DNA from: Clostridia bacterium
Lineage (GTDB): Bacteria > Bacillota > Clostridia > Oscillospirales > Acutalibacteraceae
Direction of reading: 5' to 3'
DNA length: 64,000 nucleotides
Assembly (NCBI GenBank): GCA_017437005.1
Contig: JAFSBZ010000026.1
Span: 55,352-119,351 of the forward strand
The notes under the pieces are model-generated. The model worked only from the letters and a program-made list of their open reading frames with translations, did no database searches and had not been told where the DNA came from. Every line of letters starts with the position of its first letter. Position 1 is the first letter of the stretch. The position numbers were made by a program, and so were the translations under genes. Below, in pieces: positions 1-64,000 of this stretch.

Positions 1-276
1 TATGAGCACGTACCTCAAAATGTTTCAAAGGCTACTACGCTTAAAATACTATGTGAAAAGTTAAATATACAAAAGGGCTGTTGTTTCGCAATAGGCGATT
101 ACTACAACGATCTTGAAATGATAAAAGTAGCCGATATAGGCGCGGCTTTGTACGACTCTCCCAACAATGTCAAAGCAGCAGCCGACACGGTAGTGTGCGA
201 TGCACAAAACGGCGCAGTCGCCGATTTTATAGATTATCTTACCGAAAGGAAATTAAACAATGGAAGCAACATTTAA
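1..276 (+). CDS. Cof-type HAD-superfamily phosphatase, 3' part only
   Basis: Reading frame 1 is open from the window edge to a TAA at 274-276, so only the last 91 codons are present. The stretch GDYYNDLEMIKVADIG is HAD motif IV (GDxxND), which binds Mg2+ in Cof-like hydrolases, and is followed by the usual A-L-x-x-S/N-x-x-x-x-V-K-x-x-A-D tail. This family dephosphorylates small cytosolic substrates such as sugar phosphates or flavin phosphates; the substrate cannot be told from this fragment. The gene overlaps the start of the downstream transketolase subunit by 17 bp, which suggests translational coupling. The nucleophile motif lies outside the window. Confidence 0.85.
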   Translation, partial: YEHVPQNVSKATTLKILCEKLNIQKGCCFAIGDYYNDLEMIKVADIGAALYDSPNNVKAAADTVVCDAQNGAVADFIDYLTERKLNNGSNI

Positions 277-1096
277 AAGACAGTTAGAAGAAATTGCTTG
301 CAAGGTGCGTATTGGTATTATCGAGGGCGTACACGCGGCAAAGGCGGGTCATCCCGGCGGTTCACTCTCTATAGCCGAGATACTTACATATCTTTATTTT
401 AAAGAGATGAATATTGACCCCTCTAATCCAAAAGACGAGAAACGTGATAGATTTGTTCTTTCAAAAGGACACGCGGCTCCTGCTCTTTATGCTACACTTG
501 CTCTTCGTGGATTTTTCCCCGTAGACGAGCTTATTACCCTTCGTCAGATAGGTTCTCGACTTCAAGGCCATCCCGATATGAAAAATATCCCCGGTGTTGA
601 TATGTCAACCGGCTCTCTTGGTCAGGGCATCTCAACCGCTGTTGGTATGGCGCTTTCAAGTAAGCATTTCGGTGATAATTATAATGTTTATACAATTCTC
701 GGTGACGGTGAAATAGAAGAAGGTCAGGTTTGGGAGGCGGCAATGTTTGCTGCTAACAAAAAACTTTCTAACCTTACTGCATTTATTGACCTTAACAATT
801 TACAAATTGATGGTACTATTGATGAAGTAAACAGCGCTAAGCCTATTGACAAAAAGTTTGAGGCTTTTGGTTGGCACGTAATTACCATTGGCGGTCACGA
901 TTACGACGCTATCGAAGCTGCTCTCGCCGAGGCAAAAACCGTTGATAAGCCTGTTGCAATTATTGCTAACACCACAAAGGGTAAGGGCGTATCTTATATG
1001 GAAAACGCAGTTAACTGGCACGGCGCCGCTCCTAATGACGAGCTATATGCCGTGGCTATGGAAGAACTTACAGCAGCACTTGCTGCATTTAATTAA
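260..1096 (+). CDS. Transketolase, N-terminal (ThDP-binding) subunit
   Basis: 278 aa, the usual length of the N-terminal half in organisms with split transketolase. Together with the next gene it moves two-carbon ketol units between sugar phosphates in the non-oxidative pentose phosphate pathway (cytosol, thiamine diphosphate dependent). Visible motifs: GHPGGSLS near residue 30, SKGHAAPALYA near 68, and the ThDP/Mg2+ motif GDGEIEEGQ near 149 followed by LNNLQ. The ATG overlaps the end of the upstream phosphatase gene; AGGAAA a few bases upstream is a modest ribosome binding site. The gap to the C-terminal subunit is 13 bp, so the two are cotranscribed. Confidence 0.97.
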   Translation: MEATFKRQLEEIACKVRIGIIEGVHAAKAGHPGGSLSIAEILTYLYFKEMNIDPSNPKDEKRDRFVLSKGHAAPALYATLALRGFFPVDELITLRQIGSRLQGHPDMKNIPGVDMSTGSLGQGISTAVGMALSSKHFGDNYNVYTILGDGEIEEGQVWEAAMFAANKKLSNLTAFIDLNNLQIDGTIDEVNSAKPIDKKFEAFGWHVITIGGHDYDAIEAALAEAKTVDKPVAIIANTTKGKGVSYMENAVNWHGAAPNDELYAVAMEELTAALAAFN

Positions 1097-1109
1097 GGGG
1101 GTGGCTAAA

Positions 1110-2057
1110 ATGGCAGATATTAAAACAGTTGCGACACGTGTAGGCTTTGGCGAAACTTTGGTAGAGCTTGGCGCCGAGCGTGACGATTTTATTGTAATGG
1201 ACGCTGACCTTGCGGCCGCCACACAAACAGGCAAATTTAAAAAGGCATACCCCGAGCGTTTTTATAACTGCGGTATTGCCGAGCAAAATATGGTAAGCAT
1301 TGCGGCAGGTATTGCAGCTACCGGCAAAAAGGTAGTAGTAAGCTCGTTTGCTATGTTTGCGGCAGGTCGTGCTTTTGAGCAGGTTCGCAACTCTGTTGGT
1401 TACCCACACCTTAATGTAATTATCGGTGCTACCCACGCGGGTATTTCGGTTGGTGAAGATGGTGCTACACACCAATGTAACGAGGACATCGCTCTTATGC
1501 GTACAATCCCCGGTATGACAATTATTAACCCTGCTGATGATACTGAGGCTAGACTTGCTGTTCGCGCGGCATTTGAGTGTGACGGTCCTGTTTATATGCG
1601 ATTTGGCCGTCTTGCAGTACCGGTTGTTTTTGACGAAACTTATGATTTTAAAATTGGTAAGGGTGTTGAGCTTCGCGAGGGTAACGACGTTACCATTATT
1701 GCTACAGGTCTTATGGTTAAAGAAGCACTCGAAGCTTACGACCTTCTTAAAGCAGAGGGTATAAACGCTCGCATTATCAATATGGCTACAATTAAGCCTA
1801 TTGACCGTGATATTATAATCAAAGCAGCAAAAGAGACAGGCGCCATCGTTACTGCCGAAGAGCATTCGGTAATTGGTGGTTTAGGTTCTGCTGTGAGCGA
1901 GGTTGTTTGCGAAACAGTACCTGTACCTGTTGTAAAGCTCGGTGTTTATGACGTTTACGGTCACTCAGGCCCTGCTGTAAAGCTCTTGGACGAATTTGGC
2001 CTTCGCGCTGTAAACATTGTAGAAAAAGCAAAGGCCGCTATAGCACTTAAAAAGTAA
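1110..2057 (+). CDS. Transketolase, C-terminal subunit
   Basis: 315 aa; carries the pyrimidine-binding and C-terminal domains that complete the enzyme encoded upstream. GIAEQNMVSIAAGIA holds the catalytic Glu that activates ThDP, and VGEDGATHQ is the conserved loop of this subunit. The start is ATG 1110, preceded by AAGGGGGTGG at good spacing; an in-frame upstream opening from 888 lies inside the first subunit and is not used. The last 117 bp (1941-2057) reappear in diverged form at 4753-4869 on the far side of an AT-rich three-gene insert. Confidence 0.97.
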   Translation: MADIKTVATRVGFGETLVELGAERDDFIVMDADLAAATQTGKFKKAYPERFYNCGIAEQNMVSIAAGIAATGKKVVVSSFAMFAAGRAFEQVRNSVGYPHLNVIIGATHAGISVGEDGATHQCNEDIALMRTIPGMTIINPADDTEARLAVRAAFECDGPVYMRFGRLAVPVVFDETYDFKIGKGVELREGNDVTIIATGLMVKEALEAYDLLKAEGINARIINMATIKPIDRDIIIKAAKETGAIVTAEEHSVIGGLGSAVSEVVCETVPVPVVKLGVYDVYGHSGPAVKLLDEFGLRAVNIVEKAKAAIALKK

Positions 2058-2090
2058 TGCACAATTCATAATGCATAATGCACAATTAAA

Positions 2091-2119
2091 GGCTTGGAGA
2101 TTTTCTCCAAGCCTTTTTT
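2091..2119 (+). terminator. Rho-independent terminator after transketolase
   Basis: A perfect 10-bp stem, GGCTTGGAGA with TCTCCAAGCC, a TTT loop and a run of six T. It lies 33 bp after the transketolase stop and ends the tkt operon on the plus strand. The 65 bp that follow hold a GGTGCTTAAGCACC palindrome (2167-2180), probably the 3' end of the opposing lipoprotein transcript. Confidence 0.9.
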
Positions 2120-2185
2120 AACCATCAATCAGAGCATCGATCAGAGAACACCGTCCCCTGATTGCCCGGTGCTTAAGCACCTTTA

Positions 2186-3112
2186 TTATTGCAAAATATT
2201 TGTAATTTCTGTTACATTGTAATCTGCTTTTATTTGAGTTACATTAGAGTTGATTAAACTTTCCATATTATTAGAATCAACATTGTATTCAAACGATAAA
2301 CTTTTGGGGTCGTCTTCTCCCCAACCAATTATTCCGTCGGGATAACGAACAATATTTTTTGCTACAATGGAAAAATATCTTTTCTGAAAAGATGTGTCAT
2401 AATGTCCCATTAATTCAATTTCGTGAGTGAAAACAATTTTGTTAAAGCAAATTTCTTTCGAATATGTATCATAAGACTTCATCTTTAAAGAGCAAAAAAA
2501 CACTTTATCCTTTTGAGGTTCTCTACTATCTTTGTACAATTCTGACCATCCCAAAGAATCATAAATATTCCAAGCTCCCAAATTTGAATTAGCAGAAAAT
2601 GAGGTAATTGACTTTAAATAATCATCAACCTCTGTTTTCAAAACAGATAAATCCATATCATCGGTTAATTCAGTTATGTATTCGGGTACATTTTCAACTT
2701 TATAACCTTTGGTAGTTGAAGTTAAATAATATTCCTGTTCGTCAACATTTGGATTTTTTAATGTCGCATAAACAGTAACTTCCTCGTTAATTTTAAAATG
2801 TTTTTCGGTAGTAATAATATCATATGGCTCCACTGAATATTCTACATTTAATTGGACATCTTCGTTACATCTAGAATTATTAAAAGAAATAGTACAAAAC
2901 GGAGAAATGCCATCAAATTCAACAACCAATCCCTCAAATGGGTCAAGCGGAGTACCTTTGGTAGAGGATAACATATTATTCTTATCTTCCTCATTTTTAT
3001 AGTTATCATTTCTTAAATCTTTAACATATTTATTTTTTTGTACGCAACCACATACGCTTATTAACGCTACAACTAACAATATGGAAAGTATCGCCTTTAT
3101 GTACTTTTTCAT
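2186..3112 (-). CDS. Predicted lipoprotein of unknown function
   Basis: 308 aa. The N-terminus has Lys residues, a hydrophobic stretch and the lipobox-like sequence ISVCGC near residue 22, so it is probably a lipid-anchored extracytoplasmic protein. The rest is polar and beta-rich (many Glu/Asp/Tyr/Asn) with no motif I recognise. It is the last gene of a three-gene minus-strand cluster and overlaps the preceding gene by 4 bp (ATGA type), a sign of translational coupling. It is visibly more AT-rich than the transketolase genes next to it. The partners carry zinc ribbons and membrane helices, so a shared envelope role is likely; that is inference. Confidence 0.75.
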   Translation of the reverse strand: MKKYIKAILSILLVVALISVCGCVQKNKYVKDLRNDNYKNEEDKNNMLSSTKGTPLDPFEGLVVEFDGISPFCTISFNNSRCNEDVQLNVEYSVEPYDIITTEKHFKINEEVTVYATLKNPNVDEQEYYLTSTTKGYKVENVPEYITELTDDMDLSVLKTEVDDYLKSITSFSANSNLGAWNIYDSLGWSELYKDSREPQKDKVFFCSLKMKSYDTYSKEICFNKIVFTHEIELMGHYDTSFQKRYFSIVAKNIVRYPDGIIGWGEDDPKSLSFEYNVDSNNMESLINSNVTQIKADYNVTEITNILQ

Positions 3113-3750
3113 TGTTTTTCTAACTCCTTATCTTTTTTATTTTTCTTTTTAATTGTTGAAGAAAACTTAAATGTTGTTACTACAAGTGCTATAGTATCAA
3201 GATTTAACAGCCAACCCCAAAAAGTTAATGAATAATTTATAAATTCATTATTATTACTTTCTATGAAATTGCCCACATTTAAAAACATAATTAATAGAAA
3301 TGCGATAACGGAAATAATTTTTGTAGGTATTATATATATTGATTTATATATACTTTTTTTAATTAATGGTATTACCATAAAAATCTCGGCAAAAATAATA
3401 GCCAATATACCGATAAATATTAAAAAACCAATAAAAGGAATTTCCTTCGCAAGCATCAATAAAACATCTTTAAATACCGAAGATGTTTCGGAATAAATGT
3501 TTTGCCCAGTAATATTTTCAGAAAACTTATAGTTTTCACACATTGATAAAAACGGGTTAAGTATCAAAAGAAACATGGTTGAAATTAACCACTTTTTTGC
3601 ATTGCCTATTGGTAAGAAAAAATCCATTAATTTTTTATAAAAATTATATATGTTTTTAGGTGTTGGGCTTGGGCATTTTACATCATTGCCACAAAAGTTA
3701 CAGTATTTAGCATCATCATTAATTTCTTTTCCGCAATTCTTACAAAACAT
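3109..3750 (-). CDS. Zinc-ribbon membrane protein
   Basis: 213 aa from ATG 3750, chosen because AAAGGAGA stands 7 bases upstream; the longer opening to 3816 would overlap the previous gene. The N-terminus is a small zinc ribbon, CKNCG...CNFCG (residues 3-20), then a linker and about four hydrophobic segments (near residues 55, 100, 130 and 170) and a Lys-rich tail. Such ribbon-plus-helices proteins are common in Firmicutes and have no established function. Middle gene of the insert; 19 bp after the preceding gene and overlapping the lipoprotein gene. Confidence 0.75.
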   Translation of the reverse strand: MFCKNCGKEINDDAKYCNFCGNDVKCPSPTPKNIYNFYKKLMDFFLPIGNAKKWLISTMFLLILNPFLSMCENYKFSENITGQNIYSETSSVFKDVLLMLAKEIPFIGFLIFIGILAIIFAEIFMVIPLIKKSIYKSIYIIPTKIISVIAFLLIMFLNVGNFIESNNNEFINYSLTFWGWLLNLDTIALVVTTFKFSSTIKKKNKKDKELEKQ

Positions 3751-3769
3751 AGTTTGTTCTCCTTTATAA

Positions 3770-4384
3770 TCATGAATTTTTGAAATACCATCTTCCATCG
3801 AGTTTGACCAATTCAACGGTGCCTATGGCATTGTCTTTTCCTTCATCAAAAGAAAAAGAAATGTCCGCAGAAGCAGTATCTTTTTCAACGGTTATATCGT
3901 AAACGGATATATAAACATCTTCATCTTCAGATATTCCTACTGCACCTAATGACCATAAGTCCTTTAAATTAATCGAGCCTAAAAGTGATGACCCAACATT
4001 TAACAAAGCGTTCATTTGATTTTGTGCAGATGGTTCAAAACAAGCTATCATTTTTTCATAATCACCTTCATTAATCGAAATGGCTAATGTATTGGTTAAT
4101 TCAATAATTTTATCTTCATCACTTTTATGAAAAACTGTAAAACAAAGTGTGAACACGAGTGTCAGTAGAATAATTCCTACACCAATCTTTTTTGGGGAAA
4201 GTTTCTTAAAGAACACACATTTTTCACCGAAAAAATCAATAGTTTTTTTAATAAGGGGGTTTGTAAGTTGAATGATTTTTTGTATCGTAACTTTAGCTGA
4301 ATTATTACCATACAATTTTTTTCCGCATTCTTCACAAAACAAAGAACATTCATTGTTCTCCTTGCCACATTTTGAACAATACAT
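3770..4384 (-). CDS. Zinc-ribbon, single-helix protein with extracytoplasmic domain
   Basis: 204 aa. Residues 1-22 form a zinc ribbon (CSKCG...CEECG), a transmembrane helix lies near residues 70-88, and the C-terminal 110 residues resemble the NTF2-like/DUF4878 type of fold (phrases such as AISINEGDYEKMIACFEP and LVKLDGRWYF). The layout suggests a cytosolic ribbon and an outward-facing domain. First gene of the cluster, beginning 57 bp after the structured leader RNA, from which it is presumably transcribed. The domain assignment is by eye and tentative. Confidence 0.75.
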   Translation of the reverse strand: MYCSKCGKENNECSLFCEECGKKLYGNNSAKVTIQKIIQLTNPLIKKTIDFFGEKCVFFKKLSPKKIGVGIILLTLVFTLCFTVFHKSDEDKIIELTNTLAISINEGDYEKMIACFEPSAQNQMNALLNVGSSLLGSINLKDLWSLGAVGISEDEDVYISVYDITVEKDTASADISFSFDEGKDNAIGTVELVKLDGRWYFKNS

Positions 4385-4440
4385 AAATTTTTACCTCGTT
4401 TCATTATTAGTTATCAGTAAAATTAGATTTTATACCTCCT

Positions 4441-4658
4441 AAAACAAAAAAGTGCGACAACCGAAGTTGTCGCACTGAAAAATGCAAACTCCGATTGTCG
4501 CCAAACAAATTTAAATAGAATTAGAGCAACTATGCCATAACCATTTAATGGAATTTGCGTTTTTACCAAATTCTAAAAAGATTATGACAAAAAAGGGGTA
4601 TATTATTCCCGCAAAAGAAAAAGACACCACTAATTCTATTTATTAAATTTGTTTGGCA
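4441..4658 (-). ncRNA. Structured leader RNA ending in a terminator (copy 1)
   Basis: On the minus strand a sigma-A promoter (4665-4693) is followed by about 215 nt of strongly structured sequence. A long closing stem pairs 4630-4657 with 4500-4524 (GCCAAACAAATTTAA with its complement, plus AGAATTAG). An inner hairpin GAATTTG/CAAATTC presents the loop GTAAAAACG. The closing stem is followed by GCATTTTTCAGTG (4473-4485) and a 10-bp stem capped by TTCG with a T-rich tail (4441-4475). The first zinc-ribbon gene begins 57 bp further on. A homologous element with different stem sequence but the same layout lies at 32661-32836. No known riboswitch class was recognised: there is no T-box GGTGG sequence, and a 6S-like RNA is possible but less likely given the position in front of genes. 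Confidence 0.65.
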
Positions 4659-4664
4659 AGTGTT

Positions 4665-4693
4665 AGTATATCACAAAATCCAAATAAAATCAA
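4665..4693 (-). promoter_or_regulatory. Sigma-A promoter of structured leader RNA copy 1
   Basis: Minus strand: TTGATT (4688-4693), 17-bp spacer, TATACT (4665-4670). The expected start is near 4658, exactly where the closing stem of the RNA begins. Confidence 0.75.
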
Positions 4694-4752
4694 TACAATA
4701 TCAAAGTTTTCAAGGTAAGGCAGGAATATCCATCATACTTTTTGTGTTTTTT

Positions 4753-4869
4753 GGTGTATACGATCAGTTTGGTCATTCAGGCCCTGCTGTAAAGCTCTTG
4801 GACGAATTTGGTCTTAGAGCGGTTAACATTGTAGAAAAAGCAAAGGCTGCAATCGCGCTTAAAAAGTAA
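4753..4869 (+). pseudogene. Duplicated 3' end of transketolase C-terminal gene
   Basis: 117 bp, colinear and in frame with 1941-2057, coding for the last 38 residues of the transketolase C-terminal subunit and its stop codon. The middle (GGCCCTGCTGTAAAGCTC and onwards) is identical over more than 30 bp, while flanking parts differ, mostly at third codon positions (VYDQF replaces VYDVY). There is no start or ribosome binding site and no upstream tkt sequence. It is therefore a remnant, and with the intact copy it brackets the AT-rich insert. This resembles the outcome of integration into, and restoration of, a gene's 3' end, or a recombination scar. Confidence 0.9.
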
Positions 4870-4880
4870 TTTATAAATTA

Positions 4881-4912
4881 AAAAGCATCTACAAATTTTT
4901 GTAGATGCTTTT
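4881..4912. terminator. Bidirectional terminator
   Basis: AAAAGCATCTACAAA pairs with TTTGTAGATGCTTTT, giving A- and T-tracts on both sides. It sits between the convergent tkt remnant and the EamA transporter gene and can serve both strands. It may be the original terminator of the transketolase operon. Confidence 0.85.
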
Positions 4913-4916
4913 ATTT

Positions 4917-5846
4917 TTATGCGTTCTTCTTTTTAAAAAACTCGGGTATTTGCGCCAAAACTATTGCGGCAAACACAAGTATGCAACCAATAATTTCATT
5001 GCCCTTTAACGCGTTGCCCGAAATTACCCAGCCACCCAAGGCGGCAAATACGCTTTCAAGGCTCATAGAAAGCGATGCAATTGCAGGCTCTGCATATTTT
5101 TGGCCTACTATTTGTAACGTGTAGGCAATTCCACTCGATACAATACCCATATATAAAATTTCTGGTATTACTGAAATGATATTTTGAAGGTTTATCAAAT
5201 CAAGTTCAAATACAAGTGCCATTATACCCGATATGATTGCGGCAAACACAAACTGAAATGCCGAAAGTCGCACACCGCCTATGGCATCGCAATATTTATC
5301 AATTATAATAATATGTAATGAAAAAGTAAATGTGCAACCAAGCACCAACATATCGGCAAGGTAAAAGCCGCCCACACCTTCAAAAAGGCACAGCATATAG
5401 AATCCGCAAATTGCCACAAGTGCCGAAATCCAAACTATTATTGGTACTTTTTTCTTTACAAAAACCGATAGTATAGGAACAACTATAACGTAAAGCGCTG
5501 TAATAAATCCCGAACGTGCTTCCACAGGTGCGCCGTCAGGGTAGGCGGCAATACCAAACTGTTGAAAATTGGTGGAAACGGCAAGTGCTAAGCCGCACAA
5601 GATGCCGCCTGTAAGCAAAAGTTTTTTGTTAATTGTTTTAGGAACAATGATATAGTCTTTGTTTTTTATGGACATTACAGCCATAAATCCAAACAAAAAT
5701 AGTGCGCCTATAATTGAACGTAGACAATTAAAGGTAAAGGGCGGTATTTTATCTGCGGCTCGGTTTTGCACTACAAAGGCAAGGCCCCACAACAGCGCCG
5801 CAAGGCAGAGTATAAGACTACCCTTTAAATTGCTTTTTTTAGTCAT
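4917..5846 (-). CDS. DMT-superfamily (EamA) permease
   Basis: 309 aa, the typical length, with ten hydrophobic segments arranged as two EamA repeats (roughly residues 10-145 and 160-300). The sequences AALLWGLAFVVQ near the start and EPAIASLSMSLESVFAALGG in the second repeat are characteristic of the family. Members export or import small metabolites such as amino acids or nucleosides; the substrate is not predictable here. The gene overlaps the 3' end of tex by 8 bp, so it is probably translated from the same mRNA. Its 3' end is set by the bidirectional terminator. Confidence 0.92.
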   Translation of the reverse strand: MTKKSNLKGSLILCLAALLWGLAFVVQNRAADKIPPFTFNCLRSIIGALFLFGFMAVMSIKNKDYIIVPKTINKKLLLTGGILCGLALAVSTNFQQFGIAAYPDGAPVEARSGFITALYVIVVPILSVFVKKKVPIIVWISALVAICGFYMLCLFEGVGGFYLADMLVLGCTFTFSLHIIIIDKYCDAIGGVRLSAFQFVFAAIISGIMALVFELDLINLQNIISVIPEILYMGIVSSGIAYTLQIVGQKYAEPAIASLSMSLESVFAALGGWVISGNALKGNEIIGCILVFAAIVLAQIPEFFKKKNA

Positions 5847-8001
5847 TATTTAATTTGTCCTTTCTCATCGTGAGGGAAATACGCTTTTTGGCGGGCTCTA
5901 CCGAAAGCACCCAAACGGTTACAATATCGCCGACCTTTAGCACTTCTGACGGATGCTTTATAAAGCGGTTGGTTATTTGAGAGATATGAACAAGTCCGTC
6001 TTGATGAACACCAATATCTACAAACGCGCCAAAATCTATTACGTTACGCACAGTACCTGTAAGCTCCATACCGGGTTTTAGGTCTTCCATACTCATTATA
6101 TCTTGACGTAGCATCGGCTTTGGTAACTCATCACGTGGGTCACGGCCTGGTTTTTCAAGTTCTTTTGCAATATCTATAAGTGTTGGCACACCAATACAAA
6201 GTTCTTCTGCTATAGTCTCTGTGCCGCGCGTTTCGAGTTGCTCGGTAATACCGCTGATTTTGCGCTCGGCAACATCCTTTTCACTAAATCCGCAAAGCTT
6301 TAAAAGACGGGTCGCGGCATCGTAGCTTTCGGGGTGAACACTTGTGTTGTCAAGTGCCTTTTTGCCACCGATTATACGCAAAAAGCCTGCGCATTGCTCA
6401 AATGCTTTTGGTCCTAATTTGGAAACCTTTTTAAGCTGTGCGCGGTCGGTAAACACACCGTTTTCTTCGCGGTAAGCAACAATGTTTTTGGCGATTGCCG
6501 AATTTATACCCGACACGCGCGAAAGTAGTTGCACCGATGCTGTGTTAAGGTCAACACCTACCGAGTTTACACAGTATTCAACAACACCGTCAAGGCTTGT
6601 AGCAAGTTCACGCTCGGGCATATCGTGTTGATATTGACCAACACCAATAGCCTTGGGTTCTATTTTTACAAGCTCTGCCAACGGGTCTTGCATACGGCGA
6701 GCAATAGATACCGCACTTCTGAGCGCTACGTCAAACTGTGGGAATTCTTCGGCGGCGAGTTTAGAAGCCGAGTATACACTCGCTCCCGCTTCGCTTACTA
6801 CCATATAGTTTAGTCCGTCGTCAATTTCCTTTATAACCTCGGCGGCAAAGCACTCGGTTTCGTGACTTGCGGTACCGTTACCGATAGCAAATGTGCGAAC
6901 ATTATGCTTTTTAACAAGATTTTTAATGATTTTCTTTGCTTCTTCAATTTTGTTGTGAGGGGGCACGGGGTAAATAACGCCCGTGTCAAGCACTTTGCCT
7001 GTACCGTCAACAACTGCTACCTTACAACCGGTACGATAACCTGGGTCAAGACCTATCGTTACGGTATCTTTTACAGGTGGTTGCATAAGCAATTGCTGTA
7101 GGTTTTGTGAAAATACTTTTATTGCGTCAGCGCTTGCCTTATCTGTAAGCGCATTTCTCATTTCACGCTCGATAGAGGGGAATATAAGTCGGGTGTACGC
7201 ATCTTCTGCCGCCGCCTTTACAACCGCAGTACAGGGTGAACCTTCTTTGATGTGGTCGCGAGAGATTATAAACATAGCTTTTTCGTGATCAAACTCTACC
7301 GAAACCTTTAAAAAATCTTCCTTTTCACCACGGTTTATAGCAAGAACGCGGTGGTTTGCAATTTTTGAAAGCGGTTCTTCAAACTCCTTATACATTTCGT
7401 AAACGTCGAGTTCTTCGCCCGCGGCACGTACTACGAGCTTACCGTGTGCCATACACACAAAGCGCATACGCTTACGTATGTCGGCGTCATCACTTATCAT
7501 TTCGGCAATAATATCCATAGCGCCCTGTAAAGCGTCTTCTGCGGTTTCTACTTGGAGCTCCTCGTTTATATATTCTTTTGCAAGCTCAAGTGGTTCGGCG
7601 CTATCTGGAGATTGGGCATATATTAAATCGGCAAGGGGAGAAAGCCCCTTTTCTTTTGCAACCGAGGCTCGTGTTTTACGCTTTTTCTTGTAAGGACGAT
7701 AAAGGTCATCAAGCTCGGTAAGAGTTGCGGCAGCATCAATTGCGGCGGCAAGCTCTTCGGTCAAAGCGCCTTGCTCTTCTATAGCGGCTTTATATTTTTC
7801 GGCAGTTTCCTGTAGGTTGCGTAAATAAGCCAGCCTTTCGGAAAGCGCACGTAAAATTTGGTCATCAAGACTACCGGTAACCTCTTTACGATAACGGGCA
7901 ATAAAGGGCACGGTATTGCCTTCGTCAAGTAATTTTACAGCGGCTTCTACCTGCCAAAGTTTTAAATTTAATTCATTTGTTAGTTTTTCAATAACGTTCA
8001 T
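5839..8001 (-). CDS. tex: Tex-family S1 RNA-binding protein
   Basis: 720 aa, full length for Tex. Order of parts: helical N-terminal region (1-190), YqgF/RNase H-like domain near 320-450 (TIGLDPGYRTGCKVAVVD), helix-hairpin-helix repeats near 490-560 (RVSGINSAIAKNIVAYRE), and a C-terminal S1 domain (about 640-715, GTVRNVIDFGAFVDIGVH). Tex is a conserved cytosolic protein tied to transcription and RNA metabolism. ATG 8001 is preceded by GAGAAAAG. It shares the 142-bp divergent intergenic region with sufC and is cotranscribed with the overlapping EamA gene. Confidence 0.97.
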   Translation of the reverse strand: MNVIEKLTNELNLKLWQVEAAVKLLDEGNTVPFIARYRKEVTGSLDDQILRALSERLAYLRNLQETAEKYKAAIEEQGALTEELAAAIDAAATLTELDDLYRPYKKKRKTRASVAKEKGLSPLADLIYAQSPDSAEPLELAKEYINEELQVETAEDALQGAMDIIAEMISDDADIRKRMRFVCMAHGKLVVRAAGEELDVYEMYKEFEEPLSKIANHRVLAINRGEKEDFLKVSVEFDHEKAMFIISRDHIKEGSPCTAVVKAAAEDAYTRLIFPSIEREMRNALTDKASADAIKVFSQNLQQLLMQPPVKDTVTIGLDPGYRTGCKVAVVDGTGKVLDTGVIYPVPPHNKIEEAKKIIKNLVKKHNVRTFAIGNGTASHETECFAAEVIKEIDDGLNYMVVSEAGASVYSASKLAAEEFPQFDVALRSAVSIARRMQDPLAELVKIEPKAIGVGQYQHDMPERELATSLDGVVEYCVNSVGVDLNTASVQLLSRVSGINSAIAKNIVAYREENGVFTDRAQLKKVSKLGPKAFEQCAGFLRIIGGKKALDNTSVHPESYDAATRLLKLCGFSEKDVAERKISGITEQLETRGTETIAEELCIGVPTLIDIAKELEKPGRDPRDELPKPMLRQDIMSMEDLKPGMELTGTVRNVIDFGAFVDIGVHQDGLVHISQITNRFIKHPSEVLKVGDIVTVWVLSVEPAKKRISLTMRKDKLNND

Positions 8002-8080
8002 AATCTTTTCTCCGTATAAGGTTTTGTATATTTATTGTGCGTATTATACCATAAAAGATATTATTTAGTAAATAATAATA

Positions 8081-8109
8081 TTGCTTTTTTATGACAAAAA
8101 TTGTATAAT
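8081..8109 (+). promoter_or_regulatory. Promoter of the sufC-sufB pair
   Basis: TTGCTT (8081-8086), 17-bp spacer, TATAAT (8104-8109), followed by GGAGGAAG just before ATG 8144. No IscR-like palindrome was recognised nearby. Confidence 0.7.
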
Positions 8110-8143
8110 ACCTATGTATGTACACCAAAAATGGAGGAAGTAA

Positions 8144-8881
8144 ATGTTACAGCTTAAAAATATTTCTTTTTCTGCCGAAACAGAAGACGGAGTAAAAGAA
8201 ATTTTAAAAGATATTACAATGGACATAACCGACGGTTTTTTGGCAATAACGGGACCTAACGGTGGCGGTAAATCAACACTTGCTAAAATTATTGCGGGTA
8301 TTATAAAACCCACAAGCGGTAAAATTTTGCTTGATGGTGAGGATATAACTGATTTGTCAATCACCGAGCGCGCACAAAAAGGTATAAGCTTTGCTTTTCA
8401 GCAGCCGGTACGTTTTAAAGGAATTACCGTAAATGACCTTATAAGACTTGCGTCAGGTAAAGAGATAACTATGTCAGAGGCATGTGACTATTTGTCACAG
8501 GTTGGTCTTTGCGCGCGCGATTATATTAACCGTGAGGTAAACGCTTCACTTTCAGGTGGCGAGCTTAAAAGAATAGAGATTGCAACAGTTTTGGCGCGTG
8601 GCACAAAGGTATCTCTTTTTGATGAGCCGGAAGCAGGTATTGACCTATGGAGCTTTGGTAACCTTATAAACGTTTTTGAAAAAATGCACGAAACGTTAGG
8701 CGGCTCGATCATCATAATTTCTCACCAAGAAAGAATTTTAAATATTGCTGACAAGGTAGCTGTATTGTCTGCAGGCAAATTAAAATCTTATGGTAATCGT
8801 GATGATATTTTACCTGAACTACTCGGAAAAACCAATGCGGTTTGTCCTGTGCTTACCAATAATATGAAGGAGGCACAGTAA
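8144..8881 (+). CDS. sufC: SufC-like Fe-S assembly ATPase
   Basis: 245 aa ABC-type ATPase. Walker A GPNGGGKST near residue 39, signature LSGGELKRIEIA near 140, Walker B VSLFDEPEAGID near 165 and switch His in ISHQER near 195. The signature ELKR and the DEPEAGID run mark the SufC family rather than a transporter ATPase. SufC powers conformational change of the SufB-type scaffold during Fe-S cluster building in the cytosol. Start ATG has GGAGGAAG upstream. Its stop overlaps the start of sufB by 1 bp (TAATG). Confidence 0.95.
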   Translation: MLQLKNISFSAETEDGVKEILKDITMDITDGFLAITGPNGGGKSTLAKIIAGIIKPTSGKILLDGEDITDLSITERAQKGISFAFQQPVRFKGITVNDLIRLASGKEITMSEACDYLSQVGLCARDYINREVNASLSGGELKRIEIATVLARGTKVSLFDEPEAGIDLWSFGNLINVFEKMHETLGGSIIIISHQERILNIADKVAVLSAGKLKSYGNRDDILPELLGKTNAVCPVLTNNMKEAQ

Positions 8882-9798
8882 TGAACAACTTAGAAAAAGA
8901 TTTGCTGAAAATTATTGCCGACATCGACGGAGTTACGGGCGGCGCACTAAATATTCGTGCAAATGGCAAGCTTGCCGAGAGACACACGACCGAAAGTGTA
9001 GATATTCGCAATAAGACCGATAAGGACGGCATAGATATTATAATTCGCCCAGGCACTAAGGGCGAAACAATACACATACCTGTAATTATTAGTGAAAGCG
9101 GCGTTAACGATTTGGTTTATAACGATTTTATAATTGGCGACGACTGTGACGTTACTATTATGGCGGGTTGCGGTATTCATAACTGCGGTAACGAAGAATC
9201 TCGTCACGACGGCATACACTCTTTCTTTGTGGGCAAAAATGCCAAGGTTAAGTATATAGAGCGCCATTATGGTGACGGCGACGGTACAGGCGGCAAAAAT
9301 ATGAATCCCACAACTGTTGTAAATATAGCCGAGGGCGGTTATATGGAAATGGAAACAAGTCAGATAAAAGGCATTGACAACACAAGCCGTATAACCCGCG
9401 CTACGCTTGGAGCCGATGCTACTTTAATTATTCGTGAAAAGCTTATGACACACGGCACCCAACGTGCCGATACCGATTTTTCGGTCGATATGAATGGCGA
9501 AAACTCAAGCGCAAACGTTGTGTCGCGTTCGGTAGCAACTGATAATTCGGTTCAGGTTTACCGTTCAAACATAAACGGTAACAGCAAGTGCCACGGCCAT
9601 ACCGAGTGTGATGCAATTATAATGGGTGACGCGCGTGTAAGTGCTATTCCCGAAATAAATGCAAACCATATTGATGCATCACTAATTCACGAGGCGGCTA
9701 TTGGTAAAATTGCGGGTGAACAGCTTATAAAGCTTATGACATTGGGTCTTACCGAAAAACAAGCCGAAGAAGAAATTGTAAACGGTTTCTTAAAATAA
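8881..9798 (+). CDS. Short SufB/SufD-like Fe-S scaffold
   Basis: 305 aa, much shorter than the ~470 aa of classical SufB. The centre shows the repetitive beta-helix of the SufBD core and the C-terminal part has its hallmark sequence, HIDASLIHEAAIGKIAGEQ near residue 260, then GLTEKQAEEEIVNGFL. A two-gene sufC-sufB unit with a short SufB corresponds to the minimal SUF-like (SMS-type) machinery known from archaea and strict anaerobes. No cysteine desulfurase (SufS) or SufU lies beside it. Conserved Cys residues are visible at GCGIHNCG near residue 97-104. Start codon overlaps the sufC stop. Confidence 0.93.
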   Translation: MNNLEKDLLKIIADIDGVTGGALNIRANGKLAERHTTESVDIRNKTDKDGIDIIIRPGTKGETIHIPVIISESGVNDLVYNDFIIGDDCDVTIMAGCGIHNCGNEESRHDGIHSFFVGKNAKVKYIERHYGDGDGTGGKNMNPTTVVNIAEGGYMEMETSQIKGIDNTSRITRATLGADATLIIREKLMTHGTQRADTDFSVDMNGENSSANVVSRSVATDNSVQVYRSNINGNSKCHGHTECDAIIMGDARVSAIPEINANHIDASLIHEAAIGKIAGEQLIKLMTLGLTEKQAEEEIVNGFLK

Positions 9799-9805
9799 AA
9801 ACATA

Positions 9806-9834
9806 TTGATTATTTTGTAAAAAAATGGTATCAT
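9806..9834 (+). promoter_or_regulatory. Promoter of the glycosyltransferase-rml operon
   Basis: TTGATT (9806-9811), 17-bp spacer, TATCAT (9829-9834). It sits just after the sufB stop and 22 bp before the ATG of the glycosyltransferase gene, which would leave a very short leader. Confidence 0.6.
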
Positions 9835-9855
9835 TATTACTTGGAGGAGATTGTT

Positions 9856-10614
9856 ATGAGCGCGGATTTTTTTGTTACTGCAGCTATTGTTACTTATAAT
9901 GATGCCAATCGTGCGCCTATAACGGTTGAAAGCATTTTAAAGCATACTAAAAAGTATCCGTTAAAACTTTATGTTATTGATAATGCTTCCGGTGATGATA
10001 CAGTTGCTTGTATAGAAAAATCAGGACAAGCAATTATTATTAAAAATGAAAATAATATTGGTTTTGGCGCGGCGCATAATGTCATTTTGAAACACGAAAT
10101 TGGTAAATATCATTTTGTTATTAATCCTGATATAACATTAAGTAGTGATGTTATATCGGATATGGTGGATTTTTTTGAAAATAATCCCGATGTCGTTATG
10201 GCTATGCCAAAAATATTAAATGAGGACGGCACCGAGCAAAAGTTACCTAAACAACGCCCCACATTTAAAAAATTGTTTTTGGGCAGATTGTCTGACAAAA
10301 TTCGTAGTGAATATGTTTGGGCGGATAAAGAAATAACAAAACCTTGTGAAATAGATTTTTGTACCGGTTGTTTCTTTGGAATAAAGGGTGATGCTTTCAA
10401 AAAAATGTGTGGCTTTGACGATAGGTATTTTATGTATCTTGAGGATGCGGACTTATCACTTAAGGCAAAGTCAAAGGGTAAGGTATTGATGTTGCCGCAA
10501 TTCAGCGTTACGCATACTTGGGAGCGCGAAAGTTCAAAAAGTTTAAAATATTTAATTATTCATATTGTTTCTTGCTTTAAATTTTTGATTAAATGGAGGG
10601 GAAAACACAAGTGA
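9856..10614 (+). CDS. Family 2 glycosyltransferase (rhamnosyltransferase-like)
   Basis: 252 aa. ATG 9856 is preferred over the in-frame TTG at 9841 because GGAGGAGA lies 7 bp upstream of it. GT-A fold features: VTYND near residue 8, VIDNASGDDTV near 35, the nucleotide-binding NNIGFGAAHN near 65, the DxD-like INPDITLS near 90, and YLEDADLSLK near 190. It is predicted to transfer a nucleotide-activated sugar on the cytosolic side of the membrane. The three following genes make dTDP-L-rhamnose, so a rhamnosyl donor is likely (inference). It overlaps rmlD by 4 bp. Confidence 0.88.
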   Translation: MSADFFVTAAIVTYNDANRAPITVESILKHTKKYPLKLYVIDNASGDDTVACIEKSGQAIIIKNENNIGFGAAHNVILKHEIGKYHFVINPDITLSSDVISDMVDFFENNPDVVMAMPKILNEDGTEQKLPKQRPTFKKLFLGRLSDKIRSEYVWADKEITKPCEIDFCTGCFFGIKGDAFKKMCGFDDRYFMYLEDADLSLKAKSKGKVLMLPQFSVTHTWERESSKSLKYLIIHIVSCFKFLIKWRGKHK

Positions 10615-11504
10615 AAATTATGATTACAGGCTGTCACGGACAGTTGGGTAACGAGCTGCAATCAATTTTAAAAACGGGTAAAAGCGAAATAGGCGCAGCG
10701 CCATCGGGTGTAATTGATGCCGAAATTTTGCCGGTAGATATCGATACGCTTGACATTTCAAATATGGCGACAGTAAATAATTATATTTTAGCAAATAAAC
10801 CCGACGTCATTATCAACTGTGCGGCTATGACTAATGTAGACGGTTGCGAAAGTGACTACGAAACAGCGTTTAAGGTTAATGCTTTGGGTGTTAAAAATCT
10901 GGCTGTGTGCGCCGAAAAAATTGGCGCAAAGCTAATTCACGTATCTACCGACTATGTTTTTGCCGGCAATGGCACAAAGCCTTACTGCGAGTGGGACAAG
11001 GTAGACCCACAAAGCGTTTACGGTGCGTCAAAGGCTTTGGGCGAAAAATACGCATTAAGCTTTTGCAAAAAATCATTTGTTGTACGTACCTCATGGCTTT
11101 ATGGCTATATTGGTAAGAATTTTGTTAAAACCGTGCGCCGTGTAATAAAGGCAAACGGAGGCATAGGTGTTGTATGTGACCAGAGAGGCAATCCTACAAA
11201 TGCAAATGATTTGGCACATCATCTTCTCAAGCTTGCCGTTACCGAGGAGTACGGTATATATCACTGTACAGGTGAGGGCGAATGCTCTTGGTATGATTTT
11301 GCGGTTAAAATAGCCGAGTATTCAGGTCTTGGTGATACAGTAACACCTTGCACCACTGAAGAATACAATGCAAAATTTAATGTACCAACCAAGCGACCCG
11401 AATATTCATCTCTTCGTAACTTGGCGCTTGAGTGTACAGTAGGCAATGAAATGCGCGATTGGGAAATCGCTTTAAAAGAATATATTTCAAAGGTGGAGGA
11501 CTAA
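10611..11504 (+). CDS. rmlD: dTDP-4-dehydrorhamnose reductase
   Basis: 297 aa from GTG 10611, which overlaps the previous stop (GTGA) and has GGAGGGG 9 bp upstream; ATG 10620 is an alternative. Extended SDR fold: Rossmann motif GCHGQLGNEL at the N-terminus, NCAAMTNVDGCE near 70, STDYVF near 115, and the catalytic YxxxK in YGASK near 140. It reduces dTDP-4-keto-L-rhamnose to dTDP-L-rhamnose with NADPH, the last step of the pathway. Gene order D-B-C, tightly spaced; rmlA is not in the window. Confidence 0.95.
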   Translation: MKIMITGCHGQLGNELQSILKTGKSEIGAAPSGVIDAEILPVDIDTLDISNMATVNNYILANKPDVIINCAAMTNVDGCESDYETAFKVNALGVKNLAVCAEKIGAKLIHVSTDYVFAGNGTKPYCEWDKVDPQSVYGASKALGEKYALSFCKKSFVVRTSWLYGYIGKNFVKTVRRVIKANGGIGVVCDQRGNPTNANDLAHHLLKLAVTEEYGIYHCTGEGECSWYDFAVKIAEYSGLGDTVTPCTTEEYNAKFNVPTKRPEYSSLRNLALECTVGNEMRDWEIALKEYISKVED

Positions 11505-11508
11505 ACTT

Positions 11509-12576
11509 ATGAAAACTTATTTAGTAACAGGCGGCGCAGGCTTTATCGGTTCAAACTTTGTAATCTATATGTTAAACAAGTATGACGACATTAAGATTAT
11601 TAACGTTGACAAGCTTACATACGCAGGTAATCTTGAAAACCTCAAGAGTGTTGAAAATGACCCGCGTTATAGCTTTGTCCAGGCTGATATTTGCGACAGA
11701 GAAGCTATCTCTAAAATTTTTGCAGAAAACGACATTGACTACGTTGTAAACTTTGCTGCAGAAAGCCACGTTGACCGCTCTATTACAAATCCTGAAATAT
11801 TTGTTAAGACAAACGTTGAGGGTACTGTAAATATGCTTCAGTGTGCAAAGGTTGCTTGGACTATTGGTGATGACCAATACAAGCCGGGCGTTAAATATCT
11901 TCAGGTTTCTACTGACGAGGTTTACGGTTCTTTGGGCGAAACAGGTTACTTTATGGAGACTACTCCACTTGACCCACATTCACCATATTCATCATCAAAG
12001 GCATCCGCTGACTTTTTTGTAAAAGCATTTGGCGATACTTATAAGTTCCCAATCAATATTACCCGTTGCTCAAACAACTATGGTCCTTTCCAGTTCCCCG
12101 AAAAGCTTATTCCGCTTATTATGAATAATACTCTTCAGCACAAGGACCTTCCCGTTTATGGTGACGGTATGCAAATTCGTGACTGGCTTTATGTTGAAGA
12201 CCATTGTAAAGCTATTGATATGGTTATTACAGGCGGTAGACTTGGTGAGGTTTACAATGTTGGTGGTCATAACGAAAAACCAAACATCTTTATTGTTAAG
12301 TCAATTATCGAATACATTAAAGAAAACGTTGACGGGACTGTTGGCGAGCATATGATCAAGCACGTTACCGACCGTAAGGGACATGACCGTCGTTATGGTA
12401 TTGATCCTCAAAAAATTAAGGACGAGCTTGGTTGGTACCCAGAAACCTGTTTTGAGGTAGGTATTAAAAAGACACTTAAGTGGTATCTTGATAACAAAGA
12501 ATGGTTTGACAACGTAACAAGCGGCGCTTATCAAAAATATTACGATACAATGTACAGCGGAAAAGAGGAACTTTAA
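11509..12576 (+). CDS. rmlB: dTDP-glucose 4,6-dehydratase
   Basis: 355 aa, full length. GGAGFIGSNF binds NAD+, AAESHVDRSI and STDEVYGSLG are the RmlB signatures (the Asp-Glu pair acts in dehydration), and YSSSKA is the catalytic YxxxK. It converts dTDP-glucose to dTDP-4-keto-6-deoxyglucose in the cytosol. The ATG follows rmlD by 4 bp with GGTGGAGGA upstream, and its stop overlaps the start of rmlC by 1 bp. Confidence 0.97.
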   Translation: MKTYLVTGGAGFIGSNFVIYMLNKYDDIKIINVDKLTYAGNLENLKSVENDPRYSFVQADICDREAISKIFAENDIDYVVNFAAESHVDRSITNPEIFVKTNVEGTVNMLQCAKVAWTIGDDQYKPGVKYLQVSTDEVYGSLGETGYFMETTPLDPHSPYSSSKASADFFVKAFGDTYKFPINITRCSNNYGPFQFPEKLIPLIMNNTLQHKDLPVYGDGMQIRDWLYVEDHCKAIDMVITGGRLGEVYNVGGHNEKPNIFIVKSIIEYIKENVDGTVGEHMIKHVTDRKGHDRRYGIDPQKIKDELGWYPETCFEVGIKKTLKWYLDNKEWFDNVTSGAYQKYYDTMYSGKEEL

Positions 12577-13127
12577 TGGGTAAGTTTAACTTTATAAAAA
12601 CCTCTATTGACGGCGTTATAATTGTAGAGCCTACAGCATACGGTGACAGCCGTGGCTATTTTATGGAGACTTATCAAAAGGAAGATTTTAAGGCAGGCGG
12701 TATTGATATTGACTTTGTTCAGGATAATCAGTCTATGTCAACACGCGGTGTGCTTCGCGGACTTCATTTTCAGATAAACTATCCGCAAACCAAGCTTGTG
12801 CGTTGTGTTCGTGGTGAGGTATTTGACGTTTGTGTTGACCTGCGTGAAGGTTCACCAACTTTTGGTAAGTGGGAGGGAGTTATCCTTTCTGCCGAAAACA
12901 AACGTCAGTTTTTGGTTCCAAAGGGTTTTGCGCACGGCTTTGTAGTGCTTTCTGACGAAGCAGAGTTTTGCTATAAGGTTGACGATTATTATCACCCCAA
13001 TGACGAAGGCGGTCTTATGTGGAATGACCCTGATATTGCTATTGAGTGGCCAATTCCCGCCGATATGGAAATAAAGCTTTCCGACAAAGACAAGGTGCAT
13101 CCACCATTTAGCGAATATAAAAAATAA
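12576..13127 (+). CDS. rmlC: dTDP-4-dehydrorhamnose 3,5-epimerase
   Basis: 183 aa cupin. Family motifs are clear: DNQSMSTRGVLRGLHFQ near residue 50 with the catalytic His, VRGEVFDVCVDLR near 80, and FAHGFVVLSDEAEFCYKV near 115. It epimerises C3 and C5 of the 4-keto intermediate between RmlB and RmlD. It starts within the rmlB stop (TAATG) and ends the operon, followed at once by a hairpin with a T-rich tail. Confidence 0.97.
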   Translation: MGKFNFIKTSIDGVIIVEPTAYGDSRGYFMETYQKEDFKAGGIDIDFVQDNQSMSTRGVLRGLHFQINYPQTKLVRCVRGEVFDVCVDLREGSPTFGKWEGVILSAENKRQFLVPKGFAHGFVVLSDEAEFCYKVDDYYHPNDEGGLMWNDPDIAIEWPIPADMEIKLSDKDKVHPPFSEYKK

Positions 13128-13138
13128 TTAAAAATAAT

Positions 13139-13184
13139 AACCTCTCTTTAAACGGTTAAACTAACCGTGAAGGGAGGTTTTATT
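13139..13184 (+). terminator. Hairpin after rmlC that contains the next gene's RBS
   Basis: AACCTCTCTTT pairs with AAGGGAGGTT (one bulge), with an inner ACGGTT/AACCGT stem, then TTTTATTT. It reads as a terminator for the rml operon, but the 3' arm GGGAGG is also the ribosome binding site of the 60-residue gene that starts at 13186. Read-through mRNA would therefore hide that site. Confidence 0.7.
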
Positions 13185-13185
13185 T

Positions 13186-13368
13186 ATGCAAAAAGGTAGC
13201 GGAATGTCATTTGTAAAAGGTATGGGCGCGGGTATGCTTGCGGGCGCGGCAGCCGTGGTAGTAGGTAAAATGGTAATGCAAGACAAGCACAACGTGTCAA
13301 AAGGCTCTGCCAAGGTAGTAAAGGCGGTAGGCGAAATAGTAGACGGAGTGCAAACAATTTTTAAATAA
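13186..13368 (+). CDS. Small Gly/Ala-rich membrane protein
   Basis: 60 aa. Residues 8-28 are a Gly/Ala/Val-rich hydrophobic segment (KGMGAGMLAGAAAVVVGKM), followed by a basic, partly amphipathic tail. It resembles small YtxH-like or glycine-zipper proteins of Firmicutes, but no family can be assigned. ATG 13186 has GGGAGG 8 bp upstream, located inside a hairpin. The TAA stop lies within an 18-bp repeat that recurs inverted at 15032. Confidence 0.65.
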   Translation: MQKGSGMSFVKGMGAGMLAGAAAVVVGKMVMQDKHNVSKGSAKVVKAVGEIVDGVQTIFK

Positions 13369-13381
13369 AAACATCGACCAG
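13364..13381 (+). repeat. Outer inverted repeat, left arm (18 bp)
   Basis: AATAAAAACATCGACCAG here is repeated exactly, inverted, at 15032-15049. The two arms enclose about 1.65 kb containing an IS3-family element and palindromic repeats. The region to 13538 has further small hairpins (GCATTTGTAAGTACAAATGC, GGGCGGTAGCCC) and no gene. Confidence 0.85.
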
Positions 13382-13493
13382 ACAAACTGGTGTTATCCTT
13401 AGCGGAGAATTTTGAACTTTTTTAATTCTCGTTAAGAACATCGCATTTGTAAGTACAAATGCAGTAGGGCGGTAGCCCAAACCCACTAACAAC

Positions 13494-13510
13494 AGAAAAG
13501 AGAAGATTCG
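13494..13510 (+). repeat. Inner inverted repeat, left arm
   Basis: AGAAAAGAGAAGATTCG is matched in inverted orientation, with small differences, at 14802-14817 (CGAGTCTTCTCTTTCT). The pair lies just outside the IS3 ends, so the insertion appears to have split a pre-existing palindromic element. Confidence 0.6.
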
Positions 13511-13580
13511 CATATTGCAATGAACCGCTCCAAATTGTGCAGACAGTACAAAAAAGAGTTCTAAAGTAGAATTATAAGAA

Positions 13581-14435
13581 TTAAGCAACAAACTGATTCC
13601 GTTTTTCAAATGGAGTCAGTTTTGTTTTTAATTGGATACGTTCGTTATTGTAAAAATGAATGTATTCACCTATGAGGAGGCGAGCCTCCTCATAGGTTTG
13701 AAGTTTTACTCGGTATATGCACTCTGTTTTGAGAATTGAGAAGAAATTTTCAGCCAATGCATTGTCATACGGATTTCCGCGTCTTGACATTGACGGAGTA
13801 ATGCCGTATGATTGTGTTAGCTTGAAGTACGCTTGAGAGGTATACTGAAAGCCTTGGTCACTGTGGAGTTGCACCTCTGCAGTGACTTTTTCTTTACGCT
13901 TGGCGGCTTTGATTGTACTTAAAACCAGATTTACATTTTGTTCTGTTCCTGTCTTGTAAGCAACAATACTGTTGTCATACAAATCTCTAATGACCGACAA
14001 ATACAATACACCTTGCCTTGTGTGTATGTATGAAATATCTGTGACCCATTTTTGATTTGGTCTTTCAGCATAGAAATTTCTATTTAGTAAATTGGGATAG
14101 CGATGCAAATGTCCACCATAGTTCCGGTATCGCTTTCTTCTGATTGCTGACAGCAAACCGTATTTTTGCATTACTCGCAATACTGTTTTGGGATTGCGGT
14201 GAATACCGTTTCTTTCAAGCCATATATGTACTCTGCGGTATCCGTAGGTTTTTCCACATTTTTCTTGACATTCTCTAATTTTCTCAGCTAACGACAAATC
14301 CCATGCAGGTTTATCCATTCGGGATACATATCCATAATATCCACTTCGCGATACCTTAAAAAATCTACACATTTCACTGATTGAATATTTATTTTTATGG
14401 CGGTAGATTACCATATATTTTAAGCTTGTCCTCAC
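13581..14435 (-). CDS. IS3-family transposase OrfB (DDE integrase)
   Basis: 284 aa, full length. An HTH_21-like N-terminal part (MCRFFKVSRSGYYG) is followed by an rve-type integrase core with the DDE triad: D in WVTDISYIHT, D in LHSDQGFQY, and E in NALAENFFSILK, with the usual K/R seven residues later. It catalyses strand cutting and joining during transposition. It starts at GTG 14435, overlapping the orfA stop (GTGA) with AGAAAGGAAG upstream, so coupled translation is likely; I saw no convincing slippery heptamer for an OrfAB fusion. Confidence 0.95.
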   Translation of the reverse strand: MRTSLKYMVIYRHKNKYSISEMCRFFKVSRSGYYGYVSRMDKPAWDLSLAEKIRECQEKCGKTYGYRRVHIWLERNGIHRNPKTVLRVMQKYGLLSAIRRKRYRNYGGHLHRYPNLLNRNFYAERPNQKWVTDISYIHTRQGVLYLSVIRDLYDNSIVAYKTGTEQNVNLVLSTIKAAKRKEKVTAEVQLHSDQGFQYTSQAYFKLTQSYGITPSMSRRGNPYDNALAENFFSILKTECIYRVKLQTYEEARLLIGEYIHFYNNERIQLKTKLTPFEKRNQFVA

Positions 14436-14716
14436 TTCCTTTCTGTGAGCGAGAGAAAATCCCGCAACAATTCATTTTCCATTTTTAAGCGGTTATTTTC
14501 GTATTTGTATTCCTGCAGTGTTTTAGCTGGTTTTCGCCCTCTATATCTTGGTAACCCTTGTATTGCTTTTTGTCTTTCTCGATACAACAAGTTCCAAACA
14601 ACTCTTTTATCTGCCAAACCTAGTTCATCGGCAATTTGTTGTTGTGTTTTCCCTTGCGACGTCAATTCTTTGACGATTGGCAGAAGTTCGCTTACTTTTT
14701 CATATTTTCTAGACAT
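14432..14716 (-). CDS. IS3-family transposase OrfA (helix-turn-helix)
   Basis: 94 aa. HTH for terminal-repeat binding (KTQQQIADELGLADKRVVWN, residues 23-42), a basic stretch, and a C-terminal leucine-zipper-like coiled coil (ENNRLKMENELLRDFLSL) used for multimerisation with OrfB. ATG 14716 is preceded by AGGAGG, which lies in the 3' arm of a 13-bp perfect hairpin (14724-14759). Confidence 0.92.
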   Translation of the reverse strand: MSRKYEKVSELLPIVKELTSQGKTQQQIADELGLADKRVVWNLLYRERQKAIQGLPRYRGRKPAKTLQEYKYENNRLKMENELLRDFLSLTERK

Positions 14717-14723
14717 AACAAAT

Positions 14724-14759
14724 CCTCCTATGGTAGTATTTAAATTCTACCATAGGAGG
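14724..14759 (-). promoter_or_regulatory. Hairpin sequestering the transposase RBS
   Basis: CCTCCTATGGTAG and CTACCATAGGAGG form a perfect 13-bp stem around a 10-nt loop. The 3' arm on the minus strand contains the AGGAGG of orfA. An mRNA entering from outside the element would fold this stem and block orfA translation, as known for several IS elements. Promoter initiation inside the stem would escape it; that is inference. Confidence 0.8.
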
Positions 14760-14830
14760 CTCTTTTTTTCTATTGTCCGTTTTTAACGGACTTGCTCACA
14801 ACGAGTCTTCTCTTTCTTTTTGACTGTTAA

Positions 14831-15029
14831 GTGATATGCTGACTAAAGTCAGCGTGATATTTTCGCTTTGCGAAAGTGATATTGAAGTCTTGCGGCTTCA
14901 GTGATATTCTATTCGCCCATAAACTTGCGAAGCAAATATCACTCGGCGTAAGCCGAATAACACTGCGCAGCAATAGAACCCGCCGTAGGCGAATAGAGTT
15001 GCGTGATACTCCGTTAAGAGTATCATGCT
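14831..15029. repeat. Two-level palindromic repeat array A
   Basis: GTGATAT occurs at 14831, 14854, 14876 and 14901, then the inverse ATATCAC at 14936 and decayed versions near 14958 and 14973. The units are separated by short hairpins with varied stems (TTCGC TTT GCGAA; GAAGTCTTGCGGCTTC; TCGGC GTAA GCCGA). The whole therefore folds as a large cruciform made of small hairpins. Closely similar to array B at 60636-60806. No gene lies between 14717 and 15066. Confidence 0.8.
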
Positions 15030-15031
15030 AA

Positions 15032-15049
15032 CTGGTCGATGTTTTTATT
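15032..15049 (-). repeat. Outer inverted repeat, right arm (18 bp)
   Basis: Exact inverse of 13364-13381. It lies 18 bp before the stop codon of the first dockerin gene and, with its T-rich end, may act in transcript termination. Confidence 0.85.
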
Positions 15050-15066
15050 ATTTAAGACGATTTTAT

Positions 15067-17889
15067 TTAACCCTCGGGTCCAAAGGTTACATCCCAACCA
15101 TTGATGTGGCGAACGATAAGAGCGTAATCTTTACCGTTTATTTTGCTGTCACCATTAACATCAGCGTTGGCTTCTATGATTTCAACATCCCAACCGTTAA
15201 TGTGTTGAACAATTAATGAATAGTCTTTACCTGTGATTTTGCCGTCGCCGTTTGCATCACCGTAGTTAATAGTCTGAGGAACTGTTATCGTGATGAAATA
15301 AGTTCTACTACCAAAATCCCAACTACCAATCTTGCCCGTTTCACCGTTAATAGAAGCTGTTGGAACATCTGAAATAATGTTGCCCTCAGTAGGAGTAAAG
15401 GTTACTCCCACGGTATATGTTTTTCCACCTTCAAATTTATCGGAATCTTGTAAAACAGGTGCCGAGGCGTAATCGAATACATTATCGCAATCGTACCAAC
15501 CATTAATGGTAACCGTATATGTCGTGTCAAGGGTTGTAACAGTAGCCGAACCTACAGTAGCACCCGATTCAATGCCGCTTATAGTTGCGGTTATAGATGT
15601 AATTTCATTGGGAATATCTTTCCAAATAGCCTTAACAGTAATATCGCCTGAAAGCCAAGGTGATTGACCTGGGGTGATGTCATTAACTTGTTCAGGATTG
15701 CTGTTATAGTACCATTGCCATTTATCAAACTCTTTACCGTCGGGGGAAGTAAATTCACACTCTGGGAAAATATAACTTGTTGCAAAGCCGCTATCGTTTA
15801 CAGTTAAAATCTCTGATGCCATAGAGCCACTACCACCGTTAGCATCATAGGTAACGGTGTAGGTAACAACAGGAATATCTTTCCAAATAGCCTTAACAGT
15901 AATATCGCCTGAAAGCCAAGGAGACTGACCTGGGGTGATGTCATTAACTTGTTCAGGATTGCTGTTATAGTACCATTGCCATTTATCAAACTCTTTACCG
16001 TCAGGGGAAGTAAATTCACATTCTGGGAAAGTGTAAGTTGTAGCAAAACCACTATCATTTACAGAAAGTTTTTCTGTTGCCATTGTACCACTACCGCCGT
16101 TAGCATCATAAGTAACGGTGTAGGTAGACGCTTTGCGTGCTACAATGTAAGGACTGAAGCTATTTGAGGTGAATATCATGGTAGCAGATTCACCGTCTAT
16201 TTCTACCGTAACACCCTCGACCTCTTCGGCTGTTCCGTTCGCCAATATGTGATACAAGCTGGCTTCACCACTTTGAAGCGCCAATGCTTCTTCGAGGCTT
16301 ACAGGCACACTTACCGTGAGCTCTTCTCCCTCGTCATACCACTGATTAAGGGTATAGGGATATCCTGCTTCGTCGAAAACATCGATATTATAGAAAGCCA
16401 TTACGTTATCTGCACCAACAGCTTCCATTGTGTTAATGATAAAAGAATTAGGAGGTGTTTCTTCTACTTCAACCTGTTCAACAACCACGTTTACTATTCT
16501 ACCCGTGCTTTCGATAGTCATTTGTTTCTCGGATTCAACGGTAATTTCATACTCGGGAACAGAGGGTTCATCGCAAATACATACATTGCTTATATCATAA
16601 CTCATCTGATCAAAATTACACGGCAACATTTCGTCAGTAACTGTGCAAAGACCGCATACTGTACAGGCGTGCATACAGGGAACGATGAGCATTGACGAAT
16701 AATCGGCTTTTGTAATATCAACGACATACTGTTTGCCGTCAGCAAAGGTGAGTGTAACGGTACAGCCGATAAACATTTGACCCATACCGCCAAATTCCAT
16801 AGATTTTACACCTATAAAGCTATTGATAAAATCTTTATTCTTTTCATTCAGAATGTCGCTCAGCATTATGCTGTTGTTGTCACCCGAATCAACAGTTCCG
16901 TAAGCAACGCCAAAAACGGTGCCGCTGGGTGCTGTTTCGGTTAAAACATCCGATTCTTTAGATTCGTCTCTCTCAAAGTAACCGTACCAAGTGTCGTCTT
17001 CGTCGGTATCGTAGCCTTCTTTTACAAACTCGTAATACCAGTTATATTCTGTCTTTACAGGTTCATAACAGCCCTCATACGCAGGAACAACATTTGCAGT
17101 AAGGGGTACTGTAATGGGTATTACGGAAAGGGTATCATATTCTGAAGCTGACTCATAGATATGCTTGTCATACAAGCTGTGAGAGAGGGCTTCAAAACTG
17201 AGTTCGGTATAGTTGGTACTTCCCCAAGAGCCTTTATATTCCACTTCACAAGAAATTCTTAATTCAAACTCCAAGTTGTTTATGGTAACGTCGCCCAAAG
17301 TTTCGTCCTGTGCTTTAAGTGCCTCATAGATTTCCTTTATCGTTCCGTCGAGTGAAAGGTTAAGAATATCACCGTCTATGGTCATTGTGAAGAAATCACT
17401 GAGATCGTCGTAATAAGAAGAAATGTTCCATTCGCCGCAACCTTCATTATATTCGCCATCTAAGCCGTATGGTGCATACATATAACTGGCTTTGCTTGAA
17501 AATTGGAAGTTGTAGTTGTTAATCAAAACTCTTGCTTGAACATAAAAAATCGAACCGTTATTGATGTCAACAGAAGCCTTGTAGTGATCACGTTCTCCAT
17601 TATATTCGGTATCCAGATAGTTGTTATAGACATCGATAGCATCTTTGATATCGACGCTAAAAGATTGGCTAAATGCCAATTCACCTGTGCCTTCAGAGTC
17701 GATTTCGCTCCACAGGTCATAGACACCGCTCGTAAAATCGTGTTCAAGTTCAAAAGTGCTGTCGGGATGGTTGATAATATTTAGACAATAGGATTCTTCG
17801 GCAAATGCTGTTAGCGTGGTTATCGGTATCATACTAATGACCATTATTAGTGCTAAAATAATACTTAAAAGTTTATTTGTTTTTCTCAT
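15067..17889 (-). CDS. Dockerin-bearing surface protein with InlB-type repeats
   Basis: 940 aa. Signal peptide at residues 1-31 ending TAFAEE. A long unassigned N-terminal region contains a CxxC cluster near 425-455; two 87-aa Listeria-Bacteroides (InlB B) repeats follow near residues 586-760 (VTYDANGGSG...FDKWQWYY...VKAIWKDIP), then an Ig-like segment. The last 65 residues are a type I dockerin with two Ca-binding loops (DANGDGKITGKDYS and DVNGDSKINGKDYA). Dockerins dock proteins onto cohesin-bearing scaffolds; no cohesin is in the window. Last gene of a three-gene operon, 48 bp after its neighbour, RBS AAAGGTGA. No catalytic domain was recognised. Confidence 0.88.
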   Translation of the reverse strand: MRKTNKLLSIILALIMVISMIPITTLTAFAEESYCLNIINHPDSTFELEHDFTSGVYDLWSEIDSEGTGELAFSQSFSVDIKDAIDVYNNYLDTEYNGERDHYKASVDINNGSIFYVQARVLINNYNFQFSSKASYMYAPYGLDGEYNEGCGEWNISSYYDDLSDFFTMTIDGDILNLSLDGTIKEIYEALKAQDETLGDVTINNLEFELRISCEVEYKGSWGSTNYTELSFEALSHSLYDKHIYESASEYDTLSVIPITVPLTANVVPAYEGCYEPVKTEYNWYYEFVKEGYDTDEDDTWYGYFERDESKESDVLTETAPSGTVFGVAYGTVDSGDNNSIMLSDILNEKNKDFINSFIGVKSMEFGGMGQMFIGCTVTLTFADGKQYVVDITKADYSSMLIVPCMHACTVCGLCTVTDEMLPCNFDQMSYDISNVCICDEPSVPEYEITVESEKQMTIESTGRIVNVVVEQVEVEETPPNSFIINTMEAVGADNVMAFYNIDVFDEAGYPYTLNQWYDEGEELTVSVPVSLEEALALQSGEASLYHILANGTAEEVEGVTVEIDGESATMIFTSNSFSPYIVARKASTYTVTYDANGGSGTMATEKLSVNDSGFATTYTFPECEFTSPDGKEFDKWQWYYNSNPEQVNDITPGQSPWLSGDITVKAIWKDIPVVTYTVTYDANGGSGSMASEILTVNDSGFATSYIFPECEFTSPDGKEFDKWQWYYNSNPEQVNDITPGQSPWLSGDITVKAIWKDIPNEITSITATISGIESGATVGSATVTTLDTTYTVTINGWYDCDNVFDYASAPVLQDSDKFEGGKTYTVGVTFTPTEGNIISDVPTASINGETGKIGSWDFGSRTYFITITVPQTINYGDANGDGKITGKDYSLIVQHINGWDVEIIEANADVNGDSKINGKDYALIVRHINGWDVTFGPEG
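15611..16132 (-). repeat. Tandem 261-bp coding repeat
   Basis: 15611-15871 and 15872-16132 are near-identical in-frame copies (87 codons each) encoding the two InlB-type repeats of the first dockerin protein. The high DNA identity, including third positions, points to recent duplication or gene conversion. Confidence 0.85.
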
Positions 17890-17937
17890 AAGATCACCTT
17901 TTGAATTAAGAATTTTTAATTTTAATAAAATTTCTTA

Positions 17938-20900
17938 TTATTTAGGTCCTAAAACAACTGGCCAGCCGTTGATGTACTGAATAAGTAATGCGTAGTCTCT
18001 ACCGTTGATTTTACCGTCGCCGTTTACGTCGGCATTAGTTTCGGTAATGGTAACACTCCAGCCGTTGATGTACTGAATCAGCAAAGCATAGTCTCTACCG
18101 TTAATTTTGTCGTCTCCGCTTACATCACCATAATCGGCGGCAGGCGCTGTGGCAACCTCGGGGAATGTGTAATATATATAAACTGCGTTAGCATTTCCGT
18201 AAACCATATCCCAGTCACCGTTTTCAACAACAAGCTTACCGTTTATATATGCAGATATTGGAGATGTAAAATTACTTGTGTTTGCACCATTAATTTGTGC
18301 AGGAATAATTTTTATTTCAATCCTGTATTTTTCACCTTGAACAAATTTATCGGTGGGGTCTAACATATAGCCTTCGCTATCGTACCAAATAATACCGCCT
18401 GTGCCGCCGTAATTGGCGTCTAATTCATACCACTCGGGGTAAGCTGTTGCTGCGGTGTAGTCGGGGTTTTCATCCGCCTTTGGTGTGGCAAGACCGTTTA
18501 CCATTACGGTAGTAATTTCTTTGCCTTGACAAGCAAAACTTGTACTTATGGTTTGTTCGGTAAGTCCCAAAGAGGTTGTGGTGTTGCCGCTTGCTACAAA
18601 ACCGTTTACCGAGGCTGAAAACAACATATCATACCATTTATCGTGCCAGAAGGTATATCCGTTTTCGGTTTTTATGTATACGTTAACCTGATACTCGTGA
18701 CCTGGGATGAAGTATTCGTTTTCATATACCCAATCGTTCGCGGTAACGTCATACCAACCGATACCGTTTTTAATGTAATACCATTTTTCACCTGCCCAAT
18801 AGGCATCGTAGTAGGTGTTTTTGTTTGTATCAATGTAATAACCGCTACCTCGAACAGTTGCCGTATATGTTGGCTTTTCACCTGCCACAGGGACGATTAC
18901 GTTTTCAATGATGATATTTTCAATGACGCTGTCGTTGCATTCGCCAAATTCATATTCTACGGTTACATATTTGGCAGGATCTTTTCCGTAGGTTTTTTCC
19001 ACCGTTGCATAATCACCGTTGACCTTAGCCCAAAAATTTGGTGTGGAATTATAAGTCGGAAACTCGTATTTTGAACCGACTTGCATTTCGGTAATGAACT
19101 TATAGTGTTTTCCTGCAACGAATGGAGTCGTCTTATCAATTATCTTCCAATTATTCACACCGTCATCCGAAACAAGCCAGAAACGATATTGGGTATAGTC
19201 GCTACTACCGCCCATTGCAAAATAGGCAACGCTGTCTGTGCCTACGGTATAGCTTGGTAGTTGACCTTCTTTAGGGGCTGTAACTGTTAGATTGATTTCC
19301 TGAAAATCCTTTTGCCTATCACAAATATCGCAGAAATAATCGTTGTTATTATCTGTGTGCTGACGTAGTCTGGTGATTTTTCCACATGCATCGCCAACGC
19401 ACTGCAAAATATGTCCACTGTATTTTCTTCTTGCAGACGGATATGGATTTTCGTGGGATTGATATTGTTTATAATATTGATAATTGTGCTTTGCCTGAAG
19501 TACTACGTCTATCGTTCTTGTTTCATTGCCTTCCTCGTCTGTGATGATACAAGCATATGTGTATTCTGAGCAGCAAGCATCCGTAGGAACTAATAGGTCA
19601 AGATTAGGTCCATCATAGTTTTCAAGCGCTTCAGGATTGGTTAGCGGAACATATGTTAACTTACCGCCCACATACTGTTTTCTGCACCAAGTATATGTAA
19701 GTTTGCTTTCGCCCTCGGCTTCAACACTAAAATGAGCAATATTACTTTCGTCATAATCTTCTTCGGAACTAGATACATAGACGTTTTTAACATCTTTCGG
19801 CTGCTTTGTAATCAGTATTTTACCAATCTCATAATCACACACATCACAGTATCCGTTACGGTTTTCATCTTCATGAGGACGTAAGTGCGTAACTTTTTCG
19901 CATCCCTCTCCCACACACTGCAAAATATGACCGTATTTACTTCTTTGCGCCAATTCGTAGGGACGTTGATTGCTGAGATACGACTTAAAATACTGGTAGT
20001 GATGCCGTGCCTGCACCAATGCGTCTCGGGTGGTGACCTCGTTGCCGTATATATCGCTGATGACGCAACGGATGTACCAATCTCTGTAACAAGCATCGGT
20101 TGGGACTAACCAGTAGATCTCGGATCCTTCAAAGCACTCTCCGTCCACAGGATCGGTCAGGGGAGTGTACTTGATTGTGCCGAGCCCATGATGATAGTAT
20201 CCCTCATACCAAGTGTAGGTTAATTTGCTTTTACCTGCCGCCTTTACGCTGAATCGGGCAATGTTTCGCTCATCATAATCTTCATCCGCACTGGTCACAA
20301 GTGCGGCTTTGGAGTCACTGGGCTGGACTAGAATCTGAATTTTCGCATCCTTCACGTAACGGCAAACGGTACAGATACCATTCCCGTCGAAGGTATGCTT
20401 GCTACGGTTGGTGAGGTGTATATCGTCATCACAGTAGACGCATTTGTGCCAGTGGTAGGTAGAATCCCAATCCCAAGTAGGAGAGGGGCGGACGGCATGA
20501 CCGGTTTGTTCAGCATCGGTATGCATCTCGGAAAAATGCTCGTTCCAATCAGTATGTTCTACGCAAACCCATTCACCGCAATCACAGCCGGCATAGTTGG
20601 CAAAATCCTCACAACAAACCAGGCAGAAATTACAATCATCGCAAATTCCTGTACACTCTGAGCAGTACTCCTCGCAGTTGGGGCAGATGTCCGCGCATTC
20701 CTCGCAGGAACCGCAATCCTGACAAATCAGAACACAATTTGAACACAAATTACAGCTTTCGCAGAAGGACTCGGCACATTCCAGACAGCATTCTCCACAA
20801 CCTTCGCAAAGGGGTACATCCTCAATGTAACTTTCACAGCCGGGGCAATGTAAACCTGCAGCAATGGCGCACTCAAGGCAAAGTTCTTCAGAGGGGTTGA

Positions 20901-21879
20901 TTTCGGCACAGTTGCCGCAAACACCGCATTCGGTACAGAATTCTCCGTCGCATTCACCGTAGCACTCCGAGCATTCGGGACAGTGCATATTATTGTCGAT
21001 GGCGCATTCTACGCAGATGACCTCGCCTGCTTCTTCACAGCAGTACAGACAGGCTGGAGAGCAATCATCACATTGGCCGCATTCCTCACACCACCCGGAA
21101 GATTTAAAATAACACAGATCACAGTTGGGGCAATGATGACCATGATCGATGGCACATTCCTCGCAAATCACCGCGCCAACCACACTGGAGCATCCCTCGT
21201 CAAGTTCCACGCAATCGGCGCACAGCATACACTCCTCGCACCAGCCTTGCACATCAAAATAACATTGTTCGCAACCGGGGCAGTGGGTTTCATAGCCAGC
21301 GGCACAGTCTTCGCAAAGCTCGGTTCCATGGACTTCGGAGCACTTCTCGTCATAGCCTGCACAGTCGCTACACAAACCGCACTCTCCGCAAAAATGTTCC
21401 ACACCGCCATAGCATGCATCACAGCCGGGGCAATGGGTGTCCTTATCCGCGGCACACTCAAAGCAAAGGCGCATCCCGTGGTAGCTACTGCACGCAGTGT
21501 CTATTTCTCCTATACAATCATAGCACCGACCACATTCCTCACACCATTCGCCCACGACAAAATAGCAAGTTTCACAATCGGGGCAGTGGGTGCCCTTATC
21601 AAGAACGCACTCCAAACACATCTTATCTCCGATCTCCTCATCGGAGCAGCCGTCACAAATTTCGGAGCCTGAGCAATCGGTACATTTGCCGCACTCGATA
21701 CACAAATCTACACACGCATCACACTTGTAGCATTCCTCGCAATAGGGCGAGCCGTCAATAAGATCTTCACAATCGGGACAGCGATGCGCCGCAAAGACGG
21801 TAAAAGACATTGCAGGTATCATACCAATGACCATAGTGATTGCCAATAGTATGCTAAGTAGTTTGTAAGTTTTTTTCAT
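17938..21879 (-). CDS. Dockerin-bearing, extremely cysteine-rich surface protein
   Basis: 1313 aa. Signal peptide 1-31 (ending FTVFAAH). Residues about 33-440 are packed with CxxC pairs in an approximately 48-residue repeat (HCPxCxxCY...WCEECxxCxDC...CSS...CxECA), with HCP-x-C recurring six times; this looks like chained zinc ribbons or knuckles. Two similar segments follow, each with an HxxC...CDxC ribbon (HILQCVG, YCDVCDY) and an Ig-like module (near 520-640 and 700-830), then further beta-domains, and a C-terminal dockerin (last 65 residues, two DxNGDxKINGRDYALL loops). I know no described function for such an exported array. Middle gene of the operon; RBS AGAGGG. Confidence 0.85.
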   Translation of the reverse strand: MKKTYKLLSILLAITMVIGMIPAMSFTVFAAHRCPDCEDLIDGSPYCEECYKCDACVDLCIECGKCTDCSGSEICDGCSDEEIGDKMCLECVLDKGTHCPDCETCYFVVGEWCEECGRCYDCIGEIDTACSSYHGMRLCFECAADKDTHCPGCDACYGGVEHFCGECGLCSDCAGYDEKCSEVHGTELCEDCAAGYETHCPGCEQCYFDVQGWCEECMLCADCVELDEGCSSVVGAVICEECAIDHGHHCPNCDLCYFKSSGWCEECGQCDDCSPACLYCCEEAGEVICVECAIDNNMHCPECSECYGECDGEFCTECGVCGNCAEINPSEELCLECAIAAGLHCPGCESYIEDVPLCEGCGECCLECAESFCESCNLCSNCVLICQDCGSCEECADICPNCEEYCSECTGICDDCNFCLVCCEDFANYAGCDCGEWVCVEHTDWNEHFSEMHTDAEQTGHAVRPSPTWDWDSTYHWHKCVYCDDDIHLTNRSKHTFDGNGICTVCRYVKDAKIQILVQPSDSKAALVTSADEDYDERNIARFSVKAAGKSKLTYTWYEGYYHHGLGTIKYTPLTDPVDGECFEGSEIYWLVPTDACYRDWYIRCVISDIYGNEVTTRDALVQARHHYQYFKSYLSNQRPYELAQRSKYGHILQCVGEGCEKVTHLRPHEDENRNGYCDVCDYEIGKILITKQPKDVKNVYVSSSEEDYDESNIAHFSVEAEGESKLTYTWCRKQYVGGKLTYVPLTNPEALENYDGPNLDLLVPTDACCSEYTYACIITDEEGNETRTIDVVLQAKHNYQYYKQYQSHENPYPSARRKYSGHILQCVGDACGKITRLRQHTDNNNDYFCDICDRQKDFQEINLTVTAPKEGQLPSYTVGTDSVAYFAMGGSSDYTQYRFWLVSDDGVNNWKIIDKTTPFVAGKHYKFITEMQVGSKYEFPTYNSTPNFWAKVNGDYATVEKTYGKDPAKYVTVEYEFGECNDSVIENIIIENVIVPVAGEKPTYTATVRGSGYYIDTNKNTYYDAYWAGEKWYYIKNGIGWYDVTANDWVYENEYFIPGHEYQVNVYIKTENGYTFWHDKWYDMLFSASVNGFVASGNTTTSLGLTEQTISTSFACQGKEITTVMVNGLATPKADENPDYTAATAYPEWYELDANYGGTGGIIWYDSEGYMLDPTDKFVQGEKYRIEIKIIPAQINGANTSNFTSPISAYINGKLVVENGDWDMVYGNANAVYIYYTFPEVATAPAADYGDVSGDDKINGRDYALLIQYINGWSVTITETNADVNGDGKINGRDYALLIQYINGWPVVLGPK

Positions 21880-21917
21880 ATAATAACCCTCTTTTAATTA
21901 GAATGTCGTGTTTAATA

Positions 21918-24900
21918 TTATGATTTTGGTCCAAAGGTTACGTCCCATCCGTTAATGTACTGAAGTATTAACGCATAGTCTTTACCGTTAACCTTGGAGT
22001 CACCGTTTACGTCGGCTGCCGTTTTATCAATACTAACGTCCCATCCGTTAATTGATTGTAATACAAGCGCATAGTCTTTACCGTTTATTTTACCGTCTCC
22101 ATTGACATCGCCGTATTTGATGCTTGAGTTAGGGTCGTTGTATTTAAGTGTAACGTTGTACATAACGTTTTCGTTTGTTACTGTTACTGTGCCTACAAAT
22201 TCATCGTGGTCGGCTTTTGTAACCTTTATGTCGTATGTACCGGGGGCTACACCTGCAAAATAGTAACTTGCATCGTTACCTGTAACTATTGTTTCGTATA
22301 CTGTATCGGTCATACCTTCGGGAATAAGCTGGACTGTAATTGCTTCGCTTTCGTTACCACCACTTGTGACAGTACCGCTTATAGAATAGCTTTCTTCACT
22401 TAATGCTTTAAAGGTGTAGTATATTCTTACAGCCTTAACACTGGATGTTACATCTTGCCAAGAGTCGTTTTTAATTTTTTCTACCTTTATGCCGTTTAGT
22501 GTAGCAATTGTTTTATTGCTTGCTAAAAATTTACATAGCTTGTTACCGTCAACCTCTTTTGGAACAATTGTAATAAGCGCCCAATATTCATTTCCGGCAA
22601 TAAATGTATCAAAGGCAGTCATTTCGTTGGCACCGTTTTCACAATCCATCCATTCAATGCTTTCTACGGTGTAGTATTCACTGTCGGTAACAGCATCAAA
22701 GTCGGGTGTAAAGCCGTCGGTTGGTATGTCAAGACCGGTTATTCCAACAGATTTAAATGTCTTTGGTTGACAAGTAAACTCCCAAGAAAGTGACTGTTCG
22801 GTATTTGCCCAGCTTTGTACACCAAGGGTAGCATAATTGCCGTTAATATAACCCCAGCCTTCAGGCTTGTAACTACCGCCCGTTGTATAGAACTCATAGC
22901 CGTCTGTAGTTTTAACATCTATATACACTTTATATTTATGACCTATTTCAAAGGTATCTTTGGGATAAAGCCATTTATCGTCGGTAGTATCTTTCCAGCA
23001 TATACCGTTTATAACGTATGTACCATTGCTGTAAGCAGTATTAATGGTATAGCCTGTGCCGGATATTGCGCAGTTGTAATTTGGATGTTCGCCTACAACT
23101 GGCTCGGTAACACCGTCAATGTCGATTTGCTCGATGATGTTGTCGTTTAGTATACCAAAGTCAAAACGCACACAAATTAAATTACTTGGATCTTCTTCGG
23201 GATAACGGAACACCTCGGCGTAATAGCCATTTATTGTAGCAACAACGTTTGGCTCGATTTGTGCATCAATGTCAAAGATATTTCCGTTTCGGGTCATTAC
23301 ATTCACAGCAGCGCGGTAATGATACCCTACTGTGAAGGTGTCGTTGGATGCCATCTTTGTCCAAGCTTGACCGTCTGTAGATTCCTCCCAATAGACATCC
23401 ACATCGTCCCACATATCGTCGTTGCCCGTTGCCTGTTTGTAAGCGTAATCACCGCAGATAACAGTTTGATCGGGCGTACCATTTTGTTTAGGTTGGTCGA
23501 TGGTCAGTTCAATATCGCGCACTATGTTGTTCATCTTTACAGTCAGTGTTTCGTGGGTATCCTTTATACCGTTGGGATCAAATTTACTGCCGTCAGAGTA
23601 GTAGGTATAATATGCACCGTAACCAAGCAAATCAGGCAACTTTACAACGTCTTCGCCTATGGTTTGATCGGCGCGGATACCATCAAAGGTACCGCCGTAA
23701 AGGTTAACGTTATGCTCTTTTGTGGTGAGATAGGTGTCTGTATTAAGACCAAAGGCCTGATCGTCACCGTTTTTTATCTTGAAAGTGCCGCCGTAGATAT
23801 CCAGGCTGCCCTGCTGATAGGATACAGCATTTGTTGCGTAGCCGATAAATGTACCGCTGTTGATAACTGTTGAGCCTGAGGCATTGATAACAGAATAGCC
23901 GTGCACACTGTCAAAGGAGTGATTGGTGGGATCAAAAGTAACGCTTCCGCCAATATTTAGTTCGCCGTTATTGTAGATAATGGTGCTGGGATAGCCACGG
24001 GCATTCATACTTACATTCAGCGAGCCCGTGCCACCAACAGTCAAGCTACCTCGGTTATCGATAAAGCTATAAAGCAGATAATCTATATAAGGCACGCGAA
24101 TGTTGATGTCGACATTTATGGTTAGATATTTTGTTGAATTTGTGGGGATTGTAATAGCACAATGGCCTTTTTTGAAATCCTTATCCTTTTGCAACGTATA
24201 GAAGGTCTGATAAGGGTCGTTAGCAAAATTATTTACTAAGATACCCTGAACCGTAGGATGCTCTAACGCATATTTCAGTTCTTCGTAGTTGTTGCAGACA
24301 ACTGGGTTGTTGATGGTGCCCATGCCTGCGGGGAACTGTGCAGTGAAGGTAATGGCAACTATAATATTGCTTTCCGAGCCACCATCTGTAATGACATAAC
24401 TGTAGTTACTTTCAGAAATACCCGAAAAGGCAAAGGAAACATTTTCGGGAGATGCAAATTTATAATTGTCATTCGCGTGAAGAACTAAGAATGTTTTATA
24501 TTGTTTACCTACAATAAAACTTTCTTCACTTACTTCGTATTGGGTTTCCGAAGAGTATTCCGCAGCAGTTTCATACCAGCCGTTTGTTTGATTAGGAACG
24601 GTATAGTTGGCACCACTAGGAGCGTGTTGATACAAATTGGAGTCAAAATCTCTTGTTGAGCCGCCCTGTGTAGGCAAGAACATATCTTCCACAGTAACGG
24701 AATCTATAACTGCGGAACTTTCAATGTAATAGGGAATGGTGATATAAATCTTTGTGTTGTCGGCATTGAAAGAGTATTCCCAATCAACCTTGATGGTATC
24801 GTTTCTAATTGAAACATTGTCAGCAAATTGATAACCATCAAAGGCAGTAAATTCATAGTTGTAGGAATAACTGTATCCGCCCTTTAATACAGTACTATGG

Positions 24901-25523
24901 TTAAGTCGATTACCCTCACTGTCGGCCCAATACTGATCTGTCATTTCCGAGTTGTTATACGCCCAAACACCATTGTTGTAATGCGCTTGATCGCCATCAC
25001 TTGGTGCGGTAACATTGTAGAATCGGAACTCACTGATGTCGGCATAGGTGCGCTGTCCAGCAAGTTCAAACGTATAAGTCACCGTTACATTCTCTGATTC
25101 TTGACTAAGTGTAATGCTACCAGTATACTGATGGTCGTACAGGTTACTCATGTACACAGGAATATTGGAGTCGGTAAAGGCATAACCATCCTTCGGCTCA
25201 ACGCTAAAAGAGATGCTATACGTTCTGCCTGCTTCAAAAACCTGTAGGCCATATTCGATTGGGCGGCCTTCTTCATCCCTCCAATCAGCAGTTTGGTTGT
25301 CGAGGACAGCGTACTCATATTTGCCATACTGACTTTCCGATAATGAAGATCCGCTGACAGACAGAATGTGCTCACCAACTACAGGCATGGAAAGGCCAGA
25401 AAGTGAGACACTATCGATGGTCTCAAGTTCCTCGGCAAACGCTGTCAGCGCAGTCATCGGCAGCATACCAACCACCATTACAAGCGCTAAAAGCACACTT
25501 AAAATTTTGCTTGAATTTTTCAT
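21918..25523 (-). CDS. Dockerin-bearing surface protein with beta-helix-like region
   Basis: 1201 aa. Signal peptide 1-31 (TALTAFAEE). Several approximately 100-residue beta-modules carrying the phrase YxV..WY/WxD..F..G..Y. A Gly/Asn-rich region near residues 440-640 (GSLTVGGTGSLNV, NSGTFIGYA, YGGTFDGI) looks like a right-handed beta-helix. A carboxypeptidase-regulatory-like module lies near 1050-1130 (SISGTVTSGG...GTYDIKVTK) and a dockerin occupies the last 65 residues (DVNGDGKINGKDYA twice). First gene of the dockerin operon, with a strong RBS GGGGAGGA; the operon shares its upstream region with the LuxR-type regulator. Confidence 0.88.
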   Translation of the reverse strand: MKNSSKILSVLLALVMVVGMLPMTALTAFAEELETIDSVSLSGLSMPVVGEHILSVSGSSLSESQYGKYEYAVLDNQTADWRDEEGRPIEYGLQVFEAGRTYSISFSVEPKDGYAFTDSNIPVYMSNLYDHQYTGSITLSQESENVTVTYTFELAGQRTYADISEFRFYNVTAPSDGDQAHYNNGVWAYNNSEMTDQYWADSEGNRLNHSTVLKGGYSYSYNYEFTAFDGYQFADNVSIRNDTIKVDWEYSFNADNTKIYITIPYYIESSAVIDSVTVEDMFLPTQGGSTRDFDSNLYQHAPSGANYTVPNQTNGWYETAAEYSSETQYEVSEESFIVGKQYKTFLVLHANDNYKFASPENVSFAFSGISESNYSYVITDGGSESNIIVAITFTAQFPAGMGTINNPVVCNNYEELKYALEHPTVQGILVNNFANDPYQTFYTLQKDKDFKKGHCAITIPTNSTKYLTINVDINIRVPYIDYLLYSFIDNRGSLTVGGTGSLNVSMNARGYPSTIIYNNGELNIGGSVTFDPTNHSFDSVHGYSVINASGSTVINSGTFIGYATNAVSYQQGSLDIYGGTFKIKNGDDQAFGLNTDTYLTTKEHNVNLYGGTFDGIRADQTIGEDVVKLPDLLGYGAYYTYYSDGSKFDPNGIKDTHETLTVKMNNIVRDIELTIDQPKQNGTPDQTVICGDYAYKQATGNDDMWDDVDVYWEESTDGQAWTKMASNDTFTVGYHYRAAVNVMTRNGNIFDIDAQIEPNVVATINGYYAEVFRYPEEDPSNLICVRFDFGILNDNIIEQIDIDGVTEPVVGEHPNYNCAISGTGYTINTAYSNGTYVINGICWKDTTDDKWLYPKDTFEIGHKYKVYIDVKTTDGYEFYTTGGSYKPEGWGYINGNYATLGVQSWANTEQSLSWEFTCQPKTFKSVGITGLDIPTDGFTPDFDAVTDSEYYTVESIEWMDCENGANEMTAFDTFIAGNEYWALITIVPKEVDGNKLCKFLASNKTIATLNGIKVEKIKNDSWQDVTSSVKAVRIYYTFKALSEESYSISGTVTSGGNESEAITVQLIPEGMTDTVYETIVTGNDASYYFAGVAPGTYDIKVTKADHDEFVGTVTVTNENVMYNVTLKYNDPNSSIKYGDVNGDGKINGKDYALVLQSINGWDVSIDKTAADVNGDSKVNGKDYALILQYINGWDVTFGPKS

Positions 25524-25559
25524 AAATTTTCCTCCCCGTTGGGTATTAAAGATAGTTAC

Positions 25560-25588
25560 TTGACCAAAGCCGAAAACTATGCTATAAT
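25560..25588 (+). promoter_or_regulatory. Promoter of the LuxR-type membrane regulator
   Basis: TTGACC (25560-25565), 17-bp spacer, TATAAT (25583-25588). The transcript would carry a leader of about 130 nt that contains the GTGTGGGA repeats. Confidence 0.75.
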
Positions 25589-25625
25589 TTTTATAGTTTA
25601 ATTATATAATATATATATTTAAAAA

Positions 25626-25700
25626 TCCCCACACAGCAAAAGGCGAAAAGTGTGGGAGATTTATCGCATTTTTCTTAAAAGTGTGGGAAAAAGTGTGGGA
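25626..25700 (+). promoter_or_regulatory. GTGTGGGA repeat cluster, candidate operator
   Basis: AAAAGTGTGGGA occurs at 25646-25657 and 25677-25688, a third GTGTGGGA at 25693-25700, and one inverted TCCCCACAC at 25626-25634. The cluster lies between the divergent dockerin operon and the membrane LuxR-type regulator gene, which is where binding sites for that regulator would be expected. Confidence 0.65.
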
Positions 25701-25725
25701 ATATAAATTTTAAGGGAGAGAGTAT

Positions 25726-26706
25726 ATGTCTGGCATATCAATTGTGTATATTGTTGCGGCTCTTTGCTCGCTTTTAATGCTGGTGGCATATTGCGTTTTT
25801 ATAAAGAAAAAATTTACGTGGTTTTGGGTGCTGTTTTCAAGCATTTGCGTAGTAAATGTTGGCTATTTTGTACTGTCAATTTCCAAAACACTCGACGAAG
25901 CGCTGCTTGCCAATCGCATTGCATATTTAGGCTCGGTGTTTTTGCCTGTTGCTATGCTGCTTATAATTTTAAATGCTACAGGATTAAAACATCCAAAATG
26001 GCTGTGGATACCGCTTGTTTGTTTGGGTGTCGCTGTGTTTGCTGTGGCCGCAAGCCCTGGGTATTGCGAAATCTACTACAAAGATACAACAACGCTTATT
26101 ACCGTAAATGGCGTATCGGTGCTTGATAAAGACTACGGCCCTTTACACGTGATATATTTATTTTATTTGCTTGGTTATTTTGTGACTATGATAACCTTGG
26201 CAATACGTGCTACTACCCAAAAGAAAACAACCTCTGCCGCCCAAACTGTAATGCTGCTTGGCGCTGTATTTGTAAACATATGTGTATGGGCTATAGAGCA
26301 ATTTGTAAAAATAGAGCTTGAGTTTTTAGCACTTTCATATGTTATAAGCGAGCTGTTTTTAATAGGTGTTTATGTCATGATACAAGAAACCGAACGGCGT
26401 ATTGAAACGGCGCGCAAAGAAGCATTAATACATACGGATAACATTGAAGAAAAGCAGGTAAAAGGCTGTGATTCTAATATTTCGGAAGAAATAAAGCAGT
26501 CGTTTACCATGGGACTCTCGGAGCTCACCTATACCGAAAGGCTGATATATGACTTATATATAAGCGGTAAAACCACCAAAGAAGTTTTAGAGGAAATGAA
26601 CATAAAAGAAAACACCCTAAAGTACCATAACAAAAACATTTACGGTAAATTGGGTGTGAGTTCTCGAAAAGAGCTAAAAGCAATTGCAAAATGCATATCT
26701 GAATAA
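25726..26706 (+). CDS. Seven-helix membrane sensor with LuxR-type HTH
   Basis: 326 aa. Seven hydrophobic segments in residues 5-215 resemble the 7TM sensor region found at the N-terminus of some histidine kinases; a short linker follows and a C-terminal LuxR/GerE-type HTH occupies about 265-326 (LTYTERLIYDLY...TTKEVLEEMNIKENTLKYH...NIYGKLGVSSRKEL). There is no kinase or receiver domain, so it is a one-component membrane regulator that must reach DNA from the membrane. Divergent from the dockerin operon and preceded by the GTGTGGGA repeats, so control of that operon is the simplest proposal (inference). RBS AAGGGAGAG. Confidence 0.85.
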   Translation: MSGISIVYIVAALCSLLMLVAYCVFIKKKFTWFWVLFSSICVVNVGYFVLSISKTLDEALLANRIAYLGSVFLPVAMLLIILNATGLKHPKWLWIPLVCLGVAVFAVAASPGYCEIYYKDTTTLITVNGVSVLDKDYGPLHVIYLFYLLGYFVTMITLAIRATTQKKTTSAAQTVMLLGAVFVNICVWAIEQFVKIELEFLALSYVISELFLIGVYVMIQETERRIETARKEALIHTDNIEEKQVKGCDSNISEEIKQSFTMGLSELTYTERLIYDLYISGKTTKEVLEEMNIKENTLKYHNKNIYGKLGVSSRKELKAIAKCISE

Positions 26707-26710
26707 AAAT

Positions 26711-26750
26711 AAAAAGTCTTGCTAAAGCATAAGTTTTAGCAAGACTTTTT
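26711..26750. terminator. Bidirectional terminator
   Basis: AAAAAGTCTTGCTAAA pairs with TTTTAGCAAGACTTTTT. It ends both the regulator transcript and the convergent PAP2 gene, whose last codons and stop lie in the stem. Confidence 0.88.
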
Positions 26751-27395
26751 ATTTATTTTAGTTACAAACGGCAAAACGATAAAAGATAGCGCCACACCCG
26801 CAAAAATATCTATTACAGAGTGTTGCTTTAAAAACACGGTTGCCAAGCATATAGAAACCGCGATAATTAATTCGGCAATGCGCCACAAAGTAGAATTAAA
26901 GTGTTTTGAATTCCACATTGTAAAAAGCATTCCAAGTGAAAATATTACGTGTATTGATGGGCACACGTTTGTGTTGGTGTCAATAGCGTAAAGATTTTTC
27001 ATAACATCTACAAAAATATTGTCGCGCGCAAACTCTTGCGGGCGCAGATTTTGCATATTGGGGAAGATGATATATAACGAAAATGTAATTATACAAGTGA
27101 TACTCAAAAACCAATAAAATTTTTTAAATGAAGGTATGTCAAAAAATAATGTATAAAGCGACACAAAGGCAAGCAATGCATACCACAAAACATACGGTAT
27201 TACAAAAAATTCGCAAAAGGGAATAAGATCATCAAGCGGACAATACACATTATATATAGGGGTTACAAATTTTTCGGTGAAGATAAAAAGAGAAAGATAA
27301 ACCGGCCAAAACAAAATAAGAAAAAGATGACGATATTTTACGCTTGTAATATTTTTAAAATTAAAGTCGCGATAATACTCGAATATAAATATCAC
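26736..27395 (-). CDS. PAP2-family membrane phosphatase
   Basis: 219 aa, about six membrane helices. PAP2 signature residues appear in two blocks: CPSIHV near residue 143 (the PSxH motif) and LKQHSVIDIFAG near 190 (HxxxD motif). Enzymes of this family hydrolyse lipid pyrophosphates or phosphatidic acid at the membrane; undecaprenyl pyrophosphate is a possible substrate. The first canonical motif (KxxxxxxRP) is weak (FPNMQNLRPQ is the nearest), so catalytic competence is not certain. The opening codons are near a sparse RBS, and the start could be a little downstream. Confidence 0.8.
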   Translation of the reverse strand: MIFIFEYYRDFNFKNITSVKYRHLFLILFWPVYLSLFIFTEKFVTPIYNVYCPLDDLIPFCEFFVIPYVLWYALLAFVSLYTLFFDIPSFKKFYWFLSITCIITFSLYIIFPNMQNLRPQEFARDNIFVDVMKNLYAIDTNTNVCPSIHVIFSLGMLFTMWNSKHFNSTLWRIAELIIAVSICLATVFLKQHSVIDIFAGVALSFIVLPFVTKINKKSC

Positions 27396-27541
27396 CTCTT
27401 TTATTAGTATATGAAAATATTACCACTAAACATAATAAAAAGCAATAGAAAAAACGTAAATAAAATATTATGAAAAAATTAATTTTTGCTGGGGTGTTTT
27501 TGGGACAGTAAAAAAATTATAATAAAACTCGTAAAAAGTAC

Positions 27542-27570
27542 TTGACAAATGTTGGGTGACTGATTATAAT
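27542..27570 (+). promoter_or_regulatory. Consensus promoter of a small membrane protein gene
   Basis: Perfect TTGACA (27542-27547), 17-bp spacer, perfect TATAAT (27565-27570). It is one of the best matches in the window, ahead of a 72-residue gene. Confidence 0.85.
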
Positions 27571-27612
27571 AAAATTACAGAAAGCGAACAAATGTTCGGC
27601 GGAGGAAAAATT

Positions 27613-27831
27613 ATGGAATTCACTACTACTTTACGTATTATATTAGAGACTGCAATGATGGCTTTTGTTATTTGGGCAGTTTTTCACGAGGATCTTTTTG
27701 TTGAGCTTGAGGATCGTATTATAGCGCGTATTCGTCGCAGTCGCTTTAAGGTTATTAGGGGTAACAACGTTAGAAAAAGTTATTACCCAGTGGGTGACGG
27801 CGCGCGTGGCGGCAAGCACAATGCCAGCTAA
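27613..27831 (+). CDS. Small single-helix membrane protein of unknown function
   Basis: 72 aa from ATG 27613, selected for GGAGG 7 bp upstream; the 19 codons before it overlap the promoter. A single hydrophobic segment (LRIILETAMMAFVIWAVFH, residues 7-25) is followed by an acidic stretch and a strongly basic tail (RIRRSRFKVIRG). I do not recognise a family. A consensus promoter and its own terminator suggest a highly expressed monocistronic gene. Confidence 0.7.
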   Translation: MEFTTTLRIILETAMMAFVIWAVFHEDLFVELEDRIIARIRRSRFKVIRGNNVRKSYYPVGDGARGGKHNAS

Positions 27832-27880
27832 TCTTTAGAAGTGTCAGTCATTTTAAAATACTCTTTCTTTATGCAAAAAA

Positions 27881-27907
27881 AGGCAGGGAATTTCCTGTCT
27901 TTTTTTG
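27881..27907 (+). terminator. Terminator after the small membrane protein gene
   Basis: AGGCAGG and CCTGTCT form a short stem, with A-rich sequence before and TTTTTTT after. Confidence 0.75.
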
Positions 27908-27973
27908 TTGCAATATATACTTCTTTATGCTAAAATCTTTACTTGGCAAATTATAGAATATTTGAGGTAAGTT

Positions 27974-29356
27974 ATGTTAAATAAATTAGTGGGGAATAAA
28001 GCCTTTTATAAGCGTGTTTATGTGCTTATGATACCTATTATGATACAGCAAGGTATAACTAACTTTGTAAATATGCTCGACAACGTTATGGTAGGTCGCG
28101 TAGGACAAGCCGAGTCTACCGGTGTGGCAGTATCTAACCAATTAATGTTTGTTTTTAACCTTTGTATTTTTGGTGCTATATCGGGCGCGGGAATTTTTGG
28201 TGCTCAGTATTTTGGTAAAAAAGATTTAGAGGGTGTAAAGCAAACCTTTAGATTCAAAATATTATTCTGTACCTTGCTTGCAACTTTGGGTGTAGCGCTT
28301 TTGTATTTTAAAAATGACGATCTTATAATGCTATATCTAAAGACTAATGACAATAAAATTCTTGCGGCAAATGCGTTTTCGTTTGCACAAAGCTACCTTT
28401 ATATAATGCTTATCGGCCTTATACCATATACTATAGCACAGTGCTACGGTACCACCTTGCGAGAAACGGGTGAAAGTAAGGTTCCAATGATTGCCGGTGT
28501 TATGGCGGTGGCTGTTAATTTATCGCTTAACTATGTGCTAATTTACGGTAAGCTGGGCGCTCCGCGTCTTGGAGTAAACGGCGCGGCAATAGCTACCGTA
28601 ATATCGCGTTTTGTCGAGCTTGGCATTTTGGTGGTATACACGCTTATAAAACGTAAAAAGTGTATATTTATAATTGATGCTTGGAAAAGCCCGTATATAT
28701 CGCTAAACCTAATAAAACAAATATTAAAAAAAGGTATGCCCCTTATGGTAAACGAGGCGTTGTGGGCTTCGGGTATGGCAACGGTAAACGGACTATATGC
28801 GCAACGCGGTATTGACGTTGTAGCAGCAAACAATATTTCGCAAACCTTTTTTAACGTTTTTTCGGTGGCGTTTTTCGCCGTTGGTATTGCGGTAGGCATA
28901 TTGCTTGGTCACGATTTGGGGGCTGGCAAAAGCAAAGAAGAGGTGCTTGATACCACTTTTAAGCTTATAGCGTTTTCGGTGTTTATTGGTATAATTGTGG
29001 CAATCCTTTATGCTGTTGCGGCAATATTTATACCAAGCATTTACAATATAAGCGATAATGCCAAAAGCCTTGCAACGTCACTAATGCAGATTACTGCGCT
29101 TGCCATTCCAATAGAAGCTTGCGCGCACTCGTCATATTTTGCTTTGCGTTCGGGCGGCAAGGTGATAATAACCTTAATTTTTGACTGCGTGTTTACCTGG
29201 GCGGTAAGCGTTACAACTGCAATGTGTCTTGTCAATTTTACGTCACTTGGTATTTTGACTATATATTTTATAGTGCAGATGCTTAATATTATAAAATGTA
29301 TTTTAGGCTACATTTTTATAAAGCGTGGTTCTTGGATAAAAACAATAGTTTCTTAA
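27974..29356 (+). CDS. MATE-family multidrug efflux transporter
   Basis: 460 aa with twelve membrane helices in two halves, the usual size. The N-terminal MIPIMIQQGITNFVNMLDNVMVGR-type segment and the matching second half beginning near residue 245 (KKGMPLMVNEALWASGM) are characteristic. MATE proteins expel cationic drugs or metabolites using Na+ or H+ gradients. Monocistronic, with its own upstream AT-rich leader. Confidence 0.95.
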   Translation: MLNKLVGNKAFYKRVYVLMIPIMIQQGITNFVNMLDNVMVGRVGQAESTGVAVSNQLMFVFNLCIFGAISGAGIFGAQYFGKKDLEGVKQTFRFKILFCTLLATLGVALLYFKNDDLIMLYLKTNDNKILAANAFSFAQSYLYIMLIGLIPYTIAQCYGTTLRETGESKVPMIAGVMAVAVNLSLNYVLIYGKLGAPRLGVNGAAIATVISRFVELGILVVYTLIKRKKCIFIIDAWKSPYISLNLIKQILKKGMPLMVNEALWASGMATVNGLYAQRGIDVVAANNISQTFFNVFSVAFFAVGIAVGILLGHDLGAGKSKEEVLDTTFKLIAFSVFIGIIVAILYAVAAIFIPSIYNISDNAKSLATSLMQITALAIPIEACAHSSYFALRSGGKVIITLIFDCVFTWAVSVTTAMCLVNFTSLGILTIYFIVQMLNIIKCILGYIFIKRGSWIKTIVS

Positions 29357-29389
29357 AAATAAAATGTTAAATTTTTAGCAATTTCGGTA

Positions 29390-29418
29390 TTGTTTTTTCG
29401 ACAAAATACTGTTATAAT
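29390..29418 (+). promoter_or_regulatory. Promoter of the scaffold-like/GGGtGRT gene pair
   Basis: TTGTTT (29390-29395), 17-bp spacer, TATAAT (29413-29418), followed by GAAAGGAG before the ATG. Confidence 0.75.
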
Positions 29419-29453
29419 ATCCGTGTATGAAATTTTGAAAGGAGTTACATATT

Positions 29454-30146
29454 ATGAACTACTCACATGAAGTACAAAATATGTGCCCACTTGCAAAGGG
29501 CGCATATCACGGTCCTGCTCCTATTCCTGAAGAGGGTAAATGGGTACAGGTAAAAGAAGTTAAAGATATCTCTGGTCTTACCCACGGTATCGGTTGGTGC
29601 GCACCACAGCAGGGCGCTTGCAAGCTTAGCCTTAACGTTAAAGAAGGCGTTATTGAAGAGGCTTTGGTTGAAACAATCGGTTGCTCAGGTATGACTCACT
29701 CGGCTGCTATGGCTTCTGAAATCTTGGTTGGCAAGACCTTGCTTGAAGCTCTTAACACCGACCTTGTTTGTGACGCTATTAATACCGCTATGCGCGAGCT
29801 TTTCTTGCAGATTGTTTACGGTCGTACACAGACTGCTTTTTCAGAAGACGGTTTGCCAATCGGCGCTGGTCTTGAAGACTTGGGTAAAGGCCTTCGTTCA
29901 CAGACAGGTACTACCTACGCTACAAAGGTTAAAGGCCCACGTTACCTCGAACTTGCTGAAGGTTATATTACAAAATGCGCTGTTGATGAAAATGACACCA
30001 TCATCGGTTACAAGTTTGTTCACCTTGGCAAAATGATGGAAATGATTAAAAAGGGTATGGACGCAAACGAAGCTTTAGAAAAAGCAAGCGGCCAGTACGG
30101 ACGTGTAGATGATGCTGTTCGCCTCATCGACCCACGTGAAGAATAA
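29454..30146 (+). CDS. Iron-sulfur scaffold-like conserved protein (GGGtGRT partner)
   Basis: 230 aa, rich in preferred codons. Cys residues occur in HGIGWCAPQQGACKLSL (near 46-60) and ETIGCSGMTHSAAMASEILVGKTLLEAL (near 75-105); the latter resembles the NifU/IscU-type scaffold pattern, and annotation pipelines label such proteins as Fe-S scaffold-like. No substrate or partner is established. It is followed 18 bp later by the GGGtGRT gene, a pairing seen in anaerobes, so the two probably work together. RBS AAAGGAG, strong promoter. Confidence 0.8.
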   Translation: MNYSHEVQNMCPLAKGAYHGPAPIPEEGKWVQVKEVKDISGLTHGIGWCAPQQGACKLSLNVKEGVIEEALVETIGCSGMTHSAAMASEILVGKTLLEALNTDLVCDAINTAMRELFLQIVYGRTQTAFSEDGLPIGAGLEDLGKGLRSQTGTTYATKVKGPRYLELAEGYITKCAVDENDTIIGYKFVHLGKMMEMIKKGMDANEALEKASGQYGRVDDAVRLIDPREE

Positions 30147-30164
30147 TTAGGGAGGTAACAGATT

Positions 30165-31166
30165 ATGCCATTATTTGAAAGCTATGAAAGAAGAATTAAT
30201 CAAATAAATGCAGAGCTCAGCAAACACGGCATTGCTTCTATAGAAGAGGCTAAGCAGATTTGTGACGATGCAGGCGTTGACGCTTACGGCATTGTAAAGG
30301 GCATTCAGCCAATTTGCTTTGAAAATGCTGCTTGGGCTTACGTTGTAGGCTGCGCAATCGCTATTAAAGATAAGGTTGCATCTGCTGCTGAAGCTGCAGA
30401 AAAAATCGGTCTTGGTCTTCAGTCATTCTGTATCCCCGGTTCAGTTGCCGATGACCGTAAGGTTGGTATTGGCCACGGTAACTTGGGCGCAATGCTTTTG
30501 CGTGAAGAGACCAAGTGCTTTGCTTTCCTTGCAGGTCACGAATCATTCGCTGCTGCTGAAGGCGCTATCGGTCTTGCAAGAAGCGCAAACAAAGCACGTA
30601 AAGAGCCACTTCGCGTTATTCTTAACGGTCTTGGCAAAGACGCAGCTCAGATTATTTCACGTATTAACGGCTTTACCTACGTTCAGACTAAGTTTGACTA
30701 CTACACAGGTGAGCTTGCAATTGTAAACGAAACTGCTTACTCAACCGGTGAGCGTTCAAAGGTTCGTTGCTACGGTGCTGACGATGTTCGTGAAGGCGTC
30801 GCAATTATGCACAAAGAGGGTGTTGACGTATCTATCACAGGTAACTCAACCAACCCAACACGCTTCCAGCATCCTGTTGCAGGTACTTATAAGAAAGAAT
30901 GTATCGAACAGGGCAAAAAGTATTTCTCAGTAGCATCCGGCGGTGGTACAGGTCGTACACTTCACCCAGACAATATGGCTGCCGGTCCTGCTTCTTACGG
31001 TATGACCGATACAATGGGACGTATGCACTCTGACGCTCAGTTTGCAGGTTCTTCTTCAGTTCCTGCTCACGTAGAGATGATGGGCTTGATTGGCGCCGGC
31101 AATAACCCAATGGTTGGTATGACAGTTGCTTGCGCAGTTGCAGTTAACGAAGCGCTTAACAAATAA
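30165..31166 (+). CDS. GGGtGRT family protein
   Basis: 333 aa. Contains the motif that names this uncharacterised family, SGGGTGRTLHPDN, near residue 262. Other conserved-looking blocks are Gly-rich (IGHGNLGAMLL, ICFENAAWAYVVGCA near the N-terminus). No known catalytic motif was recognised. Highly biased codons and a good RBS (GGGAGG) suggest high expression. Cotranscribed with the preceding scaffold-like gene. Its stop codon lies in a perfect palindrome, ACAAATAATC-GCA-GATTATTTGT. Confidence 0.88.
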   Translation: MPLFESYERRINQINAELSKHGIASIEEAKQICDDAGVDAYGIVKGIQPICFENAAWAYVVGCAIAIKDKVASAAEAAEKIGLGLQSFCIPGSVADDRKVGIGHGNLGAMLLREETKCFAFLAGHESFAAAEGAIGLARSANKARKEPLRVILNGLGKDAAQIISRINGFTYVQTKFDYYTGELAIVNETAYSTGERSKVRCYGADDVREGVAIMHKEGVDVSITGNSTNPTRFQHPVAGTYKKECIEQGKKYFSVASGGGTGRTLHPDNMAAGPASYGMTDTMGRMHSDAQFAGSSSVPAHVEMMGLIGAGNNPMVGMTVACAVAVNEALNK

Positions 31167-31187
31167 TCGCAGATTATTTGTAATTAA

Positions 31188-31360
31188 ATTTGCCTTACGG
31201 CAAATGAAATTCACGTTGTGAATGAAATGCTAAAGCATGAAATGTGCCGCATCCAAAAGATGCGGCACATTGTTTAAATATGTCTTTATGGCAAATTTTA
31301 TTTCATGCAACGATGGTTGCATTTAATGATGAAATCATTTCATGCGCATAGCGCATTTCA
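31188..31360. repeat. Two-level palindromic repeat array C, upstream of S23 gene
   Basis: GAAAT occurs at 31206, 31224 and 31239, then the inverse ATTTC at 31300, 31337 and 31355. Each is separated from the next by a small hairpin with its own stem (ATTTGCC/GGCAAAT, ATTCAC/GTGAAT, ATGCT/AGCAT, GTGCCGCATC/GATGCGGCAC in the centre, ATGCAAC/GTTGCAT, ATGCGC/GCGCAT). The architecture is the same as arrays A and B, with another unit sequence. The S23 gene starts 18 bp after the last unit. The central 10-bp stem may also terminate the preceding operon. Confidence 0.8.
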
Positions 31361-31377
31361 TTTAAAGGAGAATGAAT

Positions 31378-31728
31378 ATGTCTGATAATTTTTTAGTTGA
31401 ATTTTCCATTGAATTTGCAGTAAAAATAGTAAAATTAACCGACCAAATTCAAGGCAAAGGTGTTTTGAAAAATCAAATTCTAAAAAGTGGAACCAGCATA
31501 GGCGCTAATATTCATGAAGCAAATTATGCGCAAAGCAAGGCCGACTTTGTTTCAAAACTTCAAATTGCACTTAAAGAATGTTATGAAACTGAATATTGGC
31601 TTAAACTTTTTTCAAAAACCAATATTATTGATGCAAATATATATTCTGAATTGCAAAACGATTGCGGCAAAATTAGACGAGTTTTGATTTCTTCTATAAA
31701 TACAACAAAAGAAAAGTATATTTTATAA
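31378..31728 (+). CDS. Four-helix-bundle protein (S23/IVP family)
   Basis: 116 aa from ATG 31378 with AAAGGAG 7 bp upstream (an ATG two codons earlier is too close). Family landmarks are clear: FAVKIVKL-like helix 1, QILKSGTSIGANIHEANYAQSK near 36-57, DFVSKLQIALKECYETEYWLKL near 58-80. The family is named after proteins encoded in intervening sequences of 23S rRNA, and is related to the Avd accessory proteins of diversity-generating retroelements; they form pentameric, basic-surfaced bundles. No rRNA or reverse transcriptase is present here. It directly follows palindromic array C and ends at its own terminator. Confidence 0.93.
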   Translation: MSDNFLVEFSIEFAVKIVKLTDQIQGKGVLKNQILKSGTSIGANIHEANYAQSKADFVSKLQIALKECYETEYWLKLFSKTNIIDANIYSELQNDCGKIRRVLISSINTTKEKYIL

Positions 31729-31757
31729 ATATATTCGAATAAATATTATAAAAAAAG

Positions 31758-31806
31758 TTAGACACATCATTTTAAGGTTTTACCCTATGATGTGTCTAAT
31801 TTTTTA
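31758..31806 (+). terminator. Terminator after the S23 gene
   Basis: TTAGACACATCAT pairs exactly with ATGATGTGTCTAA (13 bp), followed by TTTTTTT. Confidence 0.9.
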
Positions 31807-31807
31807 T

Positions 31808-31870
31808 GTGAGGATTTGCGATATGAGTAGAACAACCATTTACAAATATCTTTCGCTATTGGAAAACTAA
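31808..31870 (+). pseudogene. Remnant of a serine recombinase C-terminus (HTH)
   Basis: A 20-codon frame ending at TAA 31868-31870 reads ICDMSRTTIYKYLSLLEN, which resembles the terminal helix-turn-helix of resolvases and invertases (pattern ISRxTxYxYL). Nothing of the catalytic domain precedes it; a terminator does. It is taken as a degraded trace of a recombinase gene. The match is short, so confidence is moderate. Confidence 0.45.
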
Positions 31871-31900
31871 AAGGGAGCGATTTGCGCCGCTCCCTAATTT
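31870..31900 (-). terminator. Terminator of the SHOCT operon
   Basis: GGGAGCG pairs with CGCTCCC around an 8-nt loop; on the minus strand it is followed by TTTT. It ends the operon that runs from the small zinc-ribbon gene to the SHOCT gene. Confidence 0.75.
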
Positions 31901-31906
31901 TATGTA

Positions 31907-32299
31907 TTATAATCCTAATAACTGCTTTTTCTTTGCATCGAATTCTTCTTGGGTAATAATTCCGCTATCAAGTAATTCTTTGAATTTCTTTAATTCATCG
32001 GCATTACTTGTTTCTTGGATGTTGTTTACTATTTGTTGAGATTGTGCTTCAACTTTAGGCACAACCAACGAACTTCTTTTTATTACTGCTAATATAAATA
32101 TAGCAATTAGGCAAAACAACATAAAAATTTTATATATAGGATTTATTGATATAGCATCATATCCTGGTGCATGTGTGATTAGTGAAACCAATCCTCCCAA
32201 AATAAGATTTACAATGGCCATTACTATATGTGATTTTCCATCTCTATCAGTTGCATTTCCAAATATTGATACTAAACATAAAATAATATTTATCAGCAT
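31907..32299 (-). CDS. Membrane protein with C-terminal SHOCT domain
   Basis: 130 aa. Two to three hydrophobic segments in residues 1-75, then a polar linker, then a SHOCT motif at the end (ELKKFKELLDSGIITQEEFDAKKKQLLGL region, residues about 101-130). SHOCT is a short helical oligomerisation-type module found at protein ends. It starts at ATG 32299 inside the preceding gene (overlap of 7 bp, ATGCTGA) with only a weak RBS. The first helix could continue the last helix of the upstream 71-residue product, so the two may be halves of one gene split by a frameshift, or a coupled pair. Confidence 0.75.
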   Translation of the reverse strand: MLINIILCLVSIFGNATDRDGKSHIVMAIVNLILGGLVSLITHAPGYDAISINPIYKIFMLFCLIAIFILAVIKRSSLVVPKVEAQSQQIVNNIQETSNADELKKFKELLDSGIITQEEFDAKKKQLLGL

Positions 32300-32508
32300 T
32301 GATCCAATAAATATATATATACCAATATGTTTCCTACCTCCATCACATAACCAAATAAACTAGTTTTTGCTACACCATTAGTAGTTGAATTGTAGGAAGA
32401 TGAGTAGTGATATTTCATCTCAACGCTTTGAATTGCAAATGTAGAAACCAATAGCAACGCTTGAACAATAAGTTCTATTAAATTAAATAATTTCTTTTTA
32501 CCTAACAT
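32293..32508 (-). CDS. Small membrane protein
   Basis: 71 aa with two hydrophobic segments (residues 8-25 and 50-68) separated by a Ser/Tyr/Asn-rich loop. Starts 2 bp after the small zinc-ribbon gene with AAGGAGAA upstream and ends in a 7-bp overlap with the SHOCT gene. It may be the N-terminal part of the SHOCT protein if the overlap hides a frameshift. No family recognised. Confidence 0.65.
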   Translation of the reverse strand: MLGKKKLFNLIELIVQALLLVSTFAIQSVEMKYHYSSSYNSTTNGVAKTSLFGYVMEVGNILVYIYLLDQC

Positions 32509-32510
32509 AG

Positions 32511-32645
32511 TTAGTTCTCCTTCGTGTTTTTATAATTGCTCTCTTTTTCTGCACATTTGTAATGAGCAGGACTGCCGTTGTCTAAACAAGCATAATCCTC
32601 GTCGTCAATTTCTTTACCACATATTGGACATTGCGGTTTATCCAT
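32511..32645 (-). CDS. Small zinc-ribbon protein
   Basis: 44 aa, a gene easily missed because of size. CPICG (residues 6-10) with C20, H28 and C31 gives a zinc-binding set, followed by a charged tail (EKESNYKNTKEN). ATG 32645 has AAGGGGGTG 6 bp upstream, immediately after the T-tract of structured leader copy 2; first gene of the three-gene operon. The ligand pattern is that of a treble-clef or ribbon-like mini-domain. Confidence 0.75.
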   Translation of the reverse strand: MDKPQCPICGKEIDDEDYACLDNGSPAHYKCAEKESNYKNTKEN

Positions 32646-32660
32646 TTTCTCACCCCCTTA

Positions 32661-32836
32661 AAACAAAAAAGTGTGTGCAACCGAAGTCACACACACCGAA
32701 AAATGCGACCTCGTTTTGCTACCACACAAAAACTTTTAACACTCACACAAGAAATGCCAAAATAGAAGTACGCATTTTTACCTAAATAAAAAATGCCACT
32801 CCTTGCGCGAGTTCAATATTAAGTTTTTGTGTGGTA
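32661..32836 (-). ncRNA. Structured leader RNA ending in a terminator (copy 2)
   Basis: About 175 nt on the minus strand from a good promoter (32844-32872). The closing stem pairs ACCACACAAAAACTT (32821-32835) with AAGTTTTTGTGTGGT (32721-32735). Inside are GGTAAAAATGCG and a GCATTTTT/AAAAATGC hairpin; after the closing stem comes GCATTTTTCGGTG (32694-32706), then an 11-bp terminator stem with a TTCG loop and T-tract (32661-32696). It shares layout, TTCG cap, the GCATTTTTCRGTG segment and GGTAAAAAYGC with copy 1 (4441-4658), while the stem sequences differ but still pair. The next RBS begins directly after the T-tract, so it is best read as a transcription-attenuating leader. Class unknown. 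Confidence 0.65.
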
Positions 32837-32843
32837 TAGTTTT

Positions 32844-32872
32844 ATTATAGCATTGTAATAAATAAATAGCAA
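32844..32872 (-). promoter_or_regulatory. Sigma-A promoter of structured leader RNA copy 2
   Basis: Minus strand: TTGCTA (32867-32872), 17-bp spacer, TATAAT (32844-32849). The expected start is at the foot of the closing stem, as in copy 1. Confidence 0.8.
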
Positions 32873-32921
32873 TAATTTTAATTTATTTTTAATAGTTCAT
32901 CATATTTTGACAAATTATGAT

Positions 32922-32934
32922 AGACGATATATAG
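32922..32934 (+). promoter_or_regulatory. 13-mer repeat at promoter of short Spo0A-C-like gene
   Basis: AGACGATATATAG, identical to 33114-33126, overlaps a promoter region (TTGACA at 32908-32913, TATAAT-like sequences to 32940). Candidate operator for the HTH regulator at 33200. Confidence 0.6.
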
Positions 32935-32961
32935 TATAATATTTTCAAAGGTGGTGAAAAT

Positions 32962-33108
32962 ATGAGATATGAAGATGTTTTAAAAGTATTGGCAGTTAAA
33001 AATGGGGTGACAGAAAAGGAAATAGAAAATGAAATGCAGTTAGCACTTAAGTTAGCAGGTTTAGAGTGTACTGTGAAGGAATTTATAAACGACGTCTCTT
33101 TTTTGTGA
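32962..33108 (+). CDS. Short Spo0A C-terminal-like protein
   Basis: 48 aa, ATG 32962 with AAAGGTGG upstream. The sequence MRYEDVLKVLAVKNGVTEKEIENEMQ and its continuation resemble the small proteins that Clostridia genomes list as Spo0A C-terminal-like: an initial helix, a V-E-E-E-like turn and Q/A-rich helix 2. It is far too short for a DNA-binding Spo0A domain. Flanked on both sides by copies of the 13-mer AGACGATATATAG. Assignment is by pattern only. Confidence 0.55.
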   Translation: MRYEDVLKVLAVKNGVTEKEIENEMQLALKLAGLECTVKEFINDVSFL

Positions 33109-33113
33109 ACAAA

Positions 33114-33126
33114 AGACGATATATAG
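33114..33126 (+). promoter_or_regulatory. 13-mer repeat at promoter of HTH regulator
   Basis: Second exact AGACGATATATAG, followed by CATAATAGTATAAT, 74 bp upstream of the Cro/C1-type regulator. Its presence at both promoters suggests a shared regulator, possibly autoregulation. Confidence 0.6.
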
Positions 33127-33199
33127 CATAATAGTATAATATATAGTCTAAAAACTTCTGATAAAAATAATACAATGTTTTTGTCGGGAGTGATTATAT

Positions 33200-33442
33200 A
33201 TGACTATTACAGAGGCTGTTAAAAAACGTTTTGATGAATTGTGCTATAAACAGGGACTAAATTATTGCAAATTGGCAAGTATATCCGGTGTGCCATATAC
33301 GACAGTAAAATCAATATTTTATAACAAAAGCAAAAATCCGGGTGTTGTAACAATCAAAAAGTTATGTGATGGACTTGGAATCACAATAACTGAATTTTTT
33401 GATACCGAGTATTTTAAAAATTTAGAGCAAGAAATAAAATAG
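33200..33442 (+). CDS. Cro/C1-type HTH transcriptional regulator
   Basis: 80 aa, a single helix-turn-helix domain. LNYCKLASISGVPYTTVKSI (residues 20-39) is the HTH, then the SKNPGVVTIKKLCDGLGITI segment typical of phage-repressor-like regulators that read TIKKLCDGLG. RBS GGGAGTG before ATG 33200. It probably binds the 13-mer repeats at its own and the upstream gene's promoters (inference). Confidence 0.9.
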   Translation: MTITEAVKKRFDELCYKQGLNYCKLASISGVPYTTVKSIFYNKSKNPGVVTIKKLCDGLGITITEFFDTEYFKNLEQEIK

Positions 33443-33456
33443 CTGTGTTCAATAAA

Positions 33457-33488
33457 AAAGGCTTGAGGTTAAACCTCAAGCCTTTTTC
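33457..33488 (+). terminator. Terminator after the HTH regulator
   Basis: AAAGGCTTGAGGTT pairs with AACCTCAAGCCTTT, then TTTCC. The same stem sequence recurs after the beta-helix gene at 34900. Confidence 0.88.
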
Positions 33489-33489
33489 C

Positions 33490-33518
33490 TTGACAATTTT
33501 TTTATTAAAATATACAAT
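33490..33518 (+). promoter_or_regulatory. Promoter of the beta-helix protein gene
   Basis: TTGACA (33490-33495), 17-bp spacer, TACAAT (33513-33518). Confidence 0.75.
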
Positions 33519-33550
33519 ATACTAAATTATACATAAAGGTGGTTGGTTTT

Positions 33551-34909
33551 ATGAAAAATGCTCGTGATTTTGGCTTCTTGCCGCAAAATGATGGATTGAC
33601 TAATGCCAAGGCCTTGCAAGAGGCTGTAATGGGCGGCGGAGACATTTATATTGCTGAACCGGGTACGTATGACCTTGCCGACCAAATATTGCTTGACGAT
33701 GATACTTCGCTTTATTTTTGTGCAGGCTCATATATAAGGCGCCAAAATTGTCCTGACGGCAATGGATTTGTGTTTATAAACCGTGGTGCGTATACGCGTA
33801 CATATAACAAAAATATTAAAATTTGCGGACTTAACCTTATTTGCAATGATGTTGTATCTGATGCACCGTCGGACACACGGCCTAAAACGATAATTGGTCT
33901 TAATGGGCATCTATGTTTTTTCTATATAAAAAATTTGATTATAGAGGATTTAGAATGTCTTGATCTACCGGCAAAGGATTTTTGTATTCATATCTGTACT
34001 TTTGAGAATGCTGTTGTTGAGCGTGTGCGCATAGAAGGATTGAAGGATGCGGTCCATTTTGGAAGAGGTAACAAATTTGTTGTGCGCCACGGCATTTTTA
34101 AAACCTTTGATGACCCTATAGCCCTTAATGCGCACGATTATGTAACCTCTAACCCCGAAATGGGTTGGATAGAAAACGGTCTTATTGAAGATTGCTATGA
34201 TTTAAACGATACAGATACTGTAGGATTTTTCTGTCGCATACTTGCGGGCTCATGGGTGGATTGGTACGAGGGTATGCAGGTACAGCGCTCTGATACTGTT
34301 GTATCAAACGGTAGGCTTTACCGCGTATTTATGCCGCCGGATGGCAGAATTTTCACCTCACTTACACAGCCTACACACGAATGTGGAGAAAAGGAATATG
34401 ACGGTTTTGTGTGGGCAGTTGTGCAAAACGATGTTACTTATAACTGCGGCTGCCGCAATTTGCATTTTAAGGATATTTATTTACAAAAGGATAGATATGT
34501 AGGCCTTTACATCCTTTTTGATAAGGATAATTGGTCACGCAGCTACTATCCCAATTCTAAAGCGCCCGTACAAGAGAATATTACATTTGAAAATCTTGTG
34601 GTTGAAGGTGATGTTAAGAGTGTTGTTATGGCAAATACTCCGGTTGACAATATACGATTTGTAAACTGTACACTAAAAAATAACACGGTGCGTTTTGTAG
34701 ATGTTGGCACAGAAGGTGCAGTTTACCCCAAAACCAATCTTCTAATGAGCGGTACATATTTTAAAGAGAATGTTGATTTGCTTATAGATTGTAAAGAGGG
34801 AACAAAAGTAAATGCAACAATTTGCAACACAATGAATGAATCGTTTGAAACCCATGTTTCAGGTGAGGTAAATTTTAAATCAGCGGATATAAAAATAAAT
34901 AAGGCTTGA
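33551..34909 (+). CDS. Right-handed beta-helix protein (polysaccharide lyase/GH28-like)
   Basis: 452 aa from ATG 33551, preceded by AAAGGTGGTT; an upstream GTG at 33539 is less likely. No signal peptide, so cytosolic. The N-terminal part has the pectin-lyase-fold opening (DFGFLPQNDGLTNAKALQEA, then GGGDIYIAEPGTYDLADQ), and short beta-coils follow (IKNLIIEDLECLDL, FENAVVERVRIEGL, ENGLIEDCYDL). It belongs to the GH28-like/pectate-lyase-fold group; the catalytic Asp residues of GH28 were not confidently located. It neighbours MocA-type oxidoreductases and an isomerase, which suggests uronate or other sugar breakdown. The stop codon lies in the stem of the terminator. Confidence 0.78.
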   Translation: MKNARDFGFLPQNDGLTNAKALQEAVMGGGDIYIAEPGTYDLADQILLDDDTSLYFCAGSYIRRQNCPDGNGFVFINRGAYTRTYNKNIKICGLNLICNDVVSDAPSDTRPKTIIGLNGHLCFFYIKNLIIEDLECLDLPAKDFCIHICTFENAVVERVRIEGLKDAVHFGRGNKFVVRHGIFKTFDDPIALNAHDYVTSNPEMGWIENGLIEDCYDLNDTDTVGFFCRILAGSWVDWYEGMQVQRSDTVVSNGRLYRVFMPPDGRIFTSLTQPTHECGEKEYDGFVWAVVQNDVTYNCGCRNLHFKDIYLQKDRYVGLYILFDKDNWSRSYYPNSKAPVQENITFENLVVEGDVKSVVMANTPVDNIRFVNCTLKNNTVRFVDVGTEGAVYPKTNLLMSGTYFKENVDLLIDCKEGTKVNATICNTMNESFETHVSGEVNFKSADIKINKA

Positions 34910-34930
34910 GGTTTAAAACCTCAAGCCTTG
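34900..34930 (+). terminator. Terminator after the beta-helix gene
   Basis: AAGGCTTGAGGTTT pairs with AAACCTCAAGCCTT; the arms are nearly the same as those of the terminator at 33457. The T-tail is short (TTGTTT). Confidence 0.8.
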
Positions 34931-34971
34931 TTTGACGTAACAGCACTCAGGCGCGTTCCCTACATTATAAA

Positions 34972-36045
34972 TTACTTATGAAAATCAAACTTTGTGTTTT
35001 TGCGTACGGCCTCTACTGCCTGCATAACGGCGAGAGCTTCTTCCTCTTTAATGGGGTAGTCGGCGCCGTTTCGGTAGCTATCATACATATAGTCCCATAT
35101 AACCGATAAATCTTCGGCGGGGGCAATATATTCTTTTTCTACCCAGTCGATTTCTGTAGCAGATGCGTATGTACCACTTGCGCCAAAAGCGGCTCCCGGT
35201 GTGTCGGGGCTGGATTTGGTGGGTGGAATTTCTTGTTCAGGGTTTATATAGCGAAGCTTAATGCTTTTCTCATTTCCGTCTTCACCACAAAGCATAGCGC
35301 CGCGGTCACCGTAAACATTAAAGCGTCTGCCTGCACGCAATGCCATACCACCGCTAATGCACATATTAACTGTTCTACCGGCTTCACTTTCAAAGTGAAT
35401 AATTACGTGGTCTTCACAGTCGCCACCTGCAGTTACTTGCTTTAACTCGCCTGTAATATTTTTAATAGGCGAGCCAAGTAAGCGAAGTGAATGGTCGATA
35501 ATGTGCGGTCCCCAGTTAAGTAGTTGACCGCCGCCAAATTCGCTTATGGTTTGCCAGTCGTCGCGGTGCTGGAAAGAGCCTTGAGAAATGTTGATTTCAT
35601 ATACATTACCAAGCACGCCCGATTCTATCACGCTTTTAACCTCGTTGAACACACTTTCGAAACGACGGTTATGACGGATATATATTTTACGGCCCTCTGC
35701 CTTTGCTGTTGCAAACAAATCTTCGGCTTGTTTTAAGGTAAGACCCATTGGTTTTTCCATTAATAAATCTTTACCGCTTTTTAGTACCTTTATACCGTGC
35801 TCGTAGTGGTCGCAAGAACGTGTTGCAATACATACGATTTCAGCATCACTATCAGCCAACATATCATCAATGCTGCTATATCCTTTACAACCGAATTTTT
35901 CTACCATTTTTTCTACTCTTTCGGGTAGCAAGTCGCAAGCGGCAACATATTGGTATTTGTCTGCTTTTTTCTCGATGTCGCTCACGTGCATACCCCAACC
36001 GGCGCGACCTATGCCTACAAGGCCTAATTTAATTGGATTTGACAT
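34972..36045 (-). CDS. Gfo/Idh/MocA-family oxidoreductase
   Basis: 357 aa. Rossmann NAD(P) motif GLVGIGRAGWGMH at the N-terminus, the family EKP motif (LLMEKPMGLTL) near residue 96, and a conserved HNRRFES and GPHIIDHSLRLL in the substrate domain. Enzymes of this family oxidise or reduce cyclic polyols and sugars with NAD(P)H in the cytosol. Third gene of a minus-strand operon, 13 bp after the isomerase gene, with RBS AAAGGAG. Likely a step in breakdown of an inositol- or sugar-like compound together with its neighbours. Confidence 0.93.
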   Translation of the reverse strand: MSNPIKLGLVGIGRAGWGMHVSDIEKKADKYQYVAACDLLPERVEKMVEKFGCKGYSSIDDMLADSDAEIVCIATRSCDHYEHGIKVLKSGKDLLMEKPMGLTLKQAEDLFATAKAEGRKIYIRHNRRFESVFNEVKSVIESGVLGNVYEINISQGSFQHRDDWQTISEFGGGQLLNWGPHIIDHSLRLLGSPIKNITGELKQVTAGGDCEDHVIIHFESEAGRTVNMCISGGMALRAGRRFNVYGDRGAMLCGEDGNEKSIKLRYINPEQEIPPTKSSPDTPGAAFGASGTYASATEIDWVEKEYIAPAEDLSVIWDYMYDSYRNGADYPIKEEEALAVMQAVEAVRKNTKFDFHK

Positions 36046-36058
36046 AATTTATTCTCCT

Positions 36059-36799
36059 TTAAATACCGCAGTTTTTAAGATAATCACGGCTGATTTTAAG
36101 ATCGATGCGTGGGTCTTGCAAGTGTGTGTCGTGCTCTACCATAACCCAACCTTCATAACCTTTTTTAATTAACGCTTCGGCAACTTTGCGGGGGATATCG
36201 CCCGTAACACCGCCCGAAAGCTCACAAAAACGAGGTCTGCTTGACCAAACGGTAGCATCGGCATCTTTAATAACATAATCTTTAAAATGCACCGTTACAA
36301 GGCGGTCAAAATATTTTTCTATTATATACAGTGGGTCGCCACCTGCTGCGTGATGATGACCGATATCAAACACTATGTAGCAATCAGGGCAACGACGCAA
36401 AAATTCTTCTAACTGCTCCTCAGTTTCAACGGGTGTACCCAAATGATTATGAATACCTACCTTAACACCGTATTGCTTTGCAATTTCTGCCTGATGATTA
36501 GCGTGACGGCAAAAGGTGTCAAAATCTTGGGCGGTTGATTGCACCCAGATGTATTTTTTGTTAAGCCCAGCCGCAAAGGTAAGCGTATCTGCGGCATTGG
36601 TGCCGCGGCAGGTAGTAAAGTCCATACCCATTTTATGTGCAAGTGCGTTATAACGAAGGGCGGTTTCCGCATTTGCAGCTTCAAGTCTCTCTATACCGTC
36701 AAAGCCTAATTCTTTAAGCATAGAAAGTCGCCATTCGTAATCGTGCATATTACCGTACCATACGTTAAGACCGTAATCGGCAATTCCAACTTTAATCAT
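36059..36799 (-). CDS. Sugar phosphate isomerase/epimerase (TIM barrel)
   Basis: 246 aa from ATG 36799 with GTGAGGT upstream; a longer opening to 36832 would begin in the loop of a terminator. Xylose-isomerase-like AP endonuclease-2 fold: metal-binding residues appear in VGIHNHLGT, YIVFDIGHHHAAGG, VTVHFKDY and WVMVEHDTH. Members isomerise or epimerise sugars or dehydrate inosose. It lies between two MocA-type oxidoreductase genes, the standard setting for polyol catabolism. Confidence 0.9.
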   Translation of the reverse strand: MIKVGIADYGLNVWYGNMHDYEWRLSMLKELGFDGIERLEAANAETALRYNALAHKMGMDFTTCRGTNAADTLTFAAGLNKKYIWVQSTAQDFDTFCRHANHQAEIAKQYGVKVGIHNHLGTPVETEEQLEEFLRRCPDCYIVFDIGHHHAAGGDPLYIIEKYFDRLVTVHFKDYVIKDADATVWSSRPRFCELSGGVTGDIPRKVAEALIKKGYEGWVMVEHDTHLQDPRIDLKISRDYLKNCGI

Positions 36800-36812
36800 A
36801 ATAGTAACCTCA

Positions 36813-36846
36813 CAAAAAATACAGTTAGGCATGAAACCTAACTGTA
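36813..36846 (-). terminator. Terminator within the oxidoreductase-isomerase operon
   Basis: Minus strand: TACAGTTAGG pairs with CCTAACTGTA, then TTTTTT. It lies between the first oxidoreductase gene and the isomerase gene and may lower expression of the downstream part. Confidence 0.8.
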
Positions 36847-36862
36847 TTGTAATATATTTATT

Positions 36863-38134
36863 TTATTTTTGCAAGTTGTTTATAAATTCATCAACATCTA
36901 CAACAGTACCTGTAAGGCGAGCGTGTTCAGCTGCAAATGTAATAAGGTGGTTGTAGCAAGACTCTTCAATGGTAGGCACAGCATTGCCTGTGTAATTGCC
37001 TGTCATATAATCGTATAACGCTACTATAATACCGGCATCGCCGCCACCGTGACCGCCGAGGATACCGTCGGTAGCGTTGCAGGGGATTTCTTCGGTTTCT
37101 TTGGTAACAGGGTCATAAATCTTGATAGGGCAGTCACCCTTAAGAGCTGCGCGAATTTCGCCCTTGGTACCATAGATGTTAATATAACGGCCACCTGAGT
37201 TGAAAGCGTTCATTGTAAAGGTAACGGTTACGTCATCTTCAAAGAGCATATTTACTGTTTGATGGTCAACGACGTCGTTGTTGCTGTGGAATACGCATTT
37301 ACCATAGTTTGATTCAGCAAGAGATTTCTTAACGTCTTCATCGCTTGATTTAACAAGCTTTGTAGCGGCGCTACGGAACCAGTTGCTCTCGTTTTCAAGA
37401 TATAGCTTAACGGCATTGTATGGGCAGGTTTCGCCAACAGGACAGCCGTCCAAACAGCGTGCAGGCGCGCCCTTAGGAGCATTTTCTTCTTTAAAGTAAG
37501 AGAGTGAGCCAAAAGACTGAACCTTTTTGCATTTTTTGCCAATAAGCCATTGTAGAATGTCCATATCGTGACAAGATTTTTGAAGCAGCATAAATGAGCT
37601 TTCTTTACTGTTATGCCAGTTGCCACGTACAAAGCTGTGTGATTGATGAACAAATTCAACACATTCCTCGTGATTGATTGACATAACCTTGCCAATTTTG
37701 CCTGAATCAATAATTTCTTTGAGTTTATCGAACAAGAAGGTGTAACGCAAAACTGTGCATATAACAACCTTTACGCCTTTTTCGTTAGCGTGTTTGGTAA
37801 GGGCAATGCATTCCTGTGGCGTGGGTGTGATTGGTTTTTCAAGAAGAAGGTCATAGCCTAGGTCAATAGCCATCATAGCAGGCTCAAAATGCTGACGGTC
37901 CATTGTGGCGATTAAAGCAACGTCGGCAATTTTACCAAGAGCCAAAAGAGGCTTGTAATCATCAAAGCACATATCGTCAGGAATATTGTGCTTTTGCTGT
38001 ACGTATTCCCTACGACTATCTCTAGGCTCAGCCACCGCTACAACCTCGTACTTTTCGGGCATTTGTGTCATATAGTCGGTATATGTACCGCCACGGTTAC
38101 CTGCGCCTATAACTATAACCTTTAATTTTTTCAT
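36863..38134 (-). CDS. Gfo/Idh/MocA-family oxidoreductase with Cys-rich insert
   Basis: 423 aa, longer than the other MocA-type enzyme. NAD motif VIGAGNRGGTYT at the start, EKP motif (LLLEKPITPTP) near 95, and CHDMDILQWL near 185. An insert near residues 228-245 has several Cys (CLDGCPVGETCPYN), a feature of one clade in this family, possibly structural. Predicted NAD(P)-dependent dehydrogenase of a sugar or polyol. First gene of the operon, divergent from the AraC regulator; RBS AAAGGAGAA. Confidence 0.93.
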   Translation of the reverse strand: MKKLKVIVIGAGNRGGTYTDYMTQMPEKYEVVAVAEPRDSRREYVQQKHNIPDDMCFDDYKPLLALGKIADVALIATMDRQHFEPAMMAIDLGYDLLLEKPITPTPQECIALTKHANEKGVKVVICTVLRYTFLFDKLKEIIDSGKIGKVMSINHEECVEFVHQSHSFVRGNWHNSKESSFMLLQKSCHDMDILQWLIGKKCKKVQSFGSLSYFKEENAPKGAPARCLDGCPVGETCPYNAVKLYLENESNWFRSAATKLVKSSDEDVKKSLAESNYGKCVFHSNNDVVDHQTVNMLFEDDVTVTFTMNAFNSGGRYINIYGTKGEIRAALKGDCPIKIYDPVTKETEEIPCNATDGILGGHGGGDAGIIVALYDYMTGNYTGNAVPTIEESCYNHLITFAAEHARLTGTVVDVDEFINNLQK

Positions 38135-38258
38135 AAAAATTCTCCTTTACTTTTTAAGGAATATATATTACAATGACAGTATATACGGTCGAAAAGCATA
38201 AATCTATACAAGTTTAGACAAAGATATATAATTTTAGTTCGAAAAAGTGGTGAAATTT

Positions 38259-39098
38259 ATGGCTTGGTTAAGTTTTGAAATTAAAGAACAGGTAAGAATA
38301 GAAAAAGTACACAGTTTTTTTAAGTTGCATTTTGATAAGGGTCATAATTTTGCGGGTGAGATGCACGACTTCTGGGAAGTAGTATATGTCGTAGATGGTG
38401 AGGTTATAATTTCGGCGGACGAAAACATACATAATTTTAAAAGCGGTGATATAATTTTTCATAAACCACTTGAACTGCATAAGTTTAATGTAGTGGGCGA
38501 TGAAGGTGTTACGCTTTTTGTTTTTTCATTTTCTATGTCGGGCGAAATTTGTAAAAAATTAGAACGAAAAGCATATCACCTTGATAAGTACGGTCGCAGT
38601 ATGATGAAATCGTTTATTGAGTTTTACGAATACGAGTGCGAAAAAATATTTGAACAAGACTCACGAAGAATAGTACACCTATTATCGTATCTTGCAGATG
38701 ATAGTGTATTTTTGCAAACGTTGGCAACCCATATTAGTCATATTGTTTTAGCGTTATCCAATGGTGCTAATACGTTATCAAAAACCAAAACACACGAAAC
38801 CGAACTTTTTAAAAGGGCGCTCGAAGTTATGAACGAGCGTGTTGCCGGGCAACTTTCGGTGAGTGAGCTCGCGGCAATACTTAATATCAGTGCATCAAGC
38901 CTTAAGCGGCTTTTTGATAAATATGCAGGTATGAGTGTGCATAAGTATTTTTTAACCATTAAAATTAAAACTGCCACACTGCTTCTTAAAGAGGGAATGT
39001 CGGTAAGTGAAGTATCAGATGTTTTGGGCTTTAGCTCTCAAGGGTATTTTTCGGCTACATATAAAAGAGAAACAGGTAATAACCCATCGCAAATATAA
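38259..39098 (+). CDS. AraC-family transcriptional regulator
   Basis: 279 aa from ATG 38259 (GTG 38247 and 38250 are in-frame alternatives; GTGGTGA before the ATG may be the RBS). The N-terminal cupin-like sensing domain has FAGEMHDFWEVVYVVDGEV and FHKPLELHKF. The C-terminal double HTH (about 180-279) shows LSVSELAAILNISASSLKRLF and SVSEVSDVLGFSSQGYFSATYKRETGNNPSQ. Divergent from the oxidoreductase operon by 124 bp, so it probably senses a sugar ligand and controls that operon and perhaps the beta-helix gene. Confidence 0.93.
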   Translation: MAWLSFEIKEQVRIEKVHSFFKLHFDKGHNFAGEMHDFWEVVYVVDGEVIISADENIHNFKSGDIIFHKPLELHKFNVVGDEGVTLFVFSFSMSGEICKKLERKAYHLDKYGRSMMKSFIEFYEYECEKIFEQDSRRIVHLLSYLADDSVFLQTLATHISHIVLALSNGANTLSKTKTHETELFKRALEVMNERVAGQLSVSELAAILNISASSLKRLFDKYAGMSVHKYFLTIKIKTATLLLKEGMSVSEVSDVLGFSSQGYFSATYKRETGNNPSQI

Positions 39099-39132
39099 AA
39101 ATAAGTCCCCGTTTTTAAACGGGGACTTATTT
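39099..39132. terminator. Bidirectional terminator
   Basis: AATAAGTCCCCGTTT pairs with AAACGGGGACTTATT. Lies between the AraC gene and the convergent membrane protein gene. Confidence 0.88.
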
Positions 39133-39134
39133 TG

Positions 39135-40052
39135 TTATGAAAACATTACAATAAGTATAACCGTAACAGCAAACACAAAAAGCTCAGCTGCCGATGTTAT
39201 CCATATTGCGCGGAACATTTTTTTATAGGCGGGTGCTTTAGCGCGTATTGAAAGCATCAAAAAGATGATAAGCGCGGCAAGCGGTATTAAACCAAAAGCA
39301 ATGCATAAAAGCACTATACCGAAACCGTTGGTTAAATCGCTTTCAAAAATACTTGATGAATCAAAATCATATTCATCATAGACTGTGTTTAGTCGGTTAA
39401 TAGTTTCGGTGTCGGTGATTTTATGTGCGGTTAATACCTGTTCTTTAACATGCCAAAGGTCAATGGTAGTGTTGCAGTTGTTTTCGGTGTAGCTTACGTA
39501 ATAGTATTCATCATCTATTAAAGCAAGAATACCCTTTTTTACATAAAAGCTATCGTCTGCACAGTGCGTATTTACCGAGAAATATTCGGAATACCTTATT
39601 TCGTCGACGTCTACTGTGGTTTTGTTACCGTTAAAATGTTGAGAAGATACTGCTACGGTATGCGTGTTTGCATATTCAAATTCAATTTCGTAAAAAGCAG
39701 GATTATTAGAAATGGTATTATGCTCTTCTAAATAATTTTCGTTTATAAATGACGCGTGTATACTTGTGCCGTCTTTAAGATATATATCGGCTTCTATTAT
39801 GACGTCATTTACACTTAGGTTATAATCAACGTACTTAACCTCGTCAATGTCGTAGGTTACACCGTTATAGCTACAGTCATATTCCCATTCGGTCAATGAG
39901 GCATCAAACCTTGTGTATAAAGCGCCGTTGTGTCTAAGGGTTTTAAGATCGTCCCATAAGGATATATCACATGTATCCGCCGATACGTTAAGCGTAAGAC
40001 AGGGGATAAGAAGTAAAATTGCAAAAATTAAAGATAATATTCTTTTTTTCAT
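39135..40052 (-). CDS. Exported membrane-anchored protein of the ytr-like operon
   Basis: 305 aa. Signal peptide 1-25 (LTLNVSADT), an outward domain of about 200 residues rich in Asp/Asn/Tyr, then two hydrophobic segments near residues 246-270 and 285-304. No known domain was recognised. It is the last gene of a four-gene operon, 14 bp after the permease gene, so it is likely an accessory part of the exporter system. RBS AAGGGGGA. Confidence 0.75.
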   Translation of the reverse strand: MKKRILSLIFAILLLIPCLTLNVSADTCDISLWDDLKTLRHNGALYTRFDASLTEWEYDCSYNGVTYDIDEVKYVDYNLSVNDVIIEADIYLKDGTSIHASFINENYLEEHNTISNNPAFYEIEFEYANTHTVAVSSQHFNGNKTTVDVDEIRYSEYFSVNTHCADDSFYVKKGILALIDDEYYYVSYTENNCNTTIDLWHVKEQVLTAHKITDTETINRLNTVYDEYDFDSSSIFESDLTNGFGIVLLCIAFGLIPLAALIIFLMLSIRAKAPAYKKMFRAIWITSAAELFVFAVTVILIVMFS

Positions 40053-40066
40053 TTTTGTTGTCCCCC

Positions 40067-40903
40067 TTATGCAAGATTAAGCTTGCGGTCAAGCATAAAA
40101 TAATTCAGCGTGTAAAGCAGTAAGCACAAAAGGCCTAAAAAAACAACTACAGCATAAAGCATAATTGTTACAGTTGGAACACCAACGCTTTCTGGCATTG
40201 TAGAAATCAGATTACCAATTGAAGTAATGCCAAATATGTAAACCAATTGCATAAATCCTGTTATAACCCAGTTGGCAACATAATATATGCCAATTGCGGC
40301 TATAACCTTTGCTTTTTTTGTAATAACCGCCGCAAAGGTTATACAGGCAAAAATCATCAGGGTAGAAAATACGGTTATTAGAATTAAAATCGCTATAGCG
40401 GCAAGAATCATAAGACACAAATATATACAATCGGAAGTGCTGATGCTATTAAACAATTTCGCAATCGCGTTGGATATGGGTATTATAACTTCATTATAAA
40501 AATCATTTCCTACGCCCAAAGCAATAAGGATAAAGATATCAGCAAAAATTACAATACCGCTGCAAAACATAACCAAAAGATTTGATATAAGCTTTGAATT
40601 AAGTAGCTGACTTCGTTTTACGGGAAGAGTAAAGGTAAGATACCCTTCGTCAGTAAAGAAATTTTTATAATACCTAACATAAGCCAAAATGTACGTTAGT
40701 ATAGGAAATGCAAAAATTCCGATTATTGCAAATAAAATAGAAAAAACTACCAGAACACTAATAAAGGCAGGTACATCCTTATCGGATGCGGTAATAGATA
40801 TTGCCAAGCCGCCTGCTATTGATAGTCCGATTGAAACAATAGCCGCAATCCACCAATATTTAAATATCGACTTTAAATCGTATTTTAAAAGTTTTTTCAG
40901 CAT
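40067..40903 (-). CDS. ABC-2-type transporter permease
   Basis: 278 aa with six predicted helices: the pattern LKYDLKSIFKYWWIAAIVSIG, then TFTLPVKRSQLLNSKLIS in a cytosolic loop, is common to ABC-2 permeases of the YtrC/YtrD kind. It forms the membrane channel for the ATPase encoded just upstream, with which it overlaps by 7 bp. Substrate unknown; similar systems are induced by cell-wall-active peptides. Confidence 0.88.
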   Translation of the reverse strand: MLKKLLKYDLKSIFKYWWIAAIVSIGLSIAGGLAISITASDKDVPAFISVLVVFSILFAIIGIFAFPILTYILAYVRYYKNFFTDEGYLTFTLPVKRSQLLNSKLISNLLVMFCSGIVIFADIFILIALGVGNDFYNEVIIPISNAIAKLFNSISTSDCIYLCLMILAAIAILILITVFSTLMIFACITFAAVITKKAKVIAAIGIYYVANWVITGFMQLVYIFGITSIGNLISTMPESVGVPTVTIMLYAVVVFLGLLCLLLYTLNYFMLDRKLNLA

Positions 40904-41598
40904 CTGAATACCTCCCTAAAAAGTTGATCAAGCGTTTTTCCGCTTTCAAGACGCGCCTGTTCGGCATTGCCTGCGCTCTTTATTTGACCGCTGTAAGACA
41001 AAAATACAAAATCATCAAGCACCTGCTCAACATCGGTGATAAGGTGGGTTGTAATTATGATTGAAGCTTCGGGATTATAATTGCTTACAATGGTGCTTAA
41101 AATGTATTCGCGCGCGGCAGGGTCAACGCCCGCGATAGGTTCGTCAAGTAAATAAAGCTTTGCGTTGCGTGACATTACCAAAATAAGCTGAACCTTTTCT
41201 TTTGTACCTTTTGAGAGCGATTTTAGTCTTGCTTTTGGGTCAATTCCAAGGTCGTATAAAAGTTTAAATGCGCGCTCGGTATCAAAATCGGCATAAAATT
41301 CTTCAAAATACATCATAAGCTCTTGAACCCTCATCCAAGAATTAAAGTATGTACGCTCGGGTAGATATGAGATAAGAGCCTTGCTATGTTCACCAACGGG
41401 ATTTCCACCGACCAATATTTCGCCGCTATCTGCTTGCAAAAGACCGGATATTAGTTTCATAAGGGTTGATTTTCCGCAACCGTTGGGGCCAAGTAAGCCA
41501 ACAATTTTACCTGCGGGTATTTGTAAATTTAAATTACAAAGCACAGGTATGCCTTTGCGGTAGGATTTTGTAAGATTTTTACATTCAAGTATATTCAA
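40897..41598 (-). CDS. ABC transporter ATP-binding protein (YtrB-like)
   Basis: 233 aa. Walker A GLLGPNGCGKST near residue 34, signature LSKGTKEKVQLIL near 130, Walker B LYLLDEPIAGVDPAAR near 150, and switch His in TTHLITD. Works with the adjacent permease. Overlaps the regulator gene by 4 bp (ATGA). Confidence 0.95.
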   Translation of the reverse strand: MNILECKNLTKSYRKGIPVLCNLNLQIPAGKIVGLLGPNGCGKSTLMKLISGLLQADSGEILVGGNPVGEHSKALISYLPERTYFNSWMRVQELMMYFEEFYADFDTERAFKLLYDLGIDPKARLKSLSKGTKEKVQLILVMSRNAKLYLLDEPIAGVDPAAREYILSTIVSNYNPEASIIITTHLITDVEQVLDDFVFLSYSGQIKSAGNAEQARLESGKTLDQLFREVFRC

Positions 41599-41954
41599 CT
41601 TAATTCCTCCTCTAACATTTTAATGATTTCGTCTTTTTTAATGCCAAGGGTATTAATGGTTTTGCAAAAAGCTTTAACTGTTTGTTTAGCCGTTTGAGTT
41701 CGGCAGTTTTCTATAACTTTAACATCTTCGGTAACGTATCTGCCAAGGGTACCCTTTGAAACAATTATACCTTCGTTTTCAAGATAGGCGAACGCGTGTT
41801 GAACGGTGTTTGGGTTAACGGCTGCTTCAAGCGCTAATTGTCTTACCGACGGTATTTGCTCGCCAGAGGCATAATTGCCTGAAATTACCGACATTGTTAT
41901 ACGATCAGCAATTTGCATATAAATAAGCTTATCTGATGAAAAACTCCAAGCCAT
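41595..41954 (-). CDS. GntR-family regulator, YtrA subfamily
   Basis: 119 aa from ATG 41954 with AAAGGAGA 7 bp upstream. Winged HTH (ISGNYASGEQIPSVRQLALEAAVNPNTVQHAFAYLENEG split over residues 30-70) followed only by a short helical tail, as in YtrA-type regulators that lack a large ligand domain. First gene of the ABC exporter operon. A perfect 13-bp inverted repeat immediately upstream is its probable operator, giving autorepression. Confidence 0.93.
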   Translation of the reverse strand: MAWSFSSDKLIYMQIADRITMSVISGNYASGEQIPSVRQLALEAAVNPNTVQHAFAYLENEGIIVSKGTLGRYVTEDVKVIENCRTQTAKQTVKAFCKTINTLGIKKDEIIKMLEEELS

Positions 41955-41970
41955 AGGCGAATCTCCTTTC

Positions 41971-42002
41971 ATTGTATTATTGTACTACCACAATAATACA
42001 AT
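41971..42002 (-). promoter_or_regulatory. Perfect 13-bp palindromic operator
   Basis: ATTGTATTATTGT, spacer ACTACC, ACAATAATACAAT. It ends 16 bp before the start codon of the GntR regulator and overlaps likely -10 sequence. YtrA-type regulators bind palindromes of this size. Confidence 0.85.
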
Positions 42003-42028
42003 GAAATTTAACGTTTGTCAATAAAAAA

Positions 42029-42062
42029 TTAAAACAGGTAAACGAAAACGCTTACCTGTTAA
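42029..42062 (-). terminator. Terminator after the CLC gene
   Basis: AACAGGTAA pairs with TTACCTGTT around a 10-nt loop; on the minus strand T-rich sequence follows. It separates the anion transporter genes from the GntR operon. Confidence 0.75.
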
Positions 42063-42069
42063 AAGATAA

Positions 42070-43275
42070 TTAATTGCTTTTGTAGTTTTTAATTAAGTTT
42101 ATTATATCTTTGTTATTGCTATATAGTCCTTTATATCTTGCTGCGACAAAACTTACAATTACTATTGGCGCGATAAGTGCTAGGCAGTAAAAGCCAAACA
42201 TTTCACAACACAGTAAAATGGTAGCCAAGGGGCATTTTGTAGCGCAGACAAACAAAACAGCTATACCAATTGCAGCGCCTGTGCCGATGGGTAAACCTAA
42301 AAGCAATGCAATTGCGCCGCCCAATGTTGCGCCTATAAATAGCGTAGGGATAATCTCGCCGCCTTTAAATCCGCACGACACACAAATTACGGTAAATAAC
42401 AATTTTATAGCAAAAGCTTCGTATTTTACTGTGCCTTCAAACACGCGCTCAATTACATCAATTCCGCCGCCGTTATAGTCGCGTGTGCCTACAAGAAGTG
42501 TCAGAGCGACTATTAAAATGCCGCCTACGGCAATGCGTAAAAACTCATTTTTGAATACTTTTTTGGCAAAATACTTGCCAAGATTTAATCCCTTACAGAA
42601 TATAAATGCAACAAAAATTCCAATTACGGTTATTATTGCAGTTTTCCACACAAATGAAAAGGAAAATTGCGGCAACTTGCCTATAGAGAATCTTTCGGGA
42701 TGAACGTGAAGTAGCTGTGAGACTATAAAAGCAGTAACGCTTGAAATAAGCACAGGTATTGTTGCTTTTAAGCAAAGACCGGTCATTATAGCCTCAAGCA
42801 CAAAAACGCAAGCAGCAAGCGGGGTTCCAAAAACCGCTGAAAAAAGTGCCGCCATACCGCACATAATGGTTATATGACGTGAATCCTCGTCTAACCTAAA
42901 AATGTGCGCAAGTATATTTGCAACACCGCCACCTATTTGTAAAGCGGCACCTTCACGACCGCTCGAAGAACCAAATAAATGCGATATACAGGTACCGCAA
43001 AAAACTGCAGGTGATAAAAAAATCGGAAGATTTTGTTCGCTGCGTACACAATCAAAAACATTTGTAGTGCCTATGTTTTTAACACGACAAATCTTGTAAA
43101 TGCCAACTGATATCAGACCGCCTAAGGGCAACAAATATAAAAGCCAATCGTTGTTTAATCGAAATGTGGTAACCAGTTCTACAGCTTTTGAAAAAAGCGC
43201 ACCGCAAAGACCGCAAACAGCACCCGATATTATTGATAATAGTATTAATAAAATGTATTTTTTTACAGCCTTCAA
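42070..43275 (-). CDS. CLC-family chloride channel/antiporter
   Basis: 401 aa from TTG 43275, 1 bp after the SulP stop, with AAGAAGG 6 bp upstream; a TTG six codons earlier is possible. About ten helices. CLC selectivity motifs appear as GSSSGREGAALQIG near 105, FGTPLAACVFVLE near 150, and GGEIIPTLFIGATLGG near 310. There are no cytosolic CBS domains. It moves Cl- or another halide such as fluoride, either passively or with protons; which one cannot be decided here. Cotranscribed with the SulP gene. Confidence 0.9.
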   Translation of the reverse strand: MKAVKKYILLILLSIISGAVCGLCGALFSKAVELVTTFRLNNDWLLYLLPLGGLISVGIYKICRVKNIGTTNVFDCVRSEQNLPIFLSPAVFCGTCISHLFGSSSGREGAALQIGGGVANILAHIFRLDEDSRHITIMCGMAALFSAVFGTPLAACVFVLEAIMTGLCLKATIPVLISSVTAFIVSQLLHVHPERFSIGKLPQFSFSFVWKTAIITVIGIFVAFIFCKGLNLGKYFAKKVFKNEFLRIAVGGILIVALTLLVGTRDYNGGGIDVIERVFEGTVKYEAFAIKLLFTVICVSCGFKGGEIIPTLFIGATLGGAIALLLGLPIGTGAAIGIAVLFVCATKCPLATILLCCEMFGFYCLALIAPIVIVSFVAARYKGLYSNNKDIINLIKNYKSN

Positions 43276-43276
43276 T

Positions 43277-44554
43277 TTATGCCTTCTTTCCAATTTTCTT
43301 TAAAAGAACGATTATAAAGTGAAGTGATAGACCCACTATAATTGCAACAACGAGGTCAAATATAACTGTTAGAGCAAAAGTAAGCACCATAACTAAAATA
43401 TCGGTAAAACTTTTTTGTTTTATTATTTTAACAAAGCTGCGCCATTCACTCATATTATAAGCCACTATAAACAGTATTGCCGCAATAGTAGGCATTGGAA
43501 TAAGAGATGCGTATGGAATAAGGAATAATACAACAAGTAAAAGAACAATCGCGTGAACCATACCAGCAACAGGGGTTTTACCGCCGTTTTTAATGTTGGC
43601 GGCAGTTCGTGCTATAGCGCCCGTAGCGGGTATACCGCCAAAAGCCACAGAAGCCATATTACCAAGTCCCTGTGCCACAAGCTCTGAATTGGGGTTGTGT
43701 TTTGAATTTATCATACCGTCGGCTACAACACAAGAAAGCAAGGACTCAATACCAGCGAGAATTGCTATGGTAAATGCGTTTGGAATTAGCGATAGTGTGG
43801 TGTCAAGGTCAAATTTTAATTCACCTAATGTAAATTTTGGAAAACCCTGAGGTATGGTGTAAAGCTCGCCGATAGTGTAGGTTCCGTCATTGAATATTTT
43901 TATAAGATTAACAAGTAATGCACCAACTATAACTGCAATTAAAGAGGGCGGTACACGTTTTTCAAGTTTAGGATAAATTATAAGAATAGCAAGCGATATA
44001 GCGCCTATAAGTAATGATTGCCAATTAAATGTAGAAATATTATGTATGTTAGCTTCAATTTTTTCGAGCGCCTCAATTGGCTTTGCACCATCTATATATG
44101 TAATTCCCAAAAAGTCCTTTATTTGTCCTAAAAATATTGTAACTGCAATACCTGCAGTAAAACCTACAGTTATTGTTTTTGGTACATATTTAATGAGTGA
44201 GCCGAGTTTAAACACACCCATAAGAATAAGCATAACACCTGACATAAGAGTTGCGATTATAAGTCCAGACATACCTTTTGTGGCAACTATGCCTGCAACC
44301 ACGGTAGCAAATGCTGCGGTAGGGCCGGCGATTTGCACATTGCTGCCGCCCAAAAGTGCCACGATAAAGCCGGCAAAAATTGCGGTATAAACACCGCAAG
44401 CGGGCTCTACACCCGAAGCGAGCGCCAATGCTATAGAAAGCGGCAAAGCAATAATTGCAACAATAAGACCTGCAATAATATCTTTTACGAATTGGTCCTT
44501 GGTATAGCCTTTAATTGTTTCAAAAAACTTTGGTTTTAAATAAAATTCTTTCAT
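43277..44554 (-). CDS. SulP-family anion transporter lacking a STAS domain
   Basis: 425 aa from ATG 44554 with AAGGGGGA upstream. SulP membrane domain: VAIIALPLSIALALASGVEP near 35, GGSNVQIAGPTAAFATVVAG near 75, and VAQGLGNMASVAFGGIPATGAIARTAANI split over 290-320. The chain stops after the last helix (LLKKIGKKA), so the C-terminal STAS regulatory domain usual in this family is absent. Predicted sulfate, bicarbonate or other anion uptake. Directly upstream of, and coupled to, the CLC gene. Confidence 0.92.
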   Translation of the reverse strand: MKEFYLKPKFFETIKGYTKDQFVKDIIAGLIVAIIALPLSIALALASGVEPACGVYTAIFAGFIVALLGGSNVQIAGPTAAFATVVAGIVATKGMSGLIIATLMSGVMLILMGVFKLGSLIKYVPKTITVGFTAGIAVTIFLGQIKDFLGITYIDGAKPIEALEKIEANIHNISTFNWQSLLIGAISLAILIIYPKLEKRVPPSLIAVIVGALLVNLIKIFNDGTYTIGELYTIPQGFPKFTLGELKFDLDTTLSLIPNAFTIAILAGIESLLSCVVADGMINSKHNPNSELVAQGLGNMASVAFGGIPATGAIARTAANIKNGGKTPVAGMVHAIVLLLVVLFLIPYASLIPMPTIAAILFIVAYNMSEWRSFVKIIKQKSFTDILVMVLTFALTVIFDLVVAIIVGLSLHFIIVLLKKIGKKA

Positions 44555-44623
44555 ATTTATCCCCCTTGTCAAACCCAAGTATTATAGCACATCAAAAAAT
44601 AAATTTCTATTGTTAAGTTGAAT

Positions 44624-44653
44624 AAAAGCACCCTAAATTTATAGGGTGCTTTT
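44624..44653 (-). terminator. Terminator after the GH36-like gene
   Basis: AAAAGCACCCTA pairs with TAGGGTGCTTTT around AATTTA; suitable for either strand, here ending the glycosidase operon. Confidence 0.88.
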
Positions 44654-44667
44654 GGTATATAATTTGC

Positions 44668-46263
44668 TTATTCCATCCAAGAAACAAAGTGGCGTGAGCC
44701 CTCGTAGTCGCTGTACCAGTTGTAATTATATTCTTTACCCAAATAGTTAAATTTACTTGGTACTGCCGTATGGTCCCAGTCGGTAACGGTTGCGTAATCC
44801 TCATACTTGATTGTATCAGCAATTGCGAAAATTTCTTGCAAGCGTTTTTCTTGCGCGTCGTTTAAAATACCTGGGGTGACCGATGCAAAGGTAGCAGCAC
44901 CCGTAATTGCCGCCATTTCTAAAAAGTCTAAATTAAGCGGAATAGATACCTTTTCGGTAAATGCGGCACAGTCAGGGTCGGTTTTAAAGAAAGCATTGTT
45001 TTGTGGCGCACGCACCATAGAATGCACACCAAAACGACGTGTAAACTCAAAATGTCTGCCGCTGGTGTCATTACCACTACGCTGAATTTGATGAATTCCG
45101 GCAGCAAGATGATTTATGGTGTTGCATCCCATAATAAGTGTATCACCTGCCGCTTGTTGAATAAGTGTATAAAGCTCTTTTAAAATTTGAGCGTTGGTTT
45201 TTGTTTTGTCATAAAAACGTAAATAGGGTAGATTTGTAATATTGGCATTAAACAAATCGATATATGAAAAATCGTGCTTAATCATATCAAAGCCCCAATC
45301 AGTAAGGCGTTTAATATCATTATAAATTAACTCTTTTGAAAACTCGTATGTAGGGTCAAGGGTAAGACCGCCATTTTTTGCAGGGCTATTGTATGTAGCC
45401 TCGGCAGGCACGTGAGAAAGAGTAAGTAATGGCCTTATCCATATACCTGCGCGACAACCAGAATCGTGTATTTTTTCGGCAGTGTCGGACAATGATTTAA
45501 ATTTTTCGTTAGTAATATGCCAAGGACCACCGTTGTATGTGCCTTTTACGTGGGCTATCTGCCAGCCGTCATCAATAGTCATAAACGGACGGTGTTTAAA
45601 CCCTTTTGTAAGTGAACCTAAGAATTTGGCTTCTTCCAAAACGACACTTTCTTCTATTGCGCCATACGCCCAATACCAGTTGTTAAGTCCGTAAACAGCG
45701 GTAGGGGGTAGGTTGGGCTTGTCGCACATAAGCTTGCAAAATTCGTGAGCCGCGCGGTACTTGTCCTCGTTTAATTTACCTTCGCGACAAACGATTTGCG
45801 CGCATAAAAGCTCATCGCAAACAATACCGCTTGAGCCGTTACGAACGTCAAGGAATAGTGTTATACCAAACGGGTCTGCACACCAAAAAGCAAAGCTGTT
45901 ACAACCGGTTTTTACACCGTAGCCGTGTAGACATTCGCCGTCGTTGGTATAAAAATACCAAGGCATTTGTGCGTGGGGTAAAAAGCCGTGCCATACGGCA
46001 TCATCGGTTTGTGTGCGTGCAACCGAATCGCCGAGCAGTGAATTAACACCCGAAATATCGCCGTTCCAACGCAAACGGATAAACTTTACCGCATCGCCGT
46101 TTGAGTGTAAAAAAATGTTAAGAAGATTATTTTTTGCTTTGCATTTTACTTCGGCTTTGGTTTCGTTTATTGTCCCTTTTTCTTCAAATCTAAAAGGGGA
46201 GTTTTCGGTTTGAATTTTAATGTCATCGGGAGTTCTGATTATATCAAGAAAAGTATTTTTCAT
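44668..46263 (-). CDS. Alpha-galactosidase-like glycoside hydrolase (GH36 type)
   Basis: 531 aa from ATG 46263 (AAGGGTG 6 bp upstream; an in-frame GTG at 46272 is the alternative). No signal peptide, so cytosolic. The (beta/alpha)8 core shows YGLNNWYWAYG near 200, MTIDDGWQ near 240, GIWIRPLL near 290, and WGFDMIKHDFSYID near 340, whose Asp fits the catalytic nucleophile of GH36/GH27. It is shorter than many GH36 enzymes, with a small N-terminal beta-domain. Likely removes alpha-linked galactose from oligosaccharides. Follows the GH127-like gene in one operon. Confidence 0.82.
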   Translation of the reverse strand: MKNTFLDIIRTPDDIKIQTENSPFRFEEKGTINETKAEVKCKAKNNLLNIFLHSNGDAVKFIRLRWNGDISGVNSLLGDSVARTQTDDAVWHGFLPHAQMPWYFYTNDGECLHGYGVKTGCNSFAFWCADPFGITLFLDVRNGSSGIVCDELLCAQIVCREGKLNEDKYRAAHEFCKLMCDKPNLPPTAVYGLNNWYWAYGAIEESVVLEEAKFLGSLTKGFKHRPFMTIDDGWQIAHVKGTYNGGPWHITNEKFKSLSDTAEKIHDSGCRAGIWIRPLLTLSHVPAEATYNSPAKNGGLTLDPTYEFSKELIYNDIKRLTDWGFDMIKHDFSYIDLFNANITNLPYLRFYDKTKTNAQILKELYTLIQQAAGDTLIMGCNTINHLAAGIHQIQRSGNDTSGRHFEFTRRFGVHSMVRAPQNNAFFKTDPDCAAFTEKVSIPLNLDFLEMAAITGAATFASVTPGILNDAQEKRLQEIFAIADTIKYEDYATVTDWDHTAVPSKFNYLGKEYNYNWYSDYEGSRHFVSWME

Positions 46264-46326
46264 AAATTTCACCCTTTTTTTAAAATCAGGCTGACTTTCG
46301 CCAGCCCGAAACAGTTGTTTATTGAA

Positions 46327-48273
46327 TTATAGATAAATTGAGAAGAATTTAGGATCGTTTGTATCAACATTGGCTGCCGATGCAAAGTCACACATGATGT
46401 ACTGTTTTTCTTCGCCATCAACTGTAATAAATACTCTAAGTGCTACCAAAACGCCTATATTATTTATAATTGGGCGTGCTATAATGCTTTGAATATTCTT
46501 GCCGTAAAGTGTGTCGAGAGAGAACATATCGTCCGCACTGGCGCCAAACTTTTTGCTGCGTGCCAGTATTACAGGACCGCGACGCAAAACAACTTTAGAG
46601 CATTTAAGCATCATATCTTTGTTGCAAAGACCGAAAGTACCATCGCCCCAACGGAAGCTATGATAATCATCATCGGGAATTGGCTCCCAATCACAGTTGA
46701 TAATTTCTACCGACATATCAAAACGAATTTTCATAATTGTGGTATCTTGGTTAAGTTCTACTTCATAATAATCACCACAAACAGGAACTACAACCTCATC
46801 GCCAAGACCTACGCGGATTTTGGTGTGCTTGCTCCATTCAGGAATACGTAGGTAAAGCTTTTTGCCTTTTTCGGGGTTTCTAATTGAAATGCCAACCCAA
46901 CCGCTGTCAAAATAGTTGGCGCCAACACGAATTTCGGTGTCACCAAAACGCACGTAGCTTTGGGTAAACATATTTACATAGTAGCCGCTTTCGCCCTTGG
47001 TAACACAGCTTTCAGCGGCGTTTGTAAGTCCACGGCCAACGTTGTTAAGGCAACAATGCTGATAACGTGTTTCGCACTGTGGTTGCGCTCTGTAATGACG
47101 ACCGGCACTGCGTACAAAGAAGGCACTCATTTTGCCGTCTTCGTAAACACCTGCCATATACGCGTTTACAAATGCCTTTTCAAAAGACTGCATATATTTT
47201 GCTTCGCCTGTAAGACGGAAAAGCTCGTAGCACAAACGCATCCAGTGAAGTACGTCACAAATTTCGGTAGCTGAGTCGGCATAGCTTGCCGCGTGCTGAT
47301 AACGTTCGCAATAACCAACCGAGCCTAAAATATTGCTTTCGTATTTTAGGAGCATTTCATAAAATGCCTTAGAGGCACTCAGTAAAACCTCGTCGCCTGT
47401 AATACGGTACATTTCGATTATACCGTCAAAACAGCTTGTCATTTCATACGCCTTTGGAACCCAGTCAGCGCCAAGGTCGTGACCTTCGTTAAGCTTTTTA
47501 CTTGAAAGACCATACCAGTCAGCGACCGCCTCGCCTGATAAAGCGTTTGTGATAAGGTTGGGTCTTTCGTTGTCTTCGCGCGACCACTCCTTAACAATAT
47601 CCTTACCGAAAGCAAGATATTTTTCATCACCTGTAATACGGTAAAGCACAAGCATAGGCTTTAAGATAGAGCTTGAGGGCATTCCGTCCATAACGCCGCT
47701 GTCTTTAACACGGGTACCGTCAACCGCAAACTTTTCAACAATCCAGTCGGCGAGCTTTACAGCGCCTGCAAGTATTTTTTCATCATCTATATACATAGCG
47801 GCCTCAATAAGCGCCCATAATGTATATTTCATACCCCAAACATTCCAGCAGTAATTTGCTTCCCAACCGGAATAAAAAGCGGATTTTACAACATCAACAG
47901 GGTACAGGTTGTCTGAATTTCTGTATGTAGAAAGATAACCGTCTTCTCTTTGTAAAGAGAGCATTTTATAACACGACTTACGAAGCTCTGCTTTTAAAAC
48001 TTCATCGTTTTTGTATGCGCAACATCTTACTGCGCTAAGCATTAATTTACCCCAAAATTCACTTCTCCAATAGCCAAAGGTATAAATATCGTCATACTGC
48101 GTCTGAAAGAAGTCTTCTGCTTCACGCAAAATTTCTTCTAAAGCATATTTACCGCTGACACGTTCAAGTATAAAGCGGTCAACACGCGCGCCGATCTCAC
48201 CCTCTAAAAAGCAATTTCCCAAAGGCACAGTTTCCATAATGTTTTGTACTTTATAATCTACCTTGTAATTCAT
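46327..48273 (-). CDS. Beta-L-arabinofuranosidase-like glycoside hydrolase (GH127 type)
   Basis: 648 aa, full length for the DUF1680/GH127 family, cytosolic. An (alpha/alpha)6 barrel region (ERVSGKYALEEILREAE, FGYWRSEFWGKLMLSAVR) is followed by the Cys cluster CETRYQHCCLNNVGRG near residue 405, where this family binds Zn2+ and uses a Cys nucleophile; a C-terminal beta-sandwich follows. It probably releases L-arabinofuranose or a related sugar. First gene of a two-gene operon with the GH36-like enzyme, which implies degradation of arabinose- and galactose-containing plant oligosaccharides. Confidence 0.87.
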   Translation of the reverse strand: MNYKVDYKVQNIMETVPLGNCFLEGEIGARVDRFILERVSGKYALEEILREAEDFFQTQYDDIYTFGYWRSEFWGKLMLSAVRCCAYKNDEVLKAELRKSCYKMLSLQREDGYLSTYRNSDNLYPVDVVKSAFYSGWEANYCWNVWGMKYTLWALIEAAMYIDDEKILAGAVKLADWIVEKFAVDGTRVKDSGVMDGMPSSSILKPMLVLYRITGDEKYLAFGKDIVKEWSREDNERPNLITNALSGEAVADWYGLSSKKLNEGHDLGADWVPKAYEMTSCFDGIIEMYRITGDEVLLSASKAFYEMLLKYESNILGSVGYCERYQHAASYADSATEICDVLHWMRLCYELFRLTGEAKYMQSFEKAFVNAYMAGVYEDGKMSAFFVRSAGRHYRAQPQCETRYQHCCLNNVGRGLTNAAESCVTKGESGYYVNMFTQSYVRFGDTEIRVGANYFDSGWVGISIRNPEKGKKLYLRIPEWSKHTKIRVGLGDEVVVPVCGDYYEVELNQDTTIMKIRFDMSVEIINCDWEPIPDDDYHSFRWGDGTFGLCNKDMMLKCSKVVLRRGPVILARSKKFGASADDMFSLDTLYGKNIQSIIARPIINNIGVLVALRVFITVDGEEKQYIMCDFASAANVDTNDPKFFSIYL

Positions 48274-48316
48274 AACCTTTCTCCTATCGTTAGTGAAAAT
48301 AGTAATTTATATGTCA

Positions 48317-48346
48317 ATTATATAATGGTGCGTATTTATTTGTCAA
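48317..48346 (-). promoter_or_regulatory. Promoter of the GH127-GH36 operon
   Basis: Minus strand: TTGACA (48341-48346), 18-bp spacer, TATAAT (48317-48322), 44 bp before the start codon. Confidence 0.8.
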
Positions 48347-48607
48347 ATCAAATTGTGCAAAAGTTGGCAAAAAGTTTATCAAAACAATAAAATCGACAAT
48401 TTTTTCTAAAAAGCGTTACAAAAATGCTATTTTTATACTAAAATCACTATAATTTTATAGCGAATACAAATAAAATATATATGTGTAAAGATTAATATGC
48501 AATAGTGTTTGTGCTTTTGGTATATGGTAGCATATTCCAGAGAAACATCAATATTAAAAAAGACAAAATATTGCGTAAAAGAAGTACAATTTAATCTAAA
48601 AAATTGG
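48347..48607. other. Gene-free AT-rich divergent region
   Basis: The 435-bp gap between the GH127 gene and the large surface protein gene holds the two promoters at its ends. Between them I see only AT-rich sequence with no open frame of note, no clear palindrome and no RNA gene. Confidence 0.6.
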
Positions 48608-48636
48608 TTGCTAATACAGTTGTTTTACTGTATAAT
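48608..48636 (+). promoter_or_regulatory. Promoter of the surface-protein cluster
   Basis: TTGCTA (48608-48613), 17-bp spacer, TATAAT (48631-48636), followed by a 70-nt leader and GAAAGGATG before ATG 48709. Confidence 0.75.
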
Positions 48637-48708
48637 TAATATATAATATTCGCTGTTGTCGAGTAGTGCGCAATAGCGGAACGACACATTGTGTGAAAGG
48701 ATGATTTT

Positions 48709-51700
48709 ATGAAAAAAAACGCATTTGAACGCACACTCAGCGTGATAGTTGCTTTTGCTGTGATTGCGGTAACGTTGTTTGCGGCAGTTCCTGCAGTCAA
48801 CTTAAGCGTTAGCGCGGCTACGGTGGAAGACACTTGGGACGGTACAAGGGTAAAGCCTACCAAGACTGATGCCGACGGCAATATTCTTATTGAAACTGCC
48901 GAAGAGCTTGCGTGGGCAGCGCTTGAAGGCTCTACCGTTGAGACGAAGGATAAAAATTATAAGGTTGTTGACAATGCTGTTTTTAACCTTAACGGTCTTA
49001 CAGGTGTTACGCTTGATTCTACCGCAAGTGAGGTAAGCGATGCTACTGCCACCGGCAACAACTGGGTAAGTAGTGCCAAAACATTTGCAGGTAGCTTCGA
49101 CGGTAACGGTGTTGTTATTTACAATATGTATTCATCGGGCGCTTATAACGGCTTGTTCCCTTGGATTAATGTTGACAATTCCAATAAAACCTGTAATTTC
49201 AGTAACATAACAATTAAGGCATCTTACATAAAGGGTTATCACTATGCGGCTCCTCTTGTGGGTCTTGCAGATGCTCCCGGAACAGGTGTTAGCGTAAATG
49301 TTACTAACTGCAAGGTCGAGAACTGTTATGTTAATGCTACCGATAACAATACCGCCTGTAACAGAACAGGCACCTTATTGGTAGGCGGCGCGGGACACAA
49401 CAAGGTGGTAGTTGACAGCTGTGTTGCAATTAATAATGTAATCGTTGCCACAGACATCAAGGGCGGCTTTGTGGGTGACACATCGGCATATGCTGCTGAT
49501 AGCATTTTTAAGAATTCGGTTGTTATAGGTTCTACACCATATCCTACTGTGCAAGCAGGTTCTAAAAAGGTAATTCGAGACAAGATTACAAAGGCTTCTT
49601 GTTACAGTAATGTTTACACCGATCAGGATGTATCGTCTACTTATGCAGGATACGTTACAAAGGTTGCGACTGCCGATATGAAGGGTAGCGCGGCAAAGGT
49701 AAATATGCCATCACTTGATTGGTCAAAGCTTATTGCTTTTGACGGCGAGTATCCTGACCTTAGAACAAATCACGCGCTTACTACTGTATCAAACGGTGAT
49801 TCGGGCCACTCCACAAGTTGTTCGGACTGCGGCAAGGCTCTTACCGAAACACACAATATGGTAGAAAACTTTGATACAATGGTTAGTAGTTGTGCTTGTG
49901 GATACGAAACACCGATAACCCAAATGAAAGACAGCTGGGACGGTACACAGGCTACAAGCTTTGCGGGCGGTACCGGTACCAAAGATGATCCTTACATAAT
50001 TAAAACTGCCGAACAAATGGCGTACGTAGCGCTCAGCACAACACTTGACAGTAAGGGTAAATACTTTAAGGTTACAGATAATGCCGTATTTAATATGAAC
50101 GGCGCTATTGGCATTACACTTAATTCTTCAGCAGCCGAGGTTAAAGCGGCTCCAAAGAACGGTGCATATATATGGACTAGTGATAGTGCTAAGTTTAATG
50201 GTAATTTTGACGGTAACGGTGTTATTATTTATAACGTTTATGGTCCAAAGATGGGCTATGGCGGCTTGTTTCCTCATATTAATACAGATAATAATGAAAA
50301 GTCGGTAACGATAAAGAACGTTGCCGTTAAGGCATCTTTCTTTGCAGGTTATCACGCCGCGGGCGGTATCGTGGGTGATGCAACCGCAATAACCACTTCA
50401 CAAAATTTGATTTTTGAAAACTGTATGGTAGAAAATTGCTATATGACCGATATGAGCGATACCAATCCGGCTTGTTCAAGAACAGTAGGCACAATCGTAG
50501 GCCGTGTAGCACACAACAAGGTAACAGTTGATAACTGTATCGCAAAGGGCAATTTGCTTGAAGCTATAAACATTGTAGGCGGATTTGTTGGTAACACATC
50601 ACATTATGCGGCTAACGCTGTAATTAAAAATTCCATATCAATTGGAACATTGCCATATTCTACAGCAAGCGCCAATACATCATCCGCTTTGGAGGAAATG
50701 GTAACAAAGGCTGATTGCTATAGCAATGTTTATACCGATAAGGAAGTAAGTGCCGCATACAATGCAAAACAGGTTAAATCTCTTACCGTAGCCGAAATGA
50801 GCGGCGTGTCAAGCCTTGATAATGTAGCTCTTAACTATGAAAAGGTTTGGTTTGCAAACGAAGGCACACCCGAACTTCAGTTGTTCCATAATCTTAAGGG
50901 TAACGCAGATGAAACCAATGCTTACTCAGGCCACAAGGCTGACTGTGAGGATTGCGGCCTTAAGGGAATTTCGGTAAGCGCACATGATTATGACAGTAAT
51001 TATATATGTACAGTTTGTGAGTTTATTTGCGACCACGAAAATTCAGATTATAAAACAGTAACTGAAGATGAGCTTGGTAACTGTGTAACAGCACCAAATA
51101 CCAAAACCGAATGTAATTGCGGTTATGTTCACATTGATTATCACGGTACCGTAGACGGTCATAAGCTTGTAAAGGTTGAAGCGGTCGAGGCTACTTGTAT
51201 TGATAACGGTAATATTGAACACTGGACCTGTGAAACCTGCGGAGGCATATTCCTGACTGCTGATAAAATGGCTGCTATGGACACAGCAGTAACAGAAAAG
51301 GAAATTTTGATCGAAGCAACACAACAACACATACCGATTGAAGACTCAAAAGGAAATGTTATTTTTGGTATGGATGGTCAAAAGCACTGGATGATATGTA
51401 AGTTCTGTAATTGCGAGCTTGAAAAAACATCTCACGATGTTGAGTATGACACCGAAAACACCGGTGGACACAGCGGCAAGTGTGTTGTTTGCTTATATGA
51501 AGTACACGACTACGCTAATATTAATGAAAACGGCAAGCCCGTACATAGTTATGATGATACTGCTCATTGGCTTGACTGTAAAGTTTGCGGCAAAACAGAA
51601 TACGCCGAACACACTCTCGAGACCGATGAGAACGTAGAGGGTATATATCAATGGTGTGAAGACGCAGAAGGCAATAGTTGCGGATATGAAATCTTTAAAT

Positions 51701-52272
51701 ATGCGCTCCAGAGCGATGATGGTTTAGTTTCCATTGCAGGTTCTGCAAACGTATTCAGCAAGGATGTAATCACTGATCTTTTCAGAGTATCGGCAGATGA
51801 AACACTAAATTATGATGAAATCAAAGCGATTTTTGATAAAGAAGGCCATAAAAACTTTACGGCATACGATTTCTCACCAAGTGAAGAAATTGCCGAGGGC
51901 GGTTCAATTGACTTAAAGATGGTCGTTGGTGATATTTATGGTAAAAACGCTGCGATTTACTATGTCGATACCGAAAACGGCGCGCTTAAGAAGTTAGACA
52001 CAATAATTGAAGAGATTAAGGACGAAAAAGGCAATATAACATATGTTGCTAACGCTAATATAACAAAAATAGGCTTGTATGCAGTTGCATCAAGTGAAGT
52101 TGTTGGTAGCGGGGCAGTTGATGATACCAATAATAATAATAACGCAGGTATCAATGGTGATACAAGCCCAATAAGTCCACCAACCGGCACTCAAAATGTT
52201 GCATCAGCAGCAGTTGTAGCGGTGCTTTCAGCCGCAGCAATTGTGTTTGCTCGCAAGATAAAAAAATCATAA
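48709..52272 (+). CDS. Large repeat-containing surface protein (two GLUG-like units)
   Basis: 1187 aa. Signal peptide 1-38 (VNLSVSAATV). Two homologous units of about 360 residues start near residues 42 (TWDGTRVKP) and 407 (SWDGTQATSFAGGTGTKDDPYII); each contains the beta-helix-like FDGNGVVIYNMY and INVDN...I.NITIKASYIKGYH phrases of GLUG-type proteins. After about residue 740 come Cys/His pairs in repeated CExC..H modules (ADCEDCGLKG, WTCETCGGIF, HWMICKFCN). The C-terminus has SPPTG, a hydrophobic helix and KKS, like a non-canonical sortase-type anchor. No catalytic motif was seen. First gene of the cluster. Confidence 0.82.
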   Translation: MKKNAFERTLSVIVAFAVIAVTLFAAVPAVNLSVSAATVEDTWDGTRVKPTKTDADGNILIETAEELAWAALEGSTVETKDKNYKVVDNAVFNLNGLTGVTLDSTASEVSDATATGNNWVSSAKTFAGSFDGNGVVIYNMYSSGAYNGLFPWINVDNSNKTCNFSNITIKASYIKGYHYAAPLVGLADAPGTGVSVNVTNCKVENCYVNATDNNTACNRTGTLLVGGAGHNKVVVDSCVAINNVIVATDIKGGFVGDTSAYAADSIFKNSVVIGSTPYPTVQAGSKKVIRDKITKASCYSNVYTDQDVSSTYAGYVTKVATADMKGSAAKVNMPSLDWSKLIAFDGEYPDLRTNHALTTVSNGDSGHSTSCSDCGKALTETHNMVENFDTMVSSCACGYETPITQMKDSWDGTQATSFAGGTGTKDDPYIIKTAEQMAYVALSTTLDSKGKYFKVTDNAVFNMNGAIGITLNSSAAEVKAAPKNGAYIWTSDSAKFNGNFDGNGVIIYNVYGPKMGYGGLFPHINTDNNEKSVTIKNVAVKASFFAGYHAAGGIVGDATAITTSQNLIFENCMVENCYMTDMSDTNPACSRTVGTIVGRVAHNKVTVDNCIAKGNLLEAINIVGGFVGNTSHYAANAVIKNSISIGTLPYSTASANTSSALEEMVTKADCYSNVYTDKEVSAAYNAKQVKSLTVAEMSGVSSLDNVALNYEKVWFANEGTPELQLFHNLKGNADETNAYSGHKADCEDCGLKGISVSAHDYDSNYICTVCEFICDHENSDYKTVTEDELGNCVTAPNTKTECNCGYVHIDYHGTVDGHKLVKVEAVEATCIDNGNIEHWTCETCGGIFLTADKMAAMDTAVTEKEILIEATQQHIPIEDSKGNVIFGMDGQKHWMICKFCNCELEKTSHDVEYDTENTGGHSGKCVVCLYEVHDYANINENGKPVHSYDDTAHWLDCKVCGKTEYAEHTLETDENVEGIYQWCEDAEGNSCGYEIFKYALQSDDGLVSIAGSANVFSKDVITDLFRVSADETLNYDEIKAIFDKEGHKNFTAYDFSPSEEIAEGGSIDLKMVVGDIYGKNAAIYYVDTENGALKKLDTIIEEIKDEKGNITYVANANITKIGLYAVASSEVVGSGAVDDTNNNNNAGINGDTSPISPPTGTQNVASAAVVAVLSAAAIVFARKIKKS

Positions 52273-52295
52273 TATTATAAGGAGTTAAGAATGCT

Positions 52296-53747
52296 ATGTT
52301 AAGTAAAGTTAAAAAAATAATTGCATTGGTATTAGTTCTTGCTATGGTGGTAGCTCTTGTGGGCTGTAGCAATAATGATGATGAAATGTCTTCAGGCGGT
52401 GTTGTTTACGTTGATAACGAAGTGCTTGTTGATGAAAACGGTAACCCAATTACCGATAAAGATGCTCAGCAAGGCGGCGACGCCCAGCAGGGTGATGCTC
52501 AACAGGGCGGTAGCACTCAGTCAGGCGGTACTACACAACAGGGTGGTACAACAGCTAACGGAGTAAATCCAGAGGATTACCGTGGCACAAAGGTTGTTTT
52601 TGCAACAACAATTCTTTCTAAAACAGACGAATCAGGTCCTGTTGTAGATGCTTTTGAAAAGAAATATGGAATCACTGTAGAAGAAATTCTCGTTGGTGAT
52701 AACGTAAACGAAATTGCGGGTAAGCTTGCCGCAGGTACCAACATTGACGTAATGCGTACTTGTAGTGACTTCCCTGCAGCAATGGCAGTTTTACAGCCAA
52801 TTACCGCTGCAAAGCTTGATATGACCGATCCTATCTGGAATCAGTCAATCTTTAAGTATACAACATTTGGCGGCGAGCCATACTGCTGCGACACAACCAA
52901 CAATGTTTGGACAGAAAACGCTTGTGTTGTTTATAGCAAAAGCTTACTTAAACGTGCAAATGCTTATGAGCCATATCAGTATGACGCTCAGGGCAAATGG
53001 ACATGGGATGCTTATGCTGCTATTGCAAAAGCAGTAGACAGTATTGACGGATTAGGTACAGGTATCCGCGGTACATACATTGATGACGGTTATCTTCTTG
53101 CATCAGCAGGCTTCCAGCTTTACAAGTTTGAAAACGGTAAATTTGTAAACGGTCTTAAGGATCCTGAACATGCAGTTGCATACGCAAAGATTGCTTCTTG
53201 GAATAAAGAAGGCTTTGTAACAAACTCTGTAGTTGACGCATTTGCAAAGGGTAACACAGGTATTGCTTGCGGTCTTGGTTGGTCACTTAAAAAGACAGGT
53301 TCAAACGCTAACTATCCAAACTGGAGCGATATAGGCTTCTATTATTTACCGGCTTACAAAGAAGGTATGAAACCGGGCGGTACCTCAATGTTTAAGGCTT
53401 GGGGTATTTGCCGTGGTGCTGATAACCCTGTTGGTGCAGGCTTGTTCTTGCGTTACTATCTCGATGCAGGTAACTATGATACTCAGGGCGCATTTATTTC
53501 TCCCGAAGCTGAAAAATTCTTCTTCCAAATGACCGAAAGTATCTCTATGGATAGTTTCTATCCACAATTTACATCAGGTGACTCTACTCAGGGTATAACA
53601 GGCTTCTTTGAATGGGATTGGGAAGGCCTTTATCTTAATGACCCAACACAGATGGCTGTTAAGCTTAACACAATGTCAGATTCCGTTGATAAAGCTGTTG
53701 ATACACTTAACAAGTTCGTATCAAAGAATACAGGTATCAGAGAATAA
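52296..53747 (+). CDS. Sugar ABC transporter substrate-binding lipoprotein
   Basis: 483 aa. Lipobox VALVGCSNN (Cys near residue 24), then a flexible Gln/Gly linker made of repeated AQQGG/TQQGG units (about 55-90), then a family 1 extracellular solute-binding fold (VVFATTILSKTDESGPVVDAFEKKYG style start, GGTSMFKAWGICRGADNP near 350). It would bind an oligosaccharide outside the membrane. No permease or ATPase gene is beside it, so either these are elsewhere or it acts as a surface binding protein. RBS AAGGAG. Confidence 0.88.
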   Translation: MLSKVKKIIALVLVLAMVVALVGCSNNDDEMSSGGVVYVDNEVLVDENGNPITDKDAQQGGDAQQGDAQQGGSTQSGGTTQQGGTTANGVNPEDYRGTKVVFATTILSKTDESGPVVDAFEKKYGITVEEILVGDNVNEIAGKLAAGTNIDVMRTCSDFPAAMAVLQPITAAKLDMTDPIWNQSIFKYTTFGGEPYCCDTTNNVWTENACVVYSKSLLKRANAYEPYQYDAQGKWTWDAYAAIAKAVDSIDGLGTGIRGTYIDDGYLLASAGFQLYKFENGKFVNGLKDPEHAVAYAKIASWNKEGFVTNSVVDAFAKGNTGIACGLGWSLKKTGSNANYPNWSDIGFYYLPAYKEGMKPGGTSMFKAWGICRGADNPVGAGLFLRYYLDAGNYDTQGAFISPEAEKFFFQMTESISMDSFYPQFTSGDSTQGITGFFEWDWEGLYLNDPTQMAVKLNTMSDSVDKAVDTLNKFVSKNTGIRE

Positions 53748-53767
53748 TATTAGTTTTTATAGCTTTT

Positions 53768-53810
53768 GCCGCCTCTGAAAATGAGGCGGCAGGGATAGAT
53801 TTTTTAGAAA
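53768..53810 (+). terminator. Hairpin after the binding-protein gene
   Basis: GCCGCCTC pairs with GAGGCGGC around TGAAAAT, with TTTTTT 13 bases further on. Probably an attenuator or mRNA-stabilising hairpin that makes the binding protein more abundant than downstream products. Confidence 0.5.
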
Positions 53811-53823
53811 GGACGCTAGTTTA

Positions 53824-56800
53824 ATGAGAAAAACTATTGACAGCGGAAGAAAACTTATAACTATTCTTTCGGTACTTTCAATTTTAGCTGTGTCAATATT
53901 CTCGGCATTTATTGGTGTGGATTTTGAGGTTGTAGCCGAAACATCTTCAAATGTTGAGATTTGGGGCGGATATGACAGCCAAAAGTTAGCCGTTCCATTT
54001 GACAGCGGCGATGGTAGCGCCTTAGATCCATATATTATTACAAATGGTGATCAACTTTTTAGAATGATATATGATCTTGGATTAAGCGCTAACAACCAAG
54101 CTACATACTACAAGCTTGGAGCAGATATTTACCTCAATGATATATCAAACTATGATAAGTGGGGAACCAAAAATTTTGATATGTCTGTACTTAACAACTG
54201 GTATGAAAATGAAAGCTATTTTAACAGCTACTATAACAGTAAATTAACACCAAGCAATTATTCCTTCCACGGTAATTTTGACGGTGACAGTCATTATATT
54301 TACGGTTTGTATGCTGAAGGTTTTCAGTTTGCCGCGCTTTTTCCTACTGCTGCAGATAACACAATAATTAAAAACGTTCATTTAAGGAACTCATACTGCG
54401 TAAACACAGCAAAGATTAACCCAAATGACCAAGAGAGCAACGACGCAGGTAACGGTGTTACAAGCGGTAACCGTACCTGGTACGACATAAGATACGGCTC
54501 TGCTGCTGTTTTGGTTTCATGGGCTGAATCTGCGCCCTCGATATATAACTGCTCGGTAAGAGATGCTTATGTAGAAGCTTCTTACTTTGCATCAGGTCTT
54601 ATAGGCTCAGCAAACGGTCACTATCCTACGATTAAGAACTGCTTGGTAGCAGACGTAGAGCTTAACGCTACCAGCACCGAACAACGTGTAGTAGGTCTTG
54701 AAGCGGGTCTTTTTAACCACGTATATGGTGGTGACGACCAAGGTACTATCGAAGACTGTATCGTTGCGGGTGTTAAGGTTTATGATGCCGGCGGTCGTGA
54801 CGTAATGTGGGGTGGACATAAGGTTCCTTCAATTCAGACGTCATACCTTTTTAAGAACGTGTATTCCAACGTTGAGCACAAATACTCGGTAGATCATTAT
54901 TCACACGGTAAACTTAATTATGAGGACCCTGAAATTAATGTTGTAAAAGTGGGTTACCTTAAGGGCGACAAGGCGGCTGAAAAGCTTGATATTGATTGGG
55001 AATACAACTGGAAGGTAGTCGACGATGACTACCCAATGCCTCAAAATTATTATATTACCCCTACCGGTGACCAGTATTACCAAAATGGCGGTCCTGCTTC
55101 AAGTGAAGATTTTTGGGATGGTAAAGCTGCCAAAAACTATGCTGCAGGTACAGGTACGCTTGAGGATCCGTACCTAATAGAAAACTGCGAGCAGTTCTAC
55201 CTTATGGTAACAACACTTAATGCAGGCGGTTATTATAAGGTTGCCGATGGTGTTACCGATCTTTACTTTAATGATGTTAAAGGACTTAACTATTCAGAAG
55301 CTATGAATATGTTAAAGTCTAAAAAGATGAACAATTATAACCCTGGTGAATCAAATAACTTTAGCGGTTATTTTGACGGTAACGGCGTTACAATTCACGG
55401 AATTAAGTCATCAGCAAAAGAACGCAGTGGTCTTATTCCACAAGCAGGCAATTCGACATTTAAAAACTTTACTATTAAAAATTCAACCTTTACTGCAACT
55501 GACAATTTGCCGGAAACCACAACAAAAACAGTGGGTGCTGCAGCGGTGGTGGCCGACCTTTATGGTGGCGCTACTGTAAATATGCGCAACATAGCAGTGG
55601 TTGATTGCTACGCTTATAGCACAAAAAATGCTGCAGGTATGGTAGCATCATCAAACCTCAGCAGTAACGTATTTATTGATGATAGCGTGGTTTATGGTGG
55701 TCAGATTATGTCTAATTTAGGCTCAACCAATCACGCAGCCTTTGTAGCAGGTTCACTTAGCGGTGCGCACGCTGTAAAAAATAGCTTTGCGTTTGGCGTT
55801 TATCCTGCTGCTGATAATTTGCAGTCCTATTCAACCAACTTTAAAAACGTATGGACCGATATAATCGCTCCCTCTACTATTGCAGAGCAAACTGCCGTAG
55901 GCGTTAATGTTGTTGAAACCGAAGCAATCAAGGGCGCTGCTGTAAAAGAAACTGCCAATGTTCTTGATTGGGAAAAGGTGTGGAGCGCAACCGACGGTAT
56001 ACCTATGCCACGTGTTCACGTGTCACAAACAGGTAGCGTAGGCGCGGCTTGGACAGGCGACATATCAGACCTTTATGCAGGTGGTAACGGTAGCGCAAAC
56101 AATCCTTATCAAATTGATACTGCCGAAAGACTTGCTCAAATGCTTACTTATAGCGAAGCAGGTAAATACTATACTTTAACTGCTAATATTAATATTAATG
56201 ATACAAGTGCTGATGATTGGCAGAGCAATGCTACGCAGTGGCTTACTTCAAGTGATGTTGATGCATTTACAGGCATTTTTGACGGTAACGACAAAACCGT
56301 TTACGGACTTTACAACAACGATGTTAAATCCGGCGAGTCGGCAGGTTTGATTCCGGTTCTTGGTTCTGGCGGTGAGGCGCGTAATGTTAAGATTGATAAT
56401 TCTTATATTTCGGGCGAGAGCGGCGCAGTAATTGGCGCAGTAATTGGCGCGGTAGAAGATAATGCAACCAATATTACAGCCCTTCGTGCAGCATATGTTG
56501 GCGAGAATGTTACCCTTGCAGGTAATGCAACCGCAGGTGGTATTGTAGGTAAAGTAGGATTTACCAAGCTTAGAATGGATAACAGCATCTTCACAGGCAA
56601 AATTACCGCTACTGGTAATGTGGGTGGTATTGTTGGCGAGGTTACAGGTAAGCTTAACGTTGAAGCATCTGTAAGTGTTGGTGTGGCTCCATTCACAAGC
56701 ACCGATAAAATTGACTTTGCATCAATTTACACCGATGCAGACTGTAGTATTGAAAATGTAACTGTACTTAAAAATAGTCAGATGATTGGCGCTAATGCCA

Positions 56801-58773
56801 AAGAAAATATGACCGAGCTTGATTTTACTGACATATGGGCTGATACCGATACTTATCCAATGCCTGTATATAAGGTTAAATCCTTTGACGGTGTTCAGGG
56901 TGAGGTTTGGTCAGGTCAGATTGCAAATAACTTTGCAGGCGGTACAGGTACTGAAGCTGACCCATATCTTATTGCAACAGGTGAACAGCTGGCACTTGCC
57001 ATTACTCAGAACCGTTGGAACGGAGACCTTTATTACAAAATGGTATGTGATATCTACCTTAACGATACTTCTGATGAGCTCTGGACGGCAAAGGTTGGTT
57101 GTAACACCTGGATTCACAACAGTGAAATGTCAGGTCAAAGTTCTTTTGCAGGTCATTTTGATGGTGATGGCTACGTTGTATTTGGTATGTACTATAACTA
57201 CAAGGCTACACCTAAAAACTCATATCTTGGTTTGTTCCCCAAGATTGGTGGATCGGCAGAGATTAAGAACGTGGGTGTTTCACAGGCATACGTTAAGGCA
57301 GCTATAGGCGACGAAAGCGTATATGCAGGCGGTCTTTTTGGTATGGGAAGCGCATTCTACGATTTCTACGGTCAGAAGATTAGTTTATCTGAAACCGTTG
57401 GTGACCAGTTCTTAGTGCCAGGCGATACAGAACCTACAAAGCTTCCTTCATTTACTAACTGTTTTGTAGATCATACCTGTTATATCGAGGCAAACGCCGT
57501 TGGTGGTGTTGGTAACCCAGGTGGCGCAGCAATTGTCATCCGCGACTGTATCATAACTGCAAGTCTTGTTGGTAAGGCTGATTCTAATGCAGGCGGTACC
57601 ATTGGTAACCAGTGGTCAAGCGGTTCGCGTATTTATAACACAATTTCATTCCCACAGACCGATAACAAGTTCTGTTGTGGTTATCAGCAGTGGATAGACT
57701 CGGCTACAAGCGCGCACTACTGGATAGAAAACGGTTATTATTACGGTAGTATGGAAATTTTTGGTACGACTGCAATTGCGCGTCCACAGTGGAGAATTGG
57801 CGAAGAAGCCAAGACCGCAATGCCGGGACTCGATTGGGAAAACACCTGGAGAGTAGAAGCCGACGGTACACCAATACTTCGCGTATTTGATAAGCCTGAA
57901 AGAAGCGCATCAATCTTCTCTGATAAACAGTATGAGATTGCCGACGTTAGCATCTACTTTGTTACAGACGACCCTGAAATTGTTGTTGAACCTATCACGG
58001 GTAAACCATATGATAAGATTACGTTACCAACAATTACACGTACAGGTTACACCTTTACAGGTTGGTATGCGTACTCCGATCTTACACTTAAGTATCCGTA
58101 TGATTATTTGATTTCGCGTGATATCAATCTTTTTGCAGGATGGGAAAAGAACGGTATAATTCAAAACTTTGAAAGCTATACTTATTCTTTCTACGATTGC
58201 GATTTAGATCGTTGGAACTACAATAAACCCGGTTCACGTGGCGGCTATCAGCTTGATTATGTTCGTTCAGGAACAAAATCTATGCAACTACTTGACAATT
58301 CGTCCGAAAGCGCAGATTTACTTCTTAACTATGATGAATGGTTGGACGTTGGTCAGGAATACACGCTCGTATTTTGGGTAGCAACCGATAAGGCTGATAC
58401 CAATTGCACACTGTCTCTTGTACACAATAATCATCCCGATTATCTTGGCACCGAGGTTGGAGTAGAGCCTATGGTAACAGCTACAGGACTACAGGTAGGC
58501 AAGTGGGCGCAATATACATATGACTTTACAGCTAAAACTAATTGGATATCTATAAGAGCAACAGGTAATTCAAGCCTATTTATAGATGATGCTGTAATTG
58601 CTCCAAAGGGTTCGGTTGTAAGTAACAACAATAATGTTGTGGTAAACGGTGATAAAGCTCCGTTTTCACCACATACTGCCGATACTGCAGTAGCAACTAT
58701 ACTTGTGTCTGTAATAGTTGCTTGCGCGGTGATAGCAGTTGTTTCCAAGAAAAACTTGGTAGAAAAATTTTAG
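53824..58773 (+). CDS. Giant repeat-containing surface protein (four GLUG-like units)
   Basis: 1649 aa. Signal peptide or anchor at 1-39. Four homologous units begin near residues 47, 425, 738 and 1025, each with the pattern WxG..A..F.GGTGT..DPYLI.T.EQL, then YYK...DIYLNDTS, then FDGDGHxIYGLY and a GLFP..G..A.IKNV segment; the fold should be a beta-helix. Near 1385-1440 is an InlB-type module (ITRTGYTFTGWYAYSD), then a carbohydrate-binding-like beta-sandwich (about 1440-1590). The end has SPHTAD, a hydrophobic helix and a Lys-containing tail, similar to the 1187-residue protein's end. Probably displayed on the cell surface to bind glycans; no catalytic site recognised. Confidence 0.82.
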   Translation: MRKTIDSGRKLITILSVLSILAVSIFSAFIGVDFEVVAETSSNVEIWGGYDSQKLAVPFDSGDGSALDPYIITNGDQLFRMIYDLGLSANNQATYYKLGADIYLNDISNYDKWGTKNFDMSVLNNWYENESYFNSYYNSKLTPSNYSFHGNFDGDSHYIYGLYAEGFQFAALFPTAADNTIIKNVHLRNSYCVNTAKINPNDQESNDAGNGVTSGNRTWYDIRYGSAAVLVSWAESAPSIYNCSVRDAYVEASYFASGLIGSANGHYPTIKNCLVADVELNATSTEQRVVGLEAGLFNHVYGGDDQGTIEDCIVAGVKVYDAGGRDVMWGGHKVPSIQTSYLFKNVYSNVEHKYSVDHYSHGKLNYEDPEINVVKVGYLKGDKAAEKLDIDWEYNWKVVDDDYPMPQNYYITPTGDQYYQNGGPASSEDFWDGKAAKNYAAGTGTLEDPYLIENCEQFYLMVTTLNAGGYYKVADGVTDLYFNDVKGLNYSEAMNMLKSKKMNNYNPGESNNFSGYFDGNGVTIHGIKSSAKERSGLIPQAGNSTFKNFTIKNSTFTATDNLPETTTKTVGAAAVVADLYGGATVNMRNIAVVDCYAYSTKNAAGMVASSNLSSNVFIDDSVVYGGQIMSNLGSTNHAAFVAGSLSGAHAVKNSFAFGVYPAADNLQSYSTNFKNVWTDIIAPSTIAEQTAVGVNVVETEAIKGAAVKETANVLDWEKVWSATDGIPMPRVHVSQTGSVGAAWTGDISDLYAGGNGSANNPYQIDTAERLAQMLTYSEAGKYYTLTANININDTSADDWQSNATQWLTSSDVDAFTGIFDGNDKTVYGLYNNDVKSGESAGLIPVLGSGGEARNVKIDNSYISGESGAVIGAVIGAVEDNATNITALRAAYVGENVTLAGNATAGGIVGKVGFTKLRMDNSIFTGKITATGNVGGIVGEVTGKLNVEASVSVGVAPFTSTDKIDFASIYTDADCSIENVTVLKNSQMIGANAKENMTELDFTDIWADTDTYPMPVYKVKSFDGVQGEVWSGQIANNFAGGTGTEADPYLIATGEQLALAITQNRWNGDLYYKMVCDIYLNDTSDELWTAKVGCNTWIHNSEMSGQSSFAGHFDGDGYVVFGMYYNYKATPKNSYLGLFPKIGGSAEIKNVGVSQAYVKAAIGDESVYAGGLFGMGSAFYDFYGQKISLSETVGDQFLVPGDTEPTKLPSFTNCFVDHTCYIEANAVGGVGNPGGAAIVIRDCIITASLVGKADSNAGGTIGNQWSSGSRIYNTISFPQTDNKFCCGYQQWIDSATSAHYWIENGYYYGSMEIFGTTAIARPQWRIGEEAKTAMPGLDWENTWRVEADGTPILRVFDKPERSASIFSDKQYEIADVSIYFVTDDPEIVVEPITGKPYDKITLPTITRTGYTFTGWYAYSDLTLKYPYDYLISRDINLFAGWEKNGIIQNFESYTYSFYDCDLDRWNYNKPGSRGGYQLDYVRSGTKSMQLLDNSSESADLLLNYDEWLDVGQEYTLVFWVATDKADTNCTLSLVHNNHPDYLGTEVGVEPMVTATGLQVGKWAQYTYDFTAKTNWISIRATGNSSLFIDDAVIAPKGSVVSNNNNVVVNGDKAPFSPHTADTAVATILVSVIVACAVIAVVSKKNLVEKF

Positions 58774-58794
58774 GGAAAGGAAGGGTTTACGAAA

Positions 58795-60552
58795 ATGAAA
58801 ATTTTTATAAAAAGATTAGTTTGTTTTGCTTTGGCTGTTATAATGGTAATCTCCGTTGTAGGTTGTAAAGAAACCAAGAAAAAGAAGCCACAAAAGGTAG
58901 TTGTTCGTGATAAAATCACAGTAGTACCAAGCAACAAAGATGAAAATAACGATTCTACAAACTCTGACGTTCCTAATAACAGCGTAGAAGATTTAACTAC
59001 ACGCGCAAAGCGTGATTTACTCAAAAAAGAGAAAGTTGAAAAAATAATTCCTTTTGATGAGTTGTATCCCGAAACTTCTAAGCCCACATTTAAATCAACC
59101 AGTGTTGATTGGGCCGGACCCGAGGACTACGTGATTGTTTATTCACCTTCCAAGGATAAAAACGGCGCTCCTACAAACGCACGTGTTTTGGCAGAAAAAT
59201 TAAAGACATTTTTTAAGGATAACGATAACGTTGACCTACCTGTTTATAAAGATACCGATCCTGCGCTTACAGGTAACGAAAAGATGATTTTAGTAGGCGA
59301 TACGGCGTACCAAAAATCTGATCTCTCTGAAAAAGAGTATGCTCTTACACTTTTAGATAACGGCAATCTTTTCTTTGAAGGCGGTCATATAGTAATGACC
59401 GAAGCCGCTATAGACTGGTTCAGAACAGTTAAGCGTGAAAAAGGTAAGCTGGCTCTTATCACAGGTGAAAGCGATGACTTTACTTCAACGTTAACACTTG
59501 ACGGTAAAGAGTACGTGTACGTTTGGGGTGACGAGTTCGACGGTGAAGAATATCTTGATAAATCAAAATGGTGCACGGGTGATCACATGGTTCAAAACCC
59601 TGACTTTGCATATTTTGACAGTGATGAGCATATCTCCGTAGAAAACGGTAGATTGCGTATGACCGCTAAACGTTATCTTTCGGAAACAAACGCAACCTAC
59701 GGTTATTCGGCTATAGGCTCGGTTGATACGCCCGAAACCATGGCTTATAGAAGCGGTTATATCGAAATTGACGCAAGACTCTCTTATGTACAGGGCTGCT
59801 TGCCACCTCTTTGGCTTATGTCTAATCCAGAGGAAGCTCCAATATTGCCACGTGAGCAATATACTGCTCCTTGGACCGTTGAAATTGATATTTTTGAAAC
59901 CTTTGGTAACGGTAATATGTGGGACGTAAGCTTCCATAAGTATTATAAGTCTTATGATTATGTAGTTAACGGTAAAAGATATAGCAACGGTATCACATTT
60001 AAACAGTACGATGAAGTAGGTAACCAGATAAACGAAATGTACTATAACGGAACACCTCTTTCTGATAAGATTATTTGGAATGAAGATGCATATGCAACCT
60101 ACGGTACCATTACACAGTATCGTCACGCTTATCACTATGCTAACTATAAAGACGGTCAGTACTATAATCCTGCAAAGAATAGAGAGCATCAGTACGTATT
60201 TGAAGGCGAGGCTCTTGAAAAGTTGAATGAGACGTATCATACATATGGCTTCCTCCACGACGCAAAGGGATATAAGGTTTACCTTGATGGTGAGTGCTGG
60301 TTTGAAGGTGATTGGCTTACCGATATCGATGCCAGAGTACCGGGCTTTGACTGTGATAATAACAACGGTTGGGGTTACGACCTTTACTACTATCTCATTA
60401 TGAACCAGTATATTTACACACCTGCAAGTAAATGGGGTTCAAATATGTGGGTTGTAAATGAATCATTGCCAATTTCTTCTTACATAGATGCAGTAAGACT
60501 TTATCAGCTTCCTGATCAAATAGATGTTTTAACTCCTGCTTATAGCGAATAA
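58795..60552 (+). CDS. GH16-family glycoside hydrolase lipoprotein
   Basis: 585 aa. Lipobox ISVVGCKE (Cys near 22), a Lys/Asn/Asp-rich linker, an N-terminal region of about 150 residues that is not recognised, and a GH16 jelly-roll domain from about 245 (YVWGDEFDGEEYLDKSKW). The catalytic signature ExDxxE is present as VEIDIFETFG near residue 362. A second family feature is YHTYGFLHDAKGYKVYLDGE near 480. GH16 enzymes cut beta-1,3/1,4-glucans, laminarin or related polymers; the insertions here leave the exact substrate open. It is lipid-anchored beside the giant surface proteins and the sugar-binding lipoprotein. RBS GGGAAAGGAAGG. Confidence 0.92.
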   Translation: MKIFIKRLVCFALAVIMVISVVGCKETKKKKPQKVVVRDKITVVPSNKDENNDSTNSDVPNNSVEDLTTRAKRDLLKKEKVEKIIPFDELYPETSKPTFKSTSVDWAGPEDYVIVYSPSKDKNGAPTNARVLAEKLKTFFKDNDNVDLPVYKDTDPALTGNEKMILVGDTAYQKSDLSEKEYALTLLDNGNLFFEGGHIVMTEAAIDWFRTVKREKGKLALITGESDDFTSTLTLDGKEYVYVWGDEFDGEEYLDKSKWCTGDHMVQNPDFAYFDSDEHISVENGRLRMTAKRYLSETNATYGYSAIGSVDTPETMAYRSGYIEIDARLSYVQGCLPPLWLMSNPEEAPILPREQYTAPWTVEIDIFETFGNGNMWDVSFHKYYKSYDYVVNGKRYSNGITFKQYDEVGNQINEMYYNGTPLSDKIIWNEDAYATYGTITQYRHAYHYANYKDGQYYNPAKNREHQYVFEGEALEKLNETYHTYGFLHDAKGYKVYLDGECWFEGDWLTDIDARVPGFDCDNNNGWGYDLYYYLIMNQYIYTPASKWGSNMWVVNESLPISSYIDAVRLYQLPDQIDVLTPAYSE

Positions 60553-60564
60553 AGCTAAACTATA

Positions 60565-60592
60565 ACGGCACCTTCCGTAAGGAAGGTGCCGT
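60565..60592 (+). terminator. Hairpin terminating the surface-protein cluster
   Basis: ACGGCACCTTCC, GTAA loop, GGAAGGTGCCGT: a perfect 12-bp stem 12 bp after the GH16 stop. The T-tract is weak. Confidence 0.75.
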
Positions 60593-60635
60593 AGTTGTAT
60601 TTGTGCTCTATGTGTTCAAACCCCTACATATTTAG

Positions 60636-60806
60636 TGATATTCTGCCATTGGAGGAGTGATATTTTCACTTCGTGAAAGTGATATTGAAACCTACGGTTT
60701 CAGTGATATTATATTCGCCTTAAAAAAACTCGCGAAGCGAATATCACTTGTCGTAAGACAAATATCACTGCGAAGCAATATAACTCGCCGTAAGGCGAAT
60801 ATAACT
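60636..60806. repeat. Two-level palindromic repeat array B
   Basis: GTGATAT at 60636, 60658, 60680 and 60704, the inverse ATATCAC at 60742 and 60763, and decayed forms near 60779 and 60800. Between units lie hairpins: TTTCAC/GTGAAA, TGAAACC/GGTTTCA, ATTCGCC.. /..GCGAAT, TTGTC GTAA GACAA, CGCC GTAA GGCG. Same family as array A. It lies between the GH16 operon and tRNA-Arg and contains no gene. Confidence 0.8.
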
Positions 60807-60808
60807 GA

Positions 60809-60840
60809 AAAAGACGATTGCGAAAGCAATCGTCTTTTTC
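60809..60840. terminator. Terminator beside tRNA-Arg
   Basis: AAAAAGACGATTGC and GCAATCGTCTTTTT form a perfect stem around GAAA. On the minus strand it follows the tRNA by five bases and would end its transcript. Confidence 0.85.
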
Positions 60841-60844
60841 TTGG

Positions 60845-60918
60845 CCCGCTTGAAGGGATTCGAACCCCCGTTCTTCAGAATCGGAATCTGCTGCGTTATC
60901 CAACTGCGCCACAAGCGG
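60845..60918 (-). tRNA. tRNA-Arg (anticodon CCG)
   Basis: 74 nt on the minus strand. Acceptor stem CCGCTTG/CAAGCGG with discriminator G, D-arm GCGCAGTTGGATAACGC, anticodon arm CAGA-TTCCGAT-TCTG with anticodon CCG (reads CGG, Arg), and T-arm with the loop TTCGAAT. No CCA is encoded. The T-stem has two G-U pairs. Confidence 0.93.
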
Positions 60919-60996
60919 TAATTTTTCTTTGATTTTTCTCATCCCTTCTTTGAAGGGATACTCTGCGTTCTCCATAATAACAAAAAATAACAAAGC

Positions 60997-61052
60997 TCGG
61001 TGTACCGCAAAGCGGCACGATTAAAACCGTTTTCGCATGGCGAAAACACCGA
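60997..61052. repeat. Composite palindrome upstream of tRNA-Arg
   Basis: TCGGTGT and ACACCGA enclose two inner hairpins, CCGC AAA GCGG and GTTTTCGC AT GGCGAAAAC. This is a small version of the hairpins-within-a-palindrome layout seen in arrays A to C. No gene present. Confidence 0.5.
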
Positions 61053-61085
61053 ACTTATTACTCATTACCTATTACTTATTGCCTG

Positions 61086-61118
61086 AAAAATAATATCAAA
61101 AATATTGATATTATTTTT
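61086..61118 (-). terminator. Terminator of galE
   Basis: AAAAATAATATC pairs with GATATTATTTTT around AAAAATATT; the galE stop codon lies in the stem. Confidence 0.8.
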
Positions 61119-62124
61119 CATATCCGTTAGGATTGCCGCTCTGCCAACGCCATGTATCCTCACACATTTCTTCTATACCGTACATAGCTTCCCAACCGAG
61201 AACCTCTTTGGCTTTTTTAGCGTCTGCATAAACCTCGTCAGGGTCACCCGGACGGCGAGGGTCAATCACATAAGGTACATCAATACCGCTTGCCTTTACA
61301 AATGCATCACGCAGCTGTAAAACGCTTGTGCCGTTACCTGTGCCTAAATTGAATGCTTCACAGCCTTTGTTATCAAGCGCCCAATCAATAGCCTTAACAT
61401 GACCGAGAGCTAAGTCAACAACGTGGATGTAATCTCTCACACCTGTTCCGTCAACAGTGTTATAATCGTTGCCGAAAACGTGAAGCTTTTCAAGCTTGCC
61501 AACTGCAACCTGACTGATATATGGCATAAGATTGTTAGGAATACCCTTGGGGTCTTCGCCTATAAGACCGCTCTTGTGAGCACCGATAGGATTGAAATAA
61601 CGCAGAAGAGCGATACACCAATCCTTATCAGCAACATAAAGGTCACGGAGAATTTCCTCAATAAAATATTTTGTTCTGCCGTAAGGGTTGATTGCACCCA
61701 AAGGCATACCTTCTACGAGTGGCATTTCTGTTGCAACACCGTAAACTGTAGCAGAAGAGGAGAAAACAATCTTCTTAACACCGAATTCATTCATAACCTC
61801 AAGCAAAGAAATGGTGTTTATAAGGTTGTTATCATAATACATAATAGGCTCTCTTACCGATTCACCAACCGCTTTAAGACCTGCAAAATGAATTACAGCC
61901 TCAATCTTATTTTCGGTGAAAATACGGCGAAGCGCCTCTTTATCACGAACATCCTCTTTATAGAATTTAACAGCCTTTCCTGTTATCTTCTCAACACGCT
62001 TCAAAGATTCACTGTTGCTGTTATCAAGATTATCGATTACAACAACATCATACCCTGCATTCTGCATTTCTATACAGGTATGGCTTCCGATATATCCGGC
62101 ACCGCCGGTTACTAAAATTGACAT
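61111..62124 (-). CDS. galE: UDP-glucose 4-epimerase
   Basis: 337 aa from ATG 62124 with TGGAGG 9 bp upstream; an ATG five codons earlier lacks a site. NAD motif VTGGAGYIGSH, FAGLKAVGESV near 82, SSSATVYG near 122, catalytic YxxxK as YGRTK near 147, and the family's C-terminal ADAKKAKEVLGW. It interconverts UDP-glucose and UDP-galactose, supplying galactose for envelope glycans and allowing galactose use, which fits the alpha-galactosidase-like gene in this window. Single gene with its own terminator. Confidence 0.96.
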   Translation of the reverse strand: MSILVTGGAGYIGSHTCIEMQNAGYDVVVIDNLDNSNSESLKRVEKITGKAVKFYKEDVRDKEALRRIFTENKIEAVIHFAGLKAVGESVREPIMYYDNNLINTISLLEVMNEFGVKKIVFSSSATVYGVATEMPLVEGMPLGAINPYGRTKYFIEEILRDLYVADKDWCIALLRYFNPIGAHKSGLIGEDPKGIPNNLMPYISQVAVGKLEKLHVFGNDYNTVDGTGVRDYIHVVDLALGHVKAIDWALDNKGCEAFNLGTGNGTSVLQLRDAFVKASGIDVPYVIDPRRPGDPDEVYADAKKAKEVLGWEAMYGIEEMCEDTWRWQSGNPNGYEK

Positions 62125-62211
62125 TCCAAAAACCTCCAATTAAATACTGAATATAATTTTATAACAGAATAATCCCTTTGTCAAGGAAACAAAGGGATTA
62201 TTTTTAAAAAT

Positions 62212-63054
62212 TTATATGTTGGGGTCGTCCTTTATAACTTCGGGGGGCAATTCCATAATTTCGGGATTTTTGAGATATTTTTTCATCTTTCTGAAAGCGG
62301 AAGCAAAATAACTTCCCGAGCAGATTCTCTCATCCATTACCACACCCAAAGGCATGCAACGTTCAAAAACAACCTCTCCGCCTTTACGAACAGGAACCTC
62401 ACGCAAATTACCCATTGTTATAAATACGCCTGTTGTTCCGAATTCATAGCAATGATGATAAATATGATTGGTTCTTATTGAAATCAGATTAGAGATAACC
62501 AAGGTGTTATGGAAAGGCGACATATCAATAATCGCTTTTGGCAACAAACCGTGCTTATCCAAAAACTTGAAAATACCAACGCCTATAGGCAAAACACCGG
62601 GGGCACTGAGCAAAAATTTAATAATCTTTTCTGTTCCGTTGTTTTCGGGGGCAGTTCTGTTATCATTGACGTATTTTTCAATAGTTTTATGTACATCAAA
62701 AATAGTGTCCTCACGGTTAAAATACATTTTGGACATTGTGCCGTCGTCAGAGCCTGCTTTAAGCACAACCATAGCAATCGCATATTCGTTTCTCGCATAA
62801 GCCTTCTTGTTAACTATAAATCGGTTAAGCAACGGGAATTCCGCAACCGTACGCATATAAGCTGCAACCAATATGTCCATATGGCTCAGATTCACACCGC
62901 TTTTTCGCTTTTCGTTAAGATAATTCTGCATTGGTTCATAAGGAATATCCAGTGTTATCATATTCATTGAATCTGTACGTTTATCCATTATATATGATGC
63001 CACTGTATACATAGGATCCGCATTTTTAATTCGTTTTCCGTCAGCTCTCATCAT
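62212..63054 (-). CDS. E2/CAT-type acyltransferase homologue without catalytic His
   Basis: 280 aa with no lipoyl or peripheral subunit-binding domain. The fold resembles the catalytic domain of 2-oxo acid dehydrogenase E2 proteins and chloramphenicol acetyltransferase (FNREDTIFDVHKTIEKYV, SPFHNTLVISNLISIR, GVFITMGNLREVPV). Where E2 has DHRxxDG, this protein has DERICSG, so the catalytic His and the Asp are replaced. It may be non-catalytic or use other chemistry. The upstream spacing carries no good RBS at the first ATG (TGGGGTAAATG is weak). Close homologues occur as stand-alone genes in Clostridia; no function is known to me. Confidence 0.75.
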   Translation of the reverse strand: MMRADGKRIKNADPMYTVASYIMDKRTDSMNMITLDIPYEPMQNYLNEKRKSGVNLSHMDILVAAYMRTVAEFPLLNRFIVNKKAYARNEYAIAMVVLKAGSDDGTMSKMYFNREDTIFDVHKTIEKYVNDNRTAPENNGTEKIIKFLLSAPGVLPIGVGIFKFLDKHGLLPKAIIDMSPFHNTLVISNLISIRTNHIYHHCYEFGTTGVFITMGNLREVPVRKGGEVVFERCMPLGVVMDERICSGSYFASAFRKMKKYLKNPEIMELPPEVIKDDPNI

Positions 63055-63139
63055 TTACCCCAATCTGCCGATTAAACGGCAAAAATTTTATACATCACTA
63101 TATTATAATAACATATTTCGACAATTATTACAATATTTT

Positions 63140-64000
63140 TTAAATATCTTTCTTTTCCGAATCCAAATCTTTTTCGATAATGTAATGAGGACGTGCCTTG
63201 CTTTCAAGGTAAATTTTTCCTATATATTCTCCTATAACACCTAATGATAGCATTATAAGACCGCCTATTGCCCAGACCGAGCAAATAACACTTGGCCAAC
63301 CCGAAACGGTAGCGCCAACCCACCAACGGAATATAAAATAAGCAATCATTAATATACTAATCAAAAAAATCAGAAAGCCTATAAGGGTTATAAAGCGTAT
63401 CGGTTTGGCGCTTAGTGAAGTTATCCCCTCTAAAGCAAAAGAAACCATCTTTTTAAAAGGATATTTACTTTTGCCTGCAAATCTTTCGGTTCGTTCATAA
63501 TAAACAACATCTGATTTGAATCCAACCATGGGAACAATACCCCTTAGGAATAAGTTGACTTCCCCAAACTCTGAAAGCCCCTCTAAAGCTCTTTTCGACA
63601 TAAGGCGGTAATCGGCATGATTAAAAACAGTTTCCGCTCCCAAAAAATTCATAACATGATAAAAGCCTTCTGCCGTTATGCGCTTGAATGCCGTATCGGT
63701 TTTACGCTTTGAACGAACACCGTAAACCACATCACAGCCGTTATAATACTTTTCGAGCATACTGTCTACCGCATTTATATCATCCTGCAAATCGGCATCC
63801 ATAGAAATAGTAACATCCGCCTTTTCTTTTGCATTCATAAGACCTGCAAGCAAAGCATTCTGATGACCGCAGTTACGGCTGAGATTGAGTCCTGTGAAAT
63901 TTTCATTTTCACCATGCAATTTTTCAATTATTTCCCAGGTTTTATCCTTTGAACCGTCATTAACAAAAAGAATACGGCTTTTTGGAGAAATTTTTTCGGC
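63140..64000 (-). CDS. Family 2 glycosyltransferase with two C-terminal helices (5' end missing)
   Basis: 287 codons visible; the frame stays open to the window edge, so the start is outside. GT-A features: VNDGSKDKTWE near the visible start, LSRNCGHQNALLAG, the DxD in SMDADLQDD, and YGVRSKRKTDTAFKR with the conserved R/K. Two membrane helices follow near residues 200-225 and 235-260 (positions from the visible start). This is the pattern of undecaprenyl-phosphate or dolichol-phosphate sugar transferases (GtrB/DPM1-like), which load a sugar on the lipid carrier at the inner face of the membrane. Confidence 0.92.
   Translation of the reverse strand, partial: AEKISPKSRILFVNDGSKDKTWEIIEKLHGENENFTGLNLSRNCGHQNALLAGLMNAKEKADVTISMDADLQDDINAVDSMLEKYYNGCDVVYGVRSKRKTDTAFKRITAEGFYHVMNFLGAETVFNHADYRLMSKRALEGLSEFGEVNLFLRGIVPMVGFKSDVVYYERTERFAGKSKYPFKKMVSFALEGITSLSAKPIRFITLIGFLIFLISILMIAYFIFRWWVGATVSGWPSVICSVWAIGGLIMLSLGVIGEYIGKIYLESKARPHYIIEKDLDSEKKDI

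Follow-up and report, generated by a model that had tools for sequence, protein, structure and literature searches.

A promoter-linked structured RNA of gut Clostridia that is predicted to work like a transcription attenuator and is possibly a riboswitch

Introduction

T-box leaders (RF00230) are long structured leaders in which an antiterminator and a terminator exclude each other in front of the ribosome binding site and which carry a conserved UGGN motif. In metabolite riboswitches with terminator platforms, a 5' domain decides between antiterminator and terminator by strand exchange. LoaP/NusG paralogues carry out RNA-directed processive antitermination in Firmicutes. Fremin and Bhatt (2021; PMC8040213) list 3161 candidates for structured RNAs in contigs from the human gut, of which 508 lie at most 25 bp upstream of genes, and an unnamed one of these candidates may be part of the RNA analysed here. 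Our literature search returned no paper recognisable as describing this RNA, which is not proof, as most subscription papers and supplements were outside the search.

The DNA under study is a 64,000-nt stretch of Clostridia bacterium GCA_017437005.1 (85% complete), namely positions 55,352-119,351 of the forward strand of contig JAFSBZ010000026.1; this whole stretch is referred to as the window and the assembly as the own genome.

Results

Comparison with described leader RNAs

No Rfam 15 family reached its gathering score over the two copies of the RNA in the window or over the elements in 20 further loci. The window's only matches at gathering score are a Gut-1 RNA (RF01706) and a tRNA, which lie close together at 60736-60807 (-) and 60845-60918 (-), respectively. 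Like a T-box, the RNA forms a long leader with a predicted pair of mutually exclusive antiterminator and terminator helices before the ribosome binding site. Unlike a T-box, it is missed by the Rfam T-box model, which does find a T-box elsewhere in locus L170; in its outer stem P1, the UGG of the ACCACAC and GCCAAAC types is missing in the two remaining types found in the own genome (L162 and L232); and the families common among its downstream genes are not those of amino-acid or tRNA genes. Since there is no T-box match at the elements and two of the four P1 types have no UGG there, we rejected a T-box identity. The separate T-box leader, at L170:1929-2135 (+), lies close to a copy of this RNA.

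With metabolite riboswitches the RNA would share a 5' domain that decides by antiterminator/terminator strand exchange; it differs from them in that no known class matches at gathering score, no pathway signal is seen and the promoter is fused to it at a fixed spacing. The best sub-threshold Rfam match at copy 2 was the L20 leader (RF00558; 18.6 bits, gathering score 58.7, E 0.37), and the paired part of this match is the terminator only. A ribosomal protein leader was rejected because no ribosomal gene occurs among the 25 most frequent of the 88 downstream Pfam families (145 proteins).

For LoaP and second-messenger signalling, we compared 40 RNA-rich genomes (the own genome and others with at least five matches) with 40 RNA-less ones, all hand-picked from the genomes listed. 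Processive antitermination by LoaP resembles the present system as RNA-directed antitermination in Firmicutes, and differs from it in that LoaP (NCBIfam) scored over its curated cut-off in 0/40 RNA-rich genomes compared to 2/40 RNA-less ones, which disfavours a LoaP-dependent leader. A GGDEF match was present in 22/40 RNA-rich and 25/40 RNA-less genomes. As 18/40 RNA-rich genomes have no such match, although drafts may miss genes, canonical c-di-GMP is unlikely as the signal. Neither LoaP nor GGDEF is required for the RNA.

Two related copies in the window

Copy 2 of the RNA occupies 32664-32837 of the minus strand and, with its promoter, extends to 32872 (Table 1). Read from 32837 to 32664, its parts are the P1 5' strand, P2, the P3 hairpin with the inner segment, the P2 3' strand, the P1 3' strand, the linker, the terminator and the T-run. 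Copy 1 (4659-4445) has the same order of parts, and its P1 reads GCCAAAC.../...GUUUGGC. The folding of the two copies gave z-scores of -8.5 and -8.6, with 0/200 dinucleotide shuffles as good; these scores, together with the swap tests and pair counts presented below, rule out a chance origin of the structure.

Table 1 Features of the two RNA copies and their downstream genes in the window.
Feature	Position	Strand	Basis or remark
-35 box TTGCTA, copy 2	32867..32872	-	read from sequence
-10 box TATAAT, copy 2	32844..32849	-	17-nt spacer to -35; ends 8 nt before ACCAC
P1 5' strand UACCACACAAAAACUU	32821..32836	-	fold; P1 pairing in 99 sequences
P2 5' strand CUCGCGCAAG, differs between copies	32802..32811	-	swap test
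P3 5' strand GGAGUGGCAUUUUU, alternative partner of inner segment	32789..32802	-	swap test
Inner segment GGUAAAAAUGCGUACUUC, P3 3' strand or, alternatively, pseudoknot strand	32765..32782	-	
P2 3' strand CUUGUGUGAG	32742..32751	-	
P1 3' strand AAGUUUUUGUGUGGUA	32720..32735	-	
Linker GCAAAACGAGGUCGCAUUUUUC, pairs with inner segment (pseudoknot) or terminator 5' arm and loop (antiterminator)	32698..32719	-	
Intrinsic terminator hairpin GUGUGUGUGAC-UUCG-GUUGCACACAC	32671..32696	-	
T-run UUUUUU of terminator	32665..32670	-	bounds from CTTTTTTG match at 32664-32671
Shine-Dalgarno AGGGGGUG	32651..32658	-	
44-residue zinc-ribbon protein, ATG 32645	32511..32645	-	Pfam zf-Vps39_C E 5.2e-6; Prok-RING_1 E 1.1e-4, under its cut-off
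71-residue protein, next in putative operon	32293..32508	-	Pfam search: no match
130-residue protein with SHOCT domain	31907..32299	-	Pfam, E 3.1e-11
Copy 1 RNA	4445..4659	-	covariance model E 3.8e-13
Copy 1 P1	4630-4657 with 4500-4524	-	
Copy 1 inner segment	4550-4567	-	
Copy 1 linker	4477-4501	-	
Copy 1 terminator	4451-4476	-	
204-residue protein behind copy 1	3770..4384	-	weak zinc-ribbon matches, under Pfam cut-offs

A plain DNA comparison found likeness between the two copies in the 3' half only (75% over query positions 111-182, E 4.8e-5). The covariance model built from homologues matched copy 1 from model position 1 to 174, some of the pairs being non-standard. Given this match, the first-pass annotation was right to regard the two copies as related, and their likeness is not confined to the terminator and A-rich runs. 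They have the promoter, the outer stem, the inner segment, the linker and the UUCG terminator in common, while their stem sequences are quite different, as had been noted. The view that the stems differ in sequence only has to be corrected, since P1 is much longer in copy 1, which also contains an additional arm. Likewise, the two copies were taken as direct evidence for selection on structure, for which a single pair is weak; selection on structure as such is borne out by the swap tests and pair counts in the homologues.

Copies in the own genome and in other Clostridia

A sequence pattern search yielded 126 unique matches, of which we dropped seven (two chance matches to coding DNA, three elements truncated at contig ends, one half element and one lacking the inner segment). 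From the remaining 119, 103 representatives were used for the first swap tests, and 99 of these, after omission of four with long P1 spacing, form alignment A4. The covariance model R1 was made from 99 sequences. The later copy set comprises, after removal of duplicate copies, 176 distinct copies with 162 representatives. Antisense matches that mirror the inverted repeats of the element, which numbered 3, 12, 4 and 1 in four of the searches, were excluded from the copy counts.

A DNA search of the own genome returned two more close copies (83% and 80%). R1 gave 13 matches there at E <= 1, consisting of nine sense matches at E <= 9e-6, one at 9.8e-4 and three antisense echoes. Sorted by eye, the about ten copies fall into the P1 types ACCACAC (3), GCCAAA (5), GGCGACAC (1) and GCUACAAACUCAC (1). 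Even in L232, the most divergent of them with a P1 sequence of its own, both alternative pairings can be read by eye.

At E <= 1e-4, R1 detected the RNA in 109/300 genomes of a family sample, 115/345 of an order sample and 83/341 of a class sample, 80 of the latter outside the own order, and in 1/299 of a phylum sample, namely the own genome. Copy numbers per genome from these surveys are lower bounds, as at most 8-9 candidates were scored per genome. The fixed pattern occurs in at least 117 stretches of named genomes. Among the 80 matches listed, the hosts are metagenome-assembled genomes titled Oscillospiraceae, Ruminococcaceae, Ruminococcus, Clostridiaceae or Clostridia, often with a title that also names a gut or rumen sample; one Chitinophagales match lies inside coding DNA and was discarded as chance. 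The two copies in the window belong to a large, apparently uncatalogued family of predicted RNA switches of gut Clostridia.

A few loci deviate from the common form. L132 and L034 are half elements in which no recognisable P1/P2 precedes the linker and terminator; they may be decayed copies or have arisen by recombination. Three IMG/VR contigs (L155, L156 and L157), which may be viral or host fragments, carry the RNA pattern. When copy 2 was used as blastn query at E <= 0.01, no match was found in 50,697 phage and 72,556 plasmid records, and this lack of matches disfavours a phage or plasmid element.

Promoter

A -10 box with at least 5/6 matches precedes 161/174 distinct copies compared to 29/172 control windows, and in 129 of these 161 it ends exactly 6 nt before ACCAC. 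Both boxes were found in 126/174 distinct copies, the spacer measuring 17 nt in 122, and in 4/172 controls, one of them with 17 nt. Because of this fixed distance, the start of transcription is predicted at or close to the first P1 base. The promoter and the RNA act as a single cassette.

Evidence for the helices

In the partner-swap test, we compared the pairing of each strand with its native partner to its pairing with partners taken from other copies. For 135/176 distinct copies, native pairing was stronger than swapped pairing for P2 (-11.7 vs -4.6 kcal/mol, z -38.0), P3 (-15.9 vs -11.9 kcal/mol, z -17.4) and the pseudoknot (-16.4 vs -13.0 kcal/mol, z -13.5), and 0/5000 permutations were as good in each case. 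The corresponding z values in 123/162 representatives were -36.8, -16.5 and -12.8, again with 0/5000 as good. The first tests, on 103 representatives of the 119 matches, had given native means of -16.7 vs -13.8 kcal/mol for inner segment with linker and -16.3 vs -12.6 kcal/mol for linker with terminator 5' arm and loop, both with 0/5000 permutations as good. When the terminator 3' arm was masked, the antiterminator reached -15.7 compared to -11.8 with swapped linkers (130/176 copies). All these energies are predictions that leave out the pseudoknot geometry, and unparsed copies stand outside them (41/176 in the swap tests, 46/176 in the terminator/antiterminator folds).

The first-pass annotation had also proposed a covariation test. 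Run on the homologues, it was positive on most measures, with the reservation that kinship among copies inflates shuffle tests. P1 is paired in 98.9% of cells in 99 sequences, with 5 of 13 pairs changed on both sides and 4 that never vary; the terminator helices are paired in 94.9% and 89.5% of cells. In A4, the covariation score was 0.283 vs 0.122 in shuffles for P1 plus terminator, 0.241 vs 0.187 for the pseudoknot and 0.247 vs 0.190 for the antiterminator, and for all three both the score and the fraction of cells paired exceeded all 500 shuffles (99 sequences). For the pseudoknot, neither double-changed pairs (4 vs 3.9) nor pair types (12 vs 13.5) were in excess over shuffles, and 5 of its 14 pairs are invariant. 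The conservation of P1 and linker is overstated, because the collecting pattern partly fixed these columns.

By eye, the sequence of the terminator loop tends to match that of the linker: a CGAAG or CGGAG linker often goes with a UUCG loop, L050, L063 and L079 combine the linker CAAAUGGA with the terminator loop UCCAUUUG, and in L150 the linker GUUAGAGUU accompanies AACUUUAAG. Because the loop follows the linker, the UUCG cap is probably kept for antiterminator pairing too, beyond hairpin stability. Taken together, these computations support a set of predicted helices consisting of P1, a very variable P2, P3, pseudoknot, antiterminator and terminator, including the sharing of strands among them.

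Downstream genes

A Shine-Dalgarno-like sequence follows the T-run within 22 nt in 141/176 distinct copies compared to 6/174 controls. Copy 2 is an example, its T-tract adjoining the ribosome binding site of the 44-residue gene as the first-pass annotation had stated. The chosen start lies at a median distance of 20 nt (n=173). A start preceded by a Shine-Dalgarno sequence occurs within 40 nt in 112/172 copies, and because the other 60/172 have none, some copies may act differently.

Among 145 first downstream proteins, Pfam matches comprised 15 LRR_5, 10 SHOCT, 8 Zn_Ribbon_1 and 6 DZR, followed by 4 DUF6809, 4 Cu_amine_oxidN1, 4 HIRAN and 3 ABC_tran; the families can overlap on one protein, and the open reading frames were chosen automatically, some of them wrongly. 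By a crude hydrophobicity rule, 106/145 have a transmembrane segment or a signal-like N-terminus, which is a raw count without genome background. Zinc ribbons are thus one part of a mixed envelope and accessory gene set. A specific tie to zinc or zinc-ribbon genes is not supported, and zinc is not favoured as the signal given the mixed gene content.

Behind copy 1, a good Shine-Dalgarno sequence (AGGAGG, window 4435-4440) lacks a start codon at normal spacing. The nearest ATG behind it is about 30 nt away (4404, in another frame), and the zinc-ribbon gene starts at about 50 nt, which looks as if a small gene had been lost. Elsewhere in the own genome, L165 (C12) and L231 (C24) precede similar proteins of 41-42 residues (MPDYK...), yet their stems differ; these proteins may be a small-protein family tied to the RNA.

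Proposed mechanism and alternative explanations

We propose that the element is very probably a cis-acting transcription attenuator fused to its promoter, in which P3 and antiterminator would represent the ON state and pseudoknot and terminator the OFF state. Transcription would begin at P1, and P1 and P2 would build a rod. The inner segment would first close the hairpin P3 with its upstream partner, and the emergence of the linker would then allow two outcomes. In the ON state, P3 would be kept, the free linker would pair with the terminator 5' arm and loop to form the antiterminator, and the gene would be read. In the OFF state, the linker would invade P3 and form a pseudoknot of about 14-15 bp with the inner segment, the terminator arm would be left free and RNA polymerase would halt before the ribosome binding site. 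The folding order, the default state and a signal (small molecule, protein or physical condition) that biases P3 versus pseudoknot are elements of this model that we infer.

The model builds on two strands with two partners each, the inner segment pairing with the P3 5' strand or the linker, and the linker with the inner segment or the terminator. This double pairing of the linker, which the first-pass annotation had overlooked, is the predicted switch itself. The mutually exclusive pairs have nearly equal predicted energies: P3 and pseudoknot reach -15.9 and -16.4, with the pseudoknot stronger in 68/135 copies, and terminator and antiterminator -17.1 and -15.7, with the antiterminator stronger in 38/130. 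As expected of an attenuator, an intrinsic terminator stands just before a gene (terminator pairing in 99 sequences, Shine-Dalgarno sequence in 141/176 copies) and, by computation, an antiterminator excludes it; the attenuator arrangement proposed earlier for copy 2 has gained computational support in this way. Leader-peptide attenuation is unsupported, as open reading frames with a Shine-Dalgarno sequence inside the element are not in excess (39/176, fewer than the mean of 49.8 in mononucleotide shuffles).

If the attenuator reading is true, the standard catalogue lacks a regulatory RNA that is common in gut and rumen Clostridia and often occurs several times in a genome. Such an RNA would offer a handle on the regulation of surface repeat proteins, lipoproteins, exporters and small membrane proteins in mostly uncultured bacteria. 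It would also provide a clean, naturally occurring switch based on two-step strand exchange, with hundreds of variants that could be used in the search for ligands.

What the attenuator might respond to can be weighed from the same data. The RNA is predicted to work like an attenuator and is possibly an orphan riboswitch for a metabolite or second messenger; in this version of the attenuator reading, a small molecule would bind P1-P2-P3 and favour one state. We put this at somewhat short of an even chance. The two-state expression platform, the tandem copies, the class-wide distribution and the leader reading frames that are not in excess agree with it, as does an AAUA tract seen by eye at the P1-P2 junction in 9/10 own-genome copies. 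However, conserved unpaired bases are few, whereas many known aptamers have more of them, and no pathway points to a ligand because the downstream genes are very mixed. It is somewhat unlikely, with an appreciable chance nonetheless, that an RNA-binding protein acting as antiterminator or terminator factor reads P1 or the A/U tracts. The conservation of the P1 core within a P1 type, where a stem would need pairing only, speaks for such a factor, but part of this conservation is a product of the search pattern, P1 varies between types in one genome and LoaP exceeds its cut-off in none of the 40 RNA-rich genomes. The near balance of P3 with pseudoknot and of terminator with antiterminator would also fit a ligand-free sensor of temperature, polymerase speed or Mg2+, or a deliberate bistable switch for cell-to-cell variation of surface proteins. 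Near balance would be seen in ligand-controlled switches too; we consider this reading improbable.

Two further explanations dispense with regulation in cis. A free-standing gene for a trans-acting small RNA, made up of promoter, structured RNA and terminator and followed by genes by chance, would account for the promoter at a fixed distance from P1, for a terminator that would release an RNA of about 170 nt and for the copies without a nearby translation start. The Shine-Dalgarno-like sequences directly behind the T-run and the coevolution of the linker with both the arm and the loop of the terminator, a feature superfluous for a plain terminator, make it very unlikely; moreover, the P2 arm showed no clear extra complementarity to the downstream mRNA of its own copy (-9.50 vs -9.27, sd 0.15). 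A MITE-like mobile repeat without regulatory role, for which the many dispersed and tandem copies might speak, is hardly credible in view of the coevolving helices, the orientation and spacing to genes and the copy 2 search of phage and plasmid records.

Stem turnover in tandem copies

Tandem arrays contain two to four copies. In five of 11 tandem pairs, the 45-nt promoters are at least 85% identical (mean 94%). Within these five pairs, identity amounts to 69% for bases 10-36 (inner P1 and P2 5' arm), 53% for the 3' arms and 84% for the platform, compared to 61% (sd 7), 51% (sd 10) and 66% (sd 14), respectively, and 61% (sd 5) for the promoters in unrelated copies; in the L258 pair, the platform cut is poor, as is the fold of one copy, and linker and terminator are identical. 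The arms pair at -15.6 within a copy, at an average of -7.4 across tandem neighbours and at -6.3 between unrelated copies (7/11 sets; L233, L258 twice and L262 were left out), with strong cross-pairing as an exception in L260 (-14.6 and -11.1) and in one L195 cross (-13.0). Because their arms are near the level of unrelated copies, pair within the copy and pair little across, tandem duplicates mostly seem to acquire new stems.

It is an unusual mode of evolution that tandem copies stay nearly identical while their paired stems are replaced, and one that is directly testable. Gene conversion of the flanks is the ordinary alternative, and n = 5 is small. A farther-reaching scenario, which we consider decidedly doubtful, is that of a promoter-fused, Clostridia-wide switch family spread by duplication, in which the platform is kept and each new copy gains an orthogonal stem as insulation or copy-specific address; a genome might then control its surface and secreted proteins through at least ten switches with separate addresses, possibly for bistable bet-hedging without DNA inversion. 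The longest array, in L258 (G289:C26), has four copies in a row, in which ACCACAC-type copies alternate with other P1 sequences.
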